A DNA stretch of 64,000 nt from Flavobacteriales bacterium. GTDB lineage: Bacteria > Bacteroidota > Bacteroidia > Flavobacteriales_E > Vicingaceae. Position 1 is the stretch's first letter, and every line of letters starts with the position of its first letter. Below the pieces are notes generated by a model. It ran no database searches. It was not told the DNA's origin and was given only the letters and a program-made list of their open reading frames with translations. The stretch is taken from NCBI GenBank assembly GCA_015075325.1, contig JABTUP010000017.1, positions 1 through 64,000 on the forward strand. Reading direction: 5' to 3'. Shown here piece by piece: positions 1-64,000 of the stretch. Both the position numbers and the translations under genes were made by a program.

Positions 1-2
1 CA

Positions 3-30
3 TCCTTGCATAACAAGGAATCTTTTTTTT
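3..30 (+). terminator. possible intrinsic terminator at window edge
   Basis: A short stem TCCTTG/CAAGGA (3-8 and 14-19) is followed by a run of eight T. It would end a plus-strand transcript entering from outside the window. The stem is only 6 bp, so this is a weak call. Confidence 0.35.
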
Positions 31-47
31 GGTAAATACAATAAACC

Positions 48-110
48 GTAGAGACGGATGATTATCCGTCTTTTTTTTATGCTGTTAGACGGACAATCGT
101 CCGTCTCTAC
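48..110. repeat. paired GAGACGGA hairpins with outer inverted repeat
   Basis: Two hairpins lie side by side: AGACGGAT-GATT-ATCCGTCT (52-71, followed by eight T) and AGACGGAC-AATC-GTCCGTCT (87-106). The outer ends GTAGAGACGGA (48-58) and TCCGTCTCTAC (100-110) are also reverse complements, so the unit can fold as a whole or as two hairpins. This looks like an intergenic palindromic repeat family; the first hairpin could also terminate plus-strand transcription. Confidence 0.75.
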
Positions 111-125
111 AAAAAATGGGTTTTA

Positions 126-177
126 CAACCTCACGAGTTACTCCGAAACTTCGGAGTTAAACTTGCGAGAGAGGTTG
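126..177. repeat. ACTCCGAA/TTCGGAGT palindromic repeat
   Basis: CAACCTC (126-132) is the reverse complement of GAGGTTG (171-177), and the centre holds ACTCCGAA-AC-TTCGGAGT (140-157). It lies downstream of the rloB-like gene on the minus strand and directly beside the GAGACGGA repeat. It is probably an intergenic repeat; it has no T run expected of an intrinsic terminator. Confidence 0.6.
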
Positions 178-248
178 GATGTAGAATATTCAATTAACCA
201 CTTCACCCGACATTGAGCCAAACGCCTGTTATATGCTGTTTTTTTTCA

Positions 249-905
249 CTATTCTTCTACTTTTTTTAATTTCTCAATCAGCTTATATATGTGAGAACCT
301 AATTTGGTAGGATATTCTTCTTGTGGTTTGTCAAGATTTTTAGCTCTCAAAACAGCCGTGTCAATGTTAGGAAGAAAATCATTTGTTTTGAGGTTCGTTT
401 TATTATATGAACCTGTAATTTCTATAATTTTTGTTTCAATATAGTTTCTGTTGCCAATTTTCTTGTTTTTAAAAAGTAACTCCAACTCTTCTTCATTGTA
501 TTCTTGAACATCTTTGATGTGGAGCAATAGCCAAAATTCAAAACACGGATTACTCACTGCAACAAACATATTTTCCAAGTCATTGCAGGCTTCAATTATA
601 ATTGGAATACTTTTCCACCTATCGGTATCAATTATCATCCAAAGTTCATCTCCTTTTTTAAAGTTGAATTCGTCTTTTGCTTCCTTTTTCAATTTGCTAA
701 AAACGTGATTGGGTGCACTATTAGTGTCGTTAGCACTACGTTTTAATAGATGCAAGTATATCAATTCGTCATTAAACTTGTTTGAATTTTTAAATTCAGA
801 AAAGTATTTTTCTTCGGTTATATTTCCCTCAAAAGCCAATACAAATATTTTCTCCCTTTCGCTAGTATTACTTTCTCTGAAAAATTCTTCTCTTTCGCGA
901 GGCAT
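249..905 (-). CDS. RloB-like TOPRIM-family protein
   Basis: This 218-residue protein matches the RloB family as I recognise it: EGNITEEKYF at 26-35 (TOPRIM-type acidic start), IDTDRW at 92-97 (DxD), and the family signature SNPCFEFWLLLH at 118-129. RloB proteins are putative TOPRIM nucleases found beside an AAA-type ATPase and linked to phage defence and restriction loci. The ATPase gene lies 11 bp upstream on the same strand, so the two are probably co-transcribed. Related pairs are named AbiL in Lactococcus; PARIS uses a comparable ATPase plus TOPRIM arrangement. The exact defence class cannot be set from sequence alone. No truncation is visible. Confidence 0.8.
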   Translation of the reverse strand: MPREREEFFRESNTSEREKIFVLAFEGNITEEKYFSEFKNSNKFNDELIYLHLLKRSANDTNSAPNHVFSKLKKEAKDEFNFKKGDELWMIIDTDRWKSIPIIIEACNDLENMFVAVSNPCFEFWLLLHIKDVQEYNEEELELLFKNKKIGNRNYIETKIIEITGSYNKTNLKTNDFLPNIDTAVLRAKNLDKPQEEYPTKLGSHIYKLIEKLKKVEE

Positions 906-916
906 AACAAAAAGTT

Positions 917-2287
917 TTACTTATTAATTACTGTAAGTTTATTTCTGTTGCCAATTCTTGGAATAGCTTTAAATCTTCCTAACAGGTAGTCCTTGCGAAT
1001 TTCTTTGTCGAATCTCACATTATATTCTTCGAGAGAATGTAAGTGTGAGGCTCCGTAATTATCCTTTACAGCAAACCAAATTTCATCTTTTCTCAATAGT
1101 TTTTGAGTTAATAACGATGATTCGTGGCTCGCTAAAATCAACTGACTATTTATTCCTTTTGATTTTGATAAAAACAAATCTAATAAGTCATAAATCAAAT
1201 TCGGGTGTAAACTTCTTTCCATTTCATCAATGATGAAAACATTATCTCCTTTCAATAAGTCCATCAATAATGGAATGAAATCCATTATTCTATTTGTACC
1301 GTCTGATTCATCACTTGTGTCAAATTTTTCTGGATTGTTAGAATTTTTCACTTTATGCTTTGTCATAAATTTTTCAATGACAATATCATTATTCTTAACC
1401 GACAAAAAGTAGGTGGTATTTCCTTTTGAGATTATAGAAGCTCTAATGTTTTCAGATTTTTTACTTAATAAATCTTCTCTTATTTTCTCTAATAAAGGTT
1501 TAGGAATATCTATATTTTCAGAATCTATTTTTTCAAGACAAACACCGTCAATTCCCGTATCGAAATAGGATAAAAATTCTTCAAATATGGTAAGTAATTC
1601 TTCATCCTGCTTTAACTCAAATTTCAATCCCTCATTATATTTATCATCAGGAAATATAACTTTTAATGAGTTTTGAAACCAATCAATAACATTCAGTAAG
1701 TCTTCAATTTTAGAAACGTTTTCTCTGACTTTCCTTGTTCTAATTTCAGTCAAAAACAGTTGATTGTTAGGTGTTCCTTTTGCTATAAAACGAAGAAATT
1801 GTTTTTCATCTTCTTTTTTTAGCTTTTGTAAAATATAGTTTAGGTCAAATATTTCCTTATTAGAGAAATTTCTTTCAAATATTTTAACCTCTTTCTTAGC
1901 CCCGATTTCATAAAGCCATTCTTCTTTAATTAACTCATTATTGAATGTGAAACCATAAGCGTAATTTTTGCCTTTATGTTGTATTTCATATTCAATTCTC
2001 GAATCATCAGTGTTTGATTGTTTGTCAAGTCTAAATTTTTGATAGTCTATTGGTTTTTCAGGCTTACTTCCTCTTAAAACTAATTTCTTTCCAAAATCAA
2101 TAGCTTTAATCAAATTGGATTTACCCGAAGCGTTAGCTCCAAATAAAACTGCCGTTTTTAAAACAGAAATGCCATTAAGTTTTGAAGTCTTATGGTCAGC
2201 CTTTAAACTGCCCTTACCTGGCAACATAGAAAATTTTTGTCTATCACTAAATGACAAAAAATTCTCAACTGAAAATCTTATTAGCAT
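917..2287 (-). CDS. RloA-like AAA/ABC-type ATPase, partner of RloB
   Basis: A 456-residue soluble ATPase of the AAA_15/AAA_21 (SMC/ABC-like) type. The N-terminus has the expected FSVENFLSF strand, then Walker A GANASGKSN at 50-58. An ABC-signature-like SDGTNR lies at 328-333, Walker B FIIDEME at 351-357 with the D-loop SLHPN, and the switch histidine LASHES near 385-390. The C-terminal YLLGRFKAIP resembles the conserved end of RloA proteins. It is the first gene of a two-gene unit with the RloB-like TOPRIM protein. The likely role is to sense infection and control the nuclease partner; this is family inference. Key residues all look intact. Confidence 0.82.
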   Translation of the reverse strand: MLIRFSVENFLSFSDRQKFSMLPGKGSLKADHKTSKLNGISVLKTAVLFGANASGKSNLIKAIDFGKKLVLRGSKPEKPIDYQKFRLDKQSNTDDSRIEYEIQHKGKNYAYGFTFNNELIKEEWLYEIGAKKEVKIFERNFSNKEIFDLNYILQKLKKEDEKQFLRFIAKGTPNNQLFLTEIRTRKVRENVSKIEDLLNVIDWFQNSLKVIFPDDKYNEGLKFELKQDEELLTIFEEFLSYFDTGIDGVCLEKIDSENIDIPKPLLEKIREDLLSKKSENIRASIISKGNTTYFLSVKNNDIVIEKFMTKHKVKNSNNPEKFDTSDESDGTNRIMDFIPLLMDLLKGDNVFIIDEMERSLHPNLIYDLLDLFLSKSKGINSQLILASHESSLLTQKLLRKDEIWFAVKDNYGASHLHSLEEYNVRFDKEIRKDYLLGRFKAIPRIGNRNKLTVINK

Positions 2288-2308
2288 ATCTTTTGTTCTT
2301 TAATAGTG

Positions 2309-2316
2309 CAAATGTA
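2309..2316 (-). promoter_or_regulatory. Bacteroidota -7 box for the RloA/RloB unit
   Basis: On the minus strand the sequence reads TACATTTG, a full match to the Bacteroidota TAnnTTTG -7 element, 21 bp before the ATPase start codon. I do not see a clear TTTG -33 element at the usual spacing. Confidence 0.5.
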
Positions 2317-2561
2317 GTGATTTTTTCACATCTTGCATTTATTTTTTTGTGTAAAAGTAAAAATAGTTTTGAGGCTCTCATTGTGAGGATAATCGTTCGA
2401 TAAAATGGCAGCCAACTTCTTTATATGTATGATAAAACTACATGAAATCACCAAAATTTGGGTAAATAAGTGCAGTTCTAATTACATAATATATTCAAAT
2501 ATAAACTTTATTTACAAATCATCAAAAGGACTTATTGTGTTTAGTAGTGTAAATATGGTAT

Positions 2562-3194
2562 TTAATAACTAAAAACAACCAATCGTTTTTCTATTGTTAG
2601 TTCAGAAAAGTTAAAGGTTGTTTTTATCCATTCAAAAGTTTCTTTTTGATAGATAAAAACATGGGTGGGGTCGTTTTTGTAATACCAACTGGCAAAGTCA
2701 ATAGTTGGGTTATAAATATCGGTCATGCAAATGAGTTTTCCGTTGGGTAGCAGCAGTTTTTTAAGTAGTTCAAATTCTTTGTAAGGGTGATGAAAATGCT
2801 CTATTACTTCGCAACTGGCAATGTAATGGTATTTTTCGTTCAACAGTTCGGGGTAGTTATGAAAAAATGGGTCGTATTGTTTTATCTGATAACCCGCTTC
2901 TTGTAGCATTTTAGAAAGAACGGGTCCTGTCCCTGCTCCAAAATCTAAACCTTTGTGTGTGGTATTGAAATTTGCTTTTACCTTATCAACAATAGGGGAG
3001 ACGAATTTTTGGTAACCCAAGTCATTCACATCGTTGTTGTGATATTGGTAACGCTCTACTTCTTCCTCGTCAGTTGGGAGTAAATTTCTAGACAAAAATA
3101 TTCCAAAACAGTTGTCGCACTTATAAAACAATTGTTTGGGTACGTTGTAAAACACTTCACTTTTACTGTTGCATAATGGGCAATTTTCGGTCAT
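2562..3194 (-). CDS. class I SAM-dependent methyltransferase with N-terminal zinc ribbon
   Basis: A 210-residue protein. CPLC at 5-8 and CDNC near 26-29 form a likely zinc ribbon, followed by a Rossmann methyltransferase of the Methyltransf_23 type: LDFGAGTGP is the SAM-binding glycine loop, and ASCEVIEHFHHP is the typical motif after strand 4. The substrate is unknown; proteins of this build often modify sugars or small molecules, but no sugar gene cluster is present here. The gene stands alone, with 274 bp to the ATPase gene on one side (nothing recognised there apart from the -7 box) and a GC-rich repeat on the other. Confidence 0.8.
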   Translation of the reverse strand: MTENCPLCNSKSEVFYNVPKQLFYKCDNCFGIFLSRNLLPTDEEEVERYQYHNNDVNDLGYQKFVSPIVDKVKANFNTTHKGLDFGAGTGPVLSKMLQEAGYQIKQYDPFFHNYPELLNEKYHYIASCEVIEHFHHPYKEFELLKKLLLPNGKLICMTDIYNPTIDFASWYYKNDPTHVFIYQKETFEWIKTTFNFSELTIEKRLVVFSY

Positions 3195-3290
3195 TAACTT
3201 TTAAATAAGAAAGTACTAACTTATAAAAAGTTTAACACTAAATCAAGTTTTTGCTATTAAACTCACCCCTGATTAATTTCGTTATTTTTT

Positions 3291-3323
3291 CCCCTCTCTA
3301 TTGAGAGAAGGGTTAGGGGAGAG
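3291..3323. repeat. CCCCTCT intergenic repeat, copy 1
   Basis: CCCCTCTC and GAGAGAAGGGTTAGGGGAG form an imperfect GC-rich hairpin in AT-rich surroundings. A related unit, CCCCTCT-AGAA-AGAGGGG followed by TAAGGGGAGTG, occurs at 13284-13311. The reuse in two gene junctions marks it as a dispersed repeat. Confidence 0.6.
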
Positions 3324-3347
3324 TTTTAGCCCAATTTTTAATAAAAT

Positions 3348-5606
3348 TTAATTAAAAAATTGGTAGCGAACACCAATAAAACCTCTTATACCTTGATTAG
3401 AAGCATAAACATACGTTGGGTCGAAAGTATAACCGTTGGGGTTGTCGGGCGAATTTACATTCTTATCAAAAGGGTCGTTAGCTCTTAAAATAGAATATTT
3501 TGGAGGAGTAAAATTGAGCAGGTTTTTTATTCCACCATAAATTTCCCAACCTTTATTAAATGTTTTGGTAATTTGTATGTTTTGTATGCTATACCAAGGC
3601 GAATATGCTGGTCTGAAGTCGTTTTCAACTAAAGGTAATTTCATTGGTCCGTAAAGGTTTCCGCTGTAATCAATTTTTATGTTTGATTTTAAAAACTTGT
3701 AGGAAACACCAAATGTTCCTGAAACTTTTTCTGTAAGCAATTGGTCTTCTCTAACCATTCTTCCAAATTCATCTCTATTGTTTTGAAAAACATCGAGCAA
3801 GGTTGCTCCAAACATTAATTTAATTGGAGATTTAAAATCTAAATGTGCATTAAAACTCATGCCTTGAGAAACGGCAAATCCATCCAAATTATCGTAAATA
3901 ATTTTGCTAGGATCAGTTAAATAATCGGGTGTAATTTTATTGTCGAAATAGGTGTAAAACAGGCTAGCATCAAAATTGATAAACCCAAAATTGGTATTGA
4001 TAAATTGTTGCCAACTTAAGTTCACATTGTAACTTCTTTCAGGGTTTAAACGATTGGCAACAACCACTTCACGGGCACCGCTAAATGCAGCGTGTTCTTC
4101 AGTAAAAAGATTAACTACTCTATAGCCACTTCCAAAACTTGCTCTAAAATGTTGCTTTTCGCTTGTTGAAAATTTGTATGCTAGTCGTGGGGTTGTTATG
4201 TAACCATGTCTCGAATCGTGATCAAACCGAATTCCCAACAAAATTTTATTTTTTTCATCAATACTATATTCATCCTGAGCAAAAATTCCTGGTAAAATAT
4301 AGGCATCAGGTTTGTTTTTTGGATTTATAGTATCTGTATTTTGTGTTGCGGGGGTGTTATCATCATAATAATTATATCTAACAGCTGCACCTAAAGTTAA
4401 GTGATGAATTTCTTTAATACTTTTATCCCAATACAATTGTCCAAAAGCAATGTTTTGTTGTGCAAAGTAAGGTGTGGCACCATAGGCTGAATTTTGATTA
4501 TGATTGGAATACGAAAACGATGTAAAAAGATTCTCTTTAGTAGGAAGTTGATATTTTCCTATAATCTCGTACCTGCTCGTATAAATAGATTCGCCATAAA
4601 TTGAATCGCCTCCTCTAAATTTAGGTTCCCATTGCATTTCTCCTCCCCAACGGTCTTCGTAAATGTATCGAAAAGCAATAGAAGCGTCTTTGTTGCTTTT
4701 TCTATCTAAACTCCATTTGTTAAATACCGAAATCCTGTCTTGAAGTGTTACATCAGTAAAATTATCGCCATTGTTATCAATTGGTATTGCATAATTAAAA
4801 TAATTAACACCCAAAACTGATGTTGTTTTTTTTAATTTAAATTTAGTTGAAACATCAGTATTTACTTCAAGCCAACTGGTGGTAAAAACATCAAACGAAA
4901 AATCGGGAGTTTTTTCGGGAGTTTTTGTTATTACGTTTATTAAACCTCCAACAGCTTCCGAACCATATAAAGTAGATGCTGGTCCTTTTACAATTTCCAT
5001 TTGTTCAATCATGCTGTTTGGTATCCCGTTTAATCCATAAACGGTTGCTAGTCCGCTAACTATTGGCATGCCGTCTATAGTAATCATAGTGTACGGACCT
5101 TCCATACCGTTAATATGAATATCGCCATTATTACAAACCCCACAATTTAATTGAGGTCGAACCCCATTTACTATTTGTAGTGATTCAAAAAGAGCAGGAG
5201 TAGGGTTTTTCATGAAAAATTTTGGGGTATAAACTTCAATTGGAGCAACCGATTCCATTAAAGTTACCTCTTTTAATGTTCCGGTAATTACCACTTCGTT
5301 TAATTGATGTTCCATTTTTTCCATTTCAATTTGAATGGTAGTTGTTTCGTTTGGTTTTATTTCAACGCTCTTTTTAAAGTTTTTAAAACCTATTGCAGAA
5401 ATTTGAAGAATGTATTTTCCTGTTGGAATATTTTCGAGTATAAATTTGCCATTTTCACTACTTGCTGTTCCATATGAAGTACCTGTTAATCCAACATTCG
5501 CAAAAGAAACAGCTTCTTTGTCTACTTTAATTATACCTTTAACTGTACCTTTTGTTTGTGCCAAAAGAAAACTTGGAAAAATGATAAATAAAGCCAGTAA
5601 TCGCAT
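3348..5606 (-). CDS. TonB-dependent receptor, tandem copy A
   Basis: A 752-residue outer membrane receptor. I use the ATG at 5606, 15 codons inside the longest frame, because MRLLALFIIFPSFLLAQ is a clean signal peptide. After it come a CarboxypepD_reg-like domain (about 20-105), a plug with GPASTLYGSEAVGGLINV, and a 22-strand-type barrel ending in aromatic F. The plug has an unusual CGVC pair just before the HINGMEGPY motif, also present (CSVC) in the neighbouring paralogue. The substrate is not shown by sequence; the DtxR/MntR-like sites upstream suggest a metal or metal chelate. Length equals that of copy B, and the 3' parts share near-identical DNA tracts. Confidence 0.9.
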   Translation of the reverse strand: MRLLALFIIFPSFLLAQTKGTVKGIIKVDKEAVSFANVGLTGTSYGTASSENGKFILENIPTGKYILQISAIGFKNFKKSVEIKPNETTTIQIEMEKMEHQLNEVVITGTLKEVTLMESVAPIEVYTPKFFMKNPTPALFESLQIVNGVRPQLNCGVCNNGDIHINGMEGPYTMITIDGMPIVSGLATVYGLNGIPNSMIEQMEIVKGPASTLYGSEAVGGLINVITKTPEKTPDFSFDVFTTSWLEVNTDVSTKFKLKKTTSVLGVNYFNYAIPIDNNGDNFTDVTLQDRISVFNKWSLDRKSNKDASIAFRYIYEDRWGGEMQWEPKFRGGDSIYGESIYTSRYEIIGKYQLPTKENLFTSFSYSNHNQNSAYGATPYFAQQNIAFGQLYWDKSIKEIHHLTLGAAVRYNYYDDNTPATQNTDTINPKNKPDAYILPGIFAQDEYSIDEKNKILLGIRFDHDSRHGYITTPRLAYKFSTSEKQHFRASFGSGYRVVNLFTEEHAAFSGAREVVVANRLNPERSYNVNLSWQQFINTNFGFINFDASLFYTYFDNKITPDYLTDPSKIIYDNLDGFAVSQGMSFNAHLDFKSPIKLMFGATLLDVFQNNRDEFGRMVREDQLLTEKVSGTFGVSYKFLKSNIKIDYSGNLYGPMKLPLVENDFRPAYSPWYSIQNIQITKTFNKGWEIYGGIKNLLNFTPPKYSILRANDPFDKNVNSPDNPNGYTFDPTYVYASNQGIRGFIGVRYQFFN

Positions 5607-5616
5607 CTTATTTTTA

Positions 5617-5627
5617 TTTAGACTAAT
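5617..5627 (-). promoter_or_regulatory. half of a DtxR/MntR-like operator before receptor copy A
   Basis: TTTAGACTAAT lies 11 bp before the receptor start. It matches half of the perfect palindrome before the second receptor, read on the opposite strand as TTTAGACTTAT. The other half-site is degenerate, so this is a low-confidence site. Confidence 0.35.
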
Positions 5628-5670
5628 TATAAATAATAATGCAAATCTCACTTATTAGAAGTGTATTATC

Positions 5671-5690
5671 AATACCATAAAAAAGGTATT
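5671..5690 (-). terminator. weak hairpin between the two receptor genes
   Basis: AATACC (5671-5676) and GGTATT (5685-5690) can pair around an 8-nt loop downstream of receptor copy B. The stem is only 6 bp and has no clean T run, so it might be a weak terminator or nothing. Confidence 0.3.
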
Positions 5691-5723
5691 TTAAATTTTC
5701 TTTACTAAAAACTTAAAGACTGA

Positions 5724-7982
5724 TTATTTAAAAAATTGGTAACGAATCCCAATAAAAGCTCTTATACCTTGGTTTGAAGCGTAAACATACGTGGGGTCGA
5801 AAGTGTATCCATTCGGATTGTCGGGCGAGTTTACATTTTTATCAAAAGGATCGTTTGGGCGAAGAATAGAATATTTTGGAGGAGTAAAATTGAGCAGGTT
5901 TTTTATTCCACCATAAATTTCCCAACCTTTATTAAAAGTTTTGGTAATTTGTATGTTTTGTATGCTATACCAAGCAGAGTATTCGGGTCTGAAGTCATTT
6001 TCTACTAAAGGTAATTTCATTGGTCCGTAAAGGTTTCCGCTGTAATCAATTTTTATGTTTGATTTTAAAAACTTGTAGGAAACACCAAATGTTCCAGATA
6101 TTTTTTCGGTAAGCAGTTGGTCTTCTCTAACCATTCTTCCAAATTCGTTTCTGTTCATTTGATATACATCTAAAACGGTAGCTCCCAACGAAATTTTTAT
6201 GGGCGATTTAAAATCGAAACTGGCATTAAAACTCATGCCTTGCGAAACAGCAAATCCATCCAAATTATCGTAAATAATTTTATCTGGGTCGGTTTCGTAG
6301 TCGGGTATAATTTTATTGTTGAAAAAGGTGTAAAACACACTTGCATCAACATTGATGAAACCAAAGTTGGTATTGATAAATTTTTGATAACCAATGTTTC
6401 CATTATAACTTTTTTCGGGGTTTAATTTGTTTTTTATTTCAACCGTTCTAGCACCTGTTACTGCTGCATGGTCTTCGGTAAATAAGTTAACTACACGGTA
6501 GCCTGTTCCAAAACTCAGTCGGATGTGCTGTTGGTCGGAAGGCGACCATTTGTAATTTAACCGTGGAGTGGTAATGTAACCGTGTCGTGAATCGTGGTCT
6601 AAACGAATTCCTAGTAACAATTTATTTTTCTCGTTCAAATAAAATTCGTCTTGAGCAAAAAATCCAGGCAACCAAAATTGCTCGGGTTTATTGATAGGAT
6701 TTAATGAGTCGGACGTTTGGGTTGCAACCGAATTGTCGTCGTAATAGTTGTAACGAAGAGCTGTTCCTATGGTTAAACGATGTAATTCTTTAATTTTTTT
6801 ATCCCAATAAACTTGACCAAAAGCAATGTTTTGCTGAGCAAGATAGGGAATATTTCCGTAAACCGAATTTTGGTTGTGGTTGGAGTATGAAAATGAACTA
6901 AAAATATTTTCTTTGGTAGGTAGTTGGTATTTTCCAACCAACTCGTATCGGCTGGTGTAAATCGATTCACCATAAATACTATCGCCTCCTCTAAACTTTG
7001 GTTCCCATTGCATTTCTCCGCCCCAGCGATCTTCGTAAATGTATCGAAGAGCAACAGAAGCTTCTCTGTTTTCCTTTCGTTTAAAACTCCATTTGTTAAA
7101 GAATGCAATTCTATCTTGCAGGGTGGCATCAGTAAAATTATCGCCGTTGTTATCAATGGGATTAGCGTAGTTAAAATAATTGATGCCCAAGATTGAAGTA
7201 GCATTCTTAACTGAAAATTTGGTGGAAACGTCTGTATTTACTTCTAGCCAACTGGTGGTAAAAACATCAAACGAAAAATCAGGATTTTTTTCAGGGGTTT
7301 TAGTTATTACATTAATTAAACCACCCACAGCCTCCGAACCATATAGGGTAGAAGCAGGACCTTTAACAATTTCCAGTTGTTCAATCATGCTGTTGGGAAT
7401 TCCGTTTAATCCATAAACAGAAGCTAAACCACCAACAATTGGCATCCCGTCAATGGTTATCATGGTGTAAGGACCTTCCATGCCGTTGATGTGAACATCG
7501 CCTGTGTTACAAACGCTGCAATTTATTTGTGGACGAACCCCGTTTACTATTTGTAAGGCTTCAAACAATGCAGGAGTTGGATTTTTACGAAAAAAAACAG
7601 GGGTAAAAACTTCGATTGGAGCAACCGATTCTATTAACGAAACTTCGTTTAATGTTCCAGTAATTACCACTTCGTTTAATTGTTGTTCCATTTTTTCCAA
7701 TTCCAATTGAATGGAAACGGTTTCATTGGGTTTTATTTCAATGGTTTTTTTTATGTTTTTATAACCAATTGCCGATGCTTGTAAAGTATGTTTTCCAGAA
7801 GGTAGGTTATCCATTTTAAAAAAACCTTGTTCGTTTGATGATGTTCCTAATGAAGTGCCACTAAACCCAATGTTTGCAAATGGTACACCACTGCGTTCGC
7901 TCATAATTCGTCCTTTAATGTTTCCAGTGTTTTGACCGAACATTGTTGAATTGGCAAGGAAAAATAGTAGTAAAAAACGCAT
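5724..7982 (-). CDS. TonB-dependent receptor, tandem copy B
   Basis: A 752-residue outer membrane receptor parallel to copy A: signal peptide MRFLLLFFLANSTMFGQ, CarboxypepD-like domain with FANIGFSGTSLG, plug with NCSVCNTGDVHINGMEG and GPASTLYGSEAVGG, then the beta-barrel. It lies upstream of copy A on the same strand with about 117 bp between the coding regions, so it is probably the leading gene of a receptor pair. A palindromic candidate operator sits before its start. The two proteins are closest at the C-terminus, where DNA tracts of 71 and 92 bp are identical, and differ more in barrel loops, as expected for paralogues with overlapping but distinct ligands. Confidence 0.9.
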   Translation of the reverse strand: MRFLLLFFLANSTMFGQNTGNIKGRIMSERSGVPFANIGFSGTSLGTSSNEQGFFKMDNLPSGKHTLQASAIGYKNIKKTIEIKPNETVSIQLELEKMEQQLNEVVITGTLNEVSLIESVAPIEVFTPVFFRKNPTPALFEALQIVNGVRPQINCSVCNTGDVHINGMEGPYTMITIDGMPIVGGLASVYGLNGIPNSMIEQLEIVKGPASTLYGSEAVGGLINVITKTPEKNPDFSFDVFTTSWLEVNTDVSTKFSVKNATSILGINYFNYANPIDNNGDNFTDATLQDRIAFFNKWSFKRKENREASVALRYIYEDRWGGEMQWEPKFRGGDSIYGESIYTSRYELVGKYQLPTKENIFSSFSYSNHNQNSVYGNIPYLAQQNIAFGQVYWDKKIKELHRLTIGTALRYNYYDDNSVATQTSDSLNPINKPEQFWLPGFFAQDEFYLNEKNKLLLGIRLDHDSRHGYITTPRLNYKWSPSDQQHIRLSFGTGYRVVNLFTEDHAAVTGARTVEIKNKLNPEKSYNGNIGYQKFINTNFGFINVDASVFYTFFNNKIIPDYETDPDKIIYDNLDGFAVSQGMSFNASFDFKSPIKISLGATVLDVYQMNRNEFGRMVREDQLLTEKISGTFGVSYKFLKSNIKIDYSGNLYGPMKLPLVENDFRPEYSAWYSIQNIQITKTFNKGWEIYGGIKNLLNFTPPKYSILRPNDPFDKNVNSPDNPNGYTFDPTYVYASNQGIRAFIGIRYQFFK

Positions 7983-7987
7983 TTAAT

Positions 7988-8031
7988 TCTAAATTTATGT
8001 AAAACTAAACATAAATTTAGATAAGTCTAAA
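7988..8031 (-). promoter_or_regulatory. candidate metal-responsive operator before receptor copy B
   Basis: Two overlapping palindromes precede the start. TTTAGA-TAAG-TCTAAA (8016-8031) has perfect 6-bp half-sites and looks like a DtxR/MntR-family operator. TCTAAATTTATG (7988-7999) and CATAAATTTAGA (8010-8021) form a second perfect 12-bp inverted repeat sharing bases with the first. The regulator is not in this window. Assignment to DtxR/MntR is by resemblance only. Confidence 0.5.
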
Positions 8032-8078
8032 AAATATTTTACACAAATACAATGTTGTTTTAAAAGAAATAAAAAAAA

Positions 8079-8819
8079 TTAAAAAGTTGTGGTTAAATAC
8101 AAACCAAATTCGTTGCCATTGTAATATGGAAGAAAAGAAGTGTTTTTGCTTTTATTAAAAGGATTGAAATTCTTAAAAGGCTCAAAATGATAAACCACGT
8201 TGGTTACCAAAAAACCAATTCCGGCAGCCGAAACCACATCCGACAACCAATGTCGGTTATTGATTATGCGAAAAGCACCAGTGGTTGTAGCAATTGCAAA
8301 TCCGCTGTAAGCTAGTACAGGATGCTCATCTTTAAATTCGTGATACAAAACCGTAGCACCAACAAAAACCTGTGATGTGTGTCCCGAAGGAAAAGCATGA
8401 GGCGAATTATCGGGTCGTTGTTTATTCATGCCTCGTTTTATAGAATGAACAAATATGGCGGTGGTTAATTGGCTAATGGCTAAGTACTTTGTTTGATCGA
8501 ACCAGTGATTTTTGGCTTTTAATCCCATGAGGTCGGCACCATACATTTCGAGCATAGGAATGTACTGTATGTAATCATCTATCGGAAAATTGAAATCGTT
8601 GCCAACTTGGTTTCTTACATTTTTAGCAACGTCTTTTTCAAAGGAGCTTCTGTTTAATGCAAATCCAGTAATAATAAGTGTTGTGGGAAAAATACTTTTG
8701 GTTAAAATGCTTTTTTTGGGTTTGTTTTCATTTGCAGAAATTGAATCAACCTGAGCAGCAGCTTGTTTTAAGCAACCTAAAAATAGTACAACCAGTAAGA
8801 AGAGTTTTAACTTTAACAT
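8079..8819 (-). CDS. PAP2-family phosphatase, exported
   Basis: A 246-residue phosphatidic acid phosphatase type 2 family protein. The ATG at 8819 is preferred to an upstream one because MLKLKLFLLVVLFLGC starts a normal signal peptide ending near AAAQ. All three catalytic motifs are present: K128xxxxxxRP136, PSGH at 144-147, and R184-x5-H190-x3-D194. Such enzymes dephosphorylate lipid phosphates, undecaprenyl pyrophosphate or lipid A at the envelope; which substrate applies here is not visible. A minus-strand terminator just upstream separates it from the small gene at 8889-9089, so it likely has its own promoter. Confidence 0.85.
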   Translation of the reverse strand: MLKLKLFLLVVLFLGCLKQAAAQVDSISANENKPKKSILTKSIFPTTLIITGFALNRSSFEKDVAKNVRNQVGNDFNFPIDDYIQYIPMLEMYGADLMGLKAKNHWFDQTKYLAISQLTTAIFVHSIKRGMNKQRPDNSPHAFPSGHTSQVFVGATVLYHEFKDEHPVLAYSGFAIATTTGAFRIINNRHWLSDVVSAAGIGFLVTNVVYHFEPFKNFNPFNKSKNTSFLPYYNGNEFGLYLTTTF

Positions 8820-8830
8820 CGAAGCAAAAC

Positions 8831-8863
8831 TAAAAAAAAAGAGGTTGATATTTATCAACCTCT
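8831..8863 (-). terminator. intrinsic terminator after the 66-residue gene
   Basis: On the minus strand an 11-bp stem AGAGGTTGATA/TATCAACCTCT (8853-8863 and 8840-8850) is followed by nine T. It lies between the stop of the small gene and the start of the PAP2 gene. Confidence 0.8.
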
Positions 8864-8888
8864 ATAATTGTTTGTCAAATCTCTTGAA

Positions 8889-9089
8889 TTAATTTAAAAT
8901 CATTTCAATACAATCAACAGTTTTCGATTTTTTCACACTCAATGCTTTAGAGTAGTTTAAAATGTTGTTGATGGTTTGTTTTTTTGGAGAGCGTTCTGGT
9001 TCTGCTGTTTCCAAGTTGTTTAATGATTCTTTTAATGTTTTTTCGTTTTGTGCTAATTCAAGAAATTCTAAATGAGTAAAAGTTTGCAT
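8889..9089 (-). CDS. small conserved-looking hypothetical protein downstream of ECF sigma factor
   Basis: A 66-residue soluble protein with no signal peptide or membrane segment. The N-terminal half is acidic and helical (LEFLELAQNEKTLKESLNNLE), followed by a C-terminal TINNILNYSKALSV helix. It follows the sigma factor gene on the same strand, with a terminator-like hairpin between them, and ends at its own strong terminator. I recall similar short proteins beside sigma factor genes in flavobacteria but cannot name a family. It has no zinc-binding HxxxCxxC of a ZAS anti-sigma factor. Confidence 0.65.
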   Translation of the reverse strand: MQTFTHLEFLELAQNEKTLKESLNNLETAEPERSPKKQTINNILNYSKALSVKKSKTVDCIEMILN

Positions 9090-9154
9090 AGGCGTTTTTT
9101 AGATTTAAGTTAGTTACGGTTCATTAACGTAATAATTTGTTGCATATTGTATAA

Positions 9155-9189
9155 AAATAAAAAATCCCGAAAGTATTTTTTCGAGATTT
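9155..9189 (-). terminator. intrinsic terminator after the ECF sigma gene
   Basis: On the minus strand AAATCTCGAAA pairs with TTTCGGGATTT (one G-U pair) around a short loop and is followed by a T-rich run. It lies 30 bp after the sigma factor stop. Confidence 0.6.
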
Positions 9190-9218
9190 CTTAATCAACT
9201 AAAAACAAAACAAATTAT

Positions 9219-9806
9219 TTATTGGATAACTAATGAAATATTTTTTTCTTCAACCATTTTTCTAAGATTAATTAAAGCGTAACGCATTCTGCCAAGTGCA
9301 GTGTTAATGCTAACATTGGTCATGTCGGCAATTTCTTTAAAGCTCATATCAAAATACAAACGCATCATGATCACTTCTTTTTGATCGTTGGGCAGGTGTT
9401 TTATCAATGTTTTTAAATGCTTGTACAACTGAGTAGATTCAATGCTTTGTTCTACATTTTTTTCAGGACTGGTTAGTACATCAAAAATATCGAAGTCTTC
9501 TGCACCTTTTACCATTGGCATTCGGCTGTTTTTTCTGAAATAATCAATCATTAAATTGTGAGCAATACGCAACACCCAAGGCAAAAATTTACCTTCATCA
9601 TTGTAATTGCCTTTTTTAATCGTGTTTATGGCTTTAATAAACGTATCTTGAAAGATGTCTTCAGCCAATTCTTCGTCTTTAACCTTATAGTAAATATAGC
9701 TGTAAACTCTGTTTTTGTGACGCAAAATTAATTGCTCAATTGCATTTTCATTGCCTTTAATATAAGCATGAATAAGTTCTTGTTCAGTAAGTTTGGAAAG
9801 TATCAT
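9219..9806 (-). CDS. ECF RNA polymerase sigma factor
   Basis: A 195-residue sigma-70 family protein of ECF type. Region 2 is seen as ELAEDIFQDTFIKAI followed by FLPWVLRIAHNLMIDYFRK, and region 4 as LPNDQKEVIMMRLYFDMSFKEIADMTNVSINTALGRMRYAL, a helix-turn-helix that reads -35 DNA. No membrane anti-sigma gene is adjacent; the only close companion is a 66-residue protein downstream. The 5' leader contains a long stem that ends one base before the AUG, suggesting translational control or a symmetrical operator. Targets cannot be inferred here. Confidence 0.92.
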   Translation of the reverse strand: MILSKLTEQELIHAYIKGNENAIEQLILRHKNRVYSYIYYKVKDEELAEDIFQDTFIKAINTIKKGNYNDEGKFLPWVLRIAHNLMIDYFRKNSRMPMVKGAEDFDIFDVLTSPEKNVEQSIESTQLYKHLKTLIKHLPNDQKEVIMMRLYFDMSFKEIADMTNVSINTALGRMRYALINLRKMVEEKNISLVIQ

Positions 9807-9876
9807 AATATCTACTTTTAGTGGTTAAAATATGTAATTCCTCAAAAGGAACTGTAATTTAAAAAAAGTAGATATT
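9807..9876 (-). promoter_or_regulatory. structured leader before the sigma factor start
   Basis: AATATCTACTTTT (9807-9819) and AAAAGTAGATATT (9864-9876) are perfect 13-bp inverted repeats. In the minus-strand transcript the stem would end directly before the AUG, with a nested hairpin TTCCT-CAAA-AGGAA (9838-9851). It could be an RNA switch occluding the start or a DNA operator. Confidence 0.55.
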
Positions 9877-9908
9877 TCTTATAGGCGATATTTTTTATTT
9901 CAACTTAA

Positions 9909-9939
9909 CGTAAAGCTTATTGTTTTTATTGCATTTACG
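9909..9939. repeat. inverted repeat in the sigma/uvrA divergent region
   Basis: CGTAAA (9909-9914) and TTTACG (9934-9939) flank a 19-nt centre in the 222-bp gap between the divergent sigma factor and uvrA genes. It may be an operator. Nothing else was recognised in this gap apart from the sigma leader and a TAATTTTG box (9985-9992) that could serve uvrA. Confidence 0.3.
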
Positions 9940-10028
9940 CTACAATTAATTTTTTGTTACCGTCAAAACTACTAAAAAGAAGAGTAATTTTGTATTTTTT
10001 AACAAAATTTAACCTCTAGCTTTATTAA

Positions 10029-12836
10029 ATGAAATTGTCGGAAGCCAATAAAATAGATGCCAAACACTTTATTTTTATTAAAGGAGCTAGGGTACACAAT
10101 CTTAAAAATATTGATGTTGCAATAGCTCGAAACAAATTTACGGTAGTAACTGGTTTGTCGGGTTCGGGTAAGTCGTCGTTAGCATTCGACACCTTGTTTG
10201 CCGAAGGTCAGCGAAGGTATGTCGAGAGTTTATCATCGTATGCTCGTCAGTTTTTAGGAAAATTAGAAAAACCCGATGTTGACCATATTTATGGAATTTC
10301 TCCTGCAATAGCTATCGAACAAAAAGTAAATACAGTAAACAAACGCTCTACCGTTGGTACTTCAACCGAAATTTACGATTACCTAAAATTGCTTTTTGCT
10401 CGAATTGGAAACACCTATTCTCCGGTTTCGGGAAATTTGGTTAAAAGAGAAACGGTAAATGATGTTGCCAGATGGTTTAGCCAATTAAAAAATAACGATA
10501 AGGTTTATTTAATAGCTACCGTTCAGTTAGAAAACAAAAGTGTTAAAGAACAGTTGGATTTATTGCTTAAACAAGGTTTTAGCAGGGTTTGGCTAAACAA
10601 TAAAGTTGAACGCATTGAGCAAATTAGCGAAAAACAGTTTTCAACTACCTGCATCGATGTGTTAATCGACCGATTTGTTATTGACCAAACCAACGAAGAC
10701 AACGAAAGCAGAATATACGGGAGCATAGAAACAGCTTTTTACGAAGGAAAAGGTTCGTGTAAAGTTATTTTGGAAAGCAATGGAAAACTAACCGAAAAAA
10801 CGTTTAACAATAAATTTGAATTAGATGGTATAGAATTTAGCGAGCCCAATACTCATTTTTTTAGTTTTAACAACCCAGTTGGAGCTTGTAAAACCTGCGA
10901 AGGTTACGGAAGTGTAATTGGAATTGATGAAAATTTGGTTATCCCCAATAAGCTGTTGTCGGTTTATGAAGATGCGGTTGTTTGTTGGAAAGGCGACAAG
11001 ATGAAAAACTTTAAAGAACAATTGGTTTTACATTCATCGGAATTTAACTTTCCTATTCACAAACCCATATACGAACTATCTAAAGAGCATTACGAACTGT
11101 TGTGGAAAGGAAACAAATACTTTGAAGGATTAAATCAATTCTTTAAAATGTTGGAAGCAGAAAGCTATAAAATTCAATACCGTGTAATGCTTTCGAGATA
11201 TAGAGGTAAAACAGTTTGCCCCGATTGCAAAGGCACTCGATTACGAAAAGATGCGAATTATGTGCAAATTGACAACCATTCCATTACGGATTTGGTGTTG
11301 ATGCCAATTACCGAATTAGCTGATTTTTTTTCAAAAATAAAATTATCCAAACAAGACGAAGAAATTGCTCATCGGTTATTAATTGAAATTAAAAGCAGGG
11401 TTCAGTTTTTAAAAGATGTTGGTTTGGGTTATTTAACACTCAATAGGTTGTCGTCAACACTTTCGGGTGGAGAATCGCAACGAATAAACTTAGCAACATC
11501 GCTGGGCAGCAGTTTGGTAGGTTCCATGTATGTTTTAGACGAGCCAAGCATTGGTTTGCACTCAAAAGACACCGAAAATTTAATAACTGTTTTAAAAAGT
11601 TTACGCGATGTTGGCAATACCGTTATTGTGGTTGAACACGATGAGGATATTATAAAAGCTGCCGATGAAATAATTGATTTAGGTCCTTTTGCAGGGCATT
11701 TAGGCGGAGAACTTGTTTTTCAAGGCGATATAAAAGCATTGTATAACGATAAAAAAAGCCTTACTGCTCAATATTTAAATGGAATTGAAAAAATTGAAGT
11801 TCCCGAAAAGCGAAGAAAATGGAGTAAATACATCGAAATTACTGGGGCTCGTGAAAACAACCTCAAAAATGTTGATGTCAAATTTCCGTTACATACGTTA
11901 ACCGTTGTAACAGGAGTTAGTGGCTCTGGAAAATCATCGTTGGTAAAAAACTGTTTGCTTCCATCAATAAAAAAAATGTTTGAAGGTTATGCCGAAACAT
12001 CGGGGCAACTCGATAAAATATCGGGCGATATCAAACAAATTAGAGGCGTTGAATTTGTAAATCAAAATCCTATCGGAAAATCGTCGCGTTCAAATCCAGT
12101 AACCTACATTAAAGCGTACGACGATATACGAAACCTGTTTTCTTCTCAAAAACTAGCTAAATCAAGAGGCTTTAAACCTTCTCATTTTTCGTTTAATATT
12201 GATGGTGGAAGGTGTGATGTGTGTAAAGGAGAAGGCGAAATTACTGTTGAAATGCAGTTCATGTCCGACATCCATTTAAAATGTGAAGTGTGTAATGGCA
12301 AGCGGTTTAAAGATGAAATTTTAGAAATTAAAGTGGGCGACAAACACATTGCCGATGTATTGGAAATGACTATTGATGAAGCAATTGTTTATTTTAGTTC
12401 GTTAGAAGATACCAACGCCAATAAAGTTGTTCAGAAAATAAGCACATTGCAAGAAGTTGGTTTGGGTTATGTTCATTTGGGGCAATCATCTAACACATTA
12501 AGTGGAGGAGAAGCTCAACGCGTAAAATTGGCTTCATTTTTAGGTAAAAAAGATACCACCGAAAACTTACTTTTTATTTTTGACGAACCCACTACCGGGC
12601 TTCATTTTCATGATATTAAAAAATTATTGAAAGCCTTTAATGCGTTAATTGCACAAGGACATTCGCTTATTGTAATTGAACATAATTTAGATGTTATGAA
12701 ATGTGCCGATTGGATTATCGATATTGGCCCAGAAGGTGGAGATAAAGGTGGTTATATAGTATTTGAAGGAATTCCCGAAGATTTAGTAAAATGTAAAAAA
12801 TCATTTACAGGAAAATATTTGGAAGATAAATTATAA
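10029..12836 (+). CDS. uvrA: UvrA, excinuclease ABC subunit A
   Basis: A 935-residue protein, close to the usual UvrA length of about 940. It is the damage-recognition ATPase of nucleotide excision repair, acting with UvrB and UvrC. Walker A1 GLSGSGKSS is at 42-50 and the second GVSGSGKSS about residue 635; both ABC signatures appear as [12 protein letters not shown] and [12 protein letters not shown]. Zinc modules are seen as CKTCEGYG and CPDCKGTR in the first half and CDVCKGEG with CEVCNGKRF in the second. Canonical UvrA family markers [17 protein letters not shown] and [14 protein letters not shown] are present. It stands alone, divergent from the sigma factor gene. No uvrB or uvrC lies in the window. 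Confidence 0.97.
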
Positions 12837-12879
12837 TTAGCTATCTTAGTGGTTTATAGAAGCTTAAATTGTTTTACAG

Positions 12880-13257
12880 TTGAAAGAAGTTGTTTTAAAA
12901 AAATCAAAGATATTGTTCAGAAACGATGGGTTAGTTGAAGTAATTTTTGGACATCATGCAGTAATTGATTTAGATGATTGTTACGACATCCTAAATGTTT
13001 ACAAACAAGAATTAACAGAAAAAAAAGCCCCCATACTTCATGTGCTAGGCAATTACACAAATTTTACTTCTGAAGCCAAAGTTTATGGAGCATCTCCAGA
13101 AGGTTTATCCTTTTCTATTGCAGAAGCGTTTCTTTACAATTCATTGCCACATCAAATAATTGGTAATTTTTATTTATCCATTAATAAACCGAGTGTTCCA
13201 ACCAAATTTTTTAAATCCAAAGAAGAAGCAGAAACTTGGTTAAAAACTTTCCTTTAA
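12880..13257 (+). CDS. STAS-like (DUF7793-type) cytoplasmic protein
   Basis: A 125-residue soluble protein beginning at TTG, since no ATG occurs in frame. The pattern fits small STAS/SpoIIAA-like proteins: an N-terminal strand pair (FRNDGLVEVIFG), AVIDLDDCYDIL helix, PILHVLGNYTNFTSEAKVY in the region where STAS proteins have D/N-x-S/T, then IGNFYLSINKPSVPTKFFKSKEEAETWL at the end. Close relatives I recall have the same IGNFFIGLNKP...P.R.F.s.EEAL.WL ending. Function is unknown. It follows uvrA by 43 bp on the same strand and could share its transcript. Confidence 0.65.
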   Translation: MKEVVLKKSKILFRNDGLVEVIFGHHAVIDLDDCYDILNVYKQELTEKKAPILHVLGNYTNFTSEAKVYGASPEGLSFSIAEAFLYNSLPHQIIGNFYLSINKPSVPTKFFKSKEEAETWLKTFL

Positions 13258-13283
13258 AGAAGTTAAAAAATTAACAATTAAAT

Positions 13284-13311
13284 CCCCTCTAGAAAGAGGG
13301 GTAAGGGGAGT
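13284..13311. repeat. CCCCTCT intergenic repeat, copy 2
   Basis: CCCCTCT-AGAA-AGAGGGG is a perfect 7-bp hairpin followed by TAAGGGGAGTG. It is related to the unit at 3291-3323 and fills much of the gap before the glycosyltransferase gene. Confidence 0.6.
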
Positions 13312-13366
13312 GTTGATAAAAGAACTCAATTTTTGAATCCTCTTTTAAAAAGTAGTTAATTTGAAG

Positions 13367-14596
13367 ATGAGTTATTATTTGCAAAATCAGTTAAGTTATC
13401 AGCACCCTTGTATTTTAAATACCCCGCAACAACATTTATCCATTGTAGTAGTTGTTCCATGTTTTAACGAAACTCACTTAATAAAATCGCTCGAAAGTTT
13501 AAACAATTGTACGTTGCCAATAGGATTGGTAGAAGTTATAACGGTGTTCAACTGTTCAATTGCTGATGATGAAAAAATTAAACAAGCCAATTTAACCATG
13601 TTAAATGAAGCACTTGTTTGGTTAAACAACAATGCTAAAAAAGGAATTGATTTTTATTTTATTGAAGCCAATAATTTACCTGTAAAAGATGCAGGAGTTG
13701 GTTTGGCTCGAAAAATTGGAATGGACGAAGCTGTTGTTCGTTTTGAACAGCTCAATAAAGACGGTGTTATTGCCTGTTTTGATGCCGATTCAACTTGTGC
13801 AGCAAATTATTTGGTTGAACTCGAAAAACATTTTGAACAACATCCCAAATCACCAGCGTGTTCTATTTATTTTGAACATCCTTTGCAGGGAAATGAATTT
13901 TCGAAAGCGAATTACCAAGCCATTGAGGCTTACGAATTGCATTTAAGAGTTTACAAAAATGCACTTCAATTTTGTGGTTTTCCCTTTGCCTTCCATACCA
14001 TAGGTTCGAGCATGGCGGTAAAAAGTAAAGCTTATCAAAAGCAAGGAGGAATGAATAAACGAAAAGCAGGGGAAGATTTTTATTTTCTTCAAAAAATGAT
14101 GGCACTTGGAAATTTTACAGAACTAAATTCAACAGCCATTTTTCCATCACCACGAGTTTCGGATAGAGTTCCTTTTGGTACAGGAAGAGCCATGCAAAAC
14201 TATTTAACCAACGAACAACATGCGTACACCACTTATGCTCTTCAATCGTTTTTAGATTTAAAACAATTTGTTGAGCAGTTAGATTATTTATACCACAACT
14301 CTGAACTTAATTTGCCTTTATCAGTTTTGGAATACCTAAAAACCATTTCTTTCGATGAAAATATAGTTAAGATAAGACAAAACAGTACTTCGTTAATTCA
14401 CTTTAAACAGTTGTTTTTTAATTGGTTTAATGCCTTTAAAGTGCTAAAGTTTGTTCATTTTGCTCGCGATAACTATTATTCTGATGAAGATGTGTTTGAT
14501 GTTGCTAATGAATTATTACAACAGCTCAATAAATCAACTTGTAAACAAGCTAATTTATTGGCAGAGTTTAGAAAAATTGACATGAATCATTTCTGA
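13367..14596 (+). CDS. glycosyltransferase family 2-like protein
   Basis: A 409-residue protein, using the ATG at 13367 rather than a TTG six bases earlier. The N-terminal half has a GT-A fold pattern: VVVVPCFNETHLIKSLESL for nucleotide binding, GVIACFDADSTCAANYL with a DAD metal motif, and AGEDFYFLQKMMALG in the acceptor/catalytic region. The C-terminal third is helical without clear transmembrane segments. It probably transfers a sugar from a nucleotide sugar, but the acceptor is unknown. It stands outside any polysaccharide cluster and overlaps the convergent next gene by 10 bp. Confidence 0.7.
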   Translation: MSYYLQNQLSYQHPCILNTPQQHLSIVVVVPCFNETHLIKSLESLNNCTLPIGLVEVITVFNCSIADDEKIKQANLTMLNEALVWLNNNAKKGIDFYFIEANNLPVKDAGVGLARKIGMDEAVVRFEQLNKDGVIACFDADSTCAANYLVELEKHFEQHPKSPACSIYFEHPLQGNEFSKANYQAIEAYELHLRVYKNALQFCGFPFAFHTIGSSMAVKSKAYQKQGGMNKRKAGEDFYFLQKMMALGNFTELNSTAIFPSPRVSDRVPFGTGRAMQNYLTNEQHAYTTYALQSFLDLKQFVEQLDYLYHNSELNLPLSVLEYLKTISFDENIVKIRQNSTSLIHFKQLFFNWFNAFKVLKFVHFARDNYYSDEDVFDVANELLQQLNKSTCKQANLLAEFRKIDMNHF

Positions 14597-15354
14597 AAAA
14601 CATTTGGCGATTTCACCATTTTTGGAACCAACACATTTGCAACAGTATATCTAATAATATCTGGATTATTGTAGTTGATTACTATTGCAGCACACACATC
14701 AATTAGTTTTTCTAAAAAACTTAATATTTTGCTTAAAGCAGATTCATTATTAAAATTGTTTATCATATTCGAGCTTTTTTCTTCAATAGCGTTGCCATAA
14801 GCAATAATTTTTGGAAAATGCTCCTCAATTGATTCAAAACCAAAGTTTGACGTGAAAAAGAATCCAATTAAAAATTCATCTGAATATTTATTTTTTGGAC
14901 TATAATTGATTACCCATTTTCCTTCACTTGTTGTTAAGTCGTTTTTACTAATAATACTATGTGGTAATCTTTTTTTGCTCGGTAAACTGGTATAATTGGT
15001 CGATTTTTTATATTTCGGTAACGCGTATTCAGTTTTTACTACTAGCAAATTTGTTTCTAATTTATTATTCGGATATTTCATAACCCATTCATCAAAGTTT
15101 ATATTGTTTTCCATGTCTTTTAATGCCGATTTTATATCGCCTTTATCCATGTAAACATAGTGAGCCGTTGCGGTTCGATGAAATACTTCTGGAGCGTTTA
15201 ATTGTAACAAAGCTAATTCCTGCTTGAGTTCTTCAACAGTAATGTTTATTTCATTTTTAATAATCGAATCGTTGTTTCTGGGTAACTCAATTTCTTGAGC
15301 TGTAGCATGGTTGAACAGTATTGCAACTATTGCTACTGTTTTAATGGTTTTCAT
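14587..15354 (-). CDS. hypothetical exported protein
   Basis: A 255-residue protein with a signal peptide (MKTIKTVAIVAILFNHATAQ, cleavage after AQ). The mature part is mixed alpha/beta with no recognised motif; the C-terminal segment LIDVCAAIVINYNNPDIIRYTVANVLVP may be amphipathic. I do not recognise a family. Its stop overlaps the end of the convergent glycosyltransferase gene. Upstream are GTTAGC/GCTAAC and a 12-bp inverted repeat that may control it. Confidence 0.6.
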   Translation of the reverse strand: MKTIKTVAIVAILFNHATAQEIELPRNNDSIIKNEINITVEELKQELALLQLNAPEVFHRTATAHYVYMDKGDIKSALKDMENNINFDEWVMKYPNNKLETNLLVVKTEYALPKYKKSTNYTSLPSKKRLPHSIISKNDLTTSEGKWVINYSPKNKYSDEFLIGFFFTSNFGFESIEEHFPKIIAYGNAIEEKSSNMINNFNNESALSKILSFLEKLIDVCAAIVINYNNPDIIRYTVANVLVPKMVKSPNVFQK

Positions 15355-15406
15355 AGGTTTAAATGTTAAGGTTAGCTAATAAATGCTAACACGAGTGAAT
15401 AATGTT

Positions 15407-15441
15407 AATTTAGTATAGGCCTATAATTGCTATACTAAATT
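15407..15441. repeat. 12-bp perfect inverted repeat
   Basis: AATTTAGTATAG (15407-15418) and CTATACTAAATT (15430-15441) surround an 11-nt centre, between the RsmI-like gene end and the exported protein start. It has no T run on either side, so it is more likely an operator or a hairpin for mRNA stability than a standard terminator. Confidence 0.5.
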
Positions 15442-15520
15442 TAATTGATTTGGTTTGAACAAATAAACTAACGGTAGAAAAAGCTTTGTTTACGGTAATT
15501 TTGATGTAGTTTTGAAGAAA

Positions 15521-16231
15521 CTACCCAATCAAAAAAATACAAGGGCGTTTGTTAAGGTCTAATTTAGTTTCTTTTTTCCAATCCTCAATTGATTTGGTGT
15601 ATATTTCTTCGGTGAATAAGGTAAGATCAACCGCAACACAAAGTTTGGTATTGTTGTTTAGCGAGGTTAAAATGTCTTTAAAAATGGCTTGATTGCGAAA
15701 AGGAGTTTCGATAAACAGTTGCGTTTGTTTTTCTCGAAAGGCATTGCGTTCCAACTCTTTTAATTTGTTTACCCTTTGTTTCTGTTCAATCGGTAAATAG
15801 CCATGAAAACAGAAACTTTGTCCGTTAAATCCACTAGCCATTAACGATAACAAAATAGATGAAGGACCAACCAATGGAACTACTTTAATTTTTTTTTCTT
15901 GAGCCAATGCTACCAATTCGGCACCAGGGTCGGCAACACCAGGGCAGCCAGCCTCCGATAATATACCCATGTTTTTACCTTCCAAAAGTGGTTTTATAAA
16001 TGTAGGGTAATTGCTGGATTCACTTCTTTTTCCTATTTCAAAAAATGTTAAATCTTCAATGGGTTTTTGTATTCCTGCTTTTTTTAAAAACCTACGTGCC
16101 GTTTTAATATTTTCTACAGCATAAACATCAATTTCATTTAACAGCACATTATTGTATTCAGGAATTACATTGTTTATTGGCGATTCGCCCAAGGTAATTG
16201 GTATTAAATATAATGTGCCGAATTTATTCAT
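15521..16231 (-). CDS. RsmI-family SAM-dependent methyltransferase (tetrapyrrole methylase fold)
   Basis: A 236-residue protein starting at the ATG at 16231. It follows the RsmI pattern: GTLYLIPITLGE at the N-terminus, VYAVENIKTARRFLKKAG, then GILSEAGCPGVADPGAELVALAQ and VVPLVGPSSILLSLMASG for SAM binding, and LFIETPFRNQAIF. RsmI 2'-O-methylates C1402 of 16S rRNA; Bacteroidota often carry a shorter paralogue like this one next to the true RsmI, so the substrate is uncertain. The start is one base from the stop of the thioredoxin-like gene, indicating translational coupling. Confidence 0.82.
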   Translation of the reverse strand: MNKFGTLYLIPITLGESPINNVIPEYNNVLLNEIDVYAVENIKTARRFLKKAGIQKPIEDLTFFEIGKRSESSNYPTFIKPLLEGKNMGILSEAGCPGVADPGAELVALAQEKKIKVVPLVGPSSILLSLMASGFNGQSFCFHGYLPIEQKQRVNKLKELERNAFREKQTQLFIETPFRNQAIFKDILTSLNNNTKLCVAVDLTLFTEEIYTKSIEDWKKETKLDLNKRPCIFLIG

Positions 16232-16232
16232 G

Positions 16233-17714
16233 CTATTTAAATGGGTTTGAATTTTGATTAGCTTTTGTAATTTCAAAAAAATATTTTTCAATATTTTCTT
16301 CGGTAGAACGCTCGGCAGAACCTCCAGGACGTGGAGCAGGAGCCGAAATGATGTTTAGTTTGTCATCAATAAAAATATACGTTGGAACAGTTGCAACCGA
16401 AAAATCGTCTAGCAACTTTTGATTTTTACCGATGTGTAAAAATTTCCAAGTATACGTTGGGTTTCTTTTAAGAAAATTATTCATTTTATCGATGTTGTTG
16501 TCGGTGCAAATACTCAAAAATTCGATGTCGTTACCGTATTTTTTATACAAAGTTTCCATTACTTTCATTTCCTTTTGACTAGGAATATTCCAAGTTGCCC
16601 AAAAATTGATGTACAAGTATTTTCCTTTAAACGATTGTAATGAAATCAGTTCGTTGTGTTGGTTGTATAATTTAAAATCGGGAGGAGTAGTTCCTTTATC
16701 AAGCTTTTTTTCGGTTAACAGTTGTAAAATTTCGCTAGCAATAATTTTTTGCTGAGGATAAATTGAACCATTTTTTTGCTCGTTGAGCATTGAAATAATG
16801 TTTTTTCTGGTAAAGTACTTATCGTTGGCTATACGAAGCAACCCGTAAATCCCAAAAAGTTGTTTAAACTCTTCTTGTTCTAAAAAAGGATATTTTGCTA
16901 GAGCAGTATTGTATGCTTTAAAAGATGCTTTGTCGTTAATGGCTTTAATTACATCTAGCCCGCTTACTTGCATAGTCATGTCTTTTAGCTCAGATTTAAA
17001 GAAATCTTTAAAAAAAGTCATGTATTCGGCATTGTTGTAGAGTACGGGTTTTTTATCGAGGTATTCTAAATATAAATTGGCTTTAGTGTTTTTACTGTTT
17101 TTTCCTGTTTGATTGTCGTTATAAGATACATCAATGGTTGTTTCGAGCTGAGCAATTGAATAAATAATGTGATTTTTTACAAAATCGGATTTCATGCTTT
17201 CAACTTCTTTTAGCATTTTGGTTTTAAAAGCTTTAATTTTTGGTTCAACAGAGCGGTCGCGTTTTACAAAAAGCAGGTAGTTTTCGTCAAAAAAAGCATC
17301 GTATTTTTGGTTGTATTTTTTTATTTCTTGGTTCAGTTCGTTGGGTGCTGGAAAATTGAATTTTAAAGACATCTGTTTGTCGTAAATTCTACCTTTGTTA
17401 AACTCTTCGCTATAACTAAGCGATATGTTGTAAACACTACCAGGTTCGGCAAAAAACCAGGTGGTTTTATCTTCAATTTTTAAGTAAATTTTACTTATGG
17501 ATGATAGCTCAACATCAAAACTAAAGGTTTCGTCTTTGTTAATGGTAATATAGCCCAAGTGCTTTTTGTTGTTGGTAATGTAATCGGTAAAAGTGTAAAC
17601 CGACAACTCTTGGTCGCCAAACCCTTTAGCAAACCCTTTAATAACCGTTTTTGAAGCGAAAAGAAAGTTAGCACAAAAAATCAAAACAACAATAAAGATT
17701 AATTTTCTTAGCAT
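16233..17714 (-). CDS. TlpA-like thioredoxin-fold envelope protein lacking the CxxC
   Basis: A 493-residue exported protein. The ATG at 17714 gives a good signal peptide (MLRKLIFIVVLIFCANFLFA); the longest frame would overlap coaD. The first 340 residues resemble the DUF4369-like N-terminal part of Bacteroidota TlpA proteins. The C-terminal 140 residues are a TlpA/AhpC thioredoxin fold: TPPDFKLYNQHNELISL, YINFWATWNIPSQKEM, then VPTYIFID with the cis-proline. The active site normally reads WCxPC; here it is WNIPS, so both cysteines are missing and disulfide exchange is not expected. It sits between coaD and the RsmI-like gene. Confidence 0.82.
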   Translation of the reverse strand: MLRKLIFIVVLIFCANFLFASKTVIKGFAKGFGDQELSVYTFTDYITNNKKHLGYITINKDETFSFDVELSSISKIYLKIEDKTTWFFAEPGSVYNISLSYSEEFNKGRIYDKQMSLKFNFPAPNELNQEIKKYNQKYDAFFDENYLLFVKRDRSVEPKIKAFKTKMLKEVESMKSDFVKNHIIYSIAQLETTIDVSYNDNQTGKNSKNTKANLYLEYLDKKPVLYNNAEYMTFFKDFFKSELKDMTMQVSGLDVIKAINDKASFKAYNTALAKYPFLEQEEFKQLFGIYGLLRIANDKYFTRKNIISMLNEQKNGSIYPQQKIIASEILQLLTEKKLDKGTTPPDFKLYNQHNELISLQSFKGKYLYINFWATWNIPSQKEMKVMETLYKKYGNDIEFLSICTDNNIDKMNNFLKRNPTYTWKFLHIGKNQKLLDDFSVATVPTYIFIDDKLNIISAPAPRPGGSAERSTEENIEKYFFEITKANQNSNPFK

Positions 17715-17721
17715 AACTGAT

Positions 17722-18189
17722 TTAAAACTTAAAATGGTGTTGAATAGCTTCGGGAACAAATTTACTTGCATCGCCTTTGTTAATAATAATATCACGAACA
17801 ATAGTTGAATTTATTGCCATCAACTCTGGTGAAGTGAGTAAAAAAATGGTTTCAATTTCGTTGTTGAGCATTTTATTCATCAAAGCAATGTTGCTTTCGT
17901 AGTTGTAATCTATTGGGTTTCGAAGTCCTCGTAGTAAATAATTGGCATTTATTTTTTTACAAAAATCAATGGTTAAACCTTCGTAAGCAACCACTTCAAT
18001 TGTTGGGTGATTTTTGAATGTTTCTTTTAGCCAATTCATTCGTTGTTCTAGGGTAAAGAGGTAGTTTTTAGCTGTATTGGTTCCAACGCCTACCACAATT
18101 TTATCGAAAAGAGGTAAAGCACGTAAAATAATATCTTCGTGTCCTTTGGTTATGGGGTCAAACGAACCAGGAAATAGAGCAGTTTTCAT
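17722..18189 (-). CDS. coaD: phosphopantetheine adenylyltransferase
   Basis: A 155-residue enzyme of normal family length. It makes dephospho-CoA from 4'-phosphopantetheine and ATP, the penultimate step of coenzyme A synthesis. The nucleotidyltransferase motif GSFDPITKGHEDII is at 8-21, NYLLRGLRNPIDYNYE matches the R-G-R segment that binds substrate, and NSTIVRDI is the C-terminal ISST-type motif. It is the first gene of a minus-strand cluster with the thioredoxin-fold and RsmI-like genes (8 bp gap). The whole upstream gap is a heptamer array that begins at the start codon itself, so promoter and ribosome entry must work through the repeat. Confidence 0.96.
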   Translation of the reverse strand: MKTALFPGSFDPITKGHEDIILRALPLFDKIVVGVGTNTAKNYLFTLEQRMNWLKETFKNHPTIEVVAYEGLTIDFCKKINANYLLRGLRNPIDYNYESNIALMNKMLNNEIETIFLLTSPELMAINSTIVRDIIINKGDASKFVPEAIQHHFKF

Positions 18190-18300
18190 TAGTTGTTAGT
18201 TATCAGTTTTCAGTTCACAGTCTTCAGTCTTCAGTCTTCGGTCTTCGGTCTTCGGTCTTCGGTCTTCGGTCTTCGGTCTTCGGTCTTCAAACTTCCCACA
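18189..18300. repeat. heptamer array, 16 units, filling the coaD leader
   Basis: Reading in steps of seven from 18189 gives TTAGTTG, TTAGTTA, TCAGTTT, TCAGTTC, ACAGTCT, two TCAGTCT, seven identical TCGGTCT (18238-18286), TCAAACT and TCCCACA. The register never slips. The array starts on the coaD start codon and ends 3 bp before the stop of the neighbouring outer membrane gene, so it makes up the entire intergenic region. Identical central units point to recent slippage expansion. Confidence 0.9.
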
Positions 18301-18303
18301 AAA

Positions 18304-19206
18304 CTACTTATTCTCCAACATAAATCGGTACACCAAACGAATTTTAAAAATAAGACCATCGTTAAAATCGTAGTTTAATGGTTGTTGTTTAGAACCAAAT
18401 GCAAAGGCCGAAAGTTTAAAATCTAGTTTATCATCGGCATCATAAATTCGAAAACTTCGAGCAACGGAATAACCAACCTGAGGTTCAATTAAAATGCGAT
18501 ACGAGGGGAAATTAAATTGAACATAAGCAAACAATTCGTTGGTGGTTTTGGTGATGTAATTGTTGTTAAAATCGGAAGCATAAAAACTTTTAACTATTGC
18601 ATTAAAAGCAGCACCTTTTTTAATGTTTTTAGTGAGTTCGTAGTTTAAATCGGCACTAATGGGAAGTGTAAAATTGGCTTCCAGCTTTTTATTTTTACTT
18701 TGGTAATAAAAACCAAGTAACGGAACAACAAAAGGACCAAACAATTCTTGATTAAAATAAATTCCAAGTCGATATTTAAACAATTCCGATTTTTTAATGT
18801 TGTACAATGCTATTCCTCCAAACTGAAAATGTTTTTGGCTTAATCCGTTTTGTAAATCGGAAGCAATTTTGGGTAAAAACACATAAGTTCCAGTTACCTT
18901 TTCGGAATGTTTATAGTTTAATCCAAATTTGGGGTTAATGGTGTAAAAGGTATTTCGGCTGCTCGGTTCGTTTACTAAGTTAATTTGTTCAAATAAAACC
19001 CCTGTTAAAAATGTTTTGGTTGAGTCTAAAACTATAGGCAAAGTAATATCGGTACTAAATTCTTGAAGTTGGGTTTTAATTCCTTTTAGGCTGTCGTAGC
19101 TGTTAAATGGAGTGGTGGAATAGTTGATTTTAACCAAATCGACATAGTTTTGGGCATTAGTCCAAGTGGCGGAAAACGTGATAAATATTATTAAATAAAA
19201 CCTCAT
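18304..19206 (-). CDS. outer membrane beta-barrel protein, DUF6268-like
   Basis: A 300-residue exported protein: signal peptide MRFYLIIFITFSATWTNAQ, then alternating hydrophobic/polar strands with aromatic girdles and a C-terminal IRLVYRFMLENK, typical of an outer membrane barrel. I assign it tentatively to the DUF6268 group. Its start overlaps the stop of the M15 peptidase gene as TAATG, so translation of the two is likely coupled. Function is unknown; the pairing suggests an envelope role. Confidence 0.7.
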   Translation of the reverse strand: MRFYLIIFITFSATWTNAQNYVDLVKINYSTTPFNSYDSLKGIKTQLQEFSTDITLPIVLDSTKTFLTGVLFEQINLVNEPSSRNTFYTINPKFGLNYKHSEKVTGTYVFLPKIASDLQNGLSQKHFQFGGIALYNIKKSELFKYRLGIYFNQELFGPFVVPLLGFYYQSKNKKLEANFTLPISADLNYELTKNIKKGAAFNAIVKSFYASDFNNNYITKTTNELFAYVQFNFPSYRILIEPQVGYSVARSFRIYDADDKLDFKLSAFAFGSKQQPLNYDFNDGLIFKIRLVYRFMLENK

Positions 19207-20273
19207 TATGCACCTTTAATTTGTTCAAACTTCTTTTTCCAATTTTCGGCGTTTTTGTTGTAATAATCGTCGATATGAACGCTATCTTTTTTTCTAAAAT
19301 CGCCACCCCAACGCAATTCTCCATCAGCTCTAATTAATCCAATAAATTTTGCAACAGGCTCCGGTAAAGTAGGTTTTGATAAAGCAGTAGAATTACACCA
19401 ATTTTTATAATCGTTGCCATATCTCACGTTCATGTCAATGGCGTGCCCAACCATGTGGTTCGACATTTTTGATGGGGTAACAATAGCACCAGAAACATTA
19501 GCATCAATTCGGTAACTACTTGTTACATGAATTAAAATTGCACTGTCTTTGGCGTATTGGTTTATTCGTTTGAGTGCAGCCACAAAATCGTTGTCGGCAA
19601 CCACACGTTTTCCAACAAAATTTGAGGCAGAAAAATCAACTAAAGGGTTGGAATTTTCGCTCACTATTTCGGTTAACGAATATGCTGTTTTCCAATGGTT
19701 TCCATAAAATGAAGCCAGTTTTTCAACAATAAGTTGAGCCAATTCTTTTGTTAACTTTTTACCATCAACATCAATTTTATGGTCTTTACCAAATTGAACA
19801 ACAGCTTTGGAGGTTAAATCACCATAATCGCCATCGTTTTTGTATTTATTCCATTGTAGCGTTTTTCCATAACCCAATTCGTTTAACAAGGTTTGAAGGG
19901 CTTGTATTTTAACTTTCTGTTTGGATTTGTAGCAATAAACATTTTCTATTTTATTCGAATCAACATCATCAGCTAAAATTTGTAATTCATCTAAAGTATC
20001 GTGTCGTTTTAGCATGAGTTCAGCGGTGTTTTTGTAAATAAAACTGCCATCGCCATTTAGCTTGTTTTTAGCTAAAAATAAAGCAACAGTTTGTTGTGTT
20101 AAATTGCCATAACTACCATCTGCTCCATATTTGTCAAATTGTAATTCATCAGCAAAACCTAATTCGTTTAACAAAGTTTGAAGGTTTTTGGTAGCTTTAT
20201 TTTTTGAAGATTGTTTTTCTAGCTTGGTTGTAGGAGTTTTAAAGTACTCGAGCAATTCGTGTTTTATGCACAT
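19206..20273 (-). CDS. M15-type peptidase with two peptidoglycan-binding-like repeats
   Basis: A 355-residue protein, start taken at ATG 20273. Two similar modules (LQTLLNELGF...DGSYGNLTQQTV and LQTLLNELGY...DGDYGDLTSKAV) resemble PG_binding_1 domains. The C-terminal part is an M15/VanY-like LD-type peptidase: SSYR, SNHMVGHAIDMNV (zinc ligands H and D), and VHIDDYY in place of HxH/HFD. These enzymes cut peptide bonds in peptidoglycan stems. There is no obvious signal peptide, unusual for a wall enzyme; phage-type endolysins share this build. It is followed directly by a barrel gene with overlapping stop/start. Confidence 0.78.
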   Translation of the reverse strand: MCIKHELLEYFKTPTTKLEKQSSKNKATKNLQTLLNELGFADELQFDKYGADGSYGNLTQQTVALFLAKNKLNGDGSFIYKNTAELMLKRHDTLDELQILADDVDSNKIENVYCYKSKQKVKIQALQTLLNELGYGKTLQWNKYKNDGDYGDLTSKAVVQFGKDHKIDVDGKKLTKELAQLIVEKLASFYGNHWKTAYSLTEIVSENSNPLVDFSASNFVGKRVVADNDFVAALKRINQYAKDSAILIHVTSSYRIDANVSGAIVTPSKMSNHMVGHAIDMNVRYGNDYKNWCNSTALSKPTLPEPVAKFIGLIRADGELRWGGDFRKKDSVHIDDYYNKNAENWKKKFEQIKGA

Positions 20274-20348
20274 GGTTTTGTTGTTTGGTTTTGGTAAATA
20301 TACAAAACCCCGATAAAAAATCAATTTTTATCTTAATTTTAAAGCCTC

Positions 20349-21155
20349 ATGGATGTAATTAAAATCATAGAACAATACAAGAGTTTAGCACTTGATAATG
20401 TGGTTGATTATACAAGATACAATCAACATACGTTGTCTTTCCATAGCACAGCACTTGAAGGTTCAACACTTACAAAAATTGAGACTCATCTTTTGTTAGA
20501 TGAAGGTGTTACTCCTAAAGGTAAAAAAATTGAAGAATCGTTGATGGTAAAAGACCATTTTGATGCCTTATTGTTTACTCTTAAAATGGCAGATAGAAAG
20601 GAAAAAGTTAGTATTGATTTGATAAAAAGAATTAATGCAGAGGTTTTAAAATCAACAGGTAAAATATATTTTACTGCTTTTGGCGATATAGATTCATCAA
20701 AGGGCGAATTTAGAAAAGGTAATGTTAGGGCAGGAGATAGGTATTTCCCTAATTTTGATAAAGTTCCGAAATTAATGGAAGAATATTGTTTAACACTTTG
20801 TGAGAGGATAAATACCTCTGCAAATGACGTTGTTGAGCAATTAAAAATCTCCTTTGCTGCTCATTTTAATTTGGTTTCTATTCACCCGTTTTATGATGGA
20901 AATGGAAGAACTTCGAGATTAATGATGAACTTTATTCAACAACAATTTAGATTGCCTTTGGCAATTGTTAATAAAGAAGATCGAATTGATTATGTTGAGG
21001 TTTTAGAGAAAAGTAGAAAAACCAATGAAATAAACTATTTTTATGATTTCATGTTTCAACAATACATTAACTTTTTAAAATCAGATATAGAAAAATATAT
21101 CCAACAAACTCAAAATAAAAATAATAAAGGTTCAGGAATGAACTTTCTTTGGTAA
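20349..21155 (+). CDS. Fic family protein with N-terminal inhibitory motif
   Basis: A 268-residue Fic protein. The active motif HPFYDGNGRTSR (179-190) is complete, including the catalytic His and the second Arg, so AMP transfer from ATP to target protein hydroxyls is expected. STALEG at 33-38 fits the (S/T)xxxE(G/N) inhibitory helix of class II Fic proteins, which blocks ATP gamma-phosphate binding until relieved. No separate antitoxin gene is adjacent, consistent with built-in inhibition. Gene ends inside the rmuC leader, leaving 8 bp to the rmuC ATG. The target is unknown. Confidence 0.88.
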   Translation: MDVIKIIEQYKSLALDNVVDYTRYNQHTLSFHSTALEGSTLTKIETHLLLDEGVTPKGKKIEESLMVKDHFDALLFTLKMADRKEKVSIDLIKRINAEVLKSTGKIYFTAFGDIDSSKGEFRKGNVRAGDRYFPNFDKVPKLMEEYCLTLCERINTSANDVVEQLKISFAAHFNLVSIHPFYDGNGRTSRLMMNFIQQQFRLPLAIVNKEDRIDYVEVLEKSRKTNEINYFYDFMFQQYINFLKSDIEKYIQQTQNKNNKGSGMNFLW

Positions 21156-21163
21156 CTAAATTT

Positions 21164-22504
21164 ATGGATATCACATCAATATTACTTCTGCTTCTTGGCT
21201 CAGTGCTTGGTTTTTTTATAGGGTTTTTTGTAAAAAAATCGCAACAAAATGAAGCAACTAACGATGACGAGCTAAAAACATTAGCTACAGAAAACACCAA
21301 ATTAGCAACTCGACTAGAAAATGCTGAACAGGTTTTTAAACAACAAAAAGAAAAAGAAGAAAAGTTGGTTACTCAAAACAACGAGTTGTTAACGCTTTCG
21401 GCTCAGTTGGAAACTCAAAACAGAAACTTAGAAGAAAAATTAACTGAACAAAAAGCCGAAATAGAAAAAATTCAACAACGCTTTACTCTTGAATTTCAAA
21501 ATATTGCCAATAAATTATTAAAAGAAAACTCAAGCGAATTTGCTCAGGCAAACCAAAAACGATTGGACGAAATATTAACTCCTTTAAAAGAAAACATTAA
21601 AGCTTTCGAAAAGAAAGTGGAAGATAAATACGAAACCGAACTGAAAGAACGCACCTCGTTGATGGAGCAAATAAAATCGTTGTCGGATTTAAACCAACAA
21701 ATGAGAACCGATGCTCAAAATTTAACCAAAGCACTAAAAGGCGATACCAAAACACAAGGCAATTGGGGTGAATTTATTTTGGAAAAAATACTCGAAAGCT
21801 CTGGACTTAAAAAAGGCGAACAATACGAAACACAGTTTGCAACAACAAACGATGAAGGAGCAAGAATTTATCCTGATGTGGTGATAAAATTACCCGAAGA
21901 AAAACACATTATTATTGACTCGAAAGTTTCGATTGTGGCATACACCAATTTTATGGAAGCCCAAACAGAAGAACAACAATTGGCTTGTATTAAAGCTCAC
22001 ATAGCTTCTGTTAAGTCGCACATTAATGGATTAAGCGAAAAAAATTACAGTCATGCAAAAGGTATTAATTCGCCCGATTTTGTGTTGATGTTTTTACCTT
22101 CCGAACCTTCGTTTAGCTTTACCTTGCAGTCCGACCCAAACATCTACCACTACGCTTGGGACAGAAAAATTGTGTTGGTTAGTCCAACAACCTTGTTAGC
22201 AACCTTGCGAACCATTTCATCGGTTTGGAAACAAGAAAATCAAACCAAAAACGCCATTGAAATAGCAAAACAAAGTGGAGCTTTGTACGATAAATTTGTT
22301 GGATTTTTAGAAGATTTAAACAAAATTGATAAAGGGTTAAAAAGTTCGCAATCGGCTTACGATGAAGCGGTTAAAAAACTTCAGTTTGGTAGTGGAAACT
22401 TAATAGGTAGAGTAGAAAAATTAAAAGTATTGGGAGCAAAAACTACGAAAAACTTACCCGCCAATTTTACAGAAGACGATGAAAGTCAGGAGGAGGAAAT
22501 GTAG
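21164..22504 (+). CDS. rmuC: RmuC-family DNA recombination protein
   Basis: A 446-residue protein, start at ATG 21164. A single N-terminal membrane segment (ITSILLLLLGSVLGFFIGFFV) is followed by a long coiled coil to about residue 200 (LATRLENAEQVFKQQKEKEEK and onward) and the RmuC nuclease-like domain (GNWGEFILEKILESSGL, YPDVVIKLPEEKHIIIDSKVSI, FLPSEPSF, VLVSPTTLLATLRT). The IIDSK segment matches the PD-(D/E)XK-like core of the family. RmuC limits recombination at short inverted repeats, which is notable given the number of such repeats here. Confidence 0.92.
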   Translation: MDITSILLLLLGSVLGFFIGFFVKKSQQNEATNDDELKTLATENTKLATRLENAEQVFKQQKEKEEKLVTQNNELLTLSAQLETQNRNLEEKLTEQKAEIEKIQQRFTLEFQNIANKLLKENSSEFAQANQKRLDEILTPLKENIKAFEKKVEDKYETELKERTSLMEQIKSLSDLNQQMRTDAQNLTKALKGDTKTQGNWGEFILEKILESSGLKKGEQYETQFATTNDEGARIYPDVVIKLPEEKHIIIDSKVSIVAYTNFMEAQTEEQQLACIKAHIASVKSHINGLSEKNYSHAKGINSPDFVLMFLPSEPSFSFTLQSDPNIYHYAWDRKIVLVSPTTLLATLRTISSVWKQENQTKNAIEIAKQSGALYDKFVGFLEDLNKIDKGLKSSQSAYDEAVKKLQFGSGNLIGRVEKLKVLGAKTTKNLPANFTEDDESQEEEM

Positions 22505-22515
22505 TTTTTAGATTA

Positions 22516-22993
22516 TTAACCACAAAGCACACAAAGTTTATATAACCGACAAGCACAAAGTTCTCAAAGAAAACAATATGACTGAAAACGAATTATCTAA
22601 TAAAATTATTGGCTTAGCAATTGAAGTGCATAATGCTCTTGGTCCAGGTTTGTTAGAGAGTGCTTACAAGGAATGTTTGTACTATAAAATTGGACAATCA
22701 GGACTTTTTGTTGAAAAAGAAAAACCAATGCCTTTAGTTTTTGAAGAAGTAAAATTGGAGTGCGGCTATAGAATCGATTTGCTTGTAAATAATAAATTAG
22801 TAATAGAAATTAAGAGTGTTGAAGCATTAAATGACATTCATCTTGCTCAAACATTAACCTATTTGAAATTAGGTAGTTATAAGCTGGGATTATTAATCAA
22901 TTTCAATGTGGTTCGAGTTAAAGATGGTATAAGAAGAGTGATAAATGGTACTTTGTGATTCTTTGCGATTAACTTTGAGAACTTTGTGGTTAA
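22516..22993. mobile_element. inverted-repeat element carrying a GxxExxY gene
   Basis: TTAACCACAAAG (22516-22527) is the exact reverse complement of CTTTGTGGTTAA (22982-22993). A second match inside the arms is 16 bp: CACAAAGTTCTCAAAG (22554-22569) against 22973-22988. Both arms are made of degenerate CACAAAG-type units. Between them lies only the GxxExxY gene, whose stop codon is inside the right arm. The unit is 478 bp and has no transposase. I read it as a small repeat-bounded element. Confidence 0.7.
22578..22958 (+). CDS. GxxExxY protein, PDDEXK_3-like nuclease fold
   Basis: A 126-residue protein with the family hallmark GLLESAY (24-30; G, E, Y positions conserved). A PD-(D/E)XK core is seen as D66 followed by E77-I-K79, then the HLAQTLTYLKL helix (88-98). 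All predicted catalytic residues are present, so nuclease activity is plausible but not shown for the family. It is the only gene inside the inverted-repeat element; its last codons (ACT TTG TGA) are part of the first right-arm CTTTGTGA unit, so repeat and gene are physically merged. Confidence 0.88.
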   Translation: MTENELSNKIIGLAIEVHNALGPGLLESAYKECLYYKIGQSGLFVEKEKPMPLVFEEVKLECGYRIDLLVNNKLVIEIKSVEALNDIHLAQTLTYLKLGSYKLGLLINFNVVRVKDGIRRVINGTL

Positions 22994-23009
22994 AAATAGA
23001 AAATAATAA

Positions 23010-24299
23010 ATGAAAACAAGGAATAAAGACAAGAGAATAGTGCAACAGTTAGTAGCTTTCTGCACAGTTGTTATTGTTTTTTTAACAGGCTGCTCTTCAA
23101 TCGAAAATGCAACCAACCGCAATGTGGCTGGAATTTATTTGCCAGGCATTAACCTTTTAGAACCTGATTACAAGGTTTTTCATGAAAATGATACCTTAAC
23201 AAAGTTCTATTTTAGAATAAAATCGGAAGATTTATTATACACCAAACGACGCTCCGATACTACTTTCACGGCCAATCTTCATGTTAAGTACGAATTAATG
23301 GACGATTTAGAGCAATTAATTGATAGTGCTACAGTTTACTTTAACGATTTTGGTCAAAACAACGAAAAAAAATACCTCGAAGGAATAGTAAATCTCAAAA
23401 CTAAAACAACCGAAAACTATAATTTATTGATATCGTTTTACGATGCAAACAGAGATAATTACCTAAAAAAGAAAATTTTATTGAATAGAGCAAATGTTCA
23501 TCATGCACAAAATTTTTTGGCAAAAGATACTTTGGGAAACATTATTTATAAAAACTATTTATCGGTTAACGATAAAGTTGTTTTACAACGTAGCACCAAC
23601 AATTATACTAAAGAAGGAAGTTTAAAATATTTCCACGTAAAACATCCTATTGCAAAACCTCCGTTTTCTGAAGCAGAAAAAGATGAAAACATTGTGTTAA
23701 CCCCAGACTCAGCCGTAACCTTAGTTTTTGATAGTTTAAACAACGTAGAATTTACCATAAATGCTCACGGATTATTTTTGTTTCAAACTAGCGATGTGAT
23801 AAAAGAAGGTCCAACATTCTTTTGTTTTCAAAACAATTTCCCTGAAATTAAGGATGTTGAAAACATGATTGAACCCATGCGATATATCACCACTAAAGAG
23901 GAATACACCAATTTAATGGAGGCTGAAAATAAGAAATTAGCTATGGACGAGTTCTGGCTAGAAATTGCTGGTGGAACAGAACGTGCTAGAACCTTAATTA
24001 AAGAATATTTTAATAGAGTAGAAAACGCAAATCATTATTTTACAAGCTATTTGGAAGGTTGGAAAACCGATAGGGGTTTAATTTATTTGATTTATGGACC
24101 ACCAAACGTGGTGTATAAAAACAAAGATTACGAAAATTGGATATACGGTGAAGAAAACAACATCATGTCGATGAACTTTGTTTTTTACAAATCAAAAAAC
24201 TACCTTACCAATAATGATTATGTGCTGAGCCGTTCGGCTATTTACAAAAACACTTGGTACAGAGCGGTTGACACATGGCGAAGTGGAAGAATTTTTTAA
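23010..24299 (+). CDS. GWxTD domain lipoprotein
   Basis: A 429-residue lipoprotein: N-terminal hydrophobic stretch and lipobox LTGC (lipidated Cys near residue 28). The C-terminal 130 residues form a GWxTD domain (YLEGWKTDRGLIYLIYGPPN, then YENWIYGE, ending WYRAVDTWRSGRIF). GWxTD proteins are common in Bacteroidota and thought to act at the outer membrane, but their role is not established. A strong hairpin closes the gene at 24314-24342. The upstream arm of the GxxExxY element ends 16 bp before the start. Confidence 0.82.
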   Translation: MKTRNKDKRIVQQLVAFCTVVIVFLTGCSSIENATNRNVAGIYLPGINLLEPDYKVFHENDTLTKFYFRIKSEDLLYTKRRSDTTFTANLHVKYELMDDLEQLIDSATVYFNDFGQNNEKKYLEGIVNLKTKTTENYNLLISFYDANRDNYLKKKILLNRANVHHAQNFLAKDTLGNIIYKNYLSVNDKVVLQRSTNNYTKEGSLKYFHVKHPIAKPPFSEAEKDENIVLTPDSAVTLVFDSLNNVEFTINAHGLFLFQTSDVIKEGPTFFCFQNNFPEIKDVENMIEPMRYITTKEEYTNLMEAENKKLAMDEFWLEIAGGTERARTLIKEYFNRVENANHYFTSYLEGWKTDRGLIYLIYGPPNVVYKNKDYENWIYGEENNIMSMNFVFYKSKNYLTNNDYVLSRSAIYKNTWYRAVDTWRSGRIF

Positions 24300-24313
24300 A
24301 ACAAATAATTTAT

Positions 24314-24342
24314 ACCATCAAGGTTTTTAAAACCTTGATGGT
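24314..24342 (+). terminator. hairpin after the GWxTD gene
   Basis: ACCATCAAGGTTTT (24314-24327) pairs with AAAACCTTGATGGT (24329-24342), a 12-14 bp stem whose loop is short. It lacks a long T run downstream but fills the junction before rlmB, and overlaps where the rlmB -33 region should be. Confidence 0.55.
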
Positions 24343-24348
24343 TTGTTA

Positions 24349-24356
24349 TATCTTTG
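24349..24356 (+). promoter_or_regulatory. -7 box for rlmB
   Basis: TATCTTTG matches the Bacteroidota TAnnTTTG -7 element and ends 4 bp before the rlmB ATG, which implies a near-leaderless mRNA. The -33 region would fall in the preceding hairpin. Confidence 0.5.
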
Positions 24357-24360
24357 CCGC

Positions 24361-25104
24361 ATGAAAGAAAAAGAAAACATCATTTTTGGTATTCATCCAG
24401 TTATCGAAGCCATCAAGTCTGGTAAAGAAATCGAAAAAGTTTATATCCAACAAGATATTCAAGGGCAGGGTTTAACAGAGTTGAGAAACGTAATAAAAAA
24501 ATCGAAAATTCCTTTTTCGTATGTTCCTGTGCAACGCTTAAATAAATACACGCAAGGAAATCATCAAGGCGTATTGTGTTTTATTTCACCTATCGAAACA
24601 CAAGATATTGAAGACATTATTCCGCAATTGTTTGAAGCAGGAAAAGTGCCGTTAATTTTAATTTTAGATAGGGTAACTGATGTGCGAAATTTTGGAGCAA
24701 TAACCCGAACTGCCGAATGTTTGGGTGTTCATGCTGTTGTAATACCCAAAAGAGAATCGGCACAAATTAATGAAGATGCAATAAAAACCTCGTCGGGAGC
24801 TATTTACCGTATTCCAATTTGTAAGGTTGATAATTTAACCGACACTGTTTTTATGCTCAAAGAGAGTGGAATAAATGTGGTGGCTTGTACCGAAAAAACC
24901 GATCAATTGATTTCTTCGGTCGATTTTACTCAACCAACCGCTATAATTATGGGAAGTGAAGAAACAGGTATTGCCAATCAATTGCTAAAAAACAGTAATA
25001 ATTTAGGTAAAATACCTATGGTTGGTGAAATTGCTTCGTTAAATGTTTCTGTAGCAGCAGGAATGGTAATGTACGAAGTGGTTAAACAACGCTTAAACGG
25101 ATAA
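24361..25104 (+). CDS. rlmB: 23S rRNA (guanosine-2'-O-)-methyltransferase RlmB-type
   Basis: A 247-residue SpoU-family enzyme; the ATG at 24361 is used because the earlier in-frame codons overlap the promoter box. The N-terminal substrate domain begins IIFGIHPVIEAIKSG, then the SPOUT knot: LILDRVTDVRNFGAITRTAE (motif 1, with R and N), IIMGSEETGI (motif 2) and IPMVGEIASLNVSVAAGMVMYE (motif 3). RlmB 2'-O-methylates G2251 in the 23S peptidyl-transferase P loop; a neighbouring family member could act on tRNA. The end overlaps the convergent TPR-like gene by 12 bp. Confidence 0.9.
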   Translation: MKEKENIIFGIHPVIEAIKSGKEIEKVYIQQDIQGQGLTELRNVIKKSKIPFSYVPVQRLNKYTQGNHQGVLCFISPIETQDIEDIIPQLFEAGKVPLILILDRVTDVRNFGAITRTAECLGVHAVVIPKRESAQINEDAIKTSSGAIYRIPICKVDNLTDTVFMLKESGINVVACTEKTDQLISSVDFTQPTAIIMGSEETGIANQLLKNSNNLGKIPMVGEIASLNVSVAAGMVMYEVVKQRLNG

Positions 25105-26637
25105 CGACCTTTTTTTGGTTTTCAATAAATCTGCGTAAGATTTTTTATGGATTTTAGTATCCAACCAAGTCATAAAATCAAAATACCTTGATGCAGCCAG
25201 CTCATATTGGTCTTCCATTACTTTAACCAAATCGGTTTTAAACTGATAAAACAACTTTGTGGTATCATCGGGGTTTTTAGCTCTAACTACTTTTTTAATG
25301 TTTTTTAAGAACACATTTTCAAATTGATAGTTTCGTTGGTTTTTATCAACAAATCGTTTCGTCGATTTTATGGTGTATTCTAATAAATCGTAGTTGCCCA
25401 ATTCAAAATGGATGATAAGATTTACTAATCTAGCAAAAGTAAATACATCTTGACGAAGAATAGGTTCGTTGCTGTTTAAAACAATATTGTTGTATTTTAA
25501 TGCTAATTTGTATTCTCCTGCACTAAAATAAACTCTTGATATGTTGTAGTAAAGCAATAATACGCTTTCGTTGCTCAACTTGCCTTCGTATTTTTCAATG
25601 CCTTCAAGGGTTTTAGGAATAACCTCTTCAATGGCTTTTTTATACTCTCCAGAATAACAATAGGCTAATAATTCTGCATTGTTTGGTAACGAAAATAAAT
25701 CCAGTTGAATATCAATACTCTCAAAACCAGGTTGATTTGATAACGCTTTAATTTTATCTACATAAAGTAAGCAATTTTCAATGTCATTATTGTTTAAATA
25801 AGCATAAGTAATGCTGTTTAAAGCTTTAATGTATCTTTTCGGAAGTTCTTTCATAATGAAAGCATTTGATTCCATTATTTTAAGCACTTTTTGTAAATGG
25901 CTAAACGCCGAGTTGTAATCGCCATTTGCAATATAACACATGGCTTTTATAGAGAAACATGCTGTAGCTGCTTTTAAAGTTAATGCTGTATTTTTTTCAC
26001 TAATCAATGGGTGGTTGGATATTTTTTTAACCAACTCAGCTTCCTCTGGGTTTCTGGTGTAACCACCTTTACGCATTACTGCATTAATTTGAGAATACAA
26101 CATTTGGTATTCAGCAATGTTTCTCAATTTTTCAATGCAATCTGTTTCTTCATCAACAAGTTTATTTAAATCGGCTTCAAAAACACCTCTGTGATAACCT
26201 TCTTCAACCAATTTTTTCTCCCAGTTTATCAAGTCCAGAAGAAAATAATATTTCTCAAAATTGTAAGCAATGGTTTTGGCTTTGGCAATGTATTTCGAAC
26301 ACTCTTTGTAAAGTGCTTTGTTGTATAGCAATTCAATATTACGCAATTGCTCTTGTAAAATAGAAGCAGCAGAGTTATCGGCATAAAAACCTCTTAGACT
26401 TTTAAGAATAAGGTTATACAAATGATTTTTCTCGGAGGGCAAGTGTTTAATAAATGTTTCTGCTTTAAATTGTTCTTTTATAGCTTCTTCGTTGTATTCG
26501 TTTTGTAATTCAATGGCTTCAAAAAGTTTGAGGTAGTTTTTTTCGCCCGACTGCAATGAAGACGATAGTTTGAAATACCTTTTTTCTGATTTTGATAACG
26601 ATTTAATTAACTGGAATAGTTCTGTTGATGGCTTCAT
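25093..26637 (-). CDS. TPR-like alpha-solenoid protein of unknown function
   Basis: A 514-residue soluble protein made almost only of helices. Degenerate TPR-like pairs are visible, such as KALYKECSKYIAKAKTIAYNFE, NGDYNSAFSHLQKVLKIM, CYSGEYKKAIEEVIPKTLEGI and FSAGEYKLALKYNNIVLN. The N-terminal LFQLIKSLSKSEKRYFKL is a pattern seen in a group of Bacteroidota proteins I recognise but cannot name. No signal peptide. Probably a scaffold or regulator. A TACTTTTG -7 box lies before the start. Confidence 0.65.
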   Translation of the reverse strand: MKPSTELFQLIKSLSKSEKRYFKLSSSLQSGEKNYLKLFEAIELQNEYNEEAIKEQFKAETFIKHLPSEKNHLYNLILKSLRGFYADNSAASILQEQLRNIELLYNKALYKECSKYIAKAKTIAYNFEKYYFLLDLINWEKKLVEEGYHRGVFEADLNKLVDEETDCIEKLRNIAEYQMLYSQINAVMRKGGYTRNPEEAELVKKISNHPLISEKNTALTLKAATACFSIKAMCYIANGDYNSAFSHLQKVLKIMESNAFIMKELPKRYIKALNSITYAYLNNNDIENCLLYVDKIKALSNQPGFESIDIQLDLFSLPNNAELLAYCYSGEYKKAIEEVIPKTLEGIEKYEGKLSNESVLLLYYNISRVYFSAGEYKLALKYNNIVLNSNEPILRQDVFTFARLVNLIIHFELGNYDLLEYTIKSTKRFVDKNQRNYQFENVFLKNIKKVVRAKNPDDTTKLFYQFKTDLVKVMEDQYELAASRYFDFMTWLDTKIHKKSYADLLKTKKRSLSV

Positions 26638-26670
26638 AGCAATTCAATAGTTGAAAGTCAGATTAGAATA

Positions 26671-26678
26671 CAAAAGTA
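26671..26678 (-). promoter_or_regulatory. -7 box for the TPR-like gene
   Basis: Read on the minus strand, TACTTTTG fits TAnnTTTG and lies 34 bp before the ATG. A TTTG occurs further upstream but at 25 nt rather than about 20. Confidence 0.4.
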
Positions 26679-26816
26679 CAAATATTTTATTAATTCTGTT
26701 AATCAAAAGTATTTATAGGAATTCAATAGAGACGATTTTAGCCTTCTTATTTGATTAACGGTATATTTTGGGGTTGAAATGTGTAAAATAGCTGTCTTTT
26801 TGGAACATACTAAGTT

Positions 26817-28088
26817 TTACTGGTGATTAATTAAAAACTCTTCAATAGCATCATAGATTTGTTGCAGCTCTGTACTTGTGATGCAGTAAGGTGGTAAAAT
26901 GTACAGCACATTTCCTAACGGGCGAAGCAAGATGTTTTTATTCAAGAAAAATTGATAAAGTTTGTCGCGTAAGTTGTTGAAATACGATGAGTTTTCTTCG
27001 GTATTGAATTCCAAAGCCAAAATGGTTCCAGTTTGTCGCACTTCTTTTAGTTTTGAGAAAGTTTCTATTTTAGCTTTAAATACCTGATGATTTTTTGCAA
27101 TCAGTTCAATTTGTTGCCAAGTTTCTGATTTTTCCATTAAATCTAGGCTAGCACAAGCTACCGCACAAGCTAATGGATTGCCAGTAAACGAGTGTCCATG
27201 AAAAAATGTTTTGCTGTGGTTGTCCGATAAAAATTCGTTGTAAATTTTGTTCGAACAAAGCGTTAATCCCATTGGCATTGCTCCACCCGTTAATCCTTTC
27301 GATAAACAAACCAAATCGGGCTTGGTGTTGATGTAATCAGTTGCAAACCATTTGCCTGTTCGTCCGAAACCGGTCATTACTTCGTCGGCAATAGTTAAAA
27401 CATGGTTTTCTTTACAAACGAGCAATAATTTTTCTAAAATTTCAGGGCTATACATTACCATTCCTGCCGAACCTTGAACCAGCGGCTCAAATATAAAAGC
27501 AGCAACATCTTGTTTTTGAACAAGAGCTTTAAGTTGTTCTAATGTACGTTGTTCGTTGCCTTTTGTAGGAACATCAATAAATTCAACATCAAACAAAAAC
27601 GGAAAAAAAGGTTGGTTAAAAGCATTTCTTCCGCCAACACTCATAGCACCAAAGGTATCGCCATGGTAGGCATCTTTAAACGCAATAATTTTTGTTTTTT
27701 TCTGGTTTTGGTTATACCAATATTGAAAAGCCATTTTTATGGCAACTTCTACAGCTGTGCTGCCATTATCGGAAAAAAAAACTTTGTTTAAAAAGGGCAG
27801 TTTGCCCAAAATTCTTTCAGCTAATTCGATGGCTTTCGGGTGAGTAAAACCTGCAAAAATAACGTGTTCTAGGGTATTGAATTGCTCACTAACAGCTTTA
27901 GCTAAATAGGGGTGAGAGTGTCCGTGTAGATTTGTCCACCACGAAGAAACACCATCTATAATTTTTCTTCCATCTTCGGTAATCAAGTAAATACCGTCTG
28001 CTTTTACAACGGGTAAAATTTGTTGTACGGTTTTCATTTGGGTAAATGGATGCCAAATGTATTTGGTGTCTTTTTCTTGTAAACTCAT
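26817..28088 (-). CDS. bioA: adenosylmethionine-8-amino-7-oxononanoate aminotransferase
   Basis: A 423-residue PLP enzyme of class III. BioA markers are present: IWHPFTQMK near the N-terminus, WWTNLHGHSHP, FSDNGSTAVEVAIKMAFQYW for cofactor phosphate binding, AYHGDTFGAMSVGG, the Asp motif IADEVMTGFGRTG, and the Schiff-base Lys in CLSKGLTGG. It converts KAPA to DAPA in biotin synthesis using SAM as amino donor. Other bio genes are absent from the window, so it is a solitary gene with its own promoter. Confidence 0.95.
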   Translation of the reverse strand: MSLQEKDTKYIWHPFTQMKTVQQILPVVKADGIYLITEDGRKIIDGVSSWWTNLHGHSHPYLAKAVSEQFNTLEHVIFAGFTHPKAIELAERILGKLPFLNKVFFSDNGSTAVEVAIKMAFQYWYNQNQKKTKIIAFKDAYHGDTFGAMSVGGRNAFNQPFFPFLFDVEFIDVPTKGNEQRTLEQLKALVQKQDVAAFIFEPLVQGSAGMVMYSPEILEKLLLVCKENHVLTIADEVMTGFGRTGKWFATDYINTKPDLVCLSKGLTGGAMPMGLTLCSNKIYNEFLSDNHSKTFFHGHSFTGNPLACAVACASLDLMEKSETWQQIELIAKNHQVFKAKIETFSKLKEVRQTGTILALEFNTEENSSYFNNLRDKLYQFFLNKNILLRPLGNVLYILPPYCITSTELQQIYDAIEEFLINHQ

Positions 28089-28095
28089 GGTGTTG

Positions 28096-28127
28096 CAAAG
28101 ATGAACATTTTGTTGAGTTCTAACAAA
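28096..28127 (-). promoter_or_regulatory. promoter of bioA
   Basis: On the minus strand TTTG (28124-28127) is followed after 20 bp by CATCTTTG (28096-28103), close to the Bacteroidota TTTG-N19/20-TAnnTTTG promoter with one mismatch in the -7 box. The box ends 7 bp before the ATG, so the mRNA would be nearly leaderless. Confidence 0.55.
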
Positions 28128-28282
28128 TGTGTATTGTTTATGTATTAGCTATTGAGACTTCAAATCCAAAGTGGTATGATTTGAGATTGCGAGTCAACCC
28201 CACAATGACGGAAGTAGAAGATAAAGTGCTGGATTTTTGACTATTAAACCATCAATTAACGGAAAAACCAACCAACAACGTC

Positions 28283-28303
28283 ATGACGGGCTTGACCCGT
28301 CAT
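28283..28303. repeat. ATGACGGG palindrome in bioA/WG-repeat gap
   Basis: ATGACGGG (28283-28290) and CCCGTCAT (28296-28303) form a perfect 8-bp GC-rich hairpin in an AT-rich 261-bp gap. It resembles dispersed CGTCAT-type intergenic repeats. Nothing else was recognised in the gap besides the bioA promoter. Confidence 0.55.
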
Positions 28304-28349
28304 CTTTTATATGTTACTTAGTGAAGTTCAACTCTAGAGTAGTCTAAAA

Positions 28350-29510
28350 TTAAAATTGATTGTCTTTTTTAATTAAGATTGTTTCTCCCTTTTTATTTAA
28401 TATACCATAAACTGTTTTACCAGTTTTAAGGTTAAATCTACTAAATTTTGCAAGTCCATTTTTAAATTCATCAACTGTTAATCCTTTTTCATTGAAAAGA
28501 ACTTTCCCATCATAATCAATAAATTTTGCATAGGAAGTACCAGTATTAAGAATGCCATTATCAACAAGTTCTTTTATAAATAAAATTGATTGCTCTGTTC
28601 GGTCAGATCTATTAAAGTGTTTGAAAGAGTTATAAGTTTTTATTATCTCTCCTTTTTTATTTATAAGTAGAAACTCACCAGTATAATCTTTTTTCACTAA
28701 AGCAAAACCTTTGTAGAAACCAGTTGCAAATACATATTGTGGTTCTAGAACGATATTACCTTTTAAGTTTATAAATCCAAAAAGACCATTAGTGTTTTCA
28801 ACTCGAGCAATACTATCACTAAACGAAGTAGGCTCTTTAGTGTAAAGATAATCTATAATTACATTACCTTTTTTGTCAATAAAACCCCAATGAAATTTAT
28901 CGTACTTTTTTACACAAGTTTTAGCTAAGTCGTAATAAAAATCCTTTGCAATGGAGAATGATTTCTCCATGATTTTATTCCCAGAATTATCAAGATAAAT
29001 AAAATATTCTTCATTTGTTTTTGAATTATTAATAGGTATACGAACAACTTCGTTACTAAAAGAAAAAGTTTCTCCGTATTTTATATTATTGGTGTTTTTT
29101 GGTAAATCAAATATTTTTCTTCCTTGTTTATCAATAAAAAATGAACTTGTAGACATATCAGAATCTCTAAAATCATAAATGTGAGCATAACCGTTAGTAA
29201 AAGGATGGTATTGTGTAACATTTCCTGACCAAATAGGTTTTAAAGTCGATAAATCTATTAATTCACTAAGTCCACTAGCATTAGATTTAATCGTTAATAA
29301 TATATTTTCACTTATTATTGGGTCTTTAATCGTATAATCAATAAGCAATTTACCATTAATGTCAATTATACCATAATTGTTTCCTTTCTTTACTAAGATA
29401 TGATTACTATCAATAACTTGACTAAATTCATCACACTCAATTTCAATTTGTGAATACAGTAAGTTTATTTGATAAATAATAATTAAGCCTAATAAGATTA
29501 ACTTCTTCAT
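28350..29510 (-). CDS. WG-repeat protein, exported
   Basis: A 386-residue protein with signal peptide MKKLILLGLIIIYQINLLYS. It carries at least six WG-type beta repeats, visible as YGIIDINGKLLIDY, WGFIDKKGNVIIDY, FGFINLKGNIVLEPQY and YGILNKKGETIL. WG repeats are thought to bind proteins or ligands; no enzyme motif is seen. It lies 31 bp downstream of the transketolase C-terminal gene on the same strand and may be read from it. Confidence 0.8.
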   Translation of the reverse strand: MKKLILLGLIIIYQINLLYSQIEIECDEFSQVIDSNHILVKKGNNYGIIDINGKLLIDYTIKDPIISENILLTIKSNASGLSELIDLSTLKPIWSGNVTQYHPFTNGYAHIYDFRDSDMSTSSFFIDKQGRKIFDLPKNTNNIKYGETFSFSNEVVRIPINNSKTNEEYFIYLDNSGNKIMEKSFSIAKDFYYDLAKTCVKKYDKFHWGFIDKKGNVIIDYLYTKEPTSFSDSIARVENTNGLFGFINLKGNIVLEPQYVFATGFYKGFALVKKDYTGEFLLINKKGEIIKTYNSFKHFNRSDRTEQSILFIKELVDNGILNTGTSYAKFIDYDGKVLFNEKGLTVDEFKNGLAKFSRFNLKTGKTVYGILNKKGETILIKKDNQF

Positions 29511-29541
29511 GTTTTTTTGTTTATATTTTTTTAAATTGCAT

Positions 29542-30489
29542 TTACTTTCTCTTCATCACTTTTTCCACAGCCTTAACAATACTTTCAGCGTTTAAGCCGT
29601 ATTTTTCCATTAATTGAGCAGGAGTTCCGCTTTCTCCAAACGAATCGTTTACTGCAACATATTCAATTGGCATTGGGTTGTTTATGCTAATTAGTTGAGC
29701 AATACTATCTCCCAAACCGCCATTCATCATGTGCTCTTCGGCAGTAACTATACATTTTGTTTTATTAGCCGATTTTAGCACCGCTTCTTCGTCGAGTGGT
29801 TTTATGGTGTGGATGTTAATAATTTCAGCACTGATGCCTTTTGCTTCTAATTGCTCACCTGCTTGTATTGCTTCCCAAACCAAATGACCTGTAGCAAAAA
29901 TGGTTACATCAGTTCCTTCGTTTAACACAATAGCTTTACCAATTTCAAAAGGTTCGTTCATAAAAACAGGAACGGCTGGTCTTCCGAAACGTAAATACAC
30001 AGGGCCATCATGGTTAGCAATAGCCTTAGTTGCAGCTTTGGTTTGGTTGTAATCGCATGGGTTAATAACGGTCATGCCTGGCAGCATTTTCATTAAACCA
30101 ATGTCTTCTAATATTTGGTGAGTAGCACCATCTTCACCCAAAGTTAAACCAGCATGTGAAGCACAAATTTTTACATTTTTACCCGAGTAAGCTACTGCCT
30201 GACGGATTTGGTCGTACACTCTACCTGTAGAGAAATTGGCAAAAGTTCCGGTAAACGGAATTTTACCACCAATGGTCATACCAGCAGCTATACCAATCAT
30301 GTTGGCTTCAGCAATACCCACTTGAAAAAATCGATCTGGATTTTCTTTCTCAAACTGATTCATTTTTAACGAACCTGTTAAGTCGGCACAAAGAGCCACC
30401 ACGTTTGGGTTTTCTCTTCCTAATTCAGTTAATCCATCGCCAAAGCCAGAGCGAGTATCTTTTTTTTCGGTGTAGGTGTATTTTTTCAT
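29542..30489 (-). CDS. transketolase, C-terminal (pyrimidine-binding) subunit
   Basis: A 315-residue protein matching the C-terminal half of split transketolases: GFGDGLTELGRENPNVVALCADLTGS, FFQVGIAEANMIGIAAGM with the catalytic Glu for TPP activation, and the C-terminal TVFATGHLVWEAIQAG plus EEHMMNGGLGDSIAQL. With the N-terminal subunit it forms the transketolase of the non-oxidative pentose phosphate pathway. The partner gene (32369-33214) is upstream on the same strand but not adjacent: a VWA gene and a four-helix gene lie between. Confidence 0.93.
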   Translation of the reverse strand: MKKYTYTEKKDTRSGFGDGLTELGRENPNVVALCADLTGSLKMNQFEKENPDRFFQVGIAEANMIGIAAGMTIGGKIPFTGTFANFSTGRVYDQIRQAVAYSGKNVKICASHAGLTLGEDGATHQILEDIGLMKMLPGMTVINPCDYNQTKAATKAIANHDGPVYLRFGRPAVPVFMNEPFEIGKAIVLNEGTDVTIFATGHLVWEAIQAGEQLEAKGISAEIINIHTIKPLDEEAVLKSANKTKCIVTAEEHMMNGGLGDSIAQLISINNPMPIEYVAVNDSFGESGTPAQLMEKYGLNAESIVKAVEKVMKRK

Positions 30490-30512
30490 TGTATAGTTGA
30501 TTGTTGTTTGTT

Positions 30513-31892
30513 TTAGAATTTTATTTGAGCCGAAGCTCCAGAAGTTATTTTAAATGTTTTTTCTTTTGTTTCAATTACTTTGTTAGAGTTTACGCTTCGG
30601 TAAACTATTCTGTAGTTTCCGGGTTGAAGTATTACGGTTTCTCGTGTGCTGTTTGGCGAGAGGTTGTAAATCCATTTAAGGGAATTATTTTCTTCTACAA
30701 AAACACTTGCAATACCTTTTGCAGGAAGAAAAATGGTTGCAATACCAGGGTCGGCAATAAAAACTTTGGTGGTATGGCTTTGAGCAATATTTACTTTGTT
30801 GATGTTGATTCGTGGTAAGGTTAATATTTCTAAATCGTAATCGCCCACAAGGTATTTGGTGGTTTCTTCAAAATTTTGAACGTGAAATGTTTTTAAGTCC
30901 CCATGTTTACGAACCAAACACTTTAAATCAGAATATTCATTTAATCCACTCATTTCCATTTTTAACATTCCCTGAGGGGCATCAACGCCAATAATGTTAT
31001 GCTTTCCTGCCGTAATTTCAATATCTTTTTTGGTTACTTCGGGTAAGGTGTGAACTACTAAATCGTAACGCAAAGCAGGATTGATTGGAACAGTATCGGG
31101 TACACCGTAAGCGTTTATGGTATGAATAAAATTATATTGAATGGATTTGGAGAAACTATCGTAAAAAGTCATGTTTACATCAGTTTCGGTTGGTTTTCCA
31201 AAAGCATCCATCAGGTTTACTTGAACGGTAGTATTGTTCATTACCTGTGAAATGACAATTTGTAACACATTTTCAAATGAAGCTGCATCTTTAGTTTCAA
31301 AGAAATTACCTACACAACGAAAAGCTTCGATGGTTTCTAAATCTAATCCCATTCCAATTACAAAAGGACGAAGTGTAACTCCATTTTTTTGTAGAGCAAG
31401 AGCCACAGCACAAGGGTCGCCTTGACATTCCTCAATACCGTCGGTTATTAAAATAATAATGTTTTTGCAATTGGTACAAGGCGGAAAATCGTTTTTGGTT
31501 TGTTCGAGTGAATAAGCAATTGGAGTTGTACCAGTTGGGCGGATTTCGGTTAGTTTAGTTTTAATTTTATTGAAGTTATTGTTTGCAAAAGGAACTTCCA
31601 ATTTCGTGTCTTCACAACTCCTGTTACCAGCTGCTACCGAAAATTGGTGACCGTAAACACGCAAAGCAACTTCAATGTTTTCTTTGTTTTTTAAGCTATC
31701 CATTAAATGGCTAAGCAAACGGGATGCTACTTTCATTTTTTGTTCTTGACCCCATAAGCCATACATGCTCTGAGAGGCATCTAAAACAAAGAGTATTCTA
31801 GTTTTTTGTGGTGTTTGAGAAAAGGAATTGAGTGTTAAAATAAAGCTTAAAACAAAGGTAAGAGTTTTAATATGTTTGGTAAATGATTTCAA
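30513..31892 (-). CDS. von Willebrand factor type A domain protein, exported
   Basis: About 459 residues. VWA domain at the front with a full MIDAS: LDASQSM, TTPIAYSL and ILITDGIEE; the second half is beta-rich with SLKWIYNLSPNSTRETVIL-type carboxypeptidase-like modules. No in-frame ATG precedes the signal segment; I take TTG at 31892, giving SFTKHIKTLTFVLSFILTLNSFSQ as signal peptide. A longer frame from TTG 31922 would encode heptamer repeat (KTENCRLKT) as its N-terminus. It probably binds protein partners in the periplasm or outside; its position between transketolase halves has no obvious functional meaning. Confidence 0.78.
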   Translation of the reverse strand: MKSFTKHIKTLTFVLSFILTLNSFSQTPQKTRILFVLDASQSMYGLWGQEQKMKVASRLLSHLMDSLKNKENIEVALRVYGHQFSVAAGNRSCEDTKLEVPFANNNFNKIKTKLTEIRPTGTTPIAYSLEQTKNDFPPCTNCKNIIILITDGIEECQGDPCAVALALQKNGVTLRPFVIGMGLDLETIEAFRCVGNFFETKDAASFENVLQIVISQVMNNTTVQVNLMDAFGKPTETDVNMTFYDSFSKSIQYNFIHTINAYGVPDTVPINPALRYDLVVHTLPEVTKKDIEITAGKHNIIGVDAPQGMLKMEMSGLNEYSDLKCLVRKHGDLKTFHVQNFEETTKYLVGDYDLEILTLPRININKVNIAQSHTTKVFIADPGIATIFLPAKGIASVFVEENNSLKWIYNLSPNSTRETVILQPGNYRIVYRSVNSNKVIETKEKTFKITSGASAQIKF

Positions 31893-32363
31893 AGTCTTCA
31901 GTCTACAGTTTTCAGTCTTCAATAATAAAAAGGGTCTATTTATATTTTTCAGGATTATTAATCATGTGGTTTAATAATTTGCCTATTTCAATAGAATGTT
32001 CAATTTTATCGGTATAAGTTTTTTCGTCTATATATTCACATGCAAAAGCAAAATCGAGCCAAACTTGAGTTTCTGAATTTTCCATATCTGAATCAGATAT
32101 CTTTGAAACAAAATGAGCAGGATATTGTCGTTTTCTATATCCTTCAGCTAGATTTGCACAAACAGAACGAGAACATCTTCTAACTTGATCAGTTAAAGAG
32201 TACCTTTCTTCTTTAGGAAAAGATTTTGAAATTTTAAAAATCTCCATCGCCAAAGAAAACGCCTTTTTATAAACTGTTAAATCTTTGAATGTACTCATGT
32301 TTGTTTTTAGTTTTTTTTCTTTTTTTTTTTTTTTTCTGAGAACTGAGAATTGTAGACTGGGAA
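31891..32363. mobile_element. inverted heptamer arms enclosing a four-helix-bundle gene
   Basis: Left arm: AAAGTCT, TCAGTCT, ACAGTTT, TCAGTCT (31891-31918). Right arm: CTGAGAA, CTGAGAA, TTGTAGA, CTGGGAA (32336-32363). The arms are the same heptamer family in opposite orientation. Between them lie only the four-helix-bundle gene and a 25-nt T-rich tract (32311-32335). The total of 473 bp is almost the size of the GxxExxY element. It sits between genes that are usually adjacent. Confidence 0.65.
31936..32298 (-). CDS. four-helix-bundle protein (S23/IVP family)
   Basis: A 120-residue protein of the 23S rRNA intervening-sequence/four-helix-bundle family. Family marks: DLTVYKKAFSLAMEIFKISKSFPKEERYSL at the start, QVRRCSRSVCANLAEGY in helix 2, and SETQVWLDFAFACEYI in helix 3. 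Relatives are encoded in 23S rRNA inserts and as Avd, the accessory protein of diversity-generating retroelements, which binds nucleic acid and reverse transcriptase. No reverse transcriptase or variable repeat lies nearby. It is flanked by inverted heptamer arms, which hints that it may act on repeat DNA or RNA. Confidence 0.9.
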   Translation of the reverse strand: MSTFKDLTVYKKAFSLAMEIFKISKSFPKEERYSLTDQVRRCSRSVCANLAEGYRKRQYPAHFVSKISDSDMENSETQVWLDFAFACEYIDEKTYTDKIEHSIEIGKLLNHMINNPEKYK

Positions 32364-32368
32364 TTCGA

Positions 32369-33214
32369 TTAATAATCTCCCAAAGTTTCTTCCAATTGAC
32401 CTAAGGCTGTAGCGAGTTGTTCATCGTTAGGTGCAACTCCATGCCATTTGTGAGATCCCATCATAAAGTCAACACCATTACCCATTTCGGTTTTCATTAT
32501 TATCATAACGGGTTTTCCTTTTCCTAAGTGTGTTTTGGCTTTATTTACTGTTTCAATAATGTTTTGCATGTTATTTCCATTCATGTGCAATACATCCCAC
32601 CCAAAAGCATGCCATTTGCCTGCAAGGTCACCTAAACTCAACACTTCGTCGGTGCTACCATCTATTTGTTGTTGGTTGTAATCGATACACGAAATTAAAT
32701 TGTCAACTTTATTGTGTGCAGCATACATAGCAGCTTCCCAAATCTGACCTTCTTGCAACTCGCCATCACCGTGTAACGAAAATACCGTTGATTTATCACC
32801 ATTTAGTTTTTTGGTTAATGCAGCACCAATTGCATTTGATAATCCTTGACCTAATGAGCCACTTGCCATTCTTACTCCTTCTAGTCCTTCATGAGTGGTA
32901 GGGTGTCCTTGTAAACGAGAATTTAATTTTCTAAATGTTGCTAATTCTGCAACAGGAAAATAACCTGAACGAGCCAAAACACTATAAAAAACAGGCGAAA
33001 TGTGTCCGTTTGAAAGGAAGAATACATCTTGGTTTTTACCATCCATATCAAATGGCTTTGGTTGATGATTCATGATTTCGAAATACAACGCAACCAAATA
33101 ATCGGTACAACCTAATGAACCGCCAGGATGACCAGAGTTAACGGCATGAACCATTCTTACAATATCTCTTCTTACTTGAGAAGCAACTTTTTCTAATTCT
33201 ACAATTGATGGCAT
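32369..33214 (-). CDS. transketolase, N-terminal (TPP-binding) subunit
   Basis: A 281-residue protein equal to the N-terminal half of transketolase: VNSGHPGGSLGCTDYLVALYF, HISPVFYSVLARSGYFP, MASGSLGQGLSNAIGAAL, and the TPP motif GDGELQEGQIWEAAMYAAHNKVDNLISCIDYNQQQ. It ends WHGVAPNDEQ as expected. It works with the C-terminal subunit encoded at 29542-30489. Its stop lies 6 bp from the right arm of the four-helix element, so the element could have landed directly after this gene. Confidence 0.93.
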   Translation of the reverse strand: MPSIVELEKVASQVRRDIVRMVHAVNSGHPGGSLGCTDYLVALYFEIMNHQPKPFDMDGKNQDVFFLSNGHISPVFYSVLARSGYFPVAELATFRKLNSRLQGHPTTHEGLEGVRMASGSLGQGLSNAIGAALTKKLNGDKSTVFSLHGDGELQEGQIWEAAMYAAHNKVDNLISCIDYNQQQIDGSTDEVLSLGDLAGKWHAFGWDVLHMNGNNMQNIIETVNKAKTHLGKGKPVMIIMKTEMGNGVDFMMGSHKWHGVAPNDEQLATALGQLEETLGDY

Positions 33215-33313
33215 TTTTACTGTGTTTTTGGGTTATAAAATAGAAAACAAAAGTAGTTCAATTTAAAGAAAAGCAATAGTCGTGTTGAAAACTTGTAATA
33301 AGTACCTAAATAG

Positions 33314-33439
33314 TTTGCAGTATTCAGTTCACAGTTCTCAAAAAGGGGGATGAGAAGTAAGAATAAAACCTTTATATATTCGATTGTAGGTTGCAGACTG
33401 AAGACTGAGAACTGAGAACTGTCAACTTCAAACTGTTGA
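33314..33439. repeat. inverted heptamer pair without cargo
   Basis: Left: TTTGCAG, TATTCAG, TTCACAG, TTCTCAA (33314-33341). Right: TTGTAGG, TTGCAGA, CTGAAGA, CTGAGAA, CTGAGAA, CTGTCAA, CTTCAAA, CTGTTGA (33384-33439), opposite orientation. A 42-bp unique centre separates them. It looks like a cargo-free version of the four-helix element and occupies the leader between the transketolase and GH3 genes. Confidence 0.8.
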
Positions 33440-33505
33440 AAACACAATAAAACAAGTTGTTAATCGCTTTGTATTAAAGTTAATTTTAGTGCTTATTAAA
33501 TTTTT

Positions 33506-36487
33506 ATGAATCAACGATTAGTAATAGTAATTACAATAACACTTACCATATTTTTGGCATGCTCAGCAACCTTTAAAACTGTGTCAATTTCAGAAAATAT
33601 CGAGCAACAAAAAGTTTCAGTATCTCCTTCATTTTTAACTCCAAACTCTTGGGCGGATTCTGTATTAAAAACCATGACATTAGATGAGAAAATCGCTCAA
33701 TTGTTAATGGTTGCTGCCTATTCAAACAAAGATGCAAAACACATTAGAGAAATCGATTCGTTGGTTACGAAATATAAAATTGGCGGATTAATTTTTATGC
33801 AAGGTGGTCCGGTTCGACAAGCGGAATTGTATAATCGTTACCAACAAAAATCAAAAATACCATTGCTAATTTCTATTGATGGGGAATGGGGTTTAGCTAT
33901 GCGGTTGGATAGTGTGGTAAAATATCCTTGGCAAATGACTTTGGGAGCTATTCAAGATAATAACTTGATTTACCGAATGGGTGTAGACATTGGAAAACAA
34001 TGTCAGCGATTGGGTATTCAAGTAAATTTTGCTCCAGTAGTTGACATCAATGTGAATCCAAAAAACCCTATAATAAACGCTCGTTCGTTTGGAGAAAACA
34101 AGTATAAGGTTGCTGATAAAGGTGTTGCTTACATGAAAGGAATGCAAAGTGTAAATGTGTTGGCAAACGCAAAACATTTTCCTGGTCATGGTGATACGGA
34201 TACTGATTCGCATAAAGCTTTACCAATTATTAACCATACAAAAGAACGTATTGATTCTATCGAGTTGTTTCCATTCAAATCATTGATTGCTGAAGGTTTA
34301 GCAAGCATGATGGTAGCTCACTTGTTTATTCCTGCTTATGATTCGTCGGCACTTACAGCAACAACCTTGTCAAAAAGTGTTGTAACTCATTTATTGAAAG
34401 ATTCATTAAAGTTTAATGGGTTAATTTTTACCGATGCTTTAAATATGAAGGGAGTAAGTTCATTTCATAGCCCAGGTTATGTTGATGTAAAAGCGTTACT
34501 CGCTGGTAACGATGTGTTGTTGTTTTCAGAAAATGTTCCGGTTGCAATTACCGAAATTAAATGTGCTGTTGAATTTGGAGAAATAGACTCAACAGAGATT
34601 GAAAAAAGATGTTTAAAAATACTGAAAGCAAAAGCATGGGCGGGATTAGACAAACACCAAGCAATTTCTTCTAAAAATTTAATTGCTGATTTAAATAAAA
34701 AAGAATATGAACTACTCAATCAGCAACTTTATGAAAGTGCCTTGACAGTAATTCAAAATAAAAATAATTTTCTCCCCATAGAAAGATTAGATACCCTTTC
34801 GATGGCTTCATTAGTTATTGGCGATGGCGATTATCAAGAGTTTCAACAAACTTTATCATATTACAACCAAGTAACATCATTTTATACATCAGAAATTAAC
34901 AAATCAAACAAACAGCTTTTTGTTGACACCGTTAAAAATTACAATACCGTTATTATTTCGTTGCACAACTCGGATAAACATCCGTGGAAAAAGTACAAAT
35001 TGAGCACAGAAACTTTCCAACTAATTGCCGAAATAAGCAAAACCAAACGAGTGATTTTAGTCGATTTTATGAATCCATATAGTTTAATGGATTTCCCTGA
35101 ATTAGAAAATGTAAACAGTATTGTTTTAGCTTATCAGAATAACAAATACACCAATATTGCTGTTGCAGAATTAATATTTGGAGCAATTGGAGCAAATGGA
35201 AAATTACCAGTTTCCATTTCATCAAAGTTTAAAGAAGGTACTGGTCTAGAAATTAAATCTATCGGTCGGTTTATTTATACCCAACCAGAGTTTGCAGGTA
35301 TTTCGGAATCAGATTTATTCAGTATTGACAGTTTAGCTTTAAAAGGAATAAAAGAAAAAGCTTATCCAGGTTGTCAAGTTTTAGTTGCCAAAAATGGCAA
35401 AGTAATTTATAACAAATCGTTTGGATACCATACCTATGAAAATAAAATAGCTGTAAACAACAACACCATTTACGATATTGCGTCAATTACTAAAATTGCA
35501 TCAACACTTTTGGGTGCAATGCACTTGCAAGATCAAGAGAAATTTAGTTTGGATAGTAAATTAGGCGATTATTTGCCCGAATTAATTCCAGACACCTCTG
35601 AATATTTTAATTTGAGTTTAAGGGAAATATTAGCACATCAAGCGGGTTTAAAATCGTGGATTCCATTTTATCAAAGCACACTTTACCATGGAAACCCCGA
35701 TTCGGTTATTTATTGTAAAGATTCCTCAGAATTTTATCCACATCGTGTGGCTGAAGGTTTATATATCAGTAAATTTTATACGGACATTCTTTACAAGAAA
35801 ATATTAAACACACCACTTCAAGAAAAAAAATATGTTTACAGTGATTTAGGCTATTACTTTTTACTGAAAATAGTTGAAAAACTGAGTGAACAAAAGCTAA
35901 ATAATTATGTTGGAAGTATTTATACTCAATTAGGCATGAGTACTACTGGTTACAATCCTCGCAACAGATTTAGCTTAGATAGAATTCCACCAACAGAAAA
36001 CGATAAAGTTTTTAGAAAACAACTAATACAGGGAGATGTGCATGACCCAGGAGCAGCTATGTTGGGCGGAGTTGGTGGACACGCAGGGTTATTTTCTAAT
36101 GCAAACGACTTAGCTAAGTTGATGCAAATGTATATGAATAGAGGAACTTATGCAGACAAACGTTTTTTAAAAGAGGAAACTGTTGCTGAGTACACTAAAT
36201 GCCAATATTGTGTAACAGGAAATAGGAGGGGAGCAGGTTTTGATAAGCCAACCATTGATGGTTCGTCTGGTTCTTCATGTAATTGTGTTTCGTTCTTAAG
36301 TTTTGGACATACAGGTTTTACAGGAACTATTGCTTGGGCCGACCCAGATGAAGATTTAGTTTACGTGTTTTTATCTAACAGAACTTTTCCTGACGCGGAA
36401 AATAAAAAATTGGCAAACATGAATATTAGAACAGATATACAGCAAGTAATTTATGATGCAATAAGAAAAAACAATAAAAAGTATTAA
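33506..36487 (+). CDS. GH3 (NagZ-like) hydrolase fused to a serine beta-lactamase-like domain
   Basis: A 993-residue envelope protein with lipoprotein-like signal (LTIFLACSATFK). Residues about 45-390 form a GH3 N-terminal domain with the NagZ motif KHFPGHGDTDTDSHKALP; NagZ releases N-acetylglucosamine from muropeptides. A GH3-C-like region follows. From about 610 a class C beta-lactamase/PBP-type domain has the SxxK serine in SITK (about residue 660), YSD in VYSDLGYY, and HTG in SFGHTGFTG. Such fusions occur in Bacteroidota and suggest cell-wall turnover, with the second domain a possible D-ala peptidase or esterase. Confidence 0.9.
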   Translation: MNQRLVIVITITLTIFLACSATFKTVSISENIEQQKVSVSPSFLTPNSWADSVLKTMTLDEKIAQLLMVAAYSNKDAKHIREIDSLVTKYKIGGLIFMQGGPVRQAELYNRYQQKSKIPLLISIDGEWGLAMRLDSVVKYPWQMTLGAIQDNNLIYRMGVDIGKQCQRLGIQVNFAPVVDINVNPKNPIINARSFGENKYKVADKGVAYMKGMQSVNVLANAKHFPGHGDTDTDSHKALPIINHTKERIDSIELFPFKSLIAEGLASMMVAHLFIPAYDSSALTATTLSKSVVTHLLKDSLKFNGLIFTDALNMKGVSSFHSPGYVDVKALLAGNDVLLFSENVPVAITEIKCAVEFGEIDSTEIEKRCLKILKAKAWAGLDKHQAISSKNLIADLNKKEYELLNQQLYESALTVIQNKNNFLPIERLDTLSMASLVIGDGDYQEFQQTLSYYNQVTSFYTSEINKSNKQLFVDTVKNYNTVIISLHNSDKHPWKKYKLSTETFQLIAEISKTKRVILVDFMNPYSLMDFPELENVNSIVLAYQNNKYTNIAVAELIFGAIGANGKLPVSISSKFKEGTGLEIKSIGRFIYTQPEFAGISESDLFSIDSLALKGIKEKAYPGCQVLVAKNGKVIYNKSFGYHTYENKIAVNNNTIYDIASITKIASTLLGAMHLQDQEKFSLDSKLGDYLPELIPDTSEYFNLSLREILAHQAGLKSWIPFYQSTLYHGNPDSVIYCKDSSEFYPHRVAEGLYISKFYTDILYKKILNTPLQEKKYVYSDLGYYFLLKIVEKLSEQKLNNYVGSIYTQLGMSTTGYNPRNRFSLDRIPPTENDKVFRKQLIQGDVHDPGAAMLGGVGGHAGLFSNANDLAKLMQMYMNRGTYADKRFLKEETVAEYTKCQYCVTGNRRGAGFDKPTIDGSSGSSCNCVSFLSFGHTGFTGTIAWADPDEDLVYVFLSNRTFPDAENKKLANMNIRTDIQQVIYDAIRKNNKKY

Positions 36488-36500
36488 CTAATTGCAAAAA

Positions 36501-36532
36501 AAAAACGCTCTAAAAATAGAGCGTTTTTTTTT
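36501..36532. terminator. bidirectional intrinsic terminator
   Basis: ACGCTCTA (36505-36512) and TAGAGCGT (36517-36524) form an 8-bp stem followed by T9 on plus and preceded by A run that gives T run on minus. It serves both the GH3 fusion and the convergent zinc-ribbon gene. Confidence 0.85.
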
Positions 36533-36551
36533 GACTTCAATTTTTTATTTT

Positions 36552-36947
36552 TTAGTAAAACAAATCATCAATATCCATTGCATCTTCGCCAAAAGCTTTA
36601 ATATCATCTTTGGCAACTACGTAAGTACTTTTGTTTCCTGCTTTTTTAGAAAAATACAATTCGTAATCAGCATTATCTTCGCTACCCACCATTAAAATCA
36701 TCGCATGGTCGTTATTTTTTTCGGCAGTAAGGTTGTGTTGACACATTGGGCATTTAAACTCTACCAATTCGCCTTTTTCTAACGAAAATTTAGTGTGGTG
36801 TTTATAATCGTATTCACCTACTTTTGGGTTAAGCATAATTAATCCTTTGTGTTTACGTTGTGTTTCTGTAGCAAAAACCAACTGCCCGCCTACATTTAAA
36901 TGTCCTTTACATTTCGGACACAAATAATCGTTTTCTTTCATTCCCAT
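36552..36947 (-). CDS. zinc-ribbon hypothetical protein
   Basis: A 131-residue soluble protein from ATG 36947 (36941 is also possible). Two CxxC pairs, CPKCKG near the start and CPMCQ mid-protein, likely bind one zinc. The C-terminal half has DYELYFSKKAGNKSTYVVAKDDIKAFGEDA, with a very acidic tail. No family name is recognised; the pattern suggests a nucleic-acid- or protein-binding adaptor. It stands alone between a terminator and a repeat pair. Confidence 0.65.
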   Translation of the reverse strand: MGMKENDYLCPKCKGHLNVGGQLVFATETQRKHKGLIMLNPKVGEYDYKHHTKFSLEKGELVEFKCPMCQHNLTAEKNNDHAMILMVGSEDNADYELYFSKKAGNKSTYVVAKDDIKAFGEDAMDIDDLFY

Positions 36948-37021
36948 AACTTCTGTTTTTTTATTTTTTATCACATAGTTTTTATGTGTTTATTTCATAT
37001 TACCGATTCATAAGTTATTAT

Positions 37022-37134
37022 GCCACAGATTACATATATTTCCGCAAATTGTTTTTCACAAATTAAAAAAAGATTATCACAAATACTCACGCTTGGCGTG
37101 CGTTTAATCTGTGAAAATTGGTGCAATCTGTGGC
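37022..37134. repeat. GCCACAGATT inverted repeat unit
   Basis: GCCACAGATT (37022-37031) is the reverse complement of AATCTGTGGC (37125-37134). Inside are further CACAAATTA and TCACAAATA units and TAATCTGTGA on the opposite strand. It resembles the CACAAAG arms around the GxxExxY gene but encloses no gene. Confidence 0.65.
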
Positions 37135-37167
37135 TACAATAAATAATTACAAATAATCAATTTATTA

Positions 37168-38778
37168 TTATATGTTTTGTGCTCCTAATAAAACTACTGG
37201 ATTTTCCATATAGTTTTTAAATGTTTGTAAAAATGCAGCACCAGTAGCACCATCAACCACTCTGTGGTCGCAACTCAAGGTTACTTTCATGGTGTTTCCA
37301 GGCACAATTTGTCCGTTTTTAACAACTGGTACTTGCTTAATTCCACCAACAGCTAAAATACAAGCATCAGGTGGGTTTATAATTGCTGTAAATTCTTCTA
37401 TACCAAACATACCCAAGTTAGAAATGGTAAATGTGCTACCCTCCCAATCTTGTGGTTGTAATTTTTTCTCTTTTGCTTTAGTTGCAAATACTCTCACCTC
37501 AGAACTAATTTGGCTTAATGTTTTTCCATCAGCAAAACGAACAACAGGAACCAACAAACCTTCTTCAACAGCAACAGCAACACCTATATTGACATGTTCG
37601 TTGTAACGGATTTTATCGGTTAACCATGATGAATTTACTTTTGGATGTTTTTTTAATGCTCCAGCAACGGCTTTAATTACCAAGTCGTTAAACGAAATTT
37701 TCACACCTTCAATAGCATTGATAGAATTTCTTGCACTAATAGCATTATCCATATCTATTTCTATGGTTAAATAGAAATGAGGTGCCGAAAATTTACTTTC
37801 ACCCAATCGTCGAGCAATGGTTTTACGCATTTGCGAAACGGGTTCTTCGGTATATTTTTCAACTCCAACAAAATTAGCTGCTGAAGAAGTTGAGCCTTTG
37901 TAATTCTCGATATCAAATTTTGTAACCCTTCCGCCATCTCCAGAACCTTTAACTAAGGTAATGTTAATGTTTCTTTCTTGTGCCATTTTTTTAGCTAATG
38001 GAGAAGCGATGACTCTGGTTGCTGGTCGCTGGTTGCTAGTTACTGGTTGTTGGGTTTTGGTTTCTGGTTCTTGTGAACTGTGAACTGTTGACTGAGAACT
38101 ATTTACTGTAGACTGCGAACTGTCAACTGATACCTGAGAATTATTCTCTAACAAAGCTTTAAAATCGGCACCTTTTTCGCCAATAACAGCCAAAACAGAA
38201 TCTACAGGAGCACTTCCACCTGCTTCAATACCAATATGCAATAAATAGCCATCTTCAAACGATTCAAATTCCATTGTAGCTTTATCGGTTTCGATGTCGG
38301 CTAATAAATCGCCTGAAGCAATTTTATCGCCCACTTTTTTATGCCATTTTGCAACAGTACCATCTGTCATGGTATCGCTAAGTTTTGGCATTCTAACCAC
38401 TTTTGCTTTAATGTTTGAAGTATCAACTATGGTAGTTGGTTGCTGGTTGTTAGTTGCTGGTGTTGTTACTATTGTTGCTGCTTTAGCTTCAGTTTTTGCA
38501 GGAACTGAGTTATTCGCTAATAGCGCAGAAATGTCTTCATCTTTTTCTCCAAATATTGCTAAAATTGCATCTACTGGAGCAGCTCCTTTTTCAGGAACAC
38601 CAATGTGTAGCAAAGTGCCATCAACAAACGATTCAAATTCCATTGTGGCTTTATCGGTTTCTATTTCAGCCAATATTTCGCCAGACTTTACTTTATCTCC
38701 AACCTTTTTGTGCCATTTAGCAACAACACCTTCAGTCATGGTGTCACTTAATTTGGGCATTTTAACTATTTCAGCCAT
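37168..38778 (-). CDS. pdhC: pyruvate dehydrogenase E2, dihydrolipoamide acetyltransferase
   Basis: A 536-residue protein with two lipoyl domains (about 1-75 and 128-205, each with ETDKATMEFESF lipoyl-Lys motif), an E3/E1-binding domain (ASPLAKKMAQERNINI about 257-290) and the CoA acetyltransferase domain ending in DHRVVDGATG (H505, D509). It transfers acetyl from E1 to CoA. Both interdomain linkers are built of heptamer DNA: 18 units encode the linker before the E3-binding domain, giving a 7-residue protein repeat (VDSSQST, VNSSQST, VHSSQEP). pdhA lies just upstream on the same strand. Confidence 0.95.
   Translation of the reverse strand: MAEIVKMPKLSDTMTEGVVAKWHKKVGDKVKSGEILAEIETDKATMEFESFVDGTLLHIGVPEKGAAPVDAILAIFGEKDEDISALLANNSVPAKTEAKAATIVTTPATNNQQPTTIVDTSNIKAKVVRMPKLSDTMTDGTVAKWHKKVGDKIASGDLLADIETDKATMEFESFEDGYLLHIGIEAGGSAPVDSVLAVIGEKGADFKALLENNSQVSVDSSQSTVNSSQSTVHSSQEPETKTQQPVTSNQRPATRVIASPLAKKMAQERNINITLVKGSGDGGRVTKFDIENYKGSTSSAANFVGVEKYTEEPVSQMRKTIARRLGESKFSAPHFYLTIEIDMDNAISARNSINAIEGVKISFNDLVIKAVAGALKKHPKVNSSWLTDKIRYNEHVNIGVAVAVEEGLLVPVVRFADGKTLSQISSEVRVFATKAKEKKLQPQDWEGSTFTISNLGMFGIEEFTAIINPPDACILAVGGIKQVPVVKNGQIVPGNTMKVTLSCDHRVVDGATGAAFLQTFKNYMENPVVLLGAQNI
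38015..38140. repeat. heptamer array of 18 units inside pdhC
   Basis: From 38015 the units run CTGGTTG, CTGGTCG, CTGGTTG, CTAGTTA, CTGGTTG ... CTGAGAA, CTATTTA, CTGTAGA, CTGCGAA, CTGTCAA, CTGATAC, CTGAGAA without a slip. Total length is 126 nt, a multiple of both 7 and 3, so the reading frame is kept. The protein linker thus repeats every 7 residues. It is the same family as in intergenic arrays. Confidence 0.9.
38436..38463. repeat. short heptamer array in the first pdhC linker
   Basis: TTGGTTG, CTGGTTG, TTAGTTG, CTGGTGT: four units of the same family in the coding region between lipoyl domains 1 and 2. Confidence 0.65.
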
Positions 38779-38793
38779 AATTTACAATTTTAA

Positions 38794-38962
38794 AGCCCTC
38801 CCCAAACCCTCCCGAAGGGAGGGAGCATCCAACACTCTTAGCCTATTTTGGCAAGAAAGTTTTTTTTGGTTTAGTGACTTACAATTTTTCATTTTATTTT
38901 TACACACCCCTGCCCATCTCAAGAGGGGAAAATACCCTCCCTTCGGGAGGGAAGGGTGGGCT
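38794..38962. repeat. inverted GC-rich repeat pair between pdhA and pdhC
   Basis: CCCTCCC-GAA-GGGAGGG (38807-38823) and CCCTCCC-TTC-GGGAGGG (38935-38951) are two hairpins; with outer AGCCCTCCCC (from 38794) and GGGTGGGCT (to 38962) they make opposite-facing copies of one repeat around about 110 bp of unique DNA. The right end is 2 bp from the pdhA stop. The stems could weaken read-through from pdhA to pdhC. Confidence 0.7.
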
Positions 38963-38964
38963 AT

Positions 38965-39963
38965 TTAATCTTTTATAAATGGATAATTAGGTTCTGCATA
39001 AATTTCGTTATACATGTCTTCTGGTTGAGGAAGAGGCGATTCTTCAGCAAATTTAACAGCATCTTCTATTTGCTTTTTAATTTTAAGCTGAATTGCTTCC
39101 AATTGTTTTTCAGTAGCATATTTATTAGCTCTGATGGTTTTTAATACTTTTTCAATTGGGTCTTCGTTTTGATATTCTTCTTCTTCCTCTTTGGTTCTGT
39201 ATTTACGAGGGTCAGACATGGAGTGACCTTTAAAACGGTATGTTTCCATTTCTAATAAATAAGGTCCTTTTCCGTCTCTACACCATTTTACAGCTTTTGC
39301 TACAGCATGATGAACTGCCTCAACATCCATTCCATCAACTGGTTCTCCAGGCATATCGTAGCTTAAACCTATTTTATATAATTCGGTAACATTTGATGTG
39401 CGTTCAACCGATGTTCCCATTGCATATTTATTGTTCTCAATAATGTACACAACAGGTAATTTCCATAACATTGCCATGTTAAAAGCTTCGTGTAAAGCTC
39501 CTTGACGGATTGCTCCATCTCCCATAGAGCATAGTGTAACGAAATTGTTTCCTTTGTATTTATCGGCAAAAGCTAAACCTGCTCCTAATGGAATTTGACC
39601 ACCTACAATACCATGACCACCATAAATGTGTTTGCTTACATCAAACATGTGCATTGAGCCACCTTTACCTTTTGATAAACCTGTAGTTTTTCCATACAAT
39701 TCAGCCATCATATATTTCGGGTCAGTTCCTCGTCCTAGTGGATGAGCATGACAACGATAGGCTGTGATCATTTTATCTTCGGGTAAAGTTGCTGAAACAG
39801 CTCCTGCCACAACAGCTTCTTGTCCGATATATAAATGAAGAAAACCTCCAAATTTTCGTTGAATATATAATTGACTTAATTTCTCTTCGAATTTTCGCAT
39901 AAGCAACATGGATTCGTACCATGTTAAGTACTGTTCTTTTGAGAAGTTAGATTTTTTTGCCAT
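38965..39963 (-). CDS. pdhA: pyruvate dehydrogenase E1, alpha subunit
   Basis: A 332-residue TPP enzyme subunit: LLMRKFEEKLSQLY, GQEAVVAGA, YRCHAHPLGRG, GKGGSMHMFD, then the TPP/Mg motif GDGAIRQGALHEAFNMAMLWKLPVVYIIENNKYAMGT, and the phosphorylation-loop equivalent YRFKGHSMSDPRKYRTKEE. Together with E1 beta (not in the window) it decarboxylates pyruvate and passes acetyl to E2. First gene of a minus-strand pair with pdhC. A TAAATTTG -7 box precedes it. Confidence 0.96.
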   Translation of the reverse strand: MAKKSNFSKEQYLTWYESMLLMRKFEEKLSQLYIQRKFGGFLHLYIGQEAVVAGAVSATLPEDKMITAYRCHAHPLGRGTDPKYMMAELYGKTTGLSKGKGGSMHMFDVSKHIYGGHGIVGGQIPLGAGLAFADKYKGNNFVTLCSMGDGAIRQGALHEAFNMAMLWKLPVVYIIENNKYAMGTSVERTSNVTELYKIGLSYDMPGEPVDGMDVEAVHHAVAKAVKWCRDGKGPYLLEMETYRFKGHSMSDPRKYRTKEEEEEYQNEDPIEKVLKTIRANKYATEKQLEAIQLKIKKQIEDAVKFAEESPLPQPEDMYNEIYAEPNYPFIKD

Positions 39964-39981
39964 GATTTAAATTTTATGTTG

Positions 39982-39989
39982 CAAATTTA
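39982..39989 (-). promoter_or_regulatory. -7 box for pdhA
   Basis: On the minus strand TAAATTTG matches TAnnTTTG and lies 18 bp before the ATG. An ATGGT-CTAAAT-ACCAT hairpin overlaps just upstream (39989-40004). Confidence 0.5.
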
Positions 39990-40022
39990 TGGTATTTAGA
40001 CCATAAAAGCGAAATAAAAATA

Positions 40023-40508
40023 TTACTCTTTTTTTAGAATGTCGTCGGCATCAAAAGCAAAAGGTAATAAATCTTTAACGCTGTTAAATATCCAAATTTT
40101 TGAATTGCCAGATTTTAAAATTACTCGTATTGGTTTTTTCTGAGTCAATTCGTATTCCATCAACACTTGTCGGCAACCTCCACAAGGAGAAAAAGGTGTT
40201 GAATTTTCTTGGGCTGTAACAATTACCACGGTTTCTACATTTGCTGTTGGATAAGTCGATTTTGCAGAAAAAATAGCTACTCGCTCAGCACACAAACCCG
40301 ATGGGTAAGCTGCATTTTCTTGATTTGTTCCCAACACCATTTTAGCATTGTTCAACTGAATAGCTGAACTCACCTTAAATAGAGAATATGGAGCATAAGC
40401 GTTTTTCAAATTTTCTTCTGCCGACTGAATCAATTGAGCATCATTAACATTCAACTCGTTGATATGATCGTATTCAGTAAATTTTATATTCAGGGTTGTT
40501 TCTTTCAC
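40023..40508 (-). CDS. cdd: cytidine deaminase
   Basis: A 161-residue enzyme of the tetrameric type, starting at GTG 40508. Active site: NAAYPSGLCAERVAIFSA (zinc Cys plus catalytic Glu) and PCGGCRQVLMEY (two zinc Cys). It deaminates cytidine and deoxycytidine in pyrimidine salvage. The N-terminal 35 residues are longer than in typical 130-residue Cdd. It follows mltG by 12 bp on the same strand. Confidence 0.93.
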   Translation of the reverse strand: MKETTLNIKFTEYDHINELNVNDAQLIQSAEENLKNAYAPYSLFKVSSAIQLNNAKMVLGTNQENAAYPSGLCAERVAIFSAKSTYPTANVETVVIVTAQENSTPFSPCGGCRQVLMEYELTQKKPIRVILKSGNSKIWIFNSVKDLLPFAFDADDILKKE

Positions 40509-40520
40509 GTTAAATTACAT

Positions 40521-41564
40521 TTAATGAATATTTCGTCTATTTAATTCTTGTTGATATTTTCGAGCGTTTCGTTGGTGTTCATCGTAACCAACCGCAAAAT
40601 TATGGTAGCCTGAGAAATCTTCTTTTGCACACATGTAAATGTAGTTGTGTTTTTCGTAGTTCAATACTGCATCGAGCGATTTTATACTTGGTAAAACTAT
40701 AGGGCCAGGAGGCAATCCTGCTTGTTTGTATGTATTGTAAGGCGAATCTACTGCCAAATGCTTTCCTGTTACTCGTTTAATTTCAAAATCGCCAACTGCA
40801 TAAATTACTGTTGGGTCGGATTGTAGTAACATTCCTGTTCTCAATCTGTTAATATACAATCCTGCAACTCGTGGTCGTTCGTCAACTCTCATCGATTGTT
40901 CTGCCTGAACAATTGAAGCCAATGTGGAAACTTCTGACTGAGACAAATTAAGTTTTCTAGCTTTTTCTTTACGTTCAGCATTCCAAAACTTTTTGTATTC
41001 TTCTGCCATACGTTTTACCAATTCCTCTGCTGAGGTATTCCAATAAAATTCGTAGGTATTCGGAATAAACAGGGTTAATATGGTGTTTTTGTTTAATCCG
41101 TATTTATCAATGAATTCTGCATCTGTTAGTAAATTGTATATGGAAACACTATCAGCTTCTATATTTTTTGAAAGTTTACCTGCTAACTCTTTTACCGTTC
41201 GAATATGGTCGAACGACAATTTAACTGGTTCTTGTTTACCCGATCTCAACAAATCAATCAAATCATTGTTGTTCATTCCTTCTTTTAGTAAGTATTTACC
41301 TGGTTTAATGTTGTTTTTAAAGTTCGATTTTTTTTCGGCAACCCATTCAAAGGAGTTTCTGTTTTTGATGTAACCACCTTCGTACAATCCGTTGCTTACA
41401 TCCTGAAAAGTAGAACCTGTTTTTATATAAAAATAAGCTGTTTTACTTTTTTCTAAAGTTACATTCGCTTTGTATATTTTAGAATACATGTTGTAAGCAA
41501 TGTAAGCTCCTATAAATAAGCCTATTAATAAAATTGAAATGATTATTTTTTTAAACATTTTCAT
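40521..41564 (-). CDS. mltG: endolytic transglycosylase MltG
   Basis: A 347-residue inner-membrane protein: one N-terminal membrane segment (KKIIISILLIGLFIGAYIAYNMY), a LysM-like part, and the YceG catalytic domain (LASIVQAEQSMRVDERPRVAGLYINRL, LLQSDPTVIYAVG, SPYNTYKQAGLPPGPI, YIYMCAKEDFSGYHNFA). MltG cuts nascent glycan strands and sets their length. In the catalytic stretch the first Glu of the common IVEKE pattern is Gln while the second Glu remains. Its start is one base after the GNAT gene stop. Confidence 0.94.
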   Translation of the reverse strand: MKMFKKIIISILLIGLFIGAYIAYNMYSKIYKANVTLEKSKTAYFYIKTGSTFQDVSNGLYEGGYIKNRNSFEWVAEKKSNFKNNIKPGKYLLKEGMNNNDLIDLLRSGKQEPVKLSFDHIRTVKELAGKLSKNIEADSVSIYNLLTDAEFIDKYGLNKNTILTLFIPNTYEFYWNTSAEELVKRMAEEYKKFWNAERKEKARKLNLSQSEVSTLASIVQAEQSMRVDERPRVAGLYINRLRTGMLLQSDPTVIYAVGDFEIKRVTGKHLAVDSPYNTYKQAGLPPGPIVLPSIKSLDAVLNYEKHNYIYMCAKEDFSGYHNFAVGYDEHQRNARKYQQELNRRNIH

Positions 41565-41565
41565 A

Positions 41566-42066
41566 TTATACTATTTCCAATTCATAATAATTAACACTAA
41601 CACCTTCTAATAATCGTTCTTCAATAAATTTAAATCCACAATGTTCAAATAAACGAATACTTGGTTTATTATTTTCGAAAATATTACAGAAGATATAAGC
41701 AACATTTAGTTCATTTCTTACATAATTAATCAACTGCTTTAATGCTTCTTTTGCATATCCTTTATTTCGGTCATTTTTATCTGCAATTAAAACACCAACT
41801 CCTACCGATTTTCCTTCTTCGTAATCAAATAAATCAATGCTTCCAATTGGTGAATCCGTTTTGTTTAAACAAATAATAAAACGAATTTGATGATACAAAT
41901 TAATTTCTTGAGGCTGATTTACAAACGCTTCAATTTCTTTAAAAGTAAAACATTTTTCAGTATTGCTAACCTCCCAATTTTCGGGGTTGTTTTCCCACGC
42001 AAAAATGATTGATGCGTCTGATGGAATTACTTTTCTCAAGTAAATATGCTCAGATACTAATTTCAC
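41566..42066 (-). CDS. GNAT N-acetyltransferase
   Basis: A 166-residue acetyltransferase of the RimJ/RimL type: SIIFAWENNPENW near the start, GSIDLFDYEEGKSVGVGVLIADKNDRNKGYAKEAL with the acetyl-CoA loop R-x-x-G-Y/A, and IFENNKPSIRLFEHCGFK. Start is GTG 42066, inside the end of the preceding gene (17-bp overlap). The substrate is unknown; it is wedged in an operon with mltG, cdd and dapF, which suggests but does not prove a cell-wall link. Confidence 0.88.
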   Translation of the reverse strand: MKLVSEHIYLRKVIPSDASIIFAWENNPENWEVSNTEKCFTFKEIEAFVNQPQEINLYHQIRFIICLNKTDSPIGSIDLFDYEEGKSVGVGVLIADKNDRNKGYAKEALKQLINYVRNELNVAYIFCNIFENNKPSIRLFEHCGFKFIEERLLEGVSVNYYELEIV

Positions 42067-42598
42067 TTTTGTTTTTACGATTTACAGCAGCAATACATTG
42101 ATTAATATCTTCTTTTGAATATGTTTTTAATGTAAACTGTCTTTCAATTAATTTGTGTGTGAGATTAACCTCATAACTCGCTTTTACCAAGTGATTTAGA
42201 TACAGAATGGGTAATAACTCAAAAATAAAACGAGCAGATTTTACTTCGATTTGGTATGTCGATTCTATAAAGTCTTTTACAGGATTTAAACAAGATATTT
42301 CGTTAGAAACATGATGGTAATGCTTTACTAATTGCATCATCTTATCTTCCATTTTTTTAGATTGAGTAGCAACCAACTCAATAAAAACAAGTTCTACACC
42401 TCGCTTTTGTGCTGTTTTAAGTAAATCGATTCCTTTTTGCTGAAAACCTGGTCCGCTTGTAGATATTTCAAATAATAATCCATTGATAACCATGCCAATA
42501 TGCGGAGGTGTTTTACTCGCTCGATGAATAAAAATAAACACTCCTTTTTCAAGGTTTATGTTTTCAATTTGATGTGTTATAGGTATAGAGAATGACAT
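42050..42598 (-). CDS. hypothetical protein, possibly permuted NlpC/P60-like
   Basis: A 182-residue soluble protein without signal peptide. HIGMVINGLLFEIS resembles the His strand and ISCLNPVKDFIEST the later Cys helix of circularly permuted NlpC/P60 (papain-like) enzymes, but the match is loose. It lies between dapF and the GNAT gene on one strand and overlaps the latter by 17 bp. The cell-wall neighbours (dapF, mltG) would fit a wall peptidase. Function is not established. Confidence 0.5.
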   Translation of the reverse strand: MSFSIPITHQIENINLEKGVFIFIHRASKTPPHIGMVINGLLFEISTSGPGFQQKGIDLLKTAQKRGVELVFIELVATQSKKMEDKMMQLVKHYHHVSNEISCLNPVKDFIESTYQIEVKSARFIFELLPILYLNHLVKASYEVNLTHKLIERQFTLKTYSKEDINQCIAAVNRKNKSEISI

Positions 42599-42610
42599 TA
42601 TAGTAGAAAG

Positions 42611-42664
42611 TTCATAAAGTTTATAAAGTTCATAAAGTTCATAAAGTTCATAAAGTTCATAAAG
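42611..42664. repeat. nonamer tandem array TTCATAAAG
   Basis: Six 9-bp units: TTCATAAAG, TTTATAAAG, then four identical TTCATAAAG. It sits 13 bp before the start of the minus-strand gene at 42050-42598. Related ACTTTATAA/ACTTTCAAC strings occur before 45030 and 52506. Confidence 0.85.
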
Positions 42665-42729
42665 TTTGTTAGGTTGAAAGGTAGTTTACGAATTTAGTTT
42701 CATTTTCAAATTAGTTCATTTTCAAATTT

Positions 42730-43503
42730 TCAAATCAATACTTCTCCTTTAAAAACCTGAACCGCGGGACCTATTAACCAAATATCGCTAAATTTTCCCA
42801 TCTCATCACGTTTAAACGCTACTTGCAACTTACCTCCTCGCGATTTAACAACAATTTTTCCATCGGATTTGTTGAATTTATCAGCCCAACTCAAAGCAGC
42901 AGCAGTAACGCCAGTTCCACACGATAGTGTTTCATCCTCCACCCCTCTTTCGTAAGTTCTGATTTCTAATCCATCGTTTTTATAACAAACAAAATTTACG
43001 TTTGTTCCTTCTGCTTCAAATCTGTTGTTATAACGCACTTTTCTGCCAATTTCAACAACATTTACTTCCTCAACATCTCTTACATTTAAAATATAATGGG
43101 GCGAACCAGTATTGATAAAATAATAATCGTTGCCTTTTTCAATACCTTCAACATTATGCATTTTTAAACTAACTTCACCTTGTTCGTTTATCCAAGCTTC
43201 GTGTTCGCCGTCGGTTGATAAAAATAATGCTTTCGATTGAATAATACCCAAATATTTTGCAAAAGAAACCGCACATCTGCTACCGTTTCCACAAAAACTT
43301 TGCGAGCCATCGGCATTAAAATAAATCATGTTAAAATCCAATCCCTCTATATTTTCAATAAGAATCAAACCATCTGCACCAATTCCAAAACGTCTGTCGC
43401 ACAACTGCTGAATCACTTCAATATTCGATTTATCAAATACGTTGTTGCGATTGTCAATCATCACAAAATCGTTTCCTGTTCCTTGGTATTTGTAAAAGTT
43501 CAT
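42730..43503 (-). CDS. dapF: diaminopimelate epimerase
   Basis: A 257-residue enzyme: FYKYQGTGNDFVMIDNR at the N-terminus, first catalytic Cys in FCGNGSRCA, second in ETLSCGTGVTAAAL, and the IRTYERGVEDETL stretch. It interconverts LL- and meso-diaminopimelate for lysine and peptidoglycan synthesis. It probably leads the downstream minus-strand group (42598, 42066, mltG, cdd). A heptamer array begins 9 bp upstream of its ATG. Confidence 0.96.
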   Translation of the reverse strand: MNFYKYQGTGNDFVMIDNRNNVFDKSNIEVIQQLCDRRFGIGADGLILIENIEGLDFNMIYFNADGSQSFCGNGSRCAVSFAKYLGIIQSKALFLSTDGEHEAWINEQGEVSLKMHNVEGIEKGNDYYFINTGSPHYILNVRDVEEVNVVEIGRKVRYNNRFEAEGTNVNFVCYKNDGLEIRTYERGVEDETLSCGTGVTAAALSWADKFNKSDGKIVVKSRGGKLQVAFKRDEMGKFSDIWLIGPAVQVFKGEVLI

Positions 43504-43511
43504 AATTTTTG

Positions 43512-43578
43512 TTTTCGGTTCACTGTTTCCGGTTCACTGTTTTAGTCATCAGAGAACTGAAAACAGACAACAGTGAAC
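43512..43578. repeat. inverted heptamer array in dapF/arfB gap
   Basis: Units TTTTCGG, TTCACTG, TTTCCGG, TTCACTG, TTTTAGT, CATCAGA, GAACTGA, AAACAGA, CAACAGT run from 43512 in 7-nt register and reverse orientation half-way. GTTCACTGTT (43532-43541) is the exact reverse complement of AACAGTGAAC (43569-43578). The array fills the gene gap. Confidence 0.75.
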
Positions 43579-43592
43579 AATCTTTTCCAAAA

Positions 43593-43994
43593 TTAATCCA
43601 ATTTAAACCTTCTGGAATCTTTTTTTTCTGAAAGTTTCTTTTTCGAATCTAAACGTTTTTTTATCGAGCTTTTAGTTGGTTTACTTGGTTTTCGTTTTTT
43701 TACTGGTATTAATGCTGTATGTATTAATTCCAAAAACCGTTTAAAAACGAGTTCTTTATTTTTTAATTGACTTCTGGTTTCATCACATTGCAAATGAAGC
43801 AATCCTTCGTTATCAATTCTATTGGAAAGTTTATTTTGTATTGCTATTTTCTGTTCGTCGGTAAATTGAGATGAGCTTTCTACATCAAAAATCAGCTCAA
43901 CTTTTGAGGAAACTTTATTTACATGTTGTCCACCAGCACCTCCACTTCGGCTGTTTTTAAATGTAACTTCTTGATATAGTTGTTGTTTATCCAT
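43593..43994 (-). CDS. arfB: alternative ribosome-rescue factor / peptidyl-tRNA hydrolase ArfB
   Basis: A 133-residue release-factor-like protein from ATG 43994. The catalytic GGQ lies in SGGAGGQHVNKVSSKVEL (about residues 17-34), and the basic C-terminal tail (KKRKPSKPTKSSIKKRLDSKKK) is the part that enters the empty mRNA channel. It releases peptides from ribosomes stalled without a stop codon. Size and tail distinguish it from RF1/RF2. Confidence 0.93.
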   Translation of the reverse strand: MDKQQLYQEVTFKNSRSGGAGGQHVNKVSSKVELIFDVESSSQFTDEQKIAIQNKLSNRIDNEGLLHLQCDETRSQLKNKELVFKRFLELIHTALIPVKKRKPSKPTKSSIKKRLDSKKKLSEKKDSRRFKLD

Positions 43995-44073
43995 CAAGCA
44001 AAGTTAATCAAACCGTTTAACTACAACATTTACCATTGGTGTAACTTTTAAACTTTCTCACTCGTCAGTACAC

Positions 44074-44081
44074 TATATTTG
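44074..44081 (+). promoter_or_regulatory. -7 box for the ABC/M1 operon
   Basis: TATATTTG matches TAnnTTTG, 27 bp before the ATPase ATG. No clear -33 TTTG is at the standard distance. Confidence 0.45.
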
Positions 44082-44108
44082 ATAAAAATAACTGAATAAT
44101 AGTATTTT

Positions 44109-44978
44109 ATGGCAACTTTAAAAATAGAAAATTTAACTAAAGTTTACCCAAACGGAGTAAAAGCATTAGATAATGTGAGTATTGAAATTTCAAACGGAAT
44201 GTTTGGCTTGCTTGGTCCAAATGGAGCAGGAAAATCATCGTTAATGAGAACTTTGGCAACTTTGCAAGAAGCCGATAGTGGAACAGCATTTTTAAATGAT
44301 ATTGATATCCTTAACAATCCGCTGGAACTCAGAAAAGTATTGGGTTATTTACCTCAGGAATTTGGTGTTTATCCAAAAATTACTGCCGAACAACTGCTCG
44401 ACCACATTGCTATTTTAAAAGGAATTACCAACAGTAAAGAAAGAAAAGAGTTGGTTAATTATTTATTACAAAAAGTGAACTTGTACGAACAACGAGGCAA
44501 GTCAGTAAAAGGATTTTCGGGAGGAATGAAACAGCGAGTGGGTATTGCTCAGGCATTAATTGGAAGTCCGCAATTGATTATTGTTGATGAACCAACTGCA
44601 GGATTAGACCCAGGCGAACGAAATCGTTTTCATAATTTATTGGCAGATGTTGGGCAAGAAGTGGTAATTATATTATCTACTCATATTGTTGATGATGTTC
44701 GCGAGTTATGTTCTAACATGGCAATAATGAACAAAGGACAAATTGTTTATAACGGAACACCTAGCAATGTGCTACAAGAACTAAAAGGTAAAGTTTGGCA
44801 AAAATCAATTGCTAGAAACCAAGTGGAAGAATACCAGAAAAATTACCAAGTTATTTCAGATAAAATGGTTGCTGGAAACCCATTAATCCACGTACTTTCG
44901 GAAAGCAACCCAGGTAATGGATTTGAACAAGTTGAACCAAATTTAGAAGATGTTTTCTTCACCAAAATCAATAACTAA
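44109..44978 (+). CDS. ABC transporter ATP-binding protein
   Basis: A 289-residue ATPase: Walker A GLLGPNGAGKSSLM, Q-loop YLPQEFGVYPKITAEQ, signature FSGGMKQRVGIAQAL, Walker B LIIVDEPTAGLDP, and the switch His in STHIVDD. The C-terminal 60 residues form an extra domain ending in LEDVFFTKI. It powers the membrane protein encoded 51 bp downstream (permease fused to an M1 peptidase), forming an ABC-2-type exporter or protease-linked transporter. Confidence 0.93.
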   Translation: MATLKIENLTKVYPNGVKALDNVSIEISNGMFGLLGPNGAGKSSLMRTLATLQEADSGTAFLNDIDILNNPLELRKVLGYLPQEFGVYPKITAEQLLDHIAILKGITNSKERKELVNYLLQKVNLYEQRGKSVKGFSGGMKQRVGIAQALIGSPQLIIVDEPTAGLDPGERNRFHNLLADVGQEVVIILSTHIVDDVRELCSNMAIMNKGQIVYNGTPSNVLQELKGKVWQKSIARNQVEEYQKNYQVISDKMVAGNPLIHVLSESNPGNGFEQVEPNLEDVFFTKINN

Positions 44979-45029
44979 TCTAAACACACCTTTCAACTTT
45001 TTACTTTACAAACTTTAAAACTTAGAAAA

Positions 45030-48000
45030 ATGTTTAAAGAGTTTTTTATAAAAGAAATCACTACTGCGTTAAAACGCCCAATGATTTATATTTTTTTACT
45101 GATAATAACTTTAATGGTTTTTGGAGCTGTAGTTAGCGACAATATCGTTATTGGAGGAACAATTGGAAACGTGTATAAAAACGCACCGCATGTTATAACA
45201 AACTATGCGGCAATACTTTCCATTTTTGGGTTAATGATTGCTACTGCTTTTTTTAATAATGCTGCTTTACGCGATTACGAAAACGAGTTTAATGAAATAT
45301 TGTTTTCAACTCCAATCAAAAAATCGGTGTATTTCTTTGGTCGTTTTTTTGGTGCGTTGGTTTTATCTACCATTCCGCTATTAGGTGTTTTTATCGGTTT
45401 TTGGTTAGGTTCCATTATTGGTCCTGCTGCTGGCTGGTTAGATGCCGAACGAATAGGTCCATTTTATGCAGCATCATTCATTAACAACTATTTGCTTTTT
45501 ATTTTACCCAATATGTTTTTTGCTGGAGCTATTATTTTTGCAATGGCAAACAAATGGAAAAGTACGGTTATTTCCTTTGTAGGAACACTAATTATTATTA
45601 TTGGATATATTGTTTCAGGTACACTTCTTTCCGACATCGAAAACGAAGTAATTGGAGCTTTAACCGATACATTTGGGATTAGAGCTTATAGCATCGATTC
45701 AAAATATTTTACTCCGATAGAAAAAAATACAATTTCGGTTGGTTTTAACGGATTATTGCTTTATAATCGACTCATTTGGTCGGCTATAGGAATACTTATT
45801 TTGTTGGTTTCTTATTTTGCTTTTTCGTTTAAAGAAAAACAGAAAAAAGCCAAAGCCGAAAAAATTCAACCTAAAACCTTTACACAATTTTCATTACCAA
45901 CAGTTTCTTTTAGCTTTAATACTTCAAGTCAGTTTACTTTCTTTTTTAGCTTCCTTAAAATAAACCTATTAAGTATTTTAAAAAGTACCACTTTTAAAAT
46001 ATTGTTTGTATTCAGTGCAATTATTTTAATTGCCAATCTTCAGGGTGGTTTTGAGTATTTCGGGTTGCAATCTTACCCCATAACTTACAATATGATAGAC
46101 GTTATTAGTGGTGTTTCAGCCATTTTTGTCATCATAATATTAGTGTTTTTTAGTGGTGAACTTATTTGGAGAGATAGAGCCAGCCACATTAATGAAGTAA
46201 TTGATGCCACGCCACATTTTTCAATGACTTCTTTATTATCAAAAGTTGTTTCATTGGTGGTTGTTACCTCTCTCATTAATTTATTTTTAATCATTATTTC
46301 CATTTTTTACCAATTGTTTAGCGGCTATACCAATCTTGAAATTGGCTTATACACGATGGATTTTATTTACAATTCACTTCCAAAATACATTACATGGTCG
46401 TTGATTTTAATTTTTATACAAGTTGCTATTAACAATAAGTATTTGGGCTACTTTATTTCCATCATTTTCTTGTTCTTATTAGACATTGTATTTTTAATGC
46501 TCGAAATTGAAACCAACATGATTAAAGTTGGTGCAACACCAAGCATGACCTATTCTGACATGAACGAGTTTGGACCCGCATTAACTGGTGTTTTATGGTT
46601 TCATGCTTATTGGTTTTTGTTTGGGTTACTATTCTTGTTTTTAGCAGGCTTGTTTTGGATTAGAGGTGTTGCCGGAGATTTTAAAAATCGATTACAATCA
46701 GCCAAAAAACATCTATCGGCAAAATACATTGCTATGATTTCAGTTGTATTTATTGCGTGGCTTGGAGTAGGAAGCGTTGTTTATTACAACACTCAAATTT
46801 TAAACAAATACAAAACAAGTAAAGAACTTGAAAAACTTCAAGCAGATTACGAAAAAACATATAAGAAATACGAAAACATTACCTTACCAAAAATTACTGA
46901 TGCAACTTACATTATTGATATTTATCCTGAATCAAGAGATGTTAAAGCGTATATAGGCATTCGGTTAAAAAACAAATCGACTGAACCCATAGATAGTTTA
47001 CACTTTACAATTGATAGAAAATGGAATCAGAAAATACACATTAAAAATGCAGAGTTGGTATTGAACGACGAAAAGTTCGATTACCTCATTTACAAACTAA
47101 ATAAACCGTTAATGCCTAACGAAAATTTGAATTTAGTTGTTCAGTCGTCATACATAACCAATGGTTTTGAAAACGAAGTGAGTGATTTAATTATTGCTGA
47201 GAATGGAACATTTTTTAACAATTACAACATCTTACCAAACCTTGGCTACAGCGAAGGGATGGAGTTGAGCGACAAACATACCCGCAAAAAATATGATTTA
47301 GCTGAAAAAAAACGAATGCCCGAATTAGAAAACCCTTGTGGAAGTAACTGCATGAAAAACTATTTAACCAACGGAACAGCCGATTGGGTAAATGTAGAAA
47401 CTTTTATTTCAACCAGCGATAATCAACTGGCTATTGCTCCAGGTTCTTTATTGAAAGAATGGAAAGAAAATGGTAGAAATTACTATCACTACAAATCCGA
47501 CCACCCTTCGCAAAACTTTTATTCGTTTATGTCTGCCGAATACCAAGTGGCTCGTAAAAAATGGAATGGAATTGATATTGAAGTGTATTACGATAAAAAA
47601 CACCCTTACAACATCGATATGATGTTAGATGCTATTGAAAAATCGCTCGATTATTTTACTAAAAATTTTGGGCCATATTACCACAAACAAGCACGTATTA
47701 TTGAGTTTCCTCGATATTCGAGTTTTGCACAAGCTTTCCCAGGAACTATGCCTTATTCTGAATCGCTTGGGTTTATTACCAACTTAGAAGACGCTGAAAA
47801 AAACAATGTAATTGATGCTATTATTGCTCACGAAATGGGGCATCAATGGTGGGCTCACCAAGTAATTGGAGCAACCATGCAAGGTAGCACCATGTTAAGC
47901 GAAAGCTTTGCCGAATATTCATCGTTAATGGTAATGAAAAAATCTGTTAACGACCCAATAAAAATGAAGAACTTCTTAAAATACGACATGAGTAGGTATT

Positions 48001-48605
48001 TAAGAGGACGAAGTAGTGAGGTTGAAAAGGAATTACCATTGTACAAAGTAGAAAACCAAGGGCATATTCACTACGGAAAAGGAAGTATTATTATGTATGC
48101 CTTACAGGATTTTATTGGCGAACAAAAGGTAAATGCCGCTTTAAAAGGATTTTTGGAAGAATACCGCTACAAAGAACCTCCATACCCAACATCGTTAGAC
48201 TTTTTAAAACACCTCGAACCACAAGTGCCCGATTCGTTAAAATACCTAATTACCGATTGGTTTAAAGAAATTACGCTATATGATTTTAGATTAAAAGAGG
48301 CTAGCTACAAGAAACAAAACAATAAATATGAGGTTACTTTAAATGTTGATGCTTATAAATTAAAAGCAGACACTATTGGGAATGAAACCAAAGTAAAATT
48401 AAATGATTGGGTTGATATTGGTGTTTATGCCGATAAAGATGAGAAAAAACTGATTTACAAACAACGTGTTAAATTTGATAAAGAAAACTTGTCGTTTACT
48501 TTTAGCACCGATAGTTTGCCAGTAAAAGCAGCAATAGACCCACTTCAAATACTAATTGAAAGAGTGTATTCTGATAATACAAAGAGTTTAGAGGAGAAGA
48601 AATAA
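45030..48605 (+). CDS. ABC-2 permease fused to M1 family metallopeptidase
   Basis: A 1191-residue membrane protein. The first 590 residues hold about twelve membrane segments in two ABC-2-like blocks (start FFIKEITTALKRPMIYIFLL; second at FSFLKINLLSILKSTTFK). After a last helix near 570-590 the rest is an extracytoplasmic M1-type aminopeptidase: HEMGH at 934-938 and the zinc Glu in MLSESFAEYSS. The spacing is HExxH-x19-E rather than the x18 of textbook M1 enzymes, a one-residue insertion I also recall in this fusion family. It pairs with the upstream ATPase; substrate unknown. Confidence 0.92.
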   Translation: MFKEFFIKEITTALKRPMIYIFLLIITLMVFGAVVSDNIVIGGTIGNVYKNAPHVITNYAAILSIFGLMIATAFFNNAALRDYENEFNEILFSTPIKKSVYFFGRFFGALVLSTIPLLGVFIGFWLGSIIGPAAGWLDAERIGPFYAASFINNYLLFILPNMFFAGAIIFAMANKWKSTVISFVGTLIIIIGYIVSGTLLSDIENEVIGALTDTFGIRAYSIDSKYFTPIEKNTISVGFNGLLLYNRLIWSAIGILILLVSYFAFSFKEKQKKAKAEKIQPKTFTQFSLPTVSFSFNTSSQFTFFFSFLKINLLSILKSTTFKILFVFSAIILIANLQGGFEYFGLQSYPITYNMIDVISGVSAIFVIIILVFFSGELIWRDRASHINEVIDATPHFSMTSLLSKVVSLVVVTSLINLFLIIISIFYQLFSGYTNLEIGLYTMDFIYNSLPKYITWSLILIFIQVAINNKYLGYFISIIFLFLLDIVFLMLEIETNMIKVGATPSMTYSDMNEFGPALTGVLWFHAYWFLFGLLFLFLAGLFWIRGVAGDFKNRLQSAKKHLSAKYIAMISVVFIAWLGVGSVVYYNTQILNKYKTSKELEKLQADYEKTYKKYENITLPKITDATYIIDIYPESRDVKAYIGIRLKNKSTEPIDSLHFTIDRKWNQKIHIKNAELVLNDEKFDYLIYKLNKPLMPNENLNLVVQSSYITNGFENEVSDLIIAENGTFFNNYNILPNLGYSEGMELSDKHTRKKYDLAEKKRMPELENPCGSNCMKNYLTNGTADWVNVETFISTSDNQLAIAPGSLLKEWKENGRNYYHYKSDHPSQNFYSFMSAEYQVARKKWNGIDIEVYYDKKHPYNIDMMLDAIEKSLDYFTKNFGPYYHKQARIIEFPRYSSFAQAFPGTMPYSESLGFITNLEDAEKNNVIDAIIAHEMGHQWWAHQVIGATMQGSTMLSESFAEYSSLMVMKKSVNDPIKMKNFLKYDMSRYLRGRSSEVEKELPLYKVENQGHIHYGKGSIIMYALQDFIGEQKVNAALKGFLEEYRYKEPPYPTSLDFLKHLEPQVPDSLKYLITDWFKEITLYDFRLKEASYKKQNNKYEVTLNVDAYKLKADTIGNETKVKLNDWVDIGVYADKDEKKLIYKQRVKFDKENLSFTFSTDSLPVKAAIDPLQILIERVYSDNTKSLEEKK

Positions 48606-48626
48606 AGGTAGTTTTCTGGTTCGATT

Positions 48627-49520
48627 TTATTTTCGACTAGCATCAAACAAAATTGCTTTTTCTTCGCCAGTTAAGCTGTCGTAACCCGATTTGGAAATTT
48701 TATCTAAAATAGCATCAATTTTTTGCTGATTGGCTTTTTTCTGAGCGTTAAATTCGTGGTCGTTTTTCGATTTTGGCGATTTATACACCACTTTCATTTT
48801 TCGTTTAAATGAAAAAAGTTCTTTTAGTTTATCTAAAAATCGGCTAAACCCTAAGGTAAAATCGTTTCCTTTTTGCAATTGTTGTACATATAAAAAACCA
48901 AACAAAGCACCTCCCAAATGAGCAATATGACCGCCAGCATTGCCTTGAGGAATACTAACTAAATCAATAACCACATAAATTAGTGCAATGTATTTGAGTT
49001 TTACATTTCCGAAAAAAATGAGCTGAACAGTAAAATTTGGAACATAAGTAGCAGCAGCAATTAGCACAGCCATAACCGATGCCGATGCTCCTAAAGCATA
49101 AGCAACAGGCGTTATTTCGTTAAATACGGGCAACAAATTAAACAGCAAAATATACAATAAACCTCCCGATAAGCCACCCAAAAGATAGGTAACTACCAAC
49201 TTTTTTTGGTTTAAAAACTGCATAAATATTTGCCCACCAAAATACAACACCAACATGTTAAACAACAAATGAAACAACTCTTCGTGCAAAAACATATAGC
49301 TCAATATTGTCCATGGTTTGTAAAGCAAATTGCCTATGTCAGCTGGCAACGACAACCACGATATAATTTGTTGAAAATCTCCAACTGCACCAAAAAAATA
49401 CAACAACAAACGCACTATACTCAACACTAAAAATACTCCCACATTAACAAAAATGATTTTGATTAACGCCGAACCGTTTTTGTATTGGTTTTTTAAATCG
49501 TTTATAAATGGGTTTGACAT
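48627..49520 (-). CDS. rhomboid family intramembrane serine protease
   Basis: A 297-residue protein with six membrane segments. Catalytic Ser in ALGASASVMAV (GxSx), catalytic His in GGHIAHLGGALFGF, and the HELFHLLFNMLVLYFGG segment of TM2 with conserved HxxxN-type residues. A soluble basic tail of about 80 residues follows (KMKVVYKSPKSKNDHEF). It cuts membrane proteins within the bilayer. It converges with the ABC/M1 gene. Confidence 0.9.
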   Translation of the reverse strand: MSNPFINDLKNQYKNGSALIKIIFVNVGVFLVLSIVRLLLYFFGAVGDFQQIISWLSLPADIGNLLYKPWTILSYMFLHEELFHLLFNMLVLYFGGQIFMQFLNQKKLVVTYLLGGLSGGLLYILLFNLLPVFNEITPVAYALGASASVMAVLIAAATYVPNFTVQLIFFGNVKLKYIALIYVVIDLVSIPQGNAGGHIAHLGGALFGFLYVQQLQKGNDFTLGFSRFLDKLKELFSFKRKMKVVYKSPKSKNDHEFNAQKKANQQKIDAILDKISKSGYDSLTGEEKAILFDASRK

Positions 49521-49663
49521 GGTTTTTTATTTATTAAGCAAAATTAACCATTAAACTAAAATTTCGTACCGTTAACTAAACGAGCTAAACTTTATTTGCG
49601 TTGCTTTAAATTAATTACTACATTTAACTTGTTAATTTTCAGTTGCTCACTAAATTCTAGATT

Positions 49664-52282
49664 ATGAGAAAAATTTTACTTTTTTTGATGTGTATTTCTT
49701 TTATATTAACCTCAAAATTATATTCGCAAGCTTATATTGAAATTAATTCAAGTTCATGCTCCAATAATATACTTGCTACATATAATGCAACTTACGCTGG
49801 TAATATTGATGGCTCATCTACAGACTGGAATTGTCCAAATATGCTTGATACAACAAATTCATTTCAGGGTTGTTTGGTGTTAATTAATGATGGGACTAGT
49901 GGTATTTCATCTGGAATAGGCAATCCACCTTTAGAAATTCCTAAATATTCTTTAGGTTGCGATACGTCAAATTATCTTACTCAAGATTTGAGTGGTAAAA
50001 TTGCTGTAATTTACAGAGGAACTTGTGAATTTGGGTTGAAAGCATATAACGCACAAATAAGAGGTGCTATTGGGGTAATTATTATCAATCATACTGGAGA
50101 TGCTGTTGAGCTTGCTGGTGCTACATATGGTACTCGTGTAAATATTCCTGTTATTATGATTAGTCGTAGTAATGGTGATAGTCTGGTTTCATGTATAGAT
50201 ACTAGCTGTAATAATATTATTGGAACTATTGGAGCATATAAAATAATGGGCAATGCTTTTAATGATTTTAATAATGATTGTGTTAAGCAATCTTCTGAAG
50301 ATGGAATTTCAAATATTTCTGCAACTGTAAATCCAGGCAATTATAGAGTTACAACAAATAATTTAGGAAATTGGTATATAAAGTCTTTACCTATTGGAAA
50401 TTATTCTATTACCTATGATTCAGCAATTTACTGGAGCACTCAATGTTCATATGTTGACACATTTTCAGTATCAGATACTAATGTAGTTTCTTTTACAAGT
50501 AGTAAAGGTTTTAAACCAAATTTTGGGTATGCAAGTGGTTATATTTATTATGATTTAAATGATAATTGTATTTTAAATAGTGGTGAATATGCATTATTAA
50601 ACAGAAGGGGAATAATTAACCCAGGTGGAATTATTGTTGAATCAAATAATTTAAATGGGTTTTGGCATTATGATTCTTTATTATTTGGTAATTATACATT
50701 TACAGTTGATACTAATGGATATTTTTACAATACATGTAATACTCCAATGAATTTTATTGTAAATGGTACAGCTCAAGATTCGGCACTAAAAAATTCAGGT
50801 GTGCAGAGTTCTAAAACATGTTTTGAACCCCACATTTCTGTAAATATGCCTTCAAGACGACCATGTGTATCAAATCAAGAAATATCAGTTAAAGCTTGTA
50901 ATATTCCTTTAACTTCAGTTCATATTCCCAATGCATCTGCAATTATAAAATTAGATACGTTAATTACATTAACATCCGCATCATTGCCTTATGTAAATTT
51001 AGGTAATAATACCTATAGCTTTGATTTAGATACATTAATTCCTGGACAATGTGCTTATTTCTCATTATATACAACTATTAGTTGTTCAGCGATACTTGGG
51101 CAAACACTGTGTATACAAGCAAACTTGCTTCCAGCAGACAGTTGTGTATTTGATTCAATACCAACATCTAATATTGTCGGAGTTGAGCCTTGTACTTTGC
51201 CTTGGGACAACTCTAGCTTAAGTGTTAATGGATGGTGCCAAAGTGATAGTATTTACTTTTCAGTAACAAATAACGGAGCTCCAATTGTAGCTGATATGCA
51301 GTGCTTTTCTCCTGTTTCTGTATATGTAGATGGGATTTTACAATATACTGATTCTGTTCTTCTTCAAGGAGGGCAAACTACATTATTTTCATATCCCGCG
51401 AATGGTCAAACATGGATTTTACAAACAGAACAACATCCTTTACATCCAGGAAATAGCCACCCTAATGCTTTTGTTGAATTGTGTGGAGACATTAATAACT
51501 GGACACCTGGAATGGTTAATACTTTACCTCTTGATGATGCCGACCCGATTGTGGATATTTTTTGTGGGGTGGTTACAGCAAGTTATGACCCCAACGATAA
51601 AACGGGTTATCCGCTAGGCGTTGGTAACGATCATTTTGTTGCTCCAAATGGCAAAATAGATTATGTTATCCGTTTTCAAAACACAGGAACAGATACTGCT
51701 TTTACGGTTGTGGTTAGAGATATTTTAGATGTTGATTTAGATATTTTTTCAGTTCAGTCAGGAGTTTCGAGTCACAACTATACTTTTAAAATGTTCGGAC
51801 CACGAGTATTAGAATGGACGTTTAATAATATTTTATTGCCCGATAGTACAACCGACGAACCTGCAAGTAATGGTTTTGTAACTTTTACCGTAAATCAAAA
51901 TCCTAATTTGCCCGATGGAACAGTAATTAATAACCGTGTAGGTATTTATTTTGATTTTAATGCACCTATTATAACAAATACTACAACACATACTATAAAT
52001 CGAGGTATTAATTATTTATTAACTATTAACCCATCAAAAACATTAAGTAACAAAAGTTTATTCATCTACCCAAATCCAACAAAAAATATATTAAACATAA
52101 TTGTACCTGATGCACAAAATCTAAAAATCGATATCTATGGCATAGATGGTAAATTGATTGAACATAAAACTATTACAAAAAATACTGCCATTGATGTAAG
52201 CAAATACCAAAGCGGATTGTATTTTATTAATGCAACCACTAACAAAGGAGAGGTATTTAGAAATAAATTTGTGAAGGAATAA
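49664..52282 (+). CDS. large secreted protein with PA domain and T9SS type A sorting domain
   Basis: An 872-residue exported protein: signal peptide MRKILLFLMCISFILTSKLYSQ, a protease-associated (PA) domain at about 85-185 (VIYRGTCEFGLKAYNAQIRGAIGVIIIN), two SdrD/Cna-B-like modules (NAFNDFNNDCVKQSSEDGI, YIYYDLNDNCIL), a DUF7619-like CASYDPNDKTGYP...VIRFQNTGTDTAF block, and a C-terminal T9SS type A domain (FIYPNPTKNIL ... SGLYFINATT). No peptidase motif is seen, so the PA domain may serve binding. It is probably exported by T9SS and anchored at the cell surface. Confidence 0.85.
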   Translation: MRKILLFLMCISFILTSKLYSQAYIEINSSSCSNNILATYNATYAGNIDGSSTDWNCPNMLDTTNSFQGCLVLINDGTSGISSGIGNPPLEIPKYSLGCDTSNYLTQDLSGKIAVIYRGTCEFGLKAYNAQIRGAIGVIIINHTGDAVELAGATYGTRVNIPVIMISRSNGDSLVSCIDTSCNNIIGTIGAYKIMGNAFNDFNNDCVKQSSEDGISNISATVNPGNYRVTTNNLGNWYIKSLPIGNYSITYDSAIYWSTQCSYVDTFSVSDTNVVSFTSSKGFKPNFGYASGYIYYDLNDNCILNSGEYALLNRRGIINPGGIIVESNNLNGFWHYDSLLFGNYTFTVDTNGYFYNTCNTPMNFIVNGTAQDSALKNSGVQSSKTCFEPHISVNMPSRRPCVSNQEISVKACNIPLTSVHIPNASAIIKLDTLITLTSASLPYVNLGNNTYSFDLDTLIPGQCAYFSLYTTISCSAILGQTLCIQANLLPADSCVFDSIPTSNIVGVEPCTLPWDNSSLSVNGWCQSDSIYFSVTNNGAPIVADMQCFSPVSVYVDGILQYTDSVLLQGGQTTLFSYPANGQTWILQTEQHPLHPGNSHPNAFVELCGDINNWTPGMVNTLPLDDADPIVDIFCGVVTASYDPNDKTGYPLGVGNDHFVAPNGKIDYVIRFQNTGTDTAFTVVVRDILDVDLDIFSVQSGVSSHNYTFKMFGPRVLEWTFNNILLPDSTTDEPASNGFVTFTVNQNPNLPDGTVINNRVGIYFDFNAPIITNTTTHTINRGINYLLTINPSKTLSNKSLFIYPNPTKNILNIIVPDAQNLKIDIYGIDGKLIEHKTITKNTAIDVSKYQSGLYFINATTNKGEVFRNKFVKE

Positions 52283-52335
52283 ACAAACTTAGTGGTAAGA
52301 ATTTCATAAATTTTTTGTGTTATTTTACTGGAAAA

Positions 52336-52369
52336 AAATGCAAAGTCTTTGCATTTAATCATGATTAAA
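52336..52369. repeat. two adjacent palindromes after the T9SS gene
   Basis: AAATGCAAA-GTC-TTTGCATTT (52336-52356) overlaps TTTAATC-AT-GATTAAA (52354-52369). The first could terminate transcription on either strand; the second is a near-perfect palindrome that may be an operator for ettA. Confidence 0.5.
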
Positions 52370-52453
52370 GAAAAAATACAGCGATTTTTTCAAAATAAGT
52401 TTTAGGTAATTTTTATTTTACATCGATAAAAGTAAAAATGACCTTTACTTTTT

Positions 52454-52461
52454 TAACTTTG
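52454..52461 (+). promoter_or_regulatory. -7 box for ettA
   Basis: TAACTTTG matches TAnnTTTG, 44 bp before the ettA ATG. The leader after it consists of ACTTT-rich nonamer-like units. Confidence 0.5.
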
Positions 52462-52505
52462 CACCCATAAAATTCAACTTTATAAACTTTCAACTTTTTA
52501 CTGCT

Positions 52506-54188
52506 ATGAGCGACGATAAAAAAGTAATTTTCTCGATGAACAAGGTTAGCAAAACGATACCTTCAGGAAAAACAATTATCAAAGACATTTATTTATCCTT
52601 TTTCTATGGTGCCAAAATTGGTATCATTGGTTTAAACGGTTCGGGTAAATCTACCTTAATGAAAATTATTGCAGGTGTTGATAAATCATATCAAGGAGAT
52701 GTTACGTTTTCGCCGGGTTACAAAGTAGGTTATTTAGAACAAGAACCTAAATTAGACGAAACCAAAACCGTTAAAGAAATTGTACAAGAAGGAGCTCAAG
52801 AAACCATCGATGTTTTAGCTGAATACGAAGCCATTAATTTAAAATTTGGAGAGCCAGAGGTTTACGAAAATCCAGATAAAATGGATGAGTTAATGAAACG
52901 CCAATCGGAGTTGCAAGATAAAATTGACGCTTTAAATGCTTGGGAAATTGATACCAAACTTTCTCGAGCTATGGATGCATTAAATTGTCCGCCAGAAGAT
53001 GCGTTGATTAAAAACCTTTCTGGTGGTGAGTTGCGTAGAGTTGCTCTTTGTCGCTTATTATTACAACAACCCGATATTTTATTATTAGATGAGCCTACCA
53101 ACCACTTGGATACCGAATCGGTTTATTGGTTGGAACAACATTTACAACAATACCCAGGAACAGTTATAGCCATTACCCACGACCGTTATTTCTTAGATAA
53201 TGTAGCAGGTTGGATTTTAGAGTTGGATAGAGGAGAAGGTATTCCATGGAAAGGAAACTACTCTGAATGGTTAGACCAAAAATCGAAACGCTTAGCTCAA
53301 GAAGAAAAAACCGAAAGCAAACGACGAAAAATTCTTGAACGTGAGTTGGAATGGTCGAGAATGAATGCAAAAGGTCGTCAAGCAAAATCAAAAGCTCGTT
53401 TAAGTAATTACGAAAAATTGTTGAGCGAAGATTCAAAAGAAAAAGAAGCAAAATTGGAGTTGTTTATTCCTGATGGGCCTCGTTTGGGTAACGAAGTTAT
53501 TGAAGCTACAGGAATAGCTAAAGCATTTGGCGACAAGTTGCTTTATGAAAACCTTACTTTTAAGTTACCACCAGCTTCTATTCTAGGAATTATTGGACCA
53601 AACGGTGCGGGTAAAACCACCTTGTTTAGAATGATAATGGGTGAGGAAAAGCCAGATGCTGGAACTTTTAAAGTTGGCGAAACTGTAAAAATAGGTTATG
53701 TTGACCAAGCTCATTCAGAGTTAGATCCTAATAAATCTATTTTTGAAGTGTTTTCGGGCGGTACAGAAATGATGGATTTTGGAGGAAGAACCATTAATGC
53801 ACGAGCGTATTTATCTAAATTCAATTTTGCTGGTGGCGACCAAAGTAAAAAAGTGGGTGTTTTATCGGGTGGTGAACGAAACCGTTTACATTTGGCAATG
53901 ACCATGAAACAAGAAGCCAACGTGTTGTTGCTCGATGAGCCAACCAACGATTTAGATGTAAATGCTATTCGAGCGTTGGAAGAAGGTATTGAAAATTTTG
54001 CAGGTTCGGCAGTAATTATTTCACATGATAGATGGTTTTTAGATAGAATTTGTACTCACATTTTAGCTTTCGAAGGAAACTCAGAAGTTTATTTTTTTGA
54101 AGGCTCTTATTCAGAATACGAAGAAAATAGAAGAAAGCGTTTGGGCTCAGAACCACAGCGATTTAAGTATAAGAAGTTGGTAAAGTAA
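52506..54188 (+). CDS. ettA: energy-dependent translational throttle protein EttA (ABC-F)
   Basis: A 560-residue ABC-F protein of EttA length. Two ABC domains without membrane parts: GLNGSGKSTLMK and LSGGELRRVALCRLLL with LLLDEPTNHLDTES; then GPNGAGKTTLFRM and LSGGERNRLHLAMTMK with LLLDEPTNDLDVNAI. Between them is the linker with RELEWSRMNAKGRQAKSKARLSNYEKL and the arm region. It binds the ribosomal E site and gates the first peptide bond according to ATP/ADP level. The family call EttA rather than Uup or YheS rests on length and GNYSEWLDQK segment. Confidence 0.92.
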   Translation: MSDDKKVIFSMNKVSKTIPSGKTIIKDIYLSFFYGAKIGIIGLNGSGKSTLMKIIAGVDKSYQGDVTFSPGYKVGYLEQEPKLDETKTVKEIVQEGAQETIDVLAEYEAINLKFGEPEVYENPDKMDELMKRQSELQDKIDALNAWEIDTKLSRAMDALNCPPEDALIKNLSGGELRRVALCRLLLQQPDILLLDEPTNHLDTESVYWLEQHLQQYPGTVIAITHDRYFLDNVAGWILELDRGEGIPWKGNYSEWLDQKSKRLAQEEKTESKRRKILERELEWSRMNAKGRQAKSKARLSNYEKLLSEDSKEKEAKLELFIPDGPRLGNEVIEATGIAKAFGDKLLYENLTFKLPPASILGIIGPNGAGKTTLFRMIMGEEKPDAGTFKVGETVKIGYVDQAHSELDPNKSIFEVFSGGTEMMDFGGRTINARAYLSKFNFAGGDQSKKVGVLSGGERNRLHLAMTMKQEANVLLLDEPTNDLDVNAIRALEEGIENFAGSAVIISHDRWFLDRICTHILAFEGNSEVYFFEGSYSEYEENRRKRLGSEPQRFKYKKLVK

Positions 54189-54302
54189 ACACCTTTTTTT
54201 TTCGTTATTTTAAAAAATGCTGATGTATTGGTGCAACCTTTTGTACTATAAGTAGTCTATTGTTATTATAATTTTATTATCGTATTAAGTAATTAAGAGT
54301 AG

Positions 54303-56690
54303 ATGAAAAAAATAGTTATTACAATTGTATTATCCATTTTGACCATAATTTCAAATGGTCAAATAACAGTAACAAACACTGCACCATTCAATAATCCAAC
54401 TTATTTAGTAAATAATATTTTATTAGGTAATGGAGTGTCTGCAAGTAACATAACTTTTGCAGGACAAAGTGCTCAATTAGGTTTTTTTTATAACGGAATA
54501 CTTGGAACTCCAAATTTAGGAATCGATTCTGGTATTGTAATTTCAACTGGAAATGTTATTGATATACCAAAAGGAGGAAGTCAACCAAGTACTGGTCAGT
54601 ATAGTGGTCCAGGCGATCCTGATTTGTTAGCAATAGCTCGATCAGTTACATCAAATCCCGATGCAGGTAATATTACATCAACTAACGATCGTGCATTTTT
54701 AGAATTCGATTTTACTCCAGTTGGTGATACTGTCGAATTTCGATTTGTATTTGCATCAGAAGAATATACTTCATGGATAAATAGTGTATACAACGATATT
54801 TTTGCTTTTTTTGTTAGCGGACCAGGTATATCAGGACCTTATGCATCTCCTGCTGCTTTTCCAAACGGAGCTATTAATGTTGCCACTGTACCTGGAACAT
54901 CTACTCCAATAACGATAAGTTCAATTCATCCGGGTTTAAACAGTTCTTATTATGTTAGCAATCCATCGGGGACTAATAACGATTTTAATGGCTTTACAAC
55001 TCCTATGACCATAAAATTTTATGTGCAATGTGGAGGAACCTATCATTTTAAAATTGCAATAGCCGATTGCGAAGATGATTATTTAGATACTGGAGTATTT
55101 ATTGAGGCAGGTAGTTTCTCATCAGAAACTGTTCAGGTAAATGTGGTAACTGCAACTGGTGACTCTACCATTATTGAGGGTTGTGGAGATGCTATTTTTA
55201 CTTTCACTCGTCCAGGCTCTGTTGGAGACTACACCGTGTATTATGATATTGGCGGTAATGCAATAAATGGTTCGGATTATACACTTATTGCTGACAGTTT
55301 AACTATTCCTAATGGTTCTAACTCTGCTAATTTAACCATTACTCCATTATTAGACGGTATTACAGAGGGACAAGATACCTTAACAATTACAGCTTATACT
55401 ATCGACCCATGTGGAGATACCATTGTATCAGTAGGTGTTTTGTATATTTTAGATATTCCTAGTTTAGCCATTTCTGCTCCAGATATTTATACCTGTGTTA
55501 CTCCAACAGTTGGTTTAGTTTCTACTGTAACAGGTTCTGGGGTTGCACCATACACTTACCAATGGACGAACAATGCAGGAACAATTCTTGGAACAACACC
55601 CAATTTAGTAGTTCCTGGTAATCAAACAGACACTTTTTATGTGAGTGTTACTGAAAGTTGTAATATAGTTACTGTTTTTGATACGGTTTATGTTATAGTT
55701 GATAATGCTTTGGCAAATATCAACACTTCTGGTGATACCACCTTGTACTGTGCTGGAGAACAAATTAACCTAACAGCCTTTCCTGTAGATAGTGTTTCAA
55801 TTTATAACTATGGTTGGTCTACTGGAGCAAACGGAACGGTTTTAACTGTTGCACCAACTGCAACTGTTACCTATTATGTTACGGCAACAAATATGTGCAA
55901 TGGTAGCACAGATGTTGATACCATTAATGTGGTGGTAGATTATACTCCATTGTCAATTACATCTACAACACAAGATACTGAGTTTGAATGTTTAGGTTTT
56001 AACTACAATCTTGATTTATATGCAGAAGTCGAAAATGGTACGCTTCCATATTCTTTTGAATGGACTGGAGCAGCAACAAGTACCGATAGTTTATTTCAAA
56101 CTACTGTAAATGCACCAACTACTTTTTATGTTAAAATTACCGACCATTGCGGTGAGTTTATTGAAGATACCGTTAATGTTACTTTTGCTCCGTATATTCC
56201 ATTAACGTTAATACCTTCAACACCAGACTCAATCTGTTCTGGTTCGGAAGTTGAACTTTCAGTACGACCAAATGATGGGGTAGCTCCTTACAGCTTTTTA
56301 TGGAGCACAGGCGATGTAAACCCAAGTATTAATTATTCTACTTCTGGTGTATCAACAATTACAGTAAGTGTTGAAGTTACCGATAAGTGTTTATTAACAT
56401 CAACCACTTCAATTGATATTCCAATTAAATTGTGCGAGGTAATTCCAATAAATATATTTACCCCGAATGGCGACAATATGAATGAAACATTGTTTTTTAC
56501 TAACCTAGAAAACTATGAAAATAGCGAACTTTCGGTATTTAACAGATGGGGAAAAATGGTATACTCTAGCAGTAATTATAAAAACGATTGGGATGGAGAC
56601 GAATTAGGCGATGGAACTTATTTTTACATTTTAAATGTAAACAACCCTGCTAAAACAATTTTTAAAGGAACATTAACTTTATTAAGATAA
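54303..56690 (+). CDS. secreted choice-of-anchor L protein with T9SS type B domain
   Basis: A 795-residue exported protein. After the signal peptide (MKKIVITIVLSILTIISNGQ) comes a choice-of-anchor L domain (FRFVFASEEYTSW, YNDIFAFFVSGPGI). Several Ig/PKD-like beta modules follow (each with the TYYVTATN or TFYVKITD pattern). The end is a gliding-motility-type C-terminal domain (NIFTPNGDNMNETLFF, LSVFNRWGKMVYSS, GDGTYFYIL), the T9SS type B sorting signal, usually needing PorP/SprF-type partners. The following gene starts 4 bp later. Confidence 0.88.
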   Translation: MKKIVITIVLSILTIISNGQITVTNTAPFNNPTYLVNNILLGNGVSASNITFAGQSAQLGFFYNGILGTPNLGIDSGIVISTGNVIDIPKGGSQPSTGQYSGPGDPDLLAIARSVTSNPDAGNITSTNDRAFLEFDFTPVGDTVEFRFVFASEEYTSWINSVYNDIFAFFVSGPGISGPYASPAAFPNGAINVATVPGTSTPITISSIHPGLNSSYYVSNPSGTNNDFNGFTTPMTIKFYVQCGGTYHFKIAIADCEDDYLDTGVFIEAGSFSSETVQVNVVTATGDSTIIEGCGDAIFTFTRPGSVGDYTVYYDIGGNAINGSDYTLIADSLTIPNGSNSANLTITPLLDGITEGQDTLTITAYTIDPCGDTIVSVGVLYILDIPSLAISAPDIYTCVTPTVGLVSTVTGSGVAPYTYQWTNNAGTILGTTPNLVVPGNQTDTFYVSVTESCNIVTVFDTVYVIVDNALANINTSGDTTLYCAGEQINLTAFPVDSVSIYNYGWSTGANGTVLTVAPTATVTYYVTATNMCNGSTDVDTINVVVDYTPLSITSTTQDTEFECLGFNYNLDLYAEVENGTLPYSFEWTGAATSTDSLFQTTVNAPTTFYVKITDHCGEFIEDTVNVTFAPYIPLTLIPSTPDSICSGSEVELSVRPNDGVAPYSFLWSTGDVNPSINYSTSGVSTITVSVEVTDKCLLTSTTSIDIPIKLCEVIPINIFTPNGDNMNETLFFTNLENYENSELSVFNRWGKMVYSSSNYKNDWDGDELGDGTYFYILNVNNPAKTIFKGTLTLLR

Positions 56691-56694
56691 AAAG

Positions 56695-57213
56695 ATGAAA
56701 AGTATTATTACAATTACAAGTTTATTATTGATGGTTGTTTCATTAAATGCACAGCAAATGGCACAACCAGTAAAAATTAATGGTAAAGATATTTACGCAT
56801 TGTCGTTGGTTAACGAAGAGTTTATTTCTGTTGAAAGTGTAAAAATAACCGAGCAGGAAATTAATTCTACCAAAAGCATAGAAGAACGTATACAACTGTT
56901 TATAAATAAAGCAACTTCAAAAAGTTTTGATGCAATAATGACAAGAATTGGAACTTCAGCCACTTTAATTAAATACAAAAATCCAACTGGAAATACACTT
57001 GCTAAATTGACAGACACCTTTGAAAAAGATATCTACTTTTTAGCTGTTCCTTTAAAAAAATTCAAACAAATACAAGCTGTTGAATTAGATAAAACTGATT
57101 ATGCTTTATCATTTAATCAACTAGTAGAGAAATATATAAGCCAAGCTACACCAAAAATTTTCGATGCTTTATTGATTGAAAACAAGCAGATAAAATACAT
57201 TGTTTACGAATAA
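56695..57213 (+). CDS. small exported protein with internal duplication
   Basis: A 172-residue protein with signal peptide MKSIITITSLLLMVVSLNAQ. Two halves of about 65 residues are alike: KDIYALSLVNEEF...INKATSKSFDAIMTRIG...IKYK and KDIYFLAVPLKKF...ISQATPKIFDALLIENKQIKYIVYE. No family is recognised. It starts 4 bp after the type B T9SS gene and ends at a strong terminator, so it likely works with that secreted protein at the cell surface. Confidence 0.65.
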   Translation: MKSIITITSLLLMVVSLNAQQMAQPVKINGKDIYALSLVNEEFISVESVKITEQEINSTKSIEERIQLFINKATSKSFDAIMTRIGTSATLIKYKNPTGNTLAKLTDTFEKDIYFLAVPLKKFKQIQAVELDKTDYALSFNQLVEKYISQATPKIFDALLIENKQIKYIVYE

Positions 57214-57234
57214 GTAAGAAATTCTTTTTTAGAA

Positions 57235-57276
57235 AAAACGCTCCAAAAGTTTAACCTTTTTGGAGCGTTTTTTTTA
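57235..57276 (+). terminator. intrinsic terminator
   Basis: CGCTCCAAAA (57239-57248) pairs with TTTTGGAGCG (57258-57267), followed by a run of nine T. It closes the two-gene unit 54303-57213. Confidence 0.88.
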
Positions 57277-57313
57277 TTAAGTTGTACTAACTTAGCAGCT
57301 TTAAAAACAACAC

Positions 57314-58711
57314 ATGAGTCAAAAACCAAGCATACCGAAAGGAACACGAGATTTTTCGCCTATAGAAATGGTTCGAAGAAACTATATTTTTGATGTAATT
57401 AAAAAATCGTTTAAAAAATACGGCTTTCAACAAATAGAAACCCCAGCAATGGAAAACCTTAGTACTTTGGTTGGTACAGGTGGCGACGAAAGCGATAAGT
57501 TGATTTTTAAGATTTTAAACAGTGGCGATTATTTAGCTAAAGTGGATAAAGAAACGCTTTCTTCACAGAACTCATCACTCATCACTCATCACATTTCCGA
57601 AAAAGCTTTACACTACGATTTAACTGTACCTTTTGCTCGATATGTGGTTCAAAACCAAAACGATATTACTTTTCCATTCCGTAGGTTTCAAATACAACCC
57701 GTTTGGCGTGCTGATAAGCCACAAAAAGGACGTTACCGCGAATTTTATCAATGCGATGCTGATATTATTGGCTCCGATTCGTTACTTAACGAAGTGGATT
57801 TAATTAAAATGATTGACGATGTTTTTACCGAATTGTTTAAAGGAAAATTGAATTATACGGTTTCAATTAACAATCGAAAAATTCTAAGTGGGATTGTAAA
57901 ATATTTTGGAGTAGAGGATAAATTCGAACAAATTGTTGTTGTTATTGATAAGTTAGATAAAATAGGTGAGCAAGGTGTAATTAATGAACTTGAAGCAATA
58001 GGGCTAGGTGATATTGCATTAAAAATGCTGACTTTGATATATTCAAAAGAGTTTTTAGAAACCGAAGAAATAAAAAAACCACAAAGTCAATTAGACCAAA
58101 CTATAGGAATGCTTAATTGGCTTTCTAGAAATGTTAATAATACAGAAGAAGGTGCTAATGAGTTACTATTAGTTTTTGAAAGTTTAAAGAAATTAGGCTT
58201 AAAAACAGCAAAAGTTATTTTCGACCCAACCCTTGCTCGTGGTTTGGGTTATTACACAGGAACCATTATAGAAGTAAAAGTGGAGAACTTTCCAAGCATA
58301 ACTGGTGGTGGGCGTTACGATGATTTAACAGGTAAATTTGGATTAAAAAATGTTTCGGGTGTAGGTATTTCATTTGGTGCCGACCGTATTTATGATGTGT
58401 TGCTCGACAACAATTTGTACCCCGAATTTAAAGGTGATTCCACTCAAGTGTTGTTTACCAACCAAGGAGAAGCTGACGAAAATCGATTTTTACCTATGTT
58501 ATTTCAATTGAGAGAAGCTGGAATTAATGCCGAGCTATATACCGAAAAAGCAAAATGGCAAAAACAAATGGTTTTCGCCGAAAAAAAAGGTGTAAAATTT
58601 ATTGTATCGGCAAACGAACATGGAGAAATGTTTGTTAAAGAAATGAAAGGAACAGACAAAAAACCGTTTTCATCAATAGATGAGTTATTAACTATTATTC
58701 AACATTCATAA
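57314..58711 (+). CDS. hisS: histidyl-tRNA synthetase
   Basis: A 465-residue class II synthetase: KGTRDFSPIEMVRR, motif 1 near residues 45-70, motif 2 FRRFQIQPVWRADKPQKGRYREFYQCDADI, LARGLGYYTGTIIEVK (His motif), and motif 3 VSGVGISFGADRIYD, then an anticodon-binding domain. It charges tRNA-His. Between motif 1 and the conserved EKALHYDLTVPFARYV is a short segment coded by heptamers (ACTCATC units), and the stop codon lies in another array shared with hutH. Confidence 0.96.
   Translation: MSQKPSIPKGTRDFSPIEMVRRNYIFDVIKKSFKKYGFQQIETPAMENLSTLVGTGGDESDKLIFKILNSGDYLAKVDKETLSSQNSSLITHHISEKALHYDLTVPFARYVVQNQNDITFPFRRFQIQPVWRADKPQKGRYREFYQCDADIIGSDSLLNEVDLIKMIDDVFTELFKGKLNYTVSINNRKILSGIVKYFGVEDKFEQIVVVIDKLDKIGEQGVINELEAIGLGDIALKMLTLIYSKEFLETEEIKKPQSQLDQTIGMLNWLSRNVNNTEEGANELLLVFESLKKLGLKTAKVIFDPTLARGLGYYTGTIIEVKVENFPSITGGGRYDDLTGKFGLKNVSGVGISFGADRIYDVLLDNNLYPEFKGDSTQVLFTNQGEADENRFLPMLFQLREAGINAELYTEKAKWQKQMVFAEKKGVKFIVSANEHGEMFVKEMKGTDKKPFSSIDELLTIIQHS
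57563..57597. repeat. heptamer array inside hisS
   Basis: TCACAGA followed by ACTCATC three times and ACATTTC, in 7-nt register. It encodes the variable stretch SQNSSLITHHIS. Unlike the intergenic ACTGnnn arrays the unit here is ACTCATC, close to the ATTCAAC/ATTCATA units at the hisS end. Confidence 0.6.
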
Positions 58712-58738
58712 TTTATCATTCAACATTTACAATGAACG
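58697..58738. repeat. heptamer array spanning hisS stop and hutH start
   Basis: ATTCAAC, ATTCATA, ATTTATC, ATTCAAC, ATTTACA, ATGAACG from 58697. The hisS TAA (58709-58711) and the hutH ATG (58732-58734) both lie inside it, so the whole 20-bp junction is repeat. Confidence 0.65.
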
Positions 58739-60243
58739 TTCATTTTATCAATAAAAACTGGCTAACTCTTGAAATAATAGAAGAGATTTTAAACAGTAAC
58801 ATGCACATTGCTCTGTCGCAAGAGGCAGAAGATGCCATTGTAAAATGCAGAACTTACTTAGACGAAAAAATGGCTCGTCACAATAAGCCAATCTATGGTA
58901 TAAACACTGGATTTGGTTCGTTGTGCAACACCACCATTCCAAACGAAGATTTGGCAACTTTACAACGAAATTTAGTAATGTCGCACGCTTGTGGATTGGG
59001 TGAAGAGGTGCCGCAAGATGTGGTAAAATTAATGTTGTTGCTCAAAATTCAAGGATTAAGTTATGGGCATTCTGGTGTTCAGTTGATTACCGTTCAGCGG
59101 TTAATTGATTTTTACAACCACAATGTTTTTCCAGTAGTTTATCAGCAAGGTTCATTGGGTGCTTCGGGCGATTTAGCTCCGTTGGCTCATCTAATATTGC
59201 CAATGATTGGTTTGGGCGAAGTAAATTTTGAAGGAAAAAAATATTCGGGAGAAGAAATCAATAAGAAATTTGGTTGGAATGTTATTAACCTTCAATCAAA
59301 AGAAGGTTTGGCATTATTAAACGGAACGCAGTTTATGAGTGCTTATGGTATTCATAATTTATTGAGAGCTAAAAAACTTTCTAATCTTGCTGATTTAGTT
59401 GCAGGAGTTTCTTTAGACGCTTACGATGGTAGAATTGAGCCGTTTAACGAGCTGATTCAAAAAATCCGTCCTCACAACGGACAATTTATTACGGCAAGAA
59501 ACATTAAAAAAGTAATGGAAGGAAGCCAAATTATTGCTCAAGAAAAAACTCACGTACAAGACCCTTACTCATTTAGGTGTGTTCCTCAAGTTCATGGTGC
59601 GTGCAAAGATGCAATAGCTCATGCACAAAAAGTGTTTGAAACAGAAATAAATTCGGTTACTGATAATCCAACTATTTTCCCTGATGAGGATGAGGTGGTT
59701 TCGGCAGGTAATTTTCATGGTCAGCCTTTAGCAATGGTATTGGATTATTTAGGAATCGCTATTGCTGAATTGGGAAGTATTTCGGAACGAAGAACCTATA
59801 AATTAATTGGTGGACAACGAAATTTACCACCATTTTTGGTTGCAAAACCAGGCTTAAACAGTGGTTTTATGATTCCGCAATATGCTCAGGCTTCAGTGGT
59901 TAGTCAAAACAAACAATTGGCAGCACCTTGTTCGGTTGATACTATCGACTCTTCAAACGGACAAGAAGATCATGTGAGTATGGGAGCAAATGCAGCAACT
60001 AAAGTATATCGAATGATTGATAATTTGGAAAAAATTCTAGGAATAGAATTGATGAATGCTGCTCAGGCATTGGAATTTAGAAAACCATTGAAATCATCTC
60101 AAATGATTGAAGGGTTGATAAAAGCTTATCGCAAAGAAGTTGCTTTTGTTCAAAATGATATTGAAATGCATCCTGCTATGAAAAAAAGCATCGAGTTTGT
60201 TCAACAGTATTCAAATAAATTGGGGGTTAAGGATTTTTTATAG
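58732..60243 (+). CDS. hutH: histidine ammonia-lyase
   Basis: A 503-residue lyase of standard length. The MIO cofactor forms from Ala144-Ser145-Gly146 in GSLGASGDLAPLAHL. Other family marks are YGINTGFGSL (active-site Tyr), QDPYSFRCVPQVHGA, NSVTDNPTIF and GGNFHG-like SAGNFHGQPLAM. It turns L-histidine into urocanate. No other hut gene is near, and it follows hisS by 20 bp; the sharing of histidine as substrate may be chance. Confidence 0.95.
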   Translation: MNVHFINKNWLTLEIIEEILNSNMHIALSQEAEDAIVKCRTYLDEKMARHNKPIYGINTGFGSLCNTTIPNEDLATLQRNLVMSHACGLGEEVPQDVVKLMLLLKIQGLSYGHSGVQLITVQRLIDFYNHNVFPVVYQQGSLGASGDLAPLAHLILPMIGLGEVNFEGKKYSGEEINKKFGWNVINLQSKEGLALLNGTQFMSAYGIHNLLRAKKLSNLADLVAGVSLDAYDGRIEPFNELIQKIRPHNGQFITARNIKKVMEGSQIIAQEKTHVQDPYSFRCVPQVHGACKDAIAHAQKVFETEINSVTDNPTIFPDEDEVVSAGNFHGQPLAMVLDYLGIAIAELGSISERRTYKLIGGQRNLPPFLVAKPGLNSGFMIPQYAQASVVSQNKQLAAPCSVDTIDSSNGQEDHVSMGANAATKVYRMIDNLEKILGIELMNAAQALEFRKPLKSSQMIEGLIKAYRKEVAFVQNDIEMHPAMKKSIEFVQQYSNKLGVKDFL

Positions 60244-60341
60244 TTCACAGTTTTCAGTTCACAGTATACAAAAATTCAAATTTCTAGTCTCTAATCTCAA
60301 AATCCTCAACCTTGAACCTTAAACCTCAAACCCCAAACCAG
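60244..60341. repeat. heptamer array between hutH and hydrolase, entering the coding region
   Basis: Fourteen units from the base after the hutH stop: TTCACAG, TTTTCAG, TTCACAG, TATACAA, then AT-richer units and AATCTCA, AAATCCT, CAACCTT, GAACCTT, AAACCTC, AAACCCC, AAACCAG. The hydrolase TTG start is inside. Early units belong to the ACTGnnn family; later ones to a CCTnAAA-like variant. Confidence 0.65.
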
Positions 60342-60989
60342 CAAATCATCTATCGAATACCTGGAATGGGAGCAGATAAGCGTTTGTTTTCAGAAATAGC
60401 TCCAATTACTGGTTTTGAGTTTGTTGATTTAGAGTGGCAGCCTTTTCCAAAAATAAAAACACTTAAAGATTATGCAGTAGCAATTTCAGAGCAAATTGAT
60501 ACTTCAAAGCCATTTTCTTTAATGGGAGTTTCCATGGGAGGAATGGTTTGCTCTGAATTGGCTGATATGTTAAATCCCGAAAAAGTGGTAATTATTTCAA
60601 GTGCTAAAACTTCAAACGAAATACCTCCAATGTATAAACGATTAAACTTTTTGGGAGTAACTCGTTTATTAAATGCCGATAGAATAAATTACATAATTGG
60701 AAATTCATCACGATTTTTTGGAGCAATGAACAAAGAACAACGAGAGTTATTTTACCAAATGGCCGATAACATTAATATCGATTTTATTGTTTGGAGCATC
60801 AAAGCCATTTTAAATTGGGAAAAGAAAAAGGCTTCTTCAAAAATCATACACATACACGGCACCAAAGATTTTGTGTTGCCATTTGAAAATGTTAAACCTA
60901 CTCATATTATTGAACGAGGAGACCACATGATGGTTTGGAATAAATCTTCTCAAATCAACCAGTTGTTGAAAGACATTTTTTCTCGTTAA
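60312..60989 (+). CDS. alpha/beta hydrolase
   Basis: A 225-residue hydrolase with a full triad: Ser74 in GVSMGGMV, an Asp in HGTKDFVLP and His in ERGDHMMV. The N-terminal YRIPGMGADKRLF fits the oxyanion region of this group. Substrate unknown. There is no ATG before the conserved core; TTG at 60312 lies in a heptamer array and the first nine residues (NLKPQTPNQ) are repeat-coded. The true start may be at another non-ATG codon. Confidence 0.8.
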   Translation: MNLKPQTPNQQIIYRIPGMGADKRLFSEIAPITGFEFVDLEWQPFPKIKTLKDYAVAISEQIDTSKPFSLMGVSMGGMVCSELADMLNPEKVVIISSAKTSNEIPPMYKRLNFLGVTRLLNADRINYIIGNSSRFFGAMNKEQRELFYQMADNINIDFIVWSIKAILNWEKKKASSKIIHIHGTKDFVLPFENVKPTHIIERGDHMMVWNKSSQINQLLKDIFSR

Positions 60990-61101
60990 GCAACCAATTT
61001 TAACCATTCGTCGTTTTTATGTTAAGAAAATAACTATTCAAAAATCTACTGATTGTTATTTTAAGTAAATTTAAGCCACTTAAACACAAAACTTTACTTT
61101 T

Positions 61102-64000
61102 ATGAAAAAGCTATTACTTATCTCAATTTTATCATTAAGTATTTTCTTTCCCTTTACTTCAACTGCTCAATGTGGTTTTGATGTGATTAGACAGAAACAA
61201 TTATTAGATCCTGCCTTTAAATTACAAGAACAGGAAAATGAATTAAAAATTAAAAACTTTGTTCCACTTACTAATATCACAGGTAAAACAGGAAATGTTT
61301 TAACTATTCCAGTTGTGGTACATGTGTTACATAAGGGTGAGCCTCTTGGAACCGGAACAAATATCTCTGATGCACAAATACAAAGTGCAATTGATAGATT
61401 GAATGTAGTTTATAGAGGCTTAGATCCTAATAGTCCAATTGATTTTGAGATAGAATTTAGTCTTGCAAAAAGAGATCCCAATTGTAATACTACATCTGGA
61501 ATAAATAGATTAGATGCAAGAGGTGTATCAGGGTATACCGCAAATGGAGTTCTTCTTGAGTCTATAGGGGCTGACGAAAATGCTTTAAAAGATTTAAGCA
61601 GATGGCCAGAGACAGATTATTTTAATATTTGGATAGTTTCAGAAATTGATGGTAATAATGGAGGTTTTGGTATTCAAGGTTATGCAAATTTTTATAATGG
61701 AAACCAATATGAAGGATCAGTAATGATGGCTTCTGTTTTTGGTTATGACTTAGGAAACACCAACGGATGGAATTTGAATAGCAATGGTGATGGTAGTACA
61801 GTTATACACGAGTTTGGGCATTACTTCCATCTATATCATACTTTTCAAGGAGATAATGATAATGCAAATTGTCCAGCTGATTTAGTAGTTGGTGATGATA
61901 GTGATGGCTGTGCAGATACAGAAATACATAAAAGATTAACTAGTACATGCCCTACCAATAATACTTGTAATGGGAATAACCCTTATGGATTAAATACAAG
62001 AAATAATTACATGAGTTATTTTAGTTGTACAGATAGATTAACAAATGACCAAAAAACAAGAGTAACTGCAGCCATGAGTGGAACTTCTATTGTAGCATCG
62101 AAAGGAGCAATTGATCCTGATCCGGGATATTCAAATCCTATTGCTACAAATTGTTCTCCAGTAACTGGTCCAACCGGACTTAGTGGTGGTTATGCTGGAA
62201 TAATGAACTTTTCTGTTGAAAATGATGCTACTTTTACAAGCTCTAATGCCGGGGATGACGGTGGTTATGTTGATTTTACGACTAGTTGTAATAATTTTAT
62301 TACAGTTGATGAAAATTCAACTAAGAATATTTCTGTTACTACATGGTATAATGCTCAAAATATTAAAGGATATATTGATTTTAATAATGATGGTGATTTT
62401 GATGATGCTGGAGAGCAAGTCTTTTCAACTTCAACACCGGCAAATACAAACCCTCCTTATACTTCAACTGCAAATACAAGTATTACGATTCCTGTAGTGA
62501 ATGGTTCGACAGTAGTAGGTAATACTTATATGAGAATGAGAGTTATAACAGATATAGGCAGTGTGTCTGGTCCTTGTTATAATCCAACTTATGGTCAAGC
62601 TGAGGATTATACAATTTATATTAATACAGCAGCAGGTTCAGCTCCCGTTTCAGATTTTAGCGGAACACCAACAACACTTTGTGTAGGTAATTCAGTTTCT
62701 TTCTCAGATTTAAGTACCAATACTCCTACTTCATGGAGTTGGACTTTTGCAGGAGGAACACCATCAAGTTCAACTGCTCAAAATCCAACAATAACGTACA
62801 ATACACCAGGTACTTATCAGGTTCAACTTACAGCAACAAATACTTTTGGTAGTGATGCAGAAACAAAAGTTGGATATATTACTGTAAATCCTACTCCTTC
62901 AATCAGTTCACAACCTTCAAACAGTACTATAAATGATGGAGATAATACCAGTTTTAGTGTTACAGCCTCTAATGCAACAGGATATCAATGGCAAGTAAAT
63001 ACTGGTGGAGGATTTAATAACATAAGTAATGGAGGTGTTTATGGTGGAGCTACAACTTCTTCATTAGCTATTACAGGAGCAACATTAGCTATGGATGGAA
63101 ATACCTACAGATGTATTGTTTCGGGTACTTGTGCACCTAATGTAAATTCAAATTCAGTTGCGTTAACTGTTAATGCTGTAGGTTCAGCACCAGTTGCCAA
63201 TTTTTCAGTTGATGCAACTACCATTTGTTTAGGAGAATCAGTGGATTTTACAGATTTAAGCTCTAATTCTCCTACATCATGGCTTTGGAATTTTGGTGAT
63301 GGAGGAATGTCAGCAAGCCAAAATACAACTTATACTTACAACACACCAGGAACTTATACAGTTACTTTAACAGCTACAAATGCTAGTGGAAGTGATGATG
63401 AGGTAAAAACTAATTTGATTGTGGTAAGTCCCCAAGATGATGCCTCATTTAGTTATACTTCTTCAACGTATTGTCAAGACGGAGTTGACCCAACTCCTGT
63501 AATATCAGGAACTTTAGGAGGAATATTTTCTCGATCTCCTGTTGGATTGGTTATTAATTCTTCTACTGGAGTAATTGATTTGTCTGCAAGTACTGCAGGA
63601 ACTTATACTGTAACTTACACAACTGGAGGAAATTGTTCGGATTTTCAAAATACGCAAGTTACAATTGTTAGTTGTGGAACAACTAAATTACATAAAATTT
63701 CATGTGGTATTACATTACAAAATTCATATGATATTATATATGCCAACCCAGTAACAGGAGCAACAGGCTATATTTTTGAAGTTAGTAATAATAGCCTTGG
63801 ATATATCCAAACCAAATTAGCTTGGAATGGAGGTAGAGCTATAAGAATGGATCAGTTTCCTGGTATACAATTAAATACAACTTATAATGTAAGAGTTAAA
63901 GTTGTGAAAAATGGAGCAGAAGGACAATATGGAATAGCTTGTCAAGTAACTACAGCAGCAACATACTCTCCAGATCCTCTTCCTACCTCAAAGTTGATGG
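61102..64000 (+). CDS. secreted M43-type zinc metalloprotease with GEVED and PKD domains, 3' end cut by window
   Basis: The frame from ATG 61102 stays open to the window edge, 966 codons so far. Signal peptide MKKLLLISILSLSIFFPFTSTAQ, pro-region, then a pappalysin-like (M43B) catalytic domain: HEFGHYFHLYH (three zinc His) and Met-turn NYMSYF. A GEVED-type domain follows (IKGYIDFNNDGDFDDAGEQ ... YGQAEDYTIYI), then two PKD domains (VSDFSGTPTTLCVGNSVSF; VANFSVDATTICLGESVDF) around an Ig-like module. It probably ends in a T9SS sorting domain outside the window. Likely an extracellular protease for protein degradation. Confidence 0.9.
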   Translation, partial: MKKLLLISILSLSIFFPFTSTAQCGFDVIRQKQLLDPAFKLQEQENELKIKNFVPLTNITGKTGNVLTIPVVVHVLHKGEPLGTGTNISDAQIQSAIDRLNVVYRGLDPNSPIDFEIEFSLAKRDPNCNTTSGINRLDARGVSGYTANGVLLESIGADENALKDLSRWPETDYFNIWIVSEIDGNNGGFGIQGYANFYNGNQYEGSVMMASVFGYDLGNTNGWNLNSNGDGSTVIHEFGHYFHLYHTFQGDNDNANCPADLVVGDDSDGCADTEIHKRLTSTCPTNNTCNGNNPYGLNTRNNYMSYFSCTDRLTNDQKTRVTAAMSGTSIVASKGAIDPDPGYSNPIATNCSPVTGPTGLSGGYAGIMNFSVENDATFTSSNAGDDGGYVDFTTSCNNFITVDENSTKNISVTTWYNAQNIKGYIDFNNDGDFDDAGEQVFSTSTPANTNPPYTSTANTSITIPVVNGSTVVGNTYMRMRVITDIGSVSGPCYNPTYGQAEDYTIYINTAAGSAPVSDFSGTPTTLCVGNSVSFSDLSTNTPTSWSWTFAGGTPSSSTAQNPTITYNTPGTYQVQLTATNTFGSDAETKVGYITVNPTPSISSQPSNSTINDGDNTSFSVTASNATGYQWQVNTGGGFNNISNGGVYGGATTSSLAITGATLAMDGNTYRCIVSGTCAPNVNSNSVALTVNAVGSAPVANFSVDATTICLGESVDFTDLSSNSPTSWLWNFGDGGMSASQNTTYTYNTPGTYTVTLTATNASGSDDEVKTNLIVVSPQDDASFSYTSSTYCQDGVDPTPVISGTLGGIFSRSPVGLVINSSTGVIDLSASTAGTYTVTYTTGGNCSDFQNTQVTIVSCGTTKLHKISCGITLQNSYDIIYANPVTGATGYIFEVSNNSLGYIQTKLAWNGGRAIRMDQFPGIQLNTTYNVRVKVVKNGAEGQYGIACQVTTAATYSPDPLPTSKLM

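Follow-up and report, generated by a model that had tools for sequence, protein, structure and literature searches.

Introduction

REPIN-RAYT systems combine a REP-associated tyrosine transposase with its repeats (PMC3116915, PMC3686654). They resemble the units we describe here in having one gene flanked by inverted copies of a repeat scattered through intergenic regions, in the hairpins formed by their short doublets, in the tie between a repeat class and its cognate gene, and in the dependence of repeat abundance on that gene. They differ in their enzyme, an HUH/Y1 transposase where the GxxExxY unit has a predicted PD-(D/E)XK (Cas4/RecB-like) protein; in their ends, a single palindrome instead of arrays of a heptad core; and in that the GxxExxY gene is itself multicopy and mobile between genera. 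Dispersed, gene-dependent hairpin doublets are found here, but no HUH/Y1 gene lies beside the repeats; because the HUH enzyme is absent, the GxxExxY unit is RAYT-REPIN-like by function, not by membership.

Intervening sequences (IVS) of 23S rRNA with S23p (PF05635; PMC4990558) are likewise about 0.43-0.5 kb long, place a small ORF between inverted repeats and are sporadically distributed, and S23 units in the genome studied here carry the IVS protein family. GxxExxY units, in contrast, are inserted between protein-coding genes (ours between rmuC and a GWxTD gene) and not in 23S helices, and have an unrelated nuclease fold. DDE insertion sequences and MITEs share inverted ends, a single gene and internally deleted arm-only derivatives; GxxExxY units, however, this element included, carry no DDE transposase, and their ends are clade-specific iterated heptads. 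Finally, Cas4/RecB nucleases (4ic1, 4r5q, lambda exonuclease) resemble the GxxExxY protein in predicted fold and in site layout (helix Glu, D...ExK, QxxxY), so that both the fold and the active-site motifs of this group are seen in the GxxExxY model; the GxxExxY protein is, however, about half their size, Fe-S cysteines were not seen, and it lies outside CRISPR and recombination operons. Open-access articles in PMC yielded no description of GxxExxY units as mobile elements, an absence that, given the scope of PMC, is weak evidence.

Results

The window, the whole 64,000-nucleotide stretch of Flavobacteriales DNA that was analyzed, contains these features:

21149..22504, forward strand: rmuC, the upstream host gene, outside the element
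22516..22993, forward strand: whole element, 478 bp; homology to elements elsewhere spans 22515-22996
22516..22569, forward strand: left arm, TTAAC followed by CACAAAG units at 22521-22527, 22530-22536 and 22554-22560 and CTCAAAG at 22563-22569
22578..22958, forward strand: GxxExxY gene, 126 aa, predicted Cas4/RecB-like PD-(D/E)XK fold
22951..22993, reverse strand: right arm, the left-arm units inverted at 22951-22957, 22961-22967, 22973-22979 and 22982-22988, followed by GTTAA
22956..22958, forward strand: TGA stop codon, sharing bases with the innermost unit of the right arm
23010..24299, forward strand: GWxTD-domain gene, the downstream host gene, outside the element
31936..32298, reverse strand: S23/23S_rRNA_IVP four-helix gene (locus L015), the second unit type in the window, with its own, different matched arms

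The initial annotation had described a GxxExxY nuclease-fold gene inside a 478-bp inverted-repeat element, and profile matches, a repeat search and arm alignment agree with it. The perfect 12-bp terminal inverted repeats (TTAACCACAAAG at 22516-22527 and CTTTGTGGTTAA at 22982-22993), the further 16-bp inverted match (CACAAAGTTCTCAAAG at 22554-22569 and CTTTGAGAACTTTGTG at 22973-22988) and the stop codon made by the repeat are all present as it had them. Both arms are inverted arrays in which a ~7-nt core recurs every ~9-12 nt, and the repeat search returned inverted matches of 36 nt (81%) and 19 nt (95%). Upstream and downstream sequence aligned with a Smith-Waterman score of 18.5, compared with a median of 8.5 both in 214 control ORFs and in mismatched element pairs; the match is not chance. 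The ends are confirmed independently, because alignment to an element from another family covers 22515-22996 and stops at the arm tips.

The 126-aa product matches TIGR04256 (141 bits, cut-off 35) and PF13366 (PDDEXK_3; 137, cut-off 22) over its full length, and PDDEXK_3 was the sole domain found by profile search in the element's gene. Its GxxExxY motif is G24-E27-Y30, with further active-site residues D67, E77 and K79 and a RecB-type motif at Q91/Y95. E77 and K79 had been correctly assigned to a PD-(D/E)XK site, but the catalytic Asp is D67 and not "D66": an alignment of 92 homologues has E27, Y30, D67 and K79 in every sequence and E77 in 98%, though the proteins are ~30% identical. An AlphaFold model (pLDDT 95.9) had its best Foldseek matches in the PDB to Cas4 (4ic1, 4r5q) and lambda/LHK exonuclease, at weak E-values (about 1e-3 to 1e-2, best 1.2e-3); weak Cas4 HMM matches are in line with the fold search, and no solved relatives were found by sequence search. 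On this model the product is a predicted nuclease, a minimal Cas4/RecB-like member of the PD-(D/E)XK fold. The gene has a dN/dS of 0.01-0.17, with dS saturated in the more diverged pairs, and of 0.08 and 0.11 between paralogous transposed copies; substitution patterns indicate strong purifying selection on the active site and the protein. Identity as a known defence protein was rejected, PADLOC giving weak Cas4-like matches alone, and comparison with PHROG gave no clear match to indicate a phage origin.

We then aligned the 260 bp upstream of each gene to the reverse complement of the 260 bp downstream, with a score threshold of 13.5, in a class-wide sample that favors high-scoring members of the GxxExxY family. 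The initial annotation had asked whether GxxExxY homologues in general have flanking inverted repeats, and they do: matched arms occur at 82% of 92 distinct loci, against 4.3% of mismatched pairs (median score 17.5 versus 9.0, and 8.5 for control ORFs), and ~18% of the genes have no clear arms. Element length has a median of 499 bp (10-90% range 454-624). Its CACAAAG unit, on the other hand, holds for one protein clade and gives way elsewhere to CRCAGAT, TACGAAT, CATTAAG, CACATAG, TTGTCTGAATT and others. Among annotated plasmids from other taxa, the same arms are found in Bacteroides, Bernardetia and Sphingomonas (there between fabD and fabG), and were not clearly found in Prevotella, Fusobacteria or Treponema. 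A Gemmatirosa plasmid (L307) carries a GxxExxY gene between 32-nt perfect inverted CTCTGCG arms of polarity opposite to that of the other elements; perhaps these are two flanking arm-only copies.

With loci ordered by protein similarity, the arm types include TTAACC(A/G)CARAG, TTTCTCGCAGATT, TAGCCACAGATT, TACGAAT, CATTAAG, CACATAG and TTGTCTGAATT. Arm similarity correlates with protein similarity (Mantel r 0.33, null sd 0.042, p 0.001), also when only pairs from different genomes are used (r 0.34, null sd 0.043, largest of 999 nulls 0.12), and is lower in same-genome pairs with unrelated proteins than in different-genome pairs with related proteins (p 4e-11). Arm sequence tracks protein clade, not genome. 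The correlation would also arise if gene and arms were simply inherited together as a single stretch of DNA; it is the dependence of arm-only copies on the gene, described below, that separates recognition from joint inheritance. Homogenization of arms by gene conversion was rejected, arm identity being higher within than between copies for L342 alone and not generally.

About 25 relatives lack the element between rmuC and GWxTD, and their two genes abut or nearly abut. They overlap or abut in two genomes of the same genus, G003 and G002 (…GAATAATGAG… and …GATTAATGAA…), and in 27 other genomes with both genes they are mostly touching or tens of bases apart, with no GxxExxY match. The empty junctions that the initial annotation proposed to look for thus exist, without element and without repeats, and what is conserved is the rmuC-GWxTD pair, across relatives at the level of genus, family and class, and not an order of rmuC and GxxExxY that lacks repeats. 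Conversely, the window element aligns to L219 in G043, a genome from another family, at 75.6% over 484 nt (window 22515-22996), with unrelated flanks; within G043, copies are 89.6% identical over 483 bp (L225/L229) and 84.8% identical (L219/L226), again with unrelated flanks. Because the element is absent from the junction in relatives and its homologues align tip to tip with unrelated flanks, these alignments indicate a mobile unit that travels with its arms. Empty sites were also seen for other GxxExxY loci, and the gene occurs in 1-20 copies in 78 of 119 genomes; in the window's own genome there are 7-8 loci for GxxExxY and 12 for S23. No consistent target-site duplication was found in within-genome pairs or at empty sites, where flanks are too diverged for base precision; one genome per species was sampled, and empty sites are not readable to the base.

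Movement is not rapid everywhere, because some insertions occupy one and the same site in species or families that are related (L177/L178, L187/L261/L217). The related units L187 (G051), L261 (G094) and L217 (G041) precede the same enoyl-CoA-hydratase-like gene in two families, a shared position that may reflect old vertical inheritance or repeated insertion. Some units and arm-only copies are enclosed by an outer inverted repeat, TTGTTACTGTTCRGGT in G043 (L219, L226, L230) and TTTGTTACTACTC around L349-L354 (G062), which may be due to nested insertion into palindromes or may be an additional end motif.

Gene-bearing units between co-directional genes are almost always in the sense orientation: 47 sense versus 2 antisense for GxxExxY (p 4e-12), with median gaps of 10 bp from the preceding stop codon and 18 bp from the following start codon, and 20 versus 0 for S23 units, with gaps of 3.5 and 8 bp. 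GIY-YIG units show no such bias (4 sense, 3 antisense; gaps of 104 and 73 bp). Insertion itself seems not to be limited to sense positions, because arm-only copies also lie between convergent genes (4 of the 9 checked, a small sample) and divergent genes (2). Selection on gene-bearing copies to be expressed by read-through is the most likely cause of their sense bias.

Arm-only copies take several forms. At orthologous sites, L302 retains its two arms together with the opening codons of the GxxExxY gene, and L295 and L294 are arm remnants where the genome of a sister species has the whole unit. Dispersed arm-only families occur in G047 (~200 bp), G062 (~105 bp) and G135 (~90-185 bp), and one strand of the arm-only copy L342 forms a perfect stem of 59 bp when folded (z -18). 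At a further locus (L304, G056:C13) about six arm-only copies of ~100 bp, in tandem and with a conserved spacer, come after a complete GxxExxY unit, and the window's own genome has gene-less CACAAAG arm remnants at L008 (G000:C19) and L009 (G000:C29).

We counted the arm motif ACCRCARAGN{1,4}CRCARAG over 119 genomes, with the reversed motif as control, and found 529 occurrences versus about 10. Motifs were present in 55 of 78 gene-positive and 11 of 41 gene-negative genomes, with means per genome of 6.55 with GxxExxY and 0.44 without, and at least five motifs were found in 26 of 78 versus 0 of 41 (Mann-Whitney 1e-7); genomes were treated as independent in these tests, so that significance is somewhat overstated. 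Intact units contribute at most two motifs per copy, and in G047 12 motifs accompany a single GxxExxY gene. Y1_Tnp genes, present in 86 of the 119 genomes, do not account for this: gene-positive genomes without Y1 (n=9, mean 4.0 motifs) do not differ from those with it (p 0.41), Y1-positive genomes without GxxExxY average 0.59 motifs, and motif count differs with GxxExxY both within Y1-positive (p 0.0006) and within Y1-negative genomes (p 0.002). Arm-only copies depend on GxxExxY in the genome, independently of Y1/RAYT. The few motifs in the 11 gene-negative genomes may reflect gene loss or another helper.

The class of repeat-bounded single-gene units proposed in the initial annotation from the two types in the window extends to other cargo. 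Of 27 new S23/four-helix loci, 81% have matched arms, against 0.5% of mismatched pairs. The packaging of the two unit types is alike, as had been claimed, but their repeat logic is not: S23 arms are strict tandem arrays of a 7-nt heptamer, such as GTATTGA, AATTAGG or TTAGGTG, reminiscent of the heptanucleotide repeats long known in cyanobacteria. In the non-rRNA S23/23S_rRNA_IVP genes (L010-L021, L392-L419) arm sequence varies between elements and matches within one. The near-identity in size of the GxxExxY and four-helix elements, within 5 bp, turned out to be non-specific (medians of 499 and 472 bp), and is simply what a ~125-aa gene and its arms add up to. Small GIY-YIG genes have matched long inverted arms in 44% of 27 loci (mismatched 2%); where present among L362-L391, such arms are of TGTCATCCTGAGCG / TCGACAAGCTCGAAGTGAC type.

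One junction, after SufB, was compared across loci L006, L293, L301, L303, L273, L289 and L297. It holds a GxxExxY unit in the window's genome (L006 site, G000:C15), an S23 unit in G099 (L301), a GIY-YIG unit in G094 (L303) and a short palindrome in G001, and is empty in G002, G003 and G134; S23 matches by coordinates are also found there in G051, G056 and G041.

Discussion

We suggest that the GxxExxY unit is probably a single-gene mobile element, whose Cas4-like nuclease would recognize and process the arms of its own clade, with the unit and its arm-only copies being copied to new intergenic sites. The protein would recognize its clade's iterated arms; the nuclease would process them, most likely as a hairpin or cruciform, or as freed ends; and the whole unit, or an internally deleted arm-only copy, would be placed at a new intergenic site. 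Recognition of the arms by the GxxExxY protein is supported because arm type follows clade and arm-only copies depend on the gene; that the nuclease itself catalyzes movement, and the form of the DNA intermediate, we infer. A nuclease is not required for this architecture, because S23 elements share the layout without a nuclease domain.

This last point would also suit a nuclease that is mere cargo (a gene with a selfish, defence or addiction role) while host functions move the unit, the match of arm and protein being due to joint inheritance. Arms and gene do travel together, so that their phylogenies would agree anyway, and the SufBC and other junctions accept different cargo types; gene-less arm-only copies are nevertheless abundant solely where the gene is present, and the active-site residues are invariant across proteins of ~30% identity, and we regard passive carriage as unlikely. 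The near-exclusive sense orientation of gene-bearing copies between operon genes, the identity of the S23 protein with the IVS protein, and the Coxiella IVS, bounded by inverted repeats that are cut by RNase III (PMC4990558), would fit an RNA-level intervening sequence instead, in which the arms pair into a stem within the operon RNA, RNase III cuts that stem, and removal of the element from the mRNA is what allows it to persist. Arm mismatches, however, are not biased to sense-strand G-U wobble (99 G-U-type versus 140 A-C-type), a negative result on which we rejected the RNA-stem reading; moreover, six of the nine arm-only copies checked lie between convergent or divergent genes, the fold of the window element exceeds that of shuffled sequences only slightly in stability (z -1.8), and searches of the window gave no Rfam and no rRNA match, making persistence through transcript processing quite improbable. 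That a RAYT (Y1/HUH) transposase moves the arms in trans, the units being REPINs with a passenger gene, is very unlikely and was rejected as the main driver, for although arm-only copies form REPIN-like hairpins (L342) and Y1_Tnp is widespread, Y1 status does not predict arm motifs (in gene-positive genomes they are equally frequent with and without Y1, and Y1-positive genomes that lack GxxExxY have few), and arm type goes with GxxExxY clade.

Beyond the single-gene mobile element itself, GxxExxY, S23 and perhaps GIY-YIG units may, tentatively, form one superclass with a shared integration route, self-matched iterated ends and interchangeable end-recognition proteins; the short interspersed repeats that are widespread in environmental bacteria (CACAGAG, CGCAAAG and TTAGTGA-type heptads) would then be its debris. 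We hold this broader grouping to be possible and no better than that.

Annotations of very many genomes list GxxExxY and S23/four-helix proteins without giving them a role. GxxExxY would gain one, as the end-recognizing protein of a mobile unit, and abundant intergenic repeats would be explained as its ends. A stand-alone Cas4-like nuclease that moves DNA would, if true, be a new type of enzyme for a bacterial mobile element.
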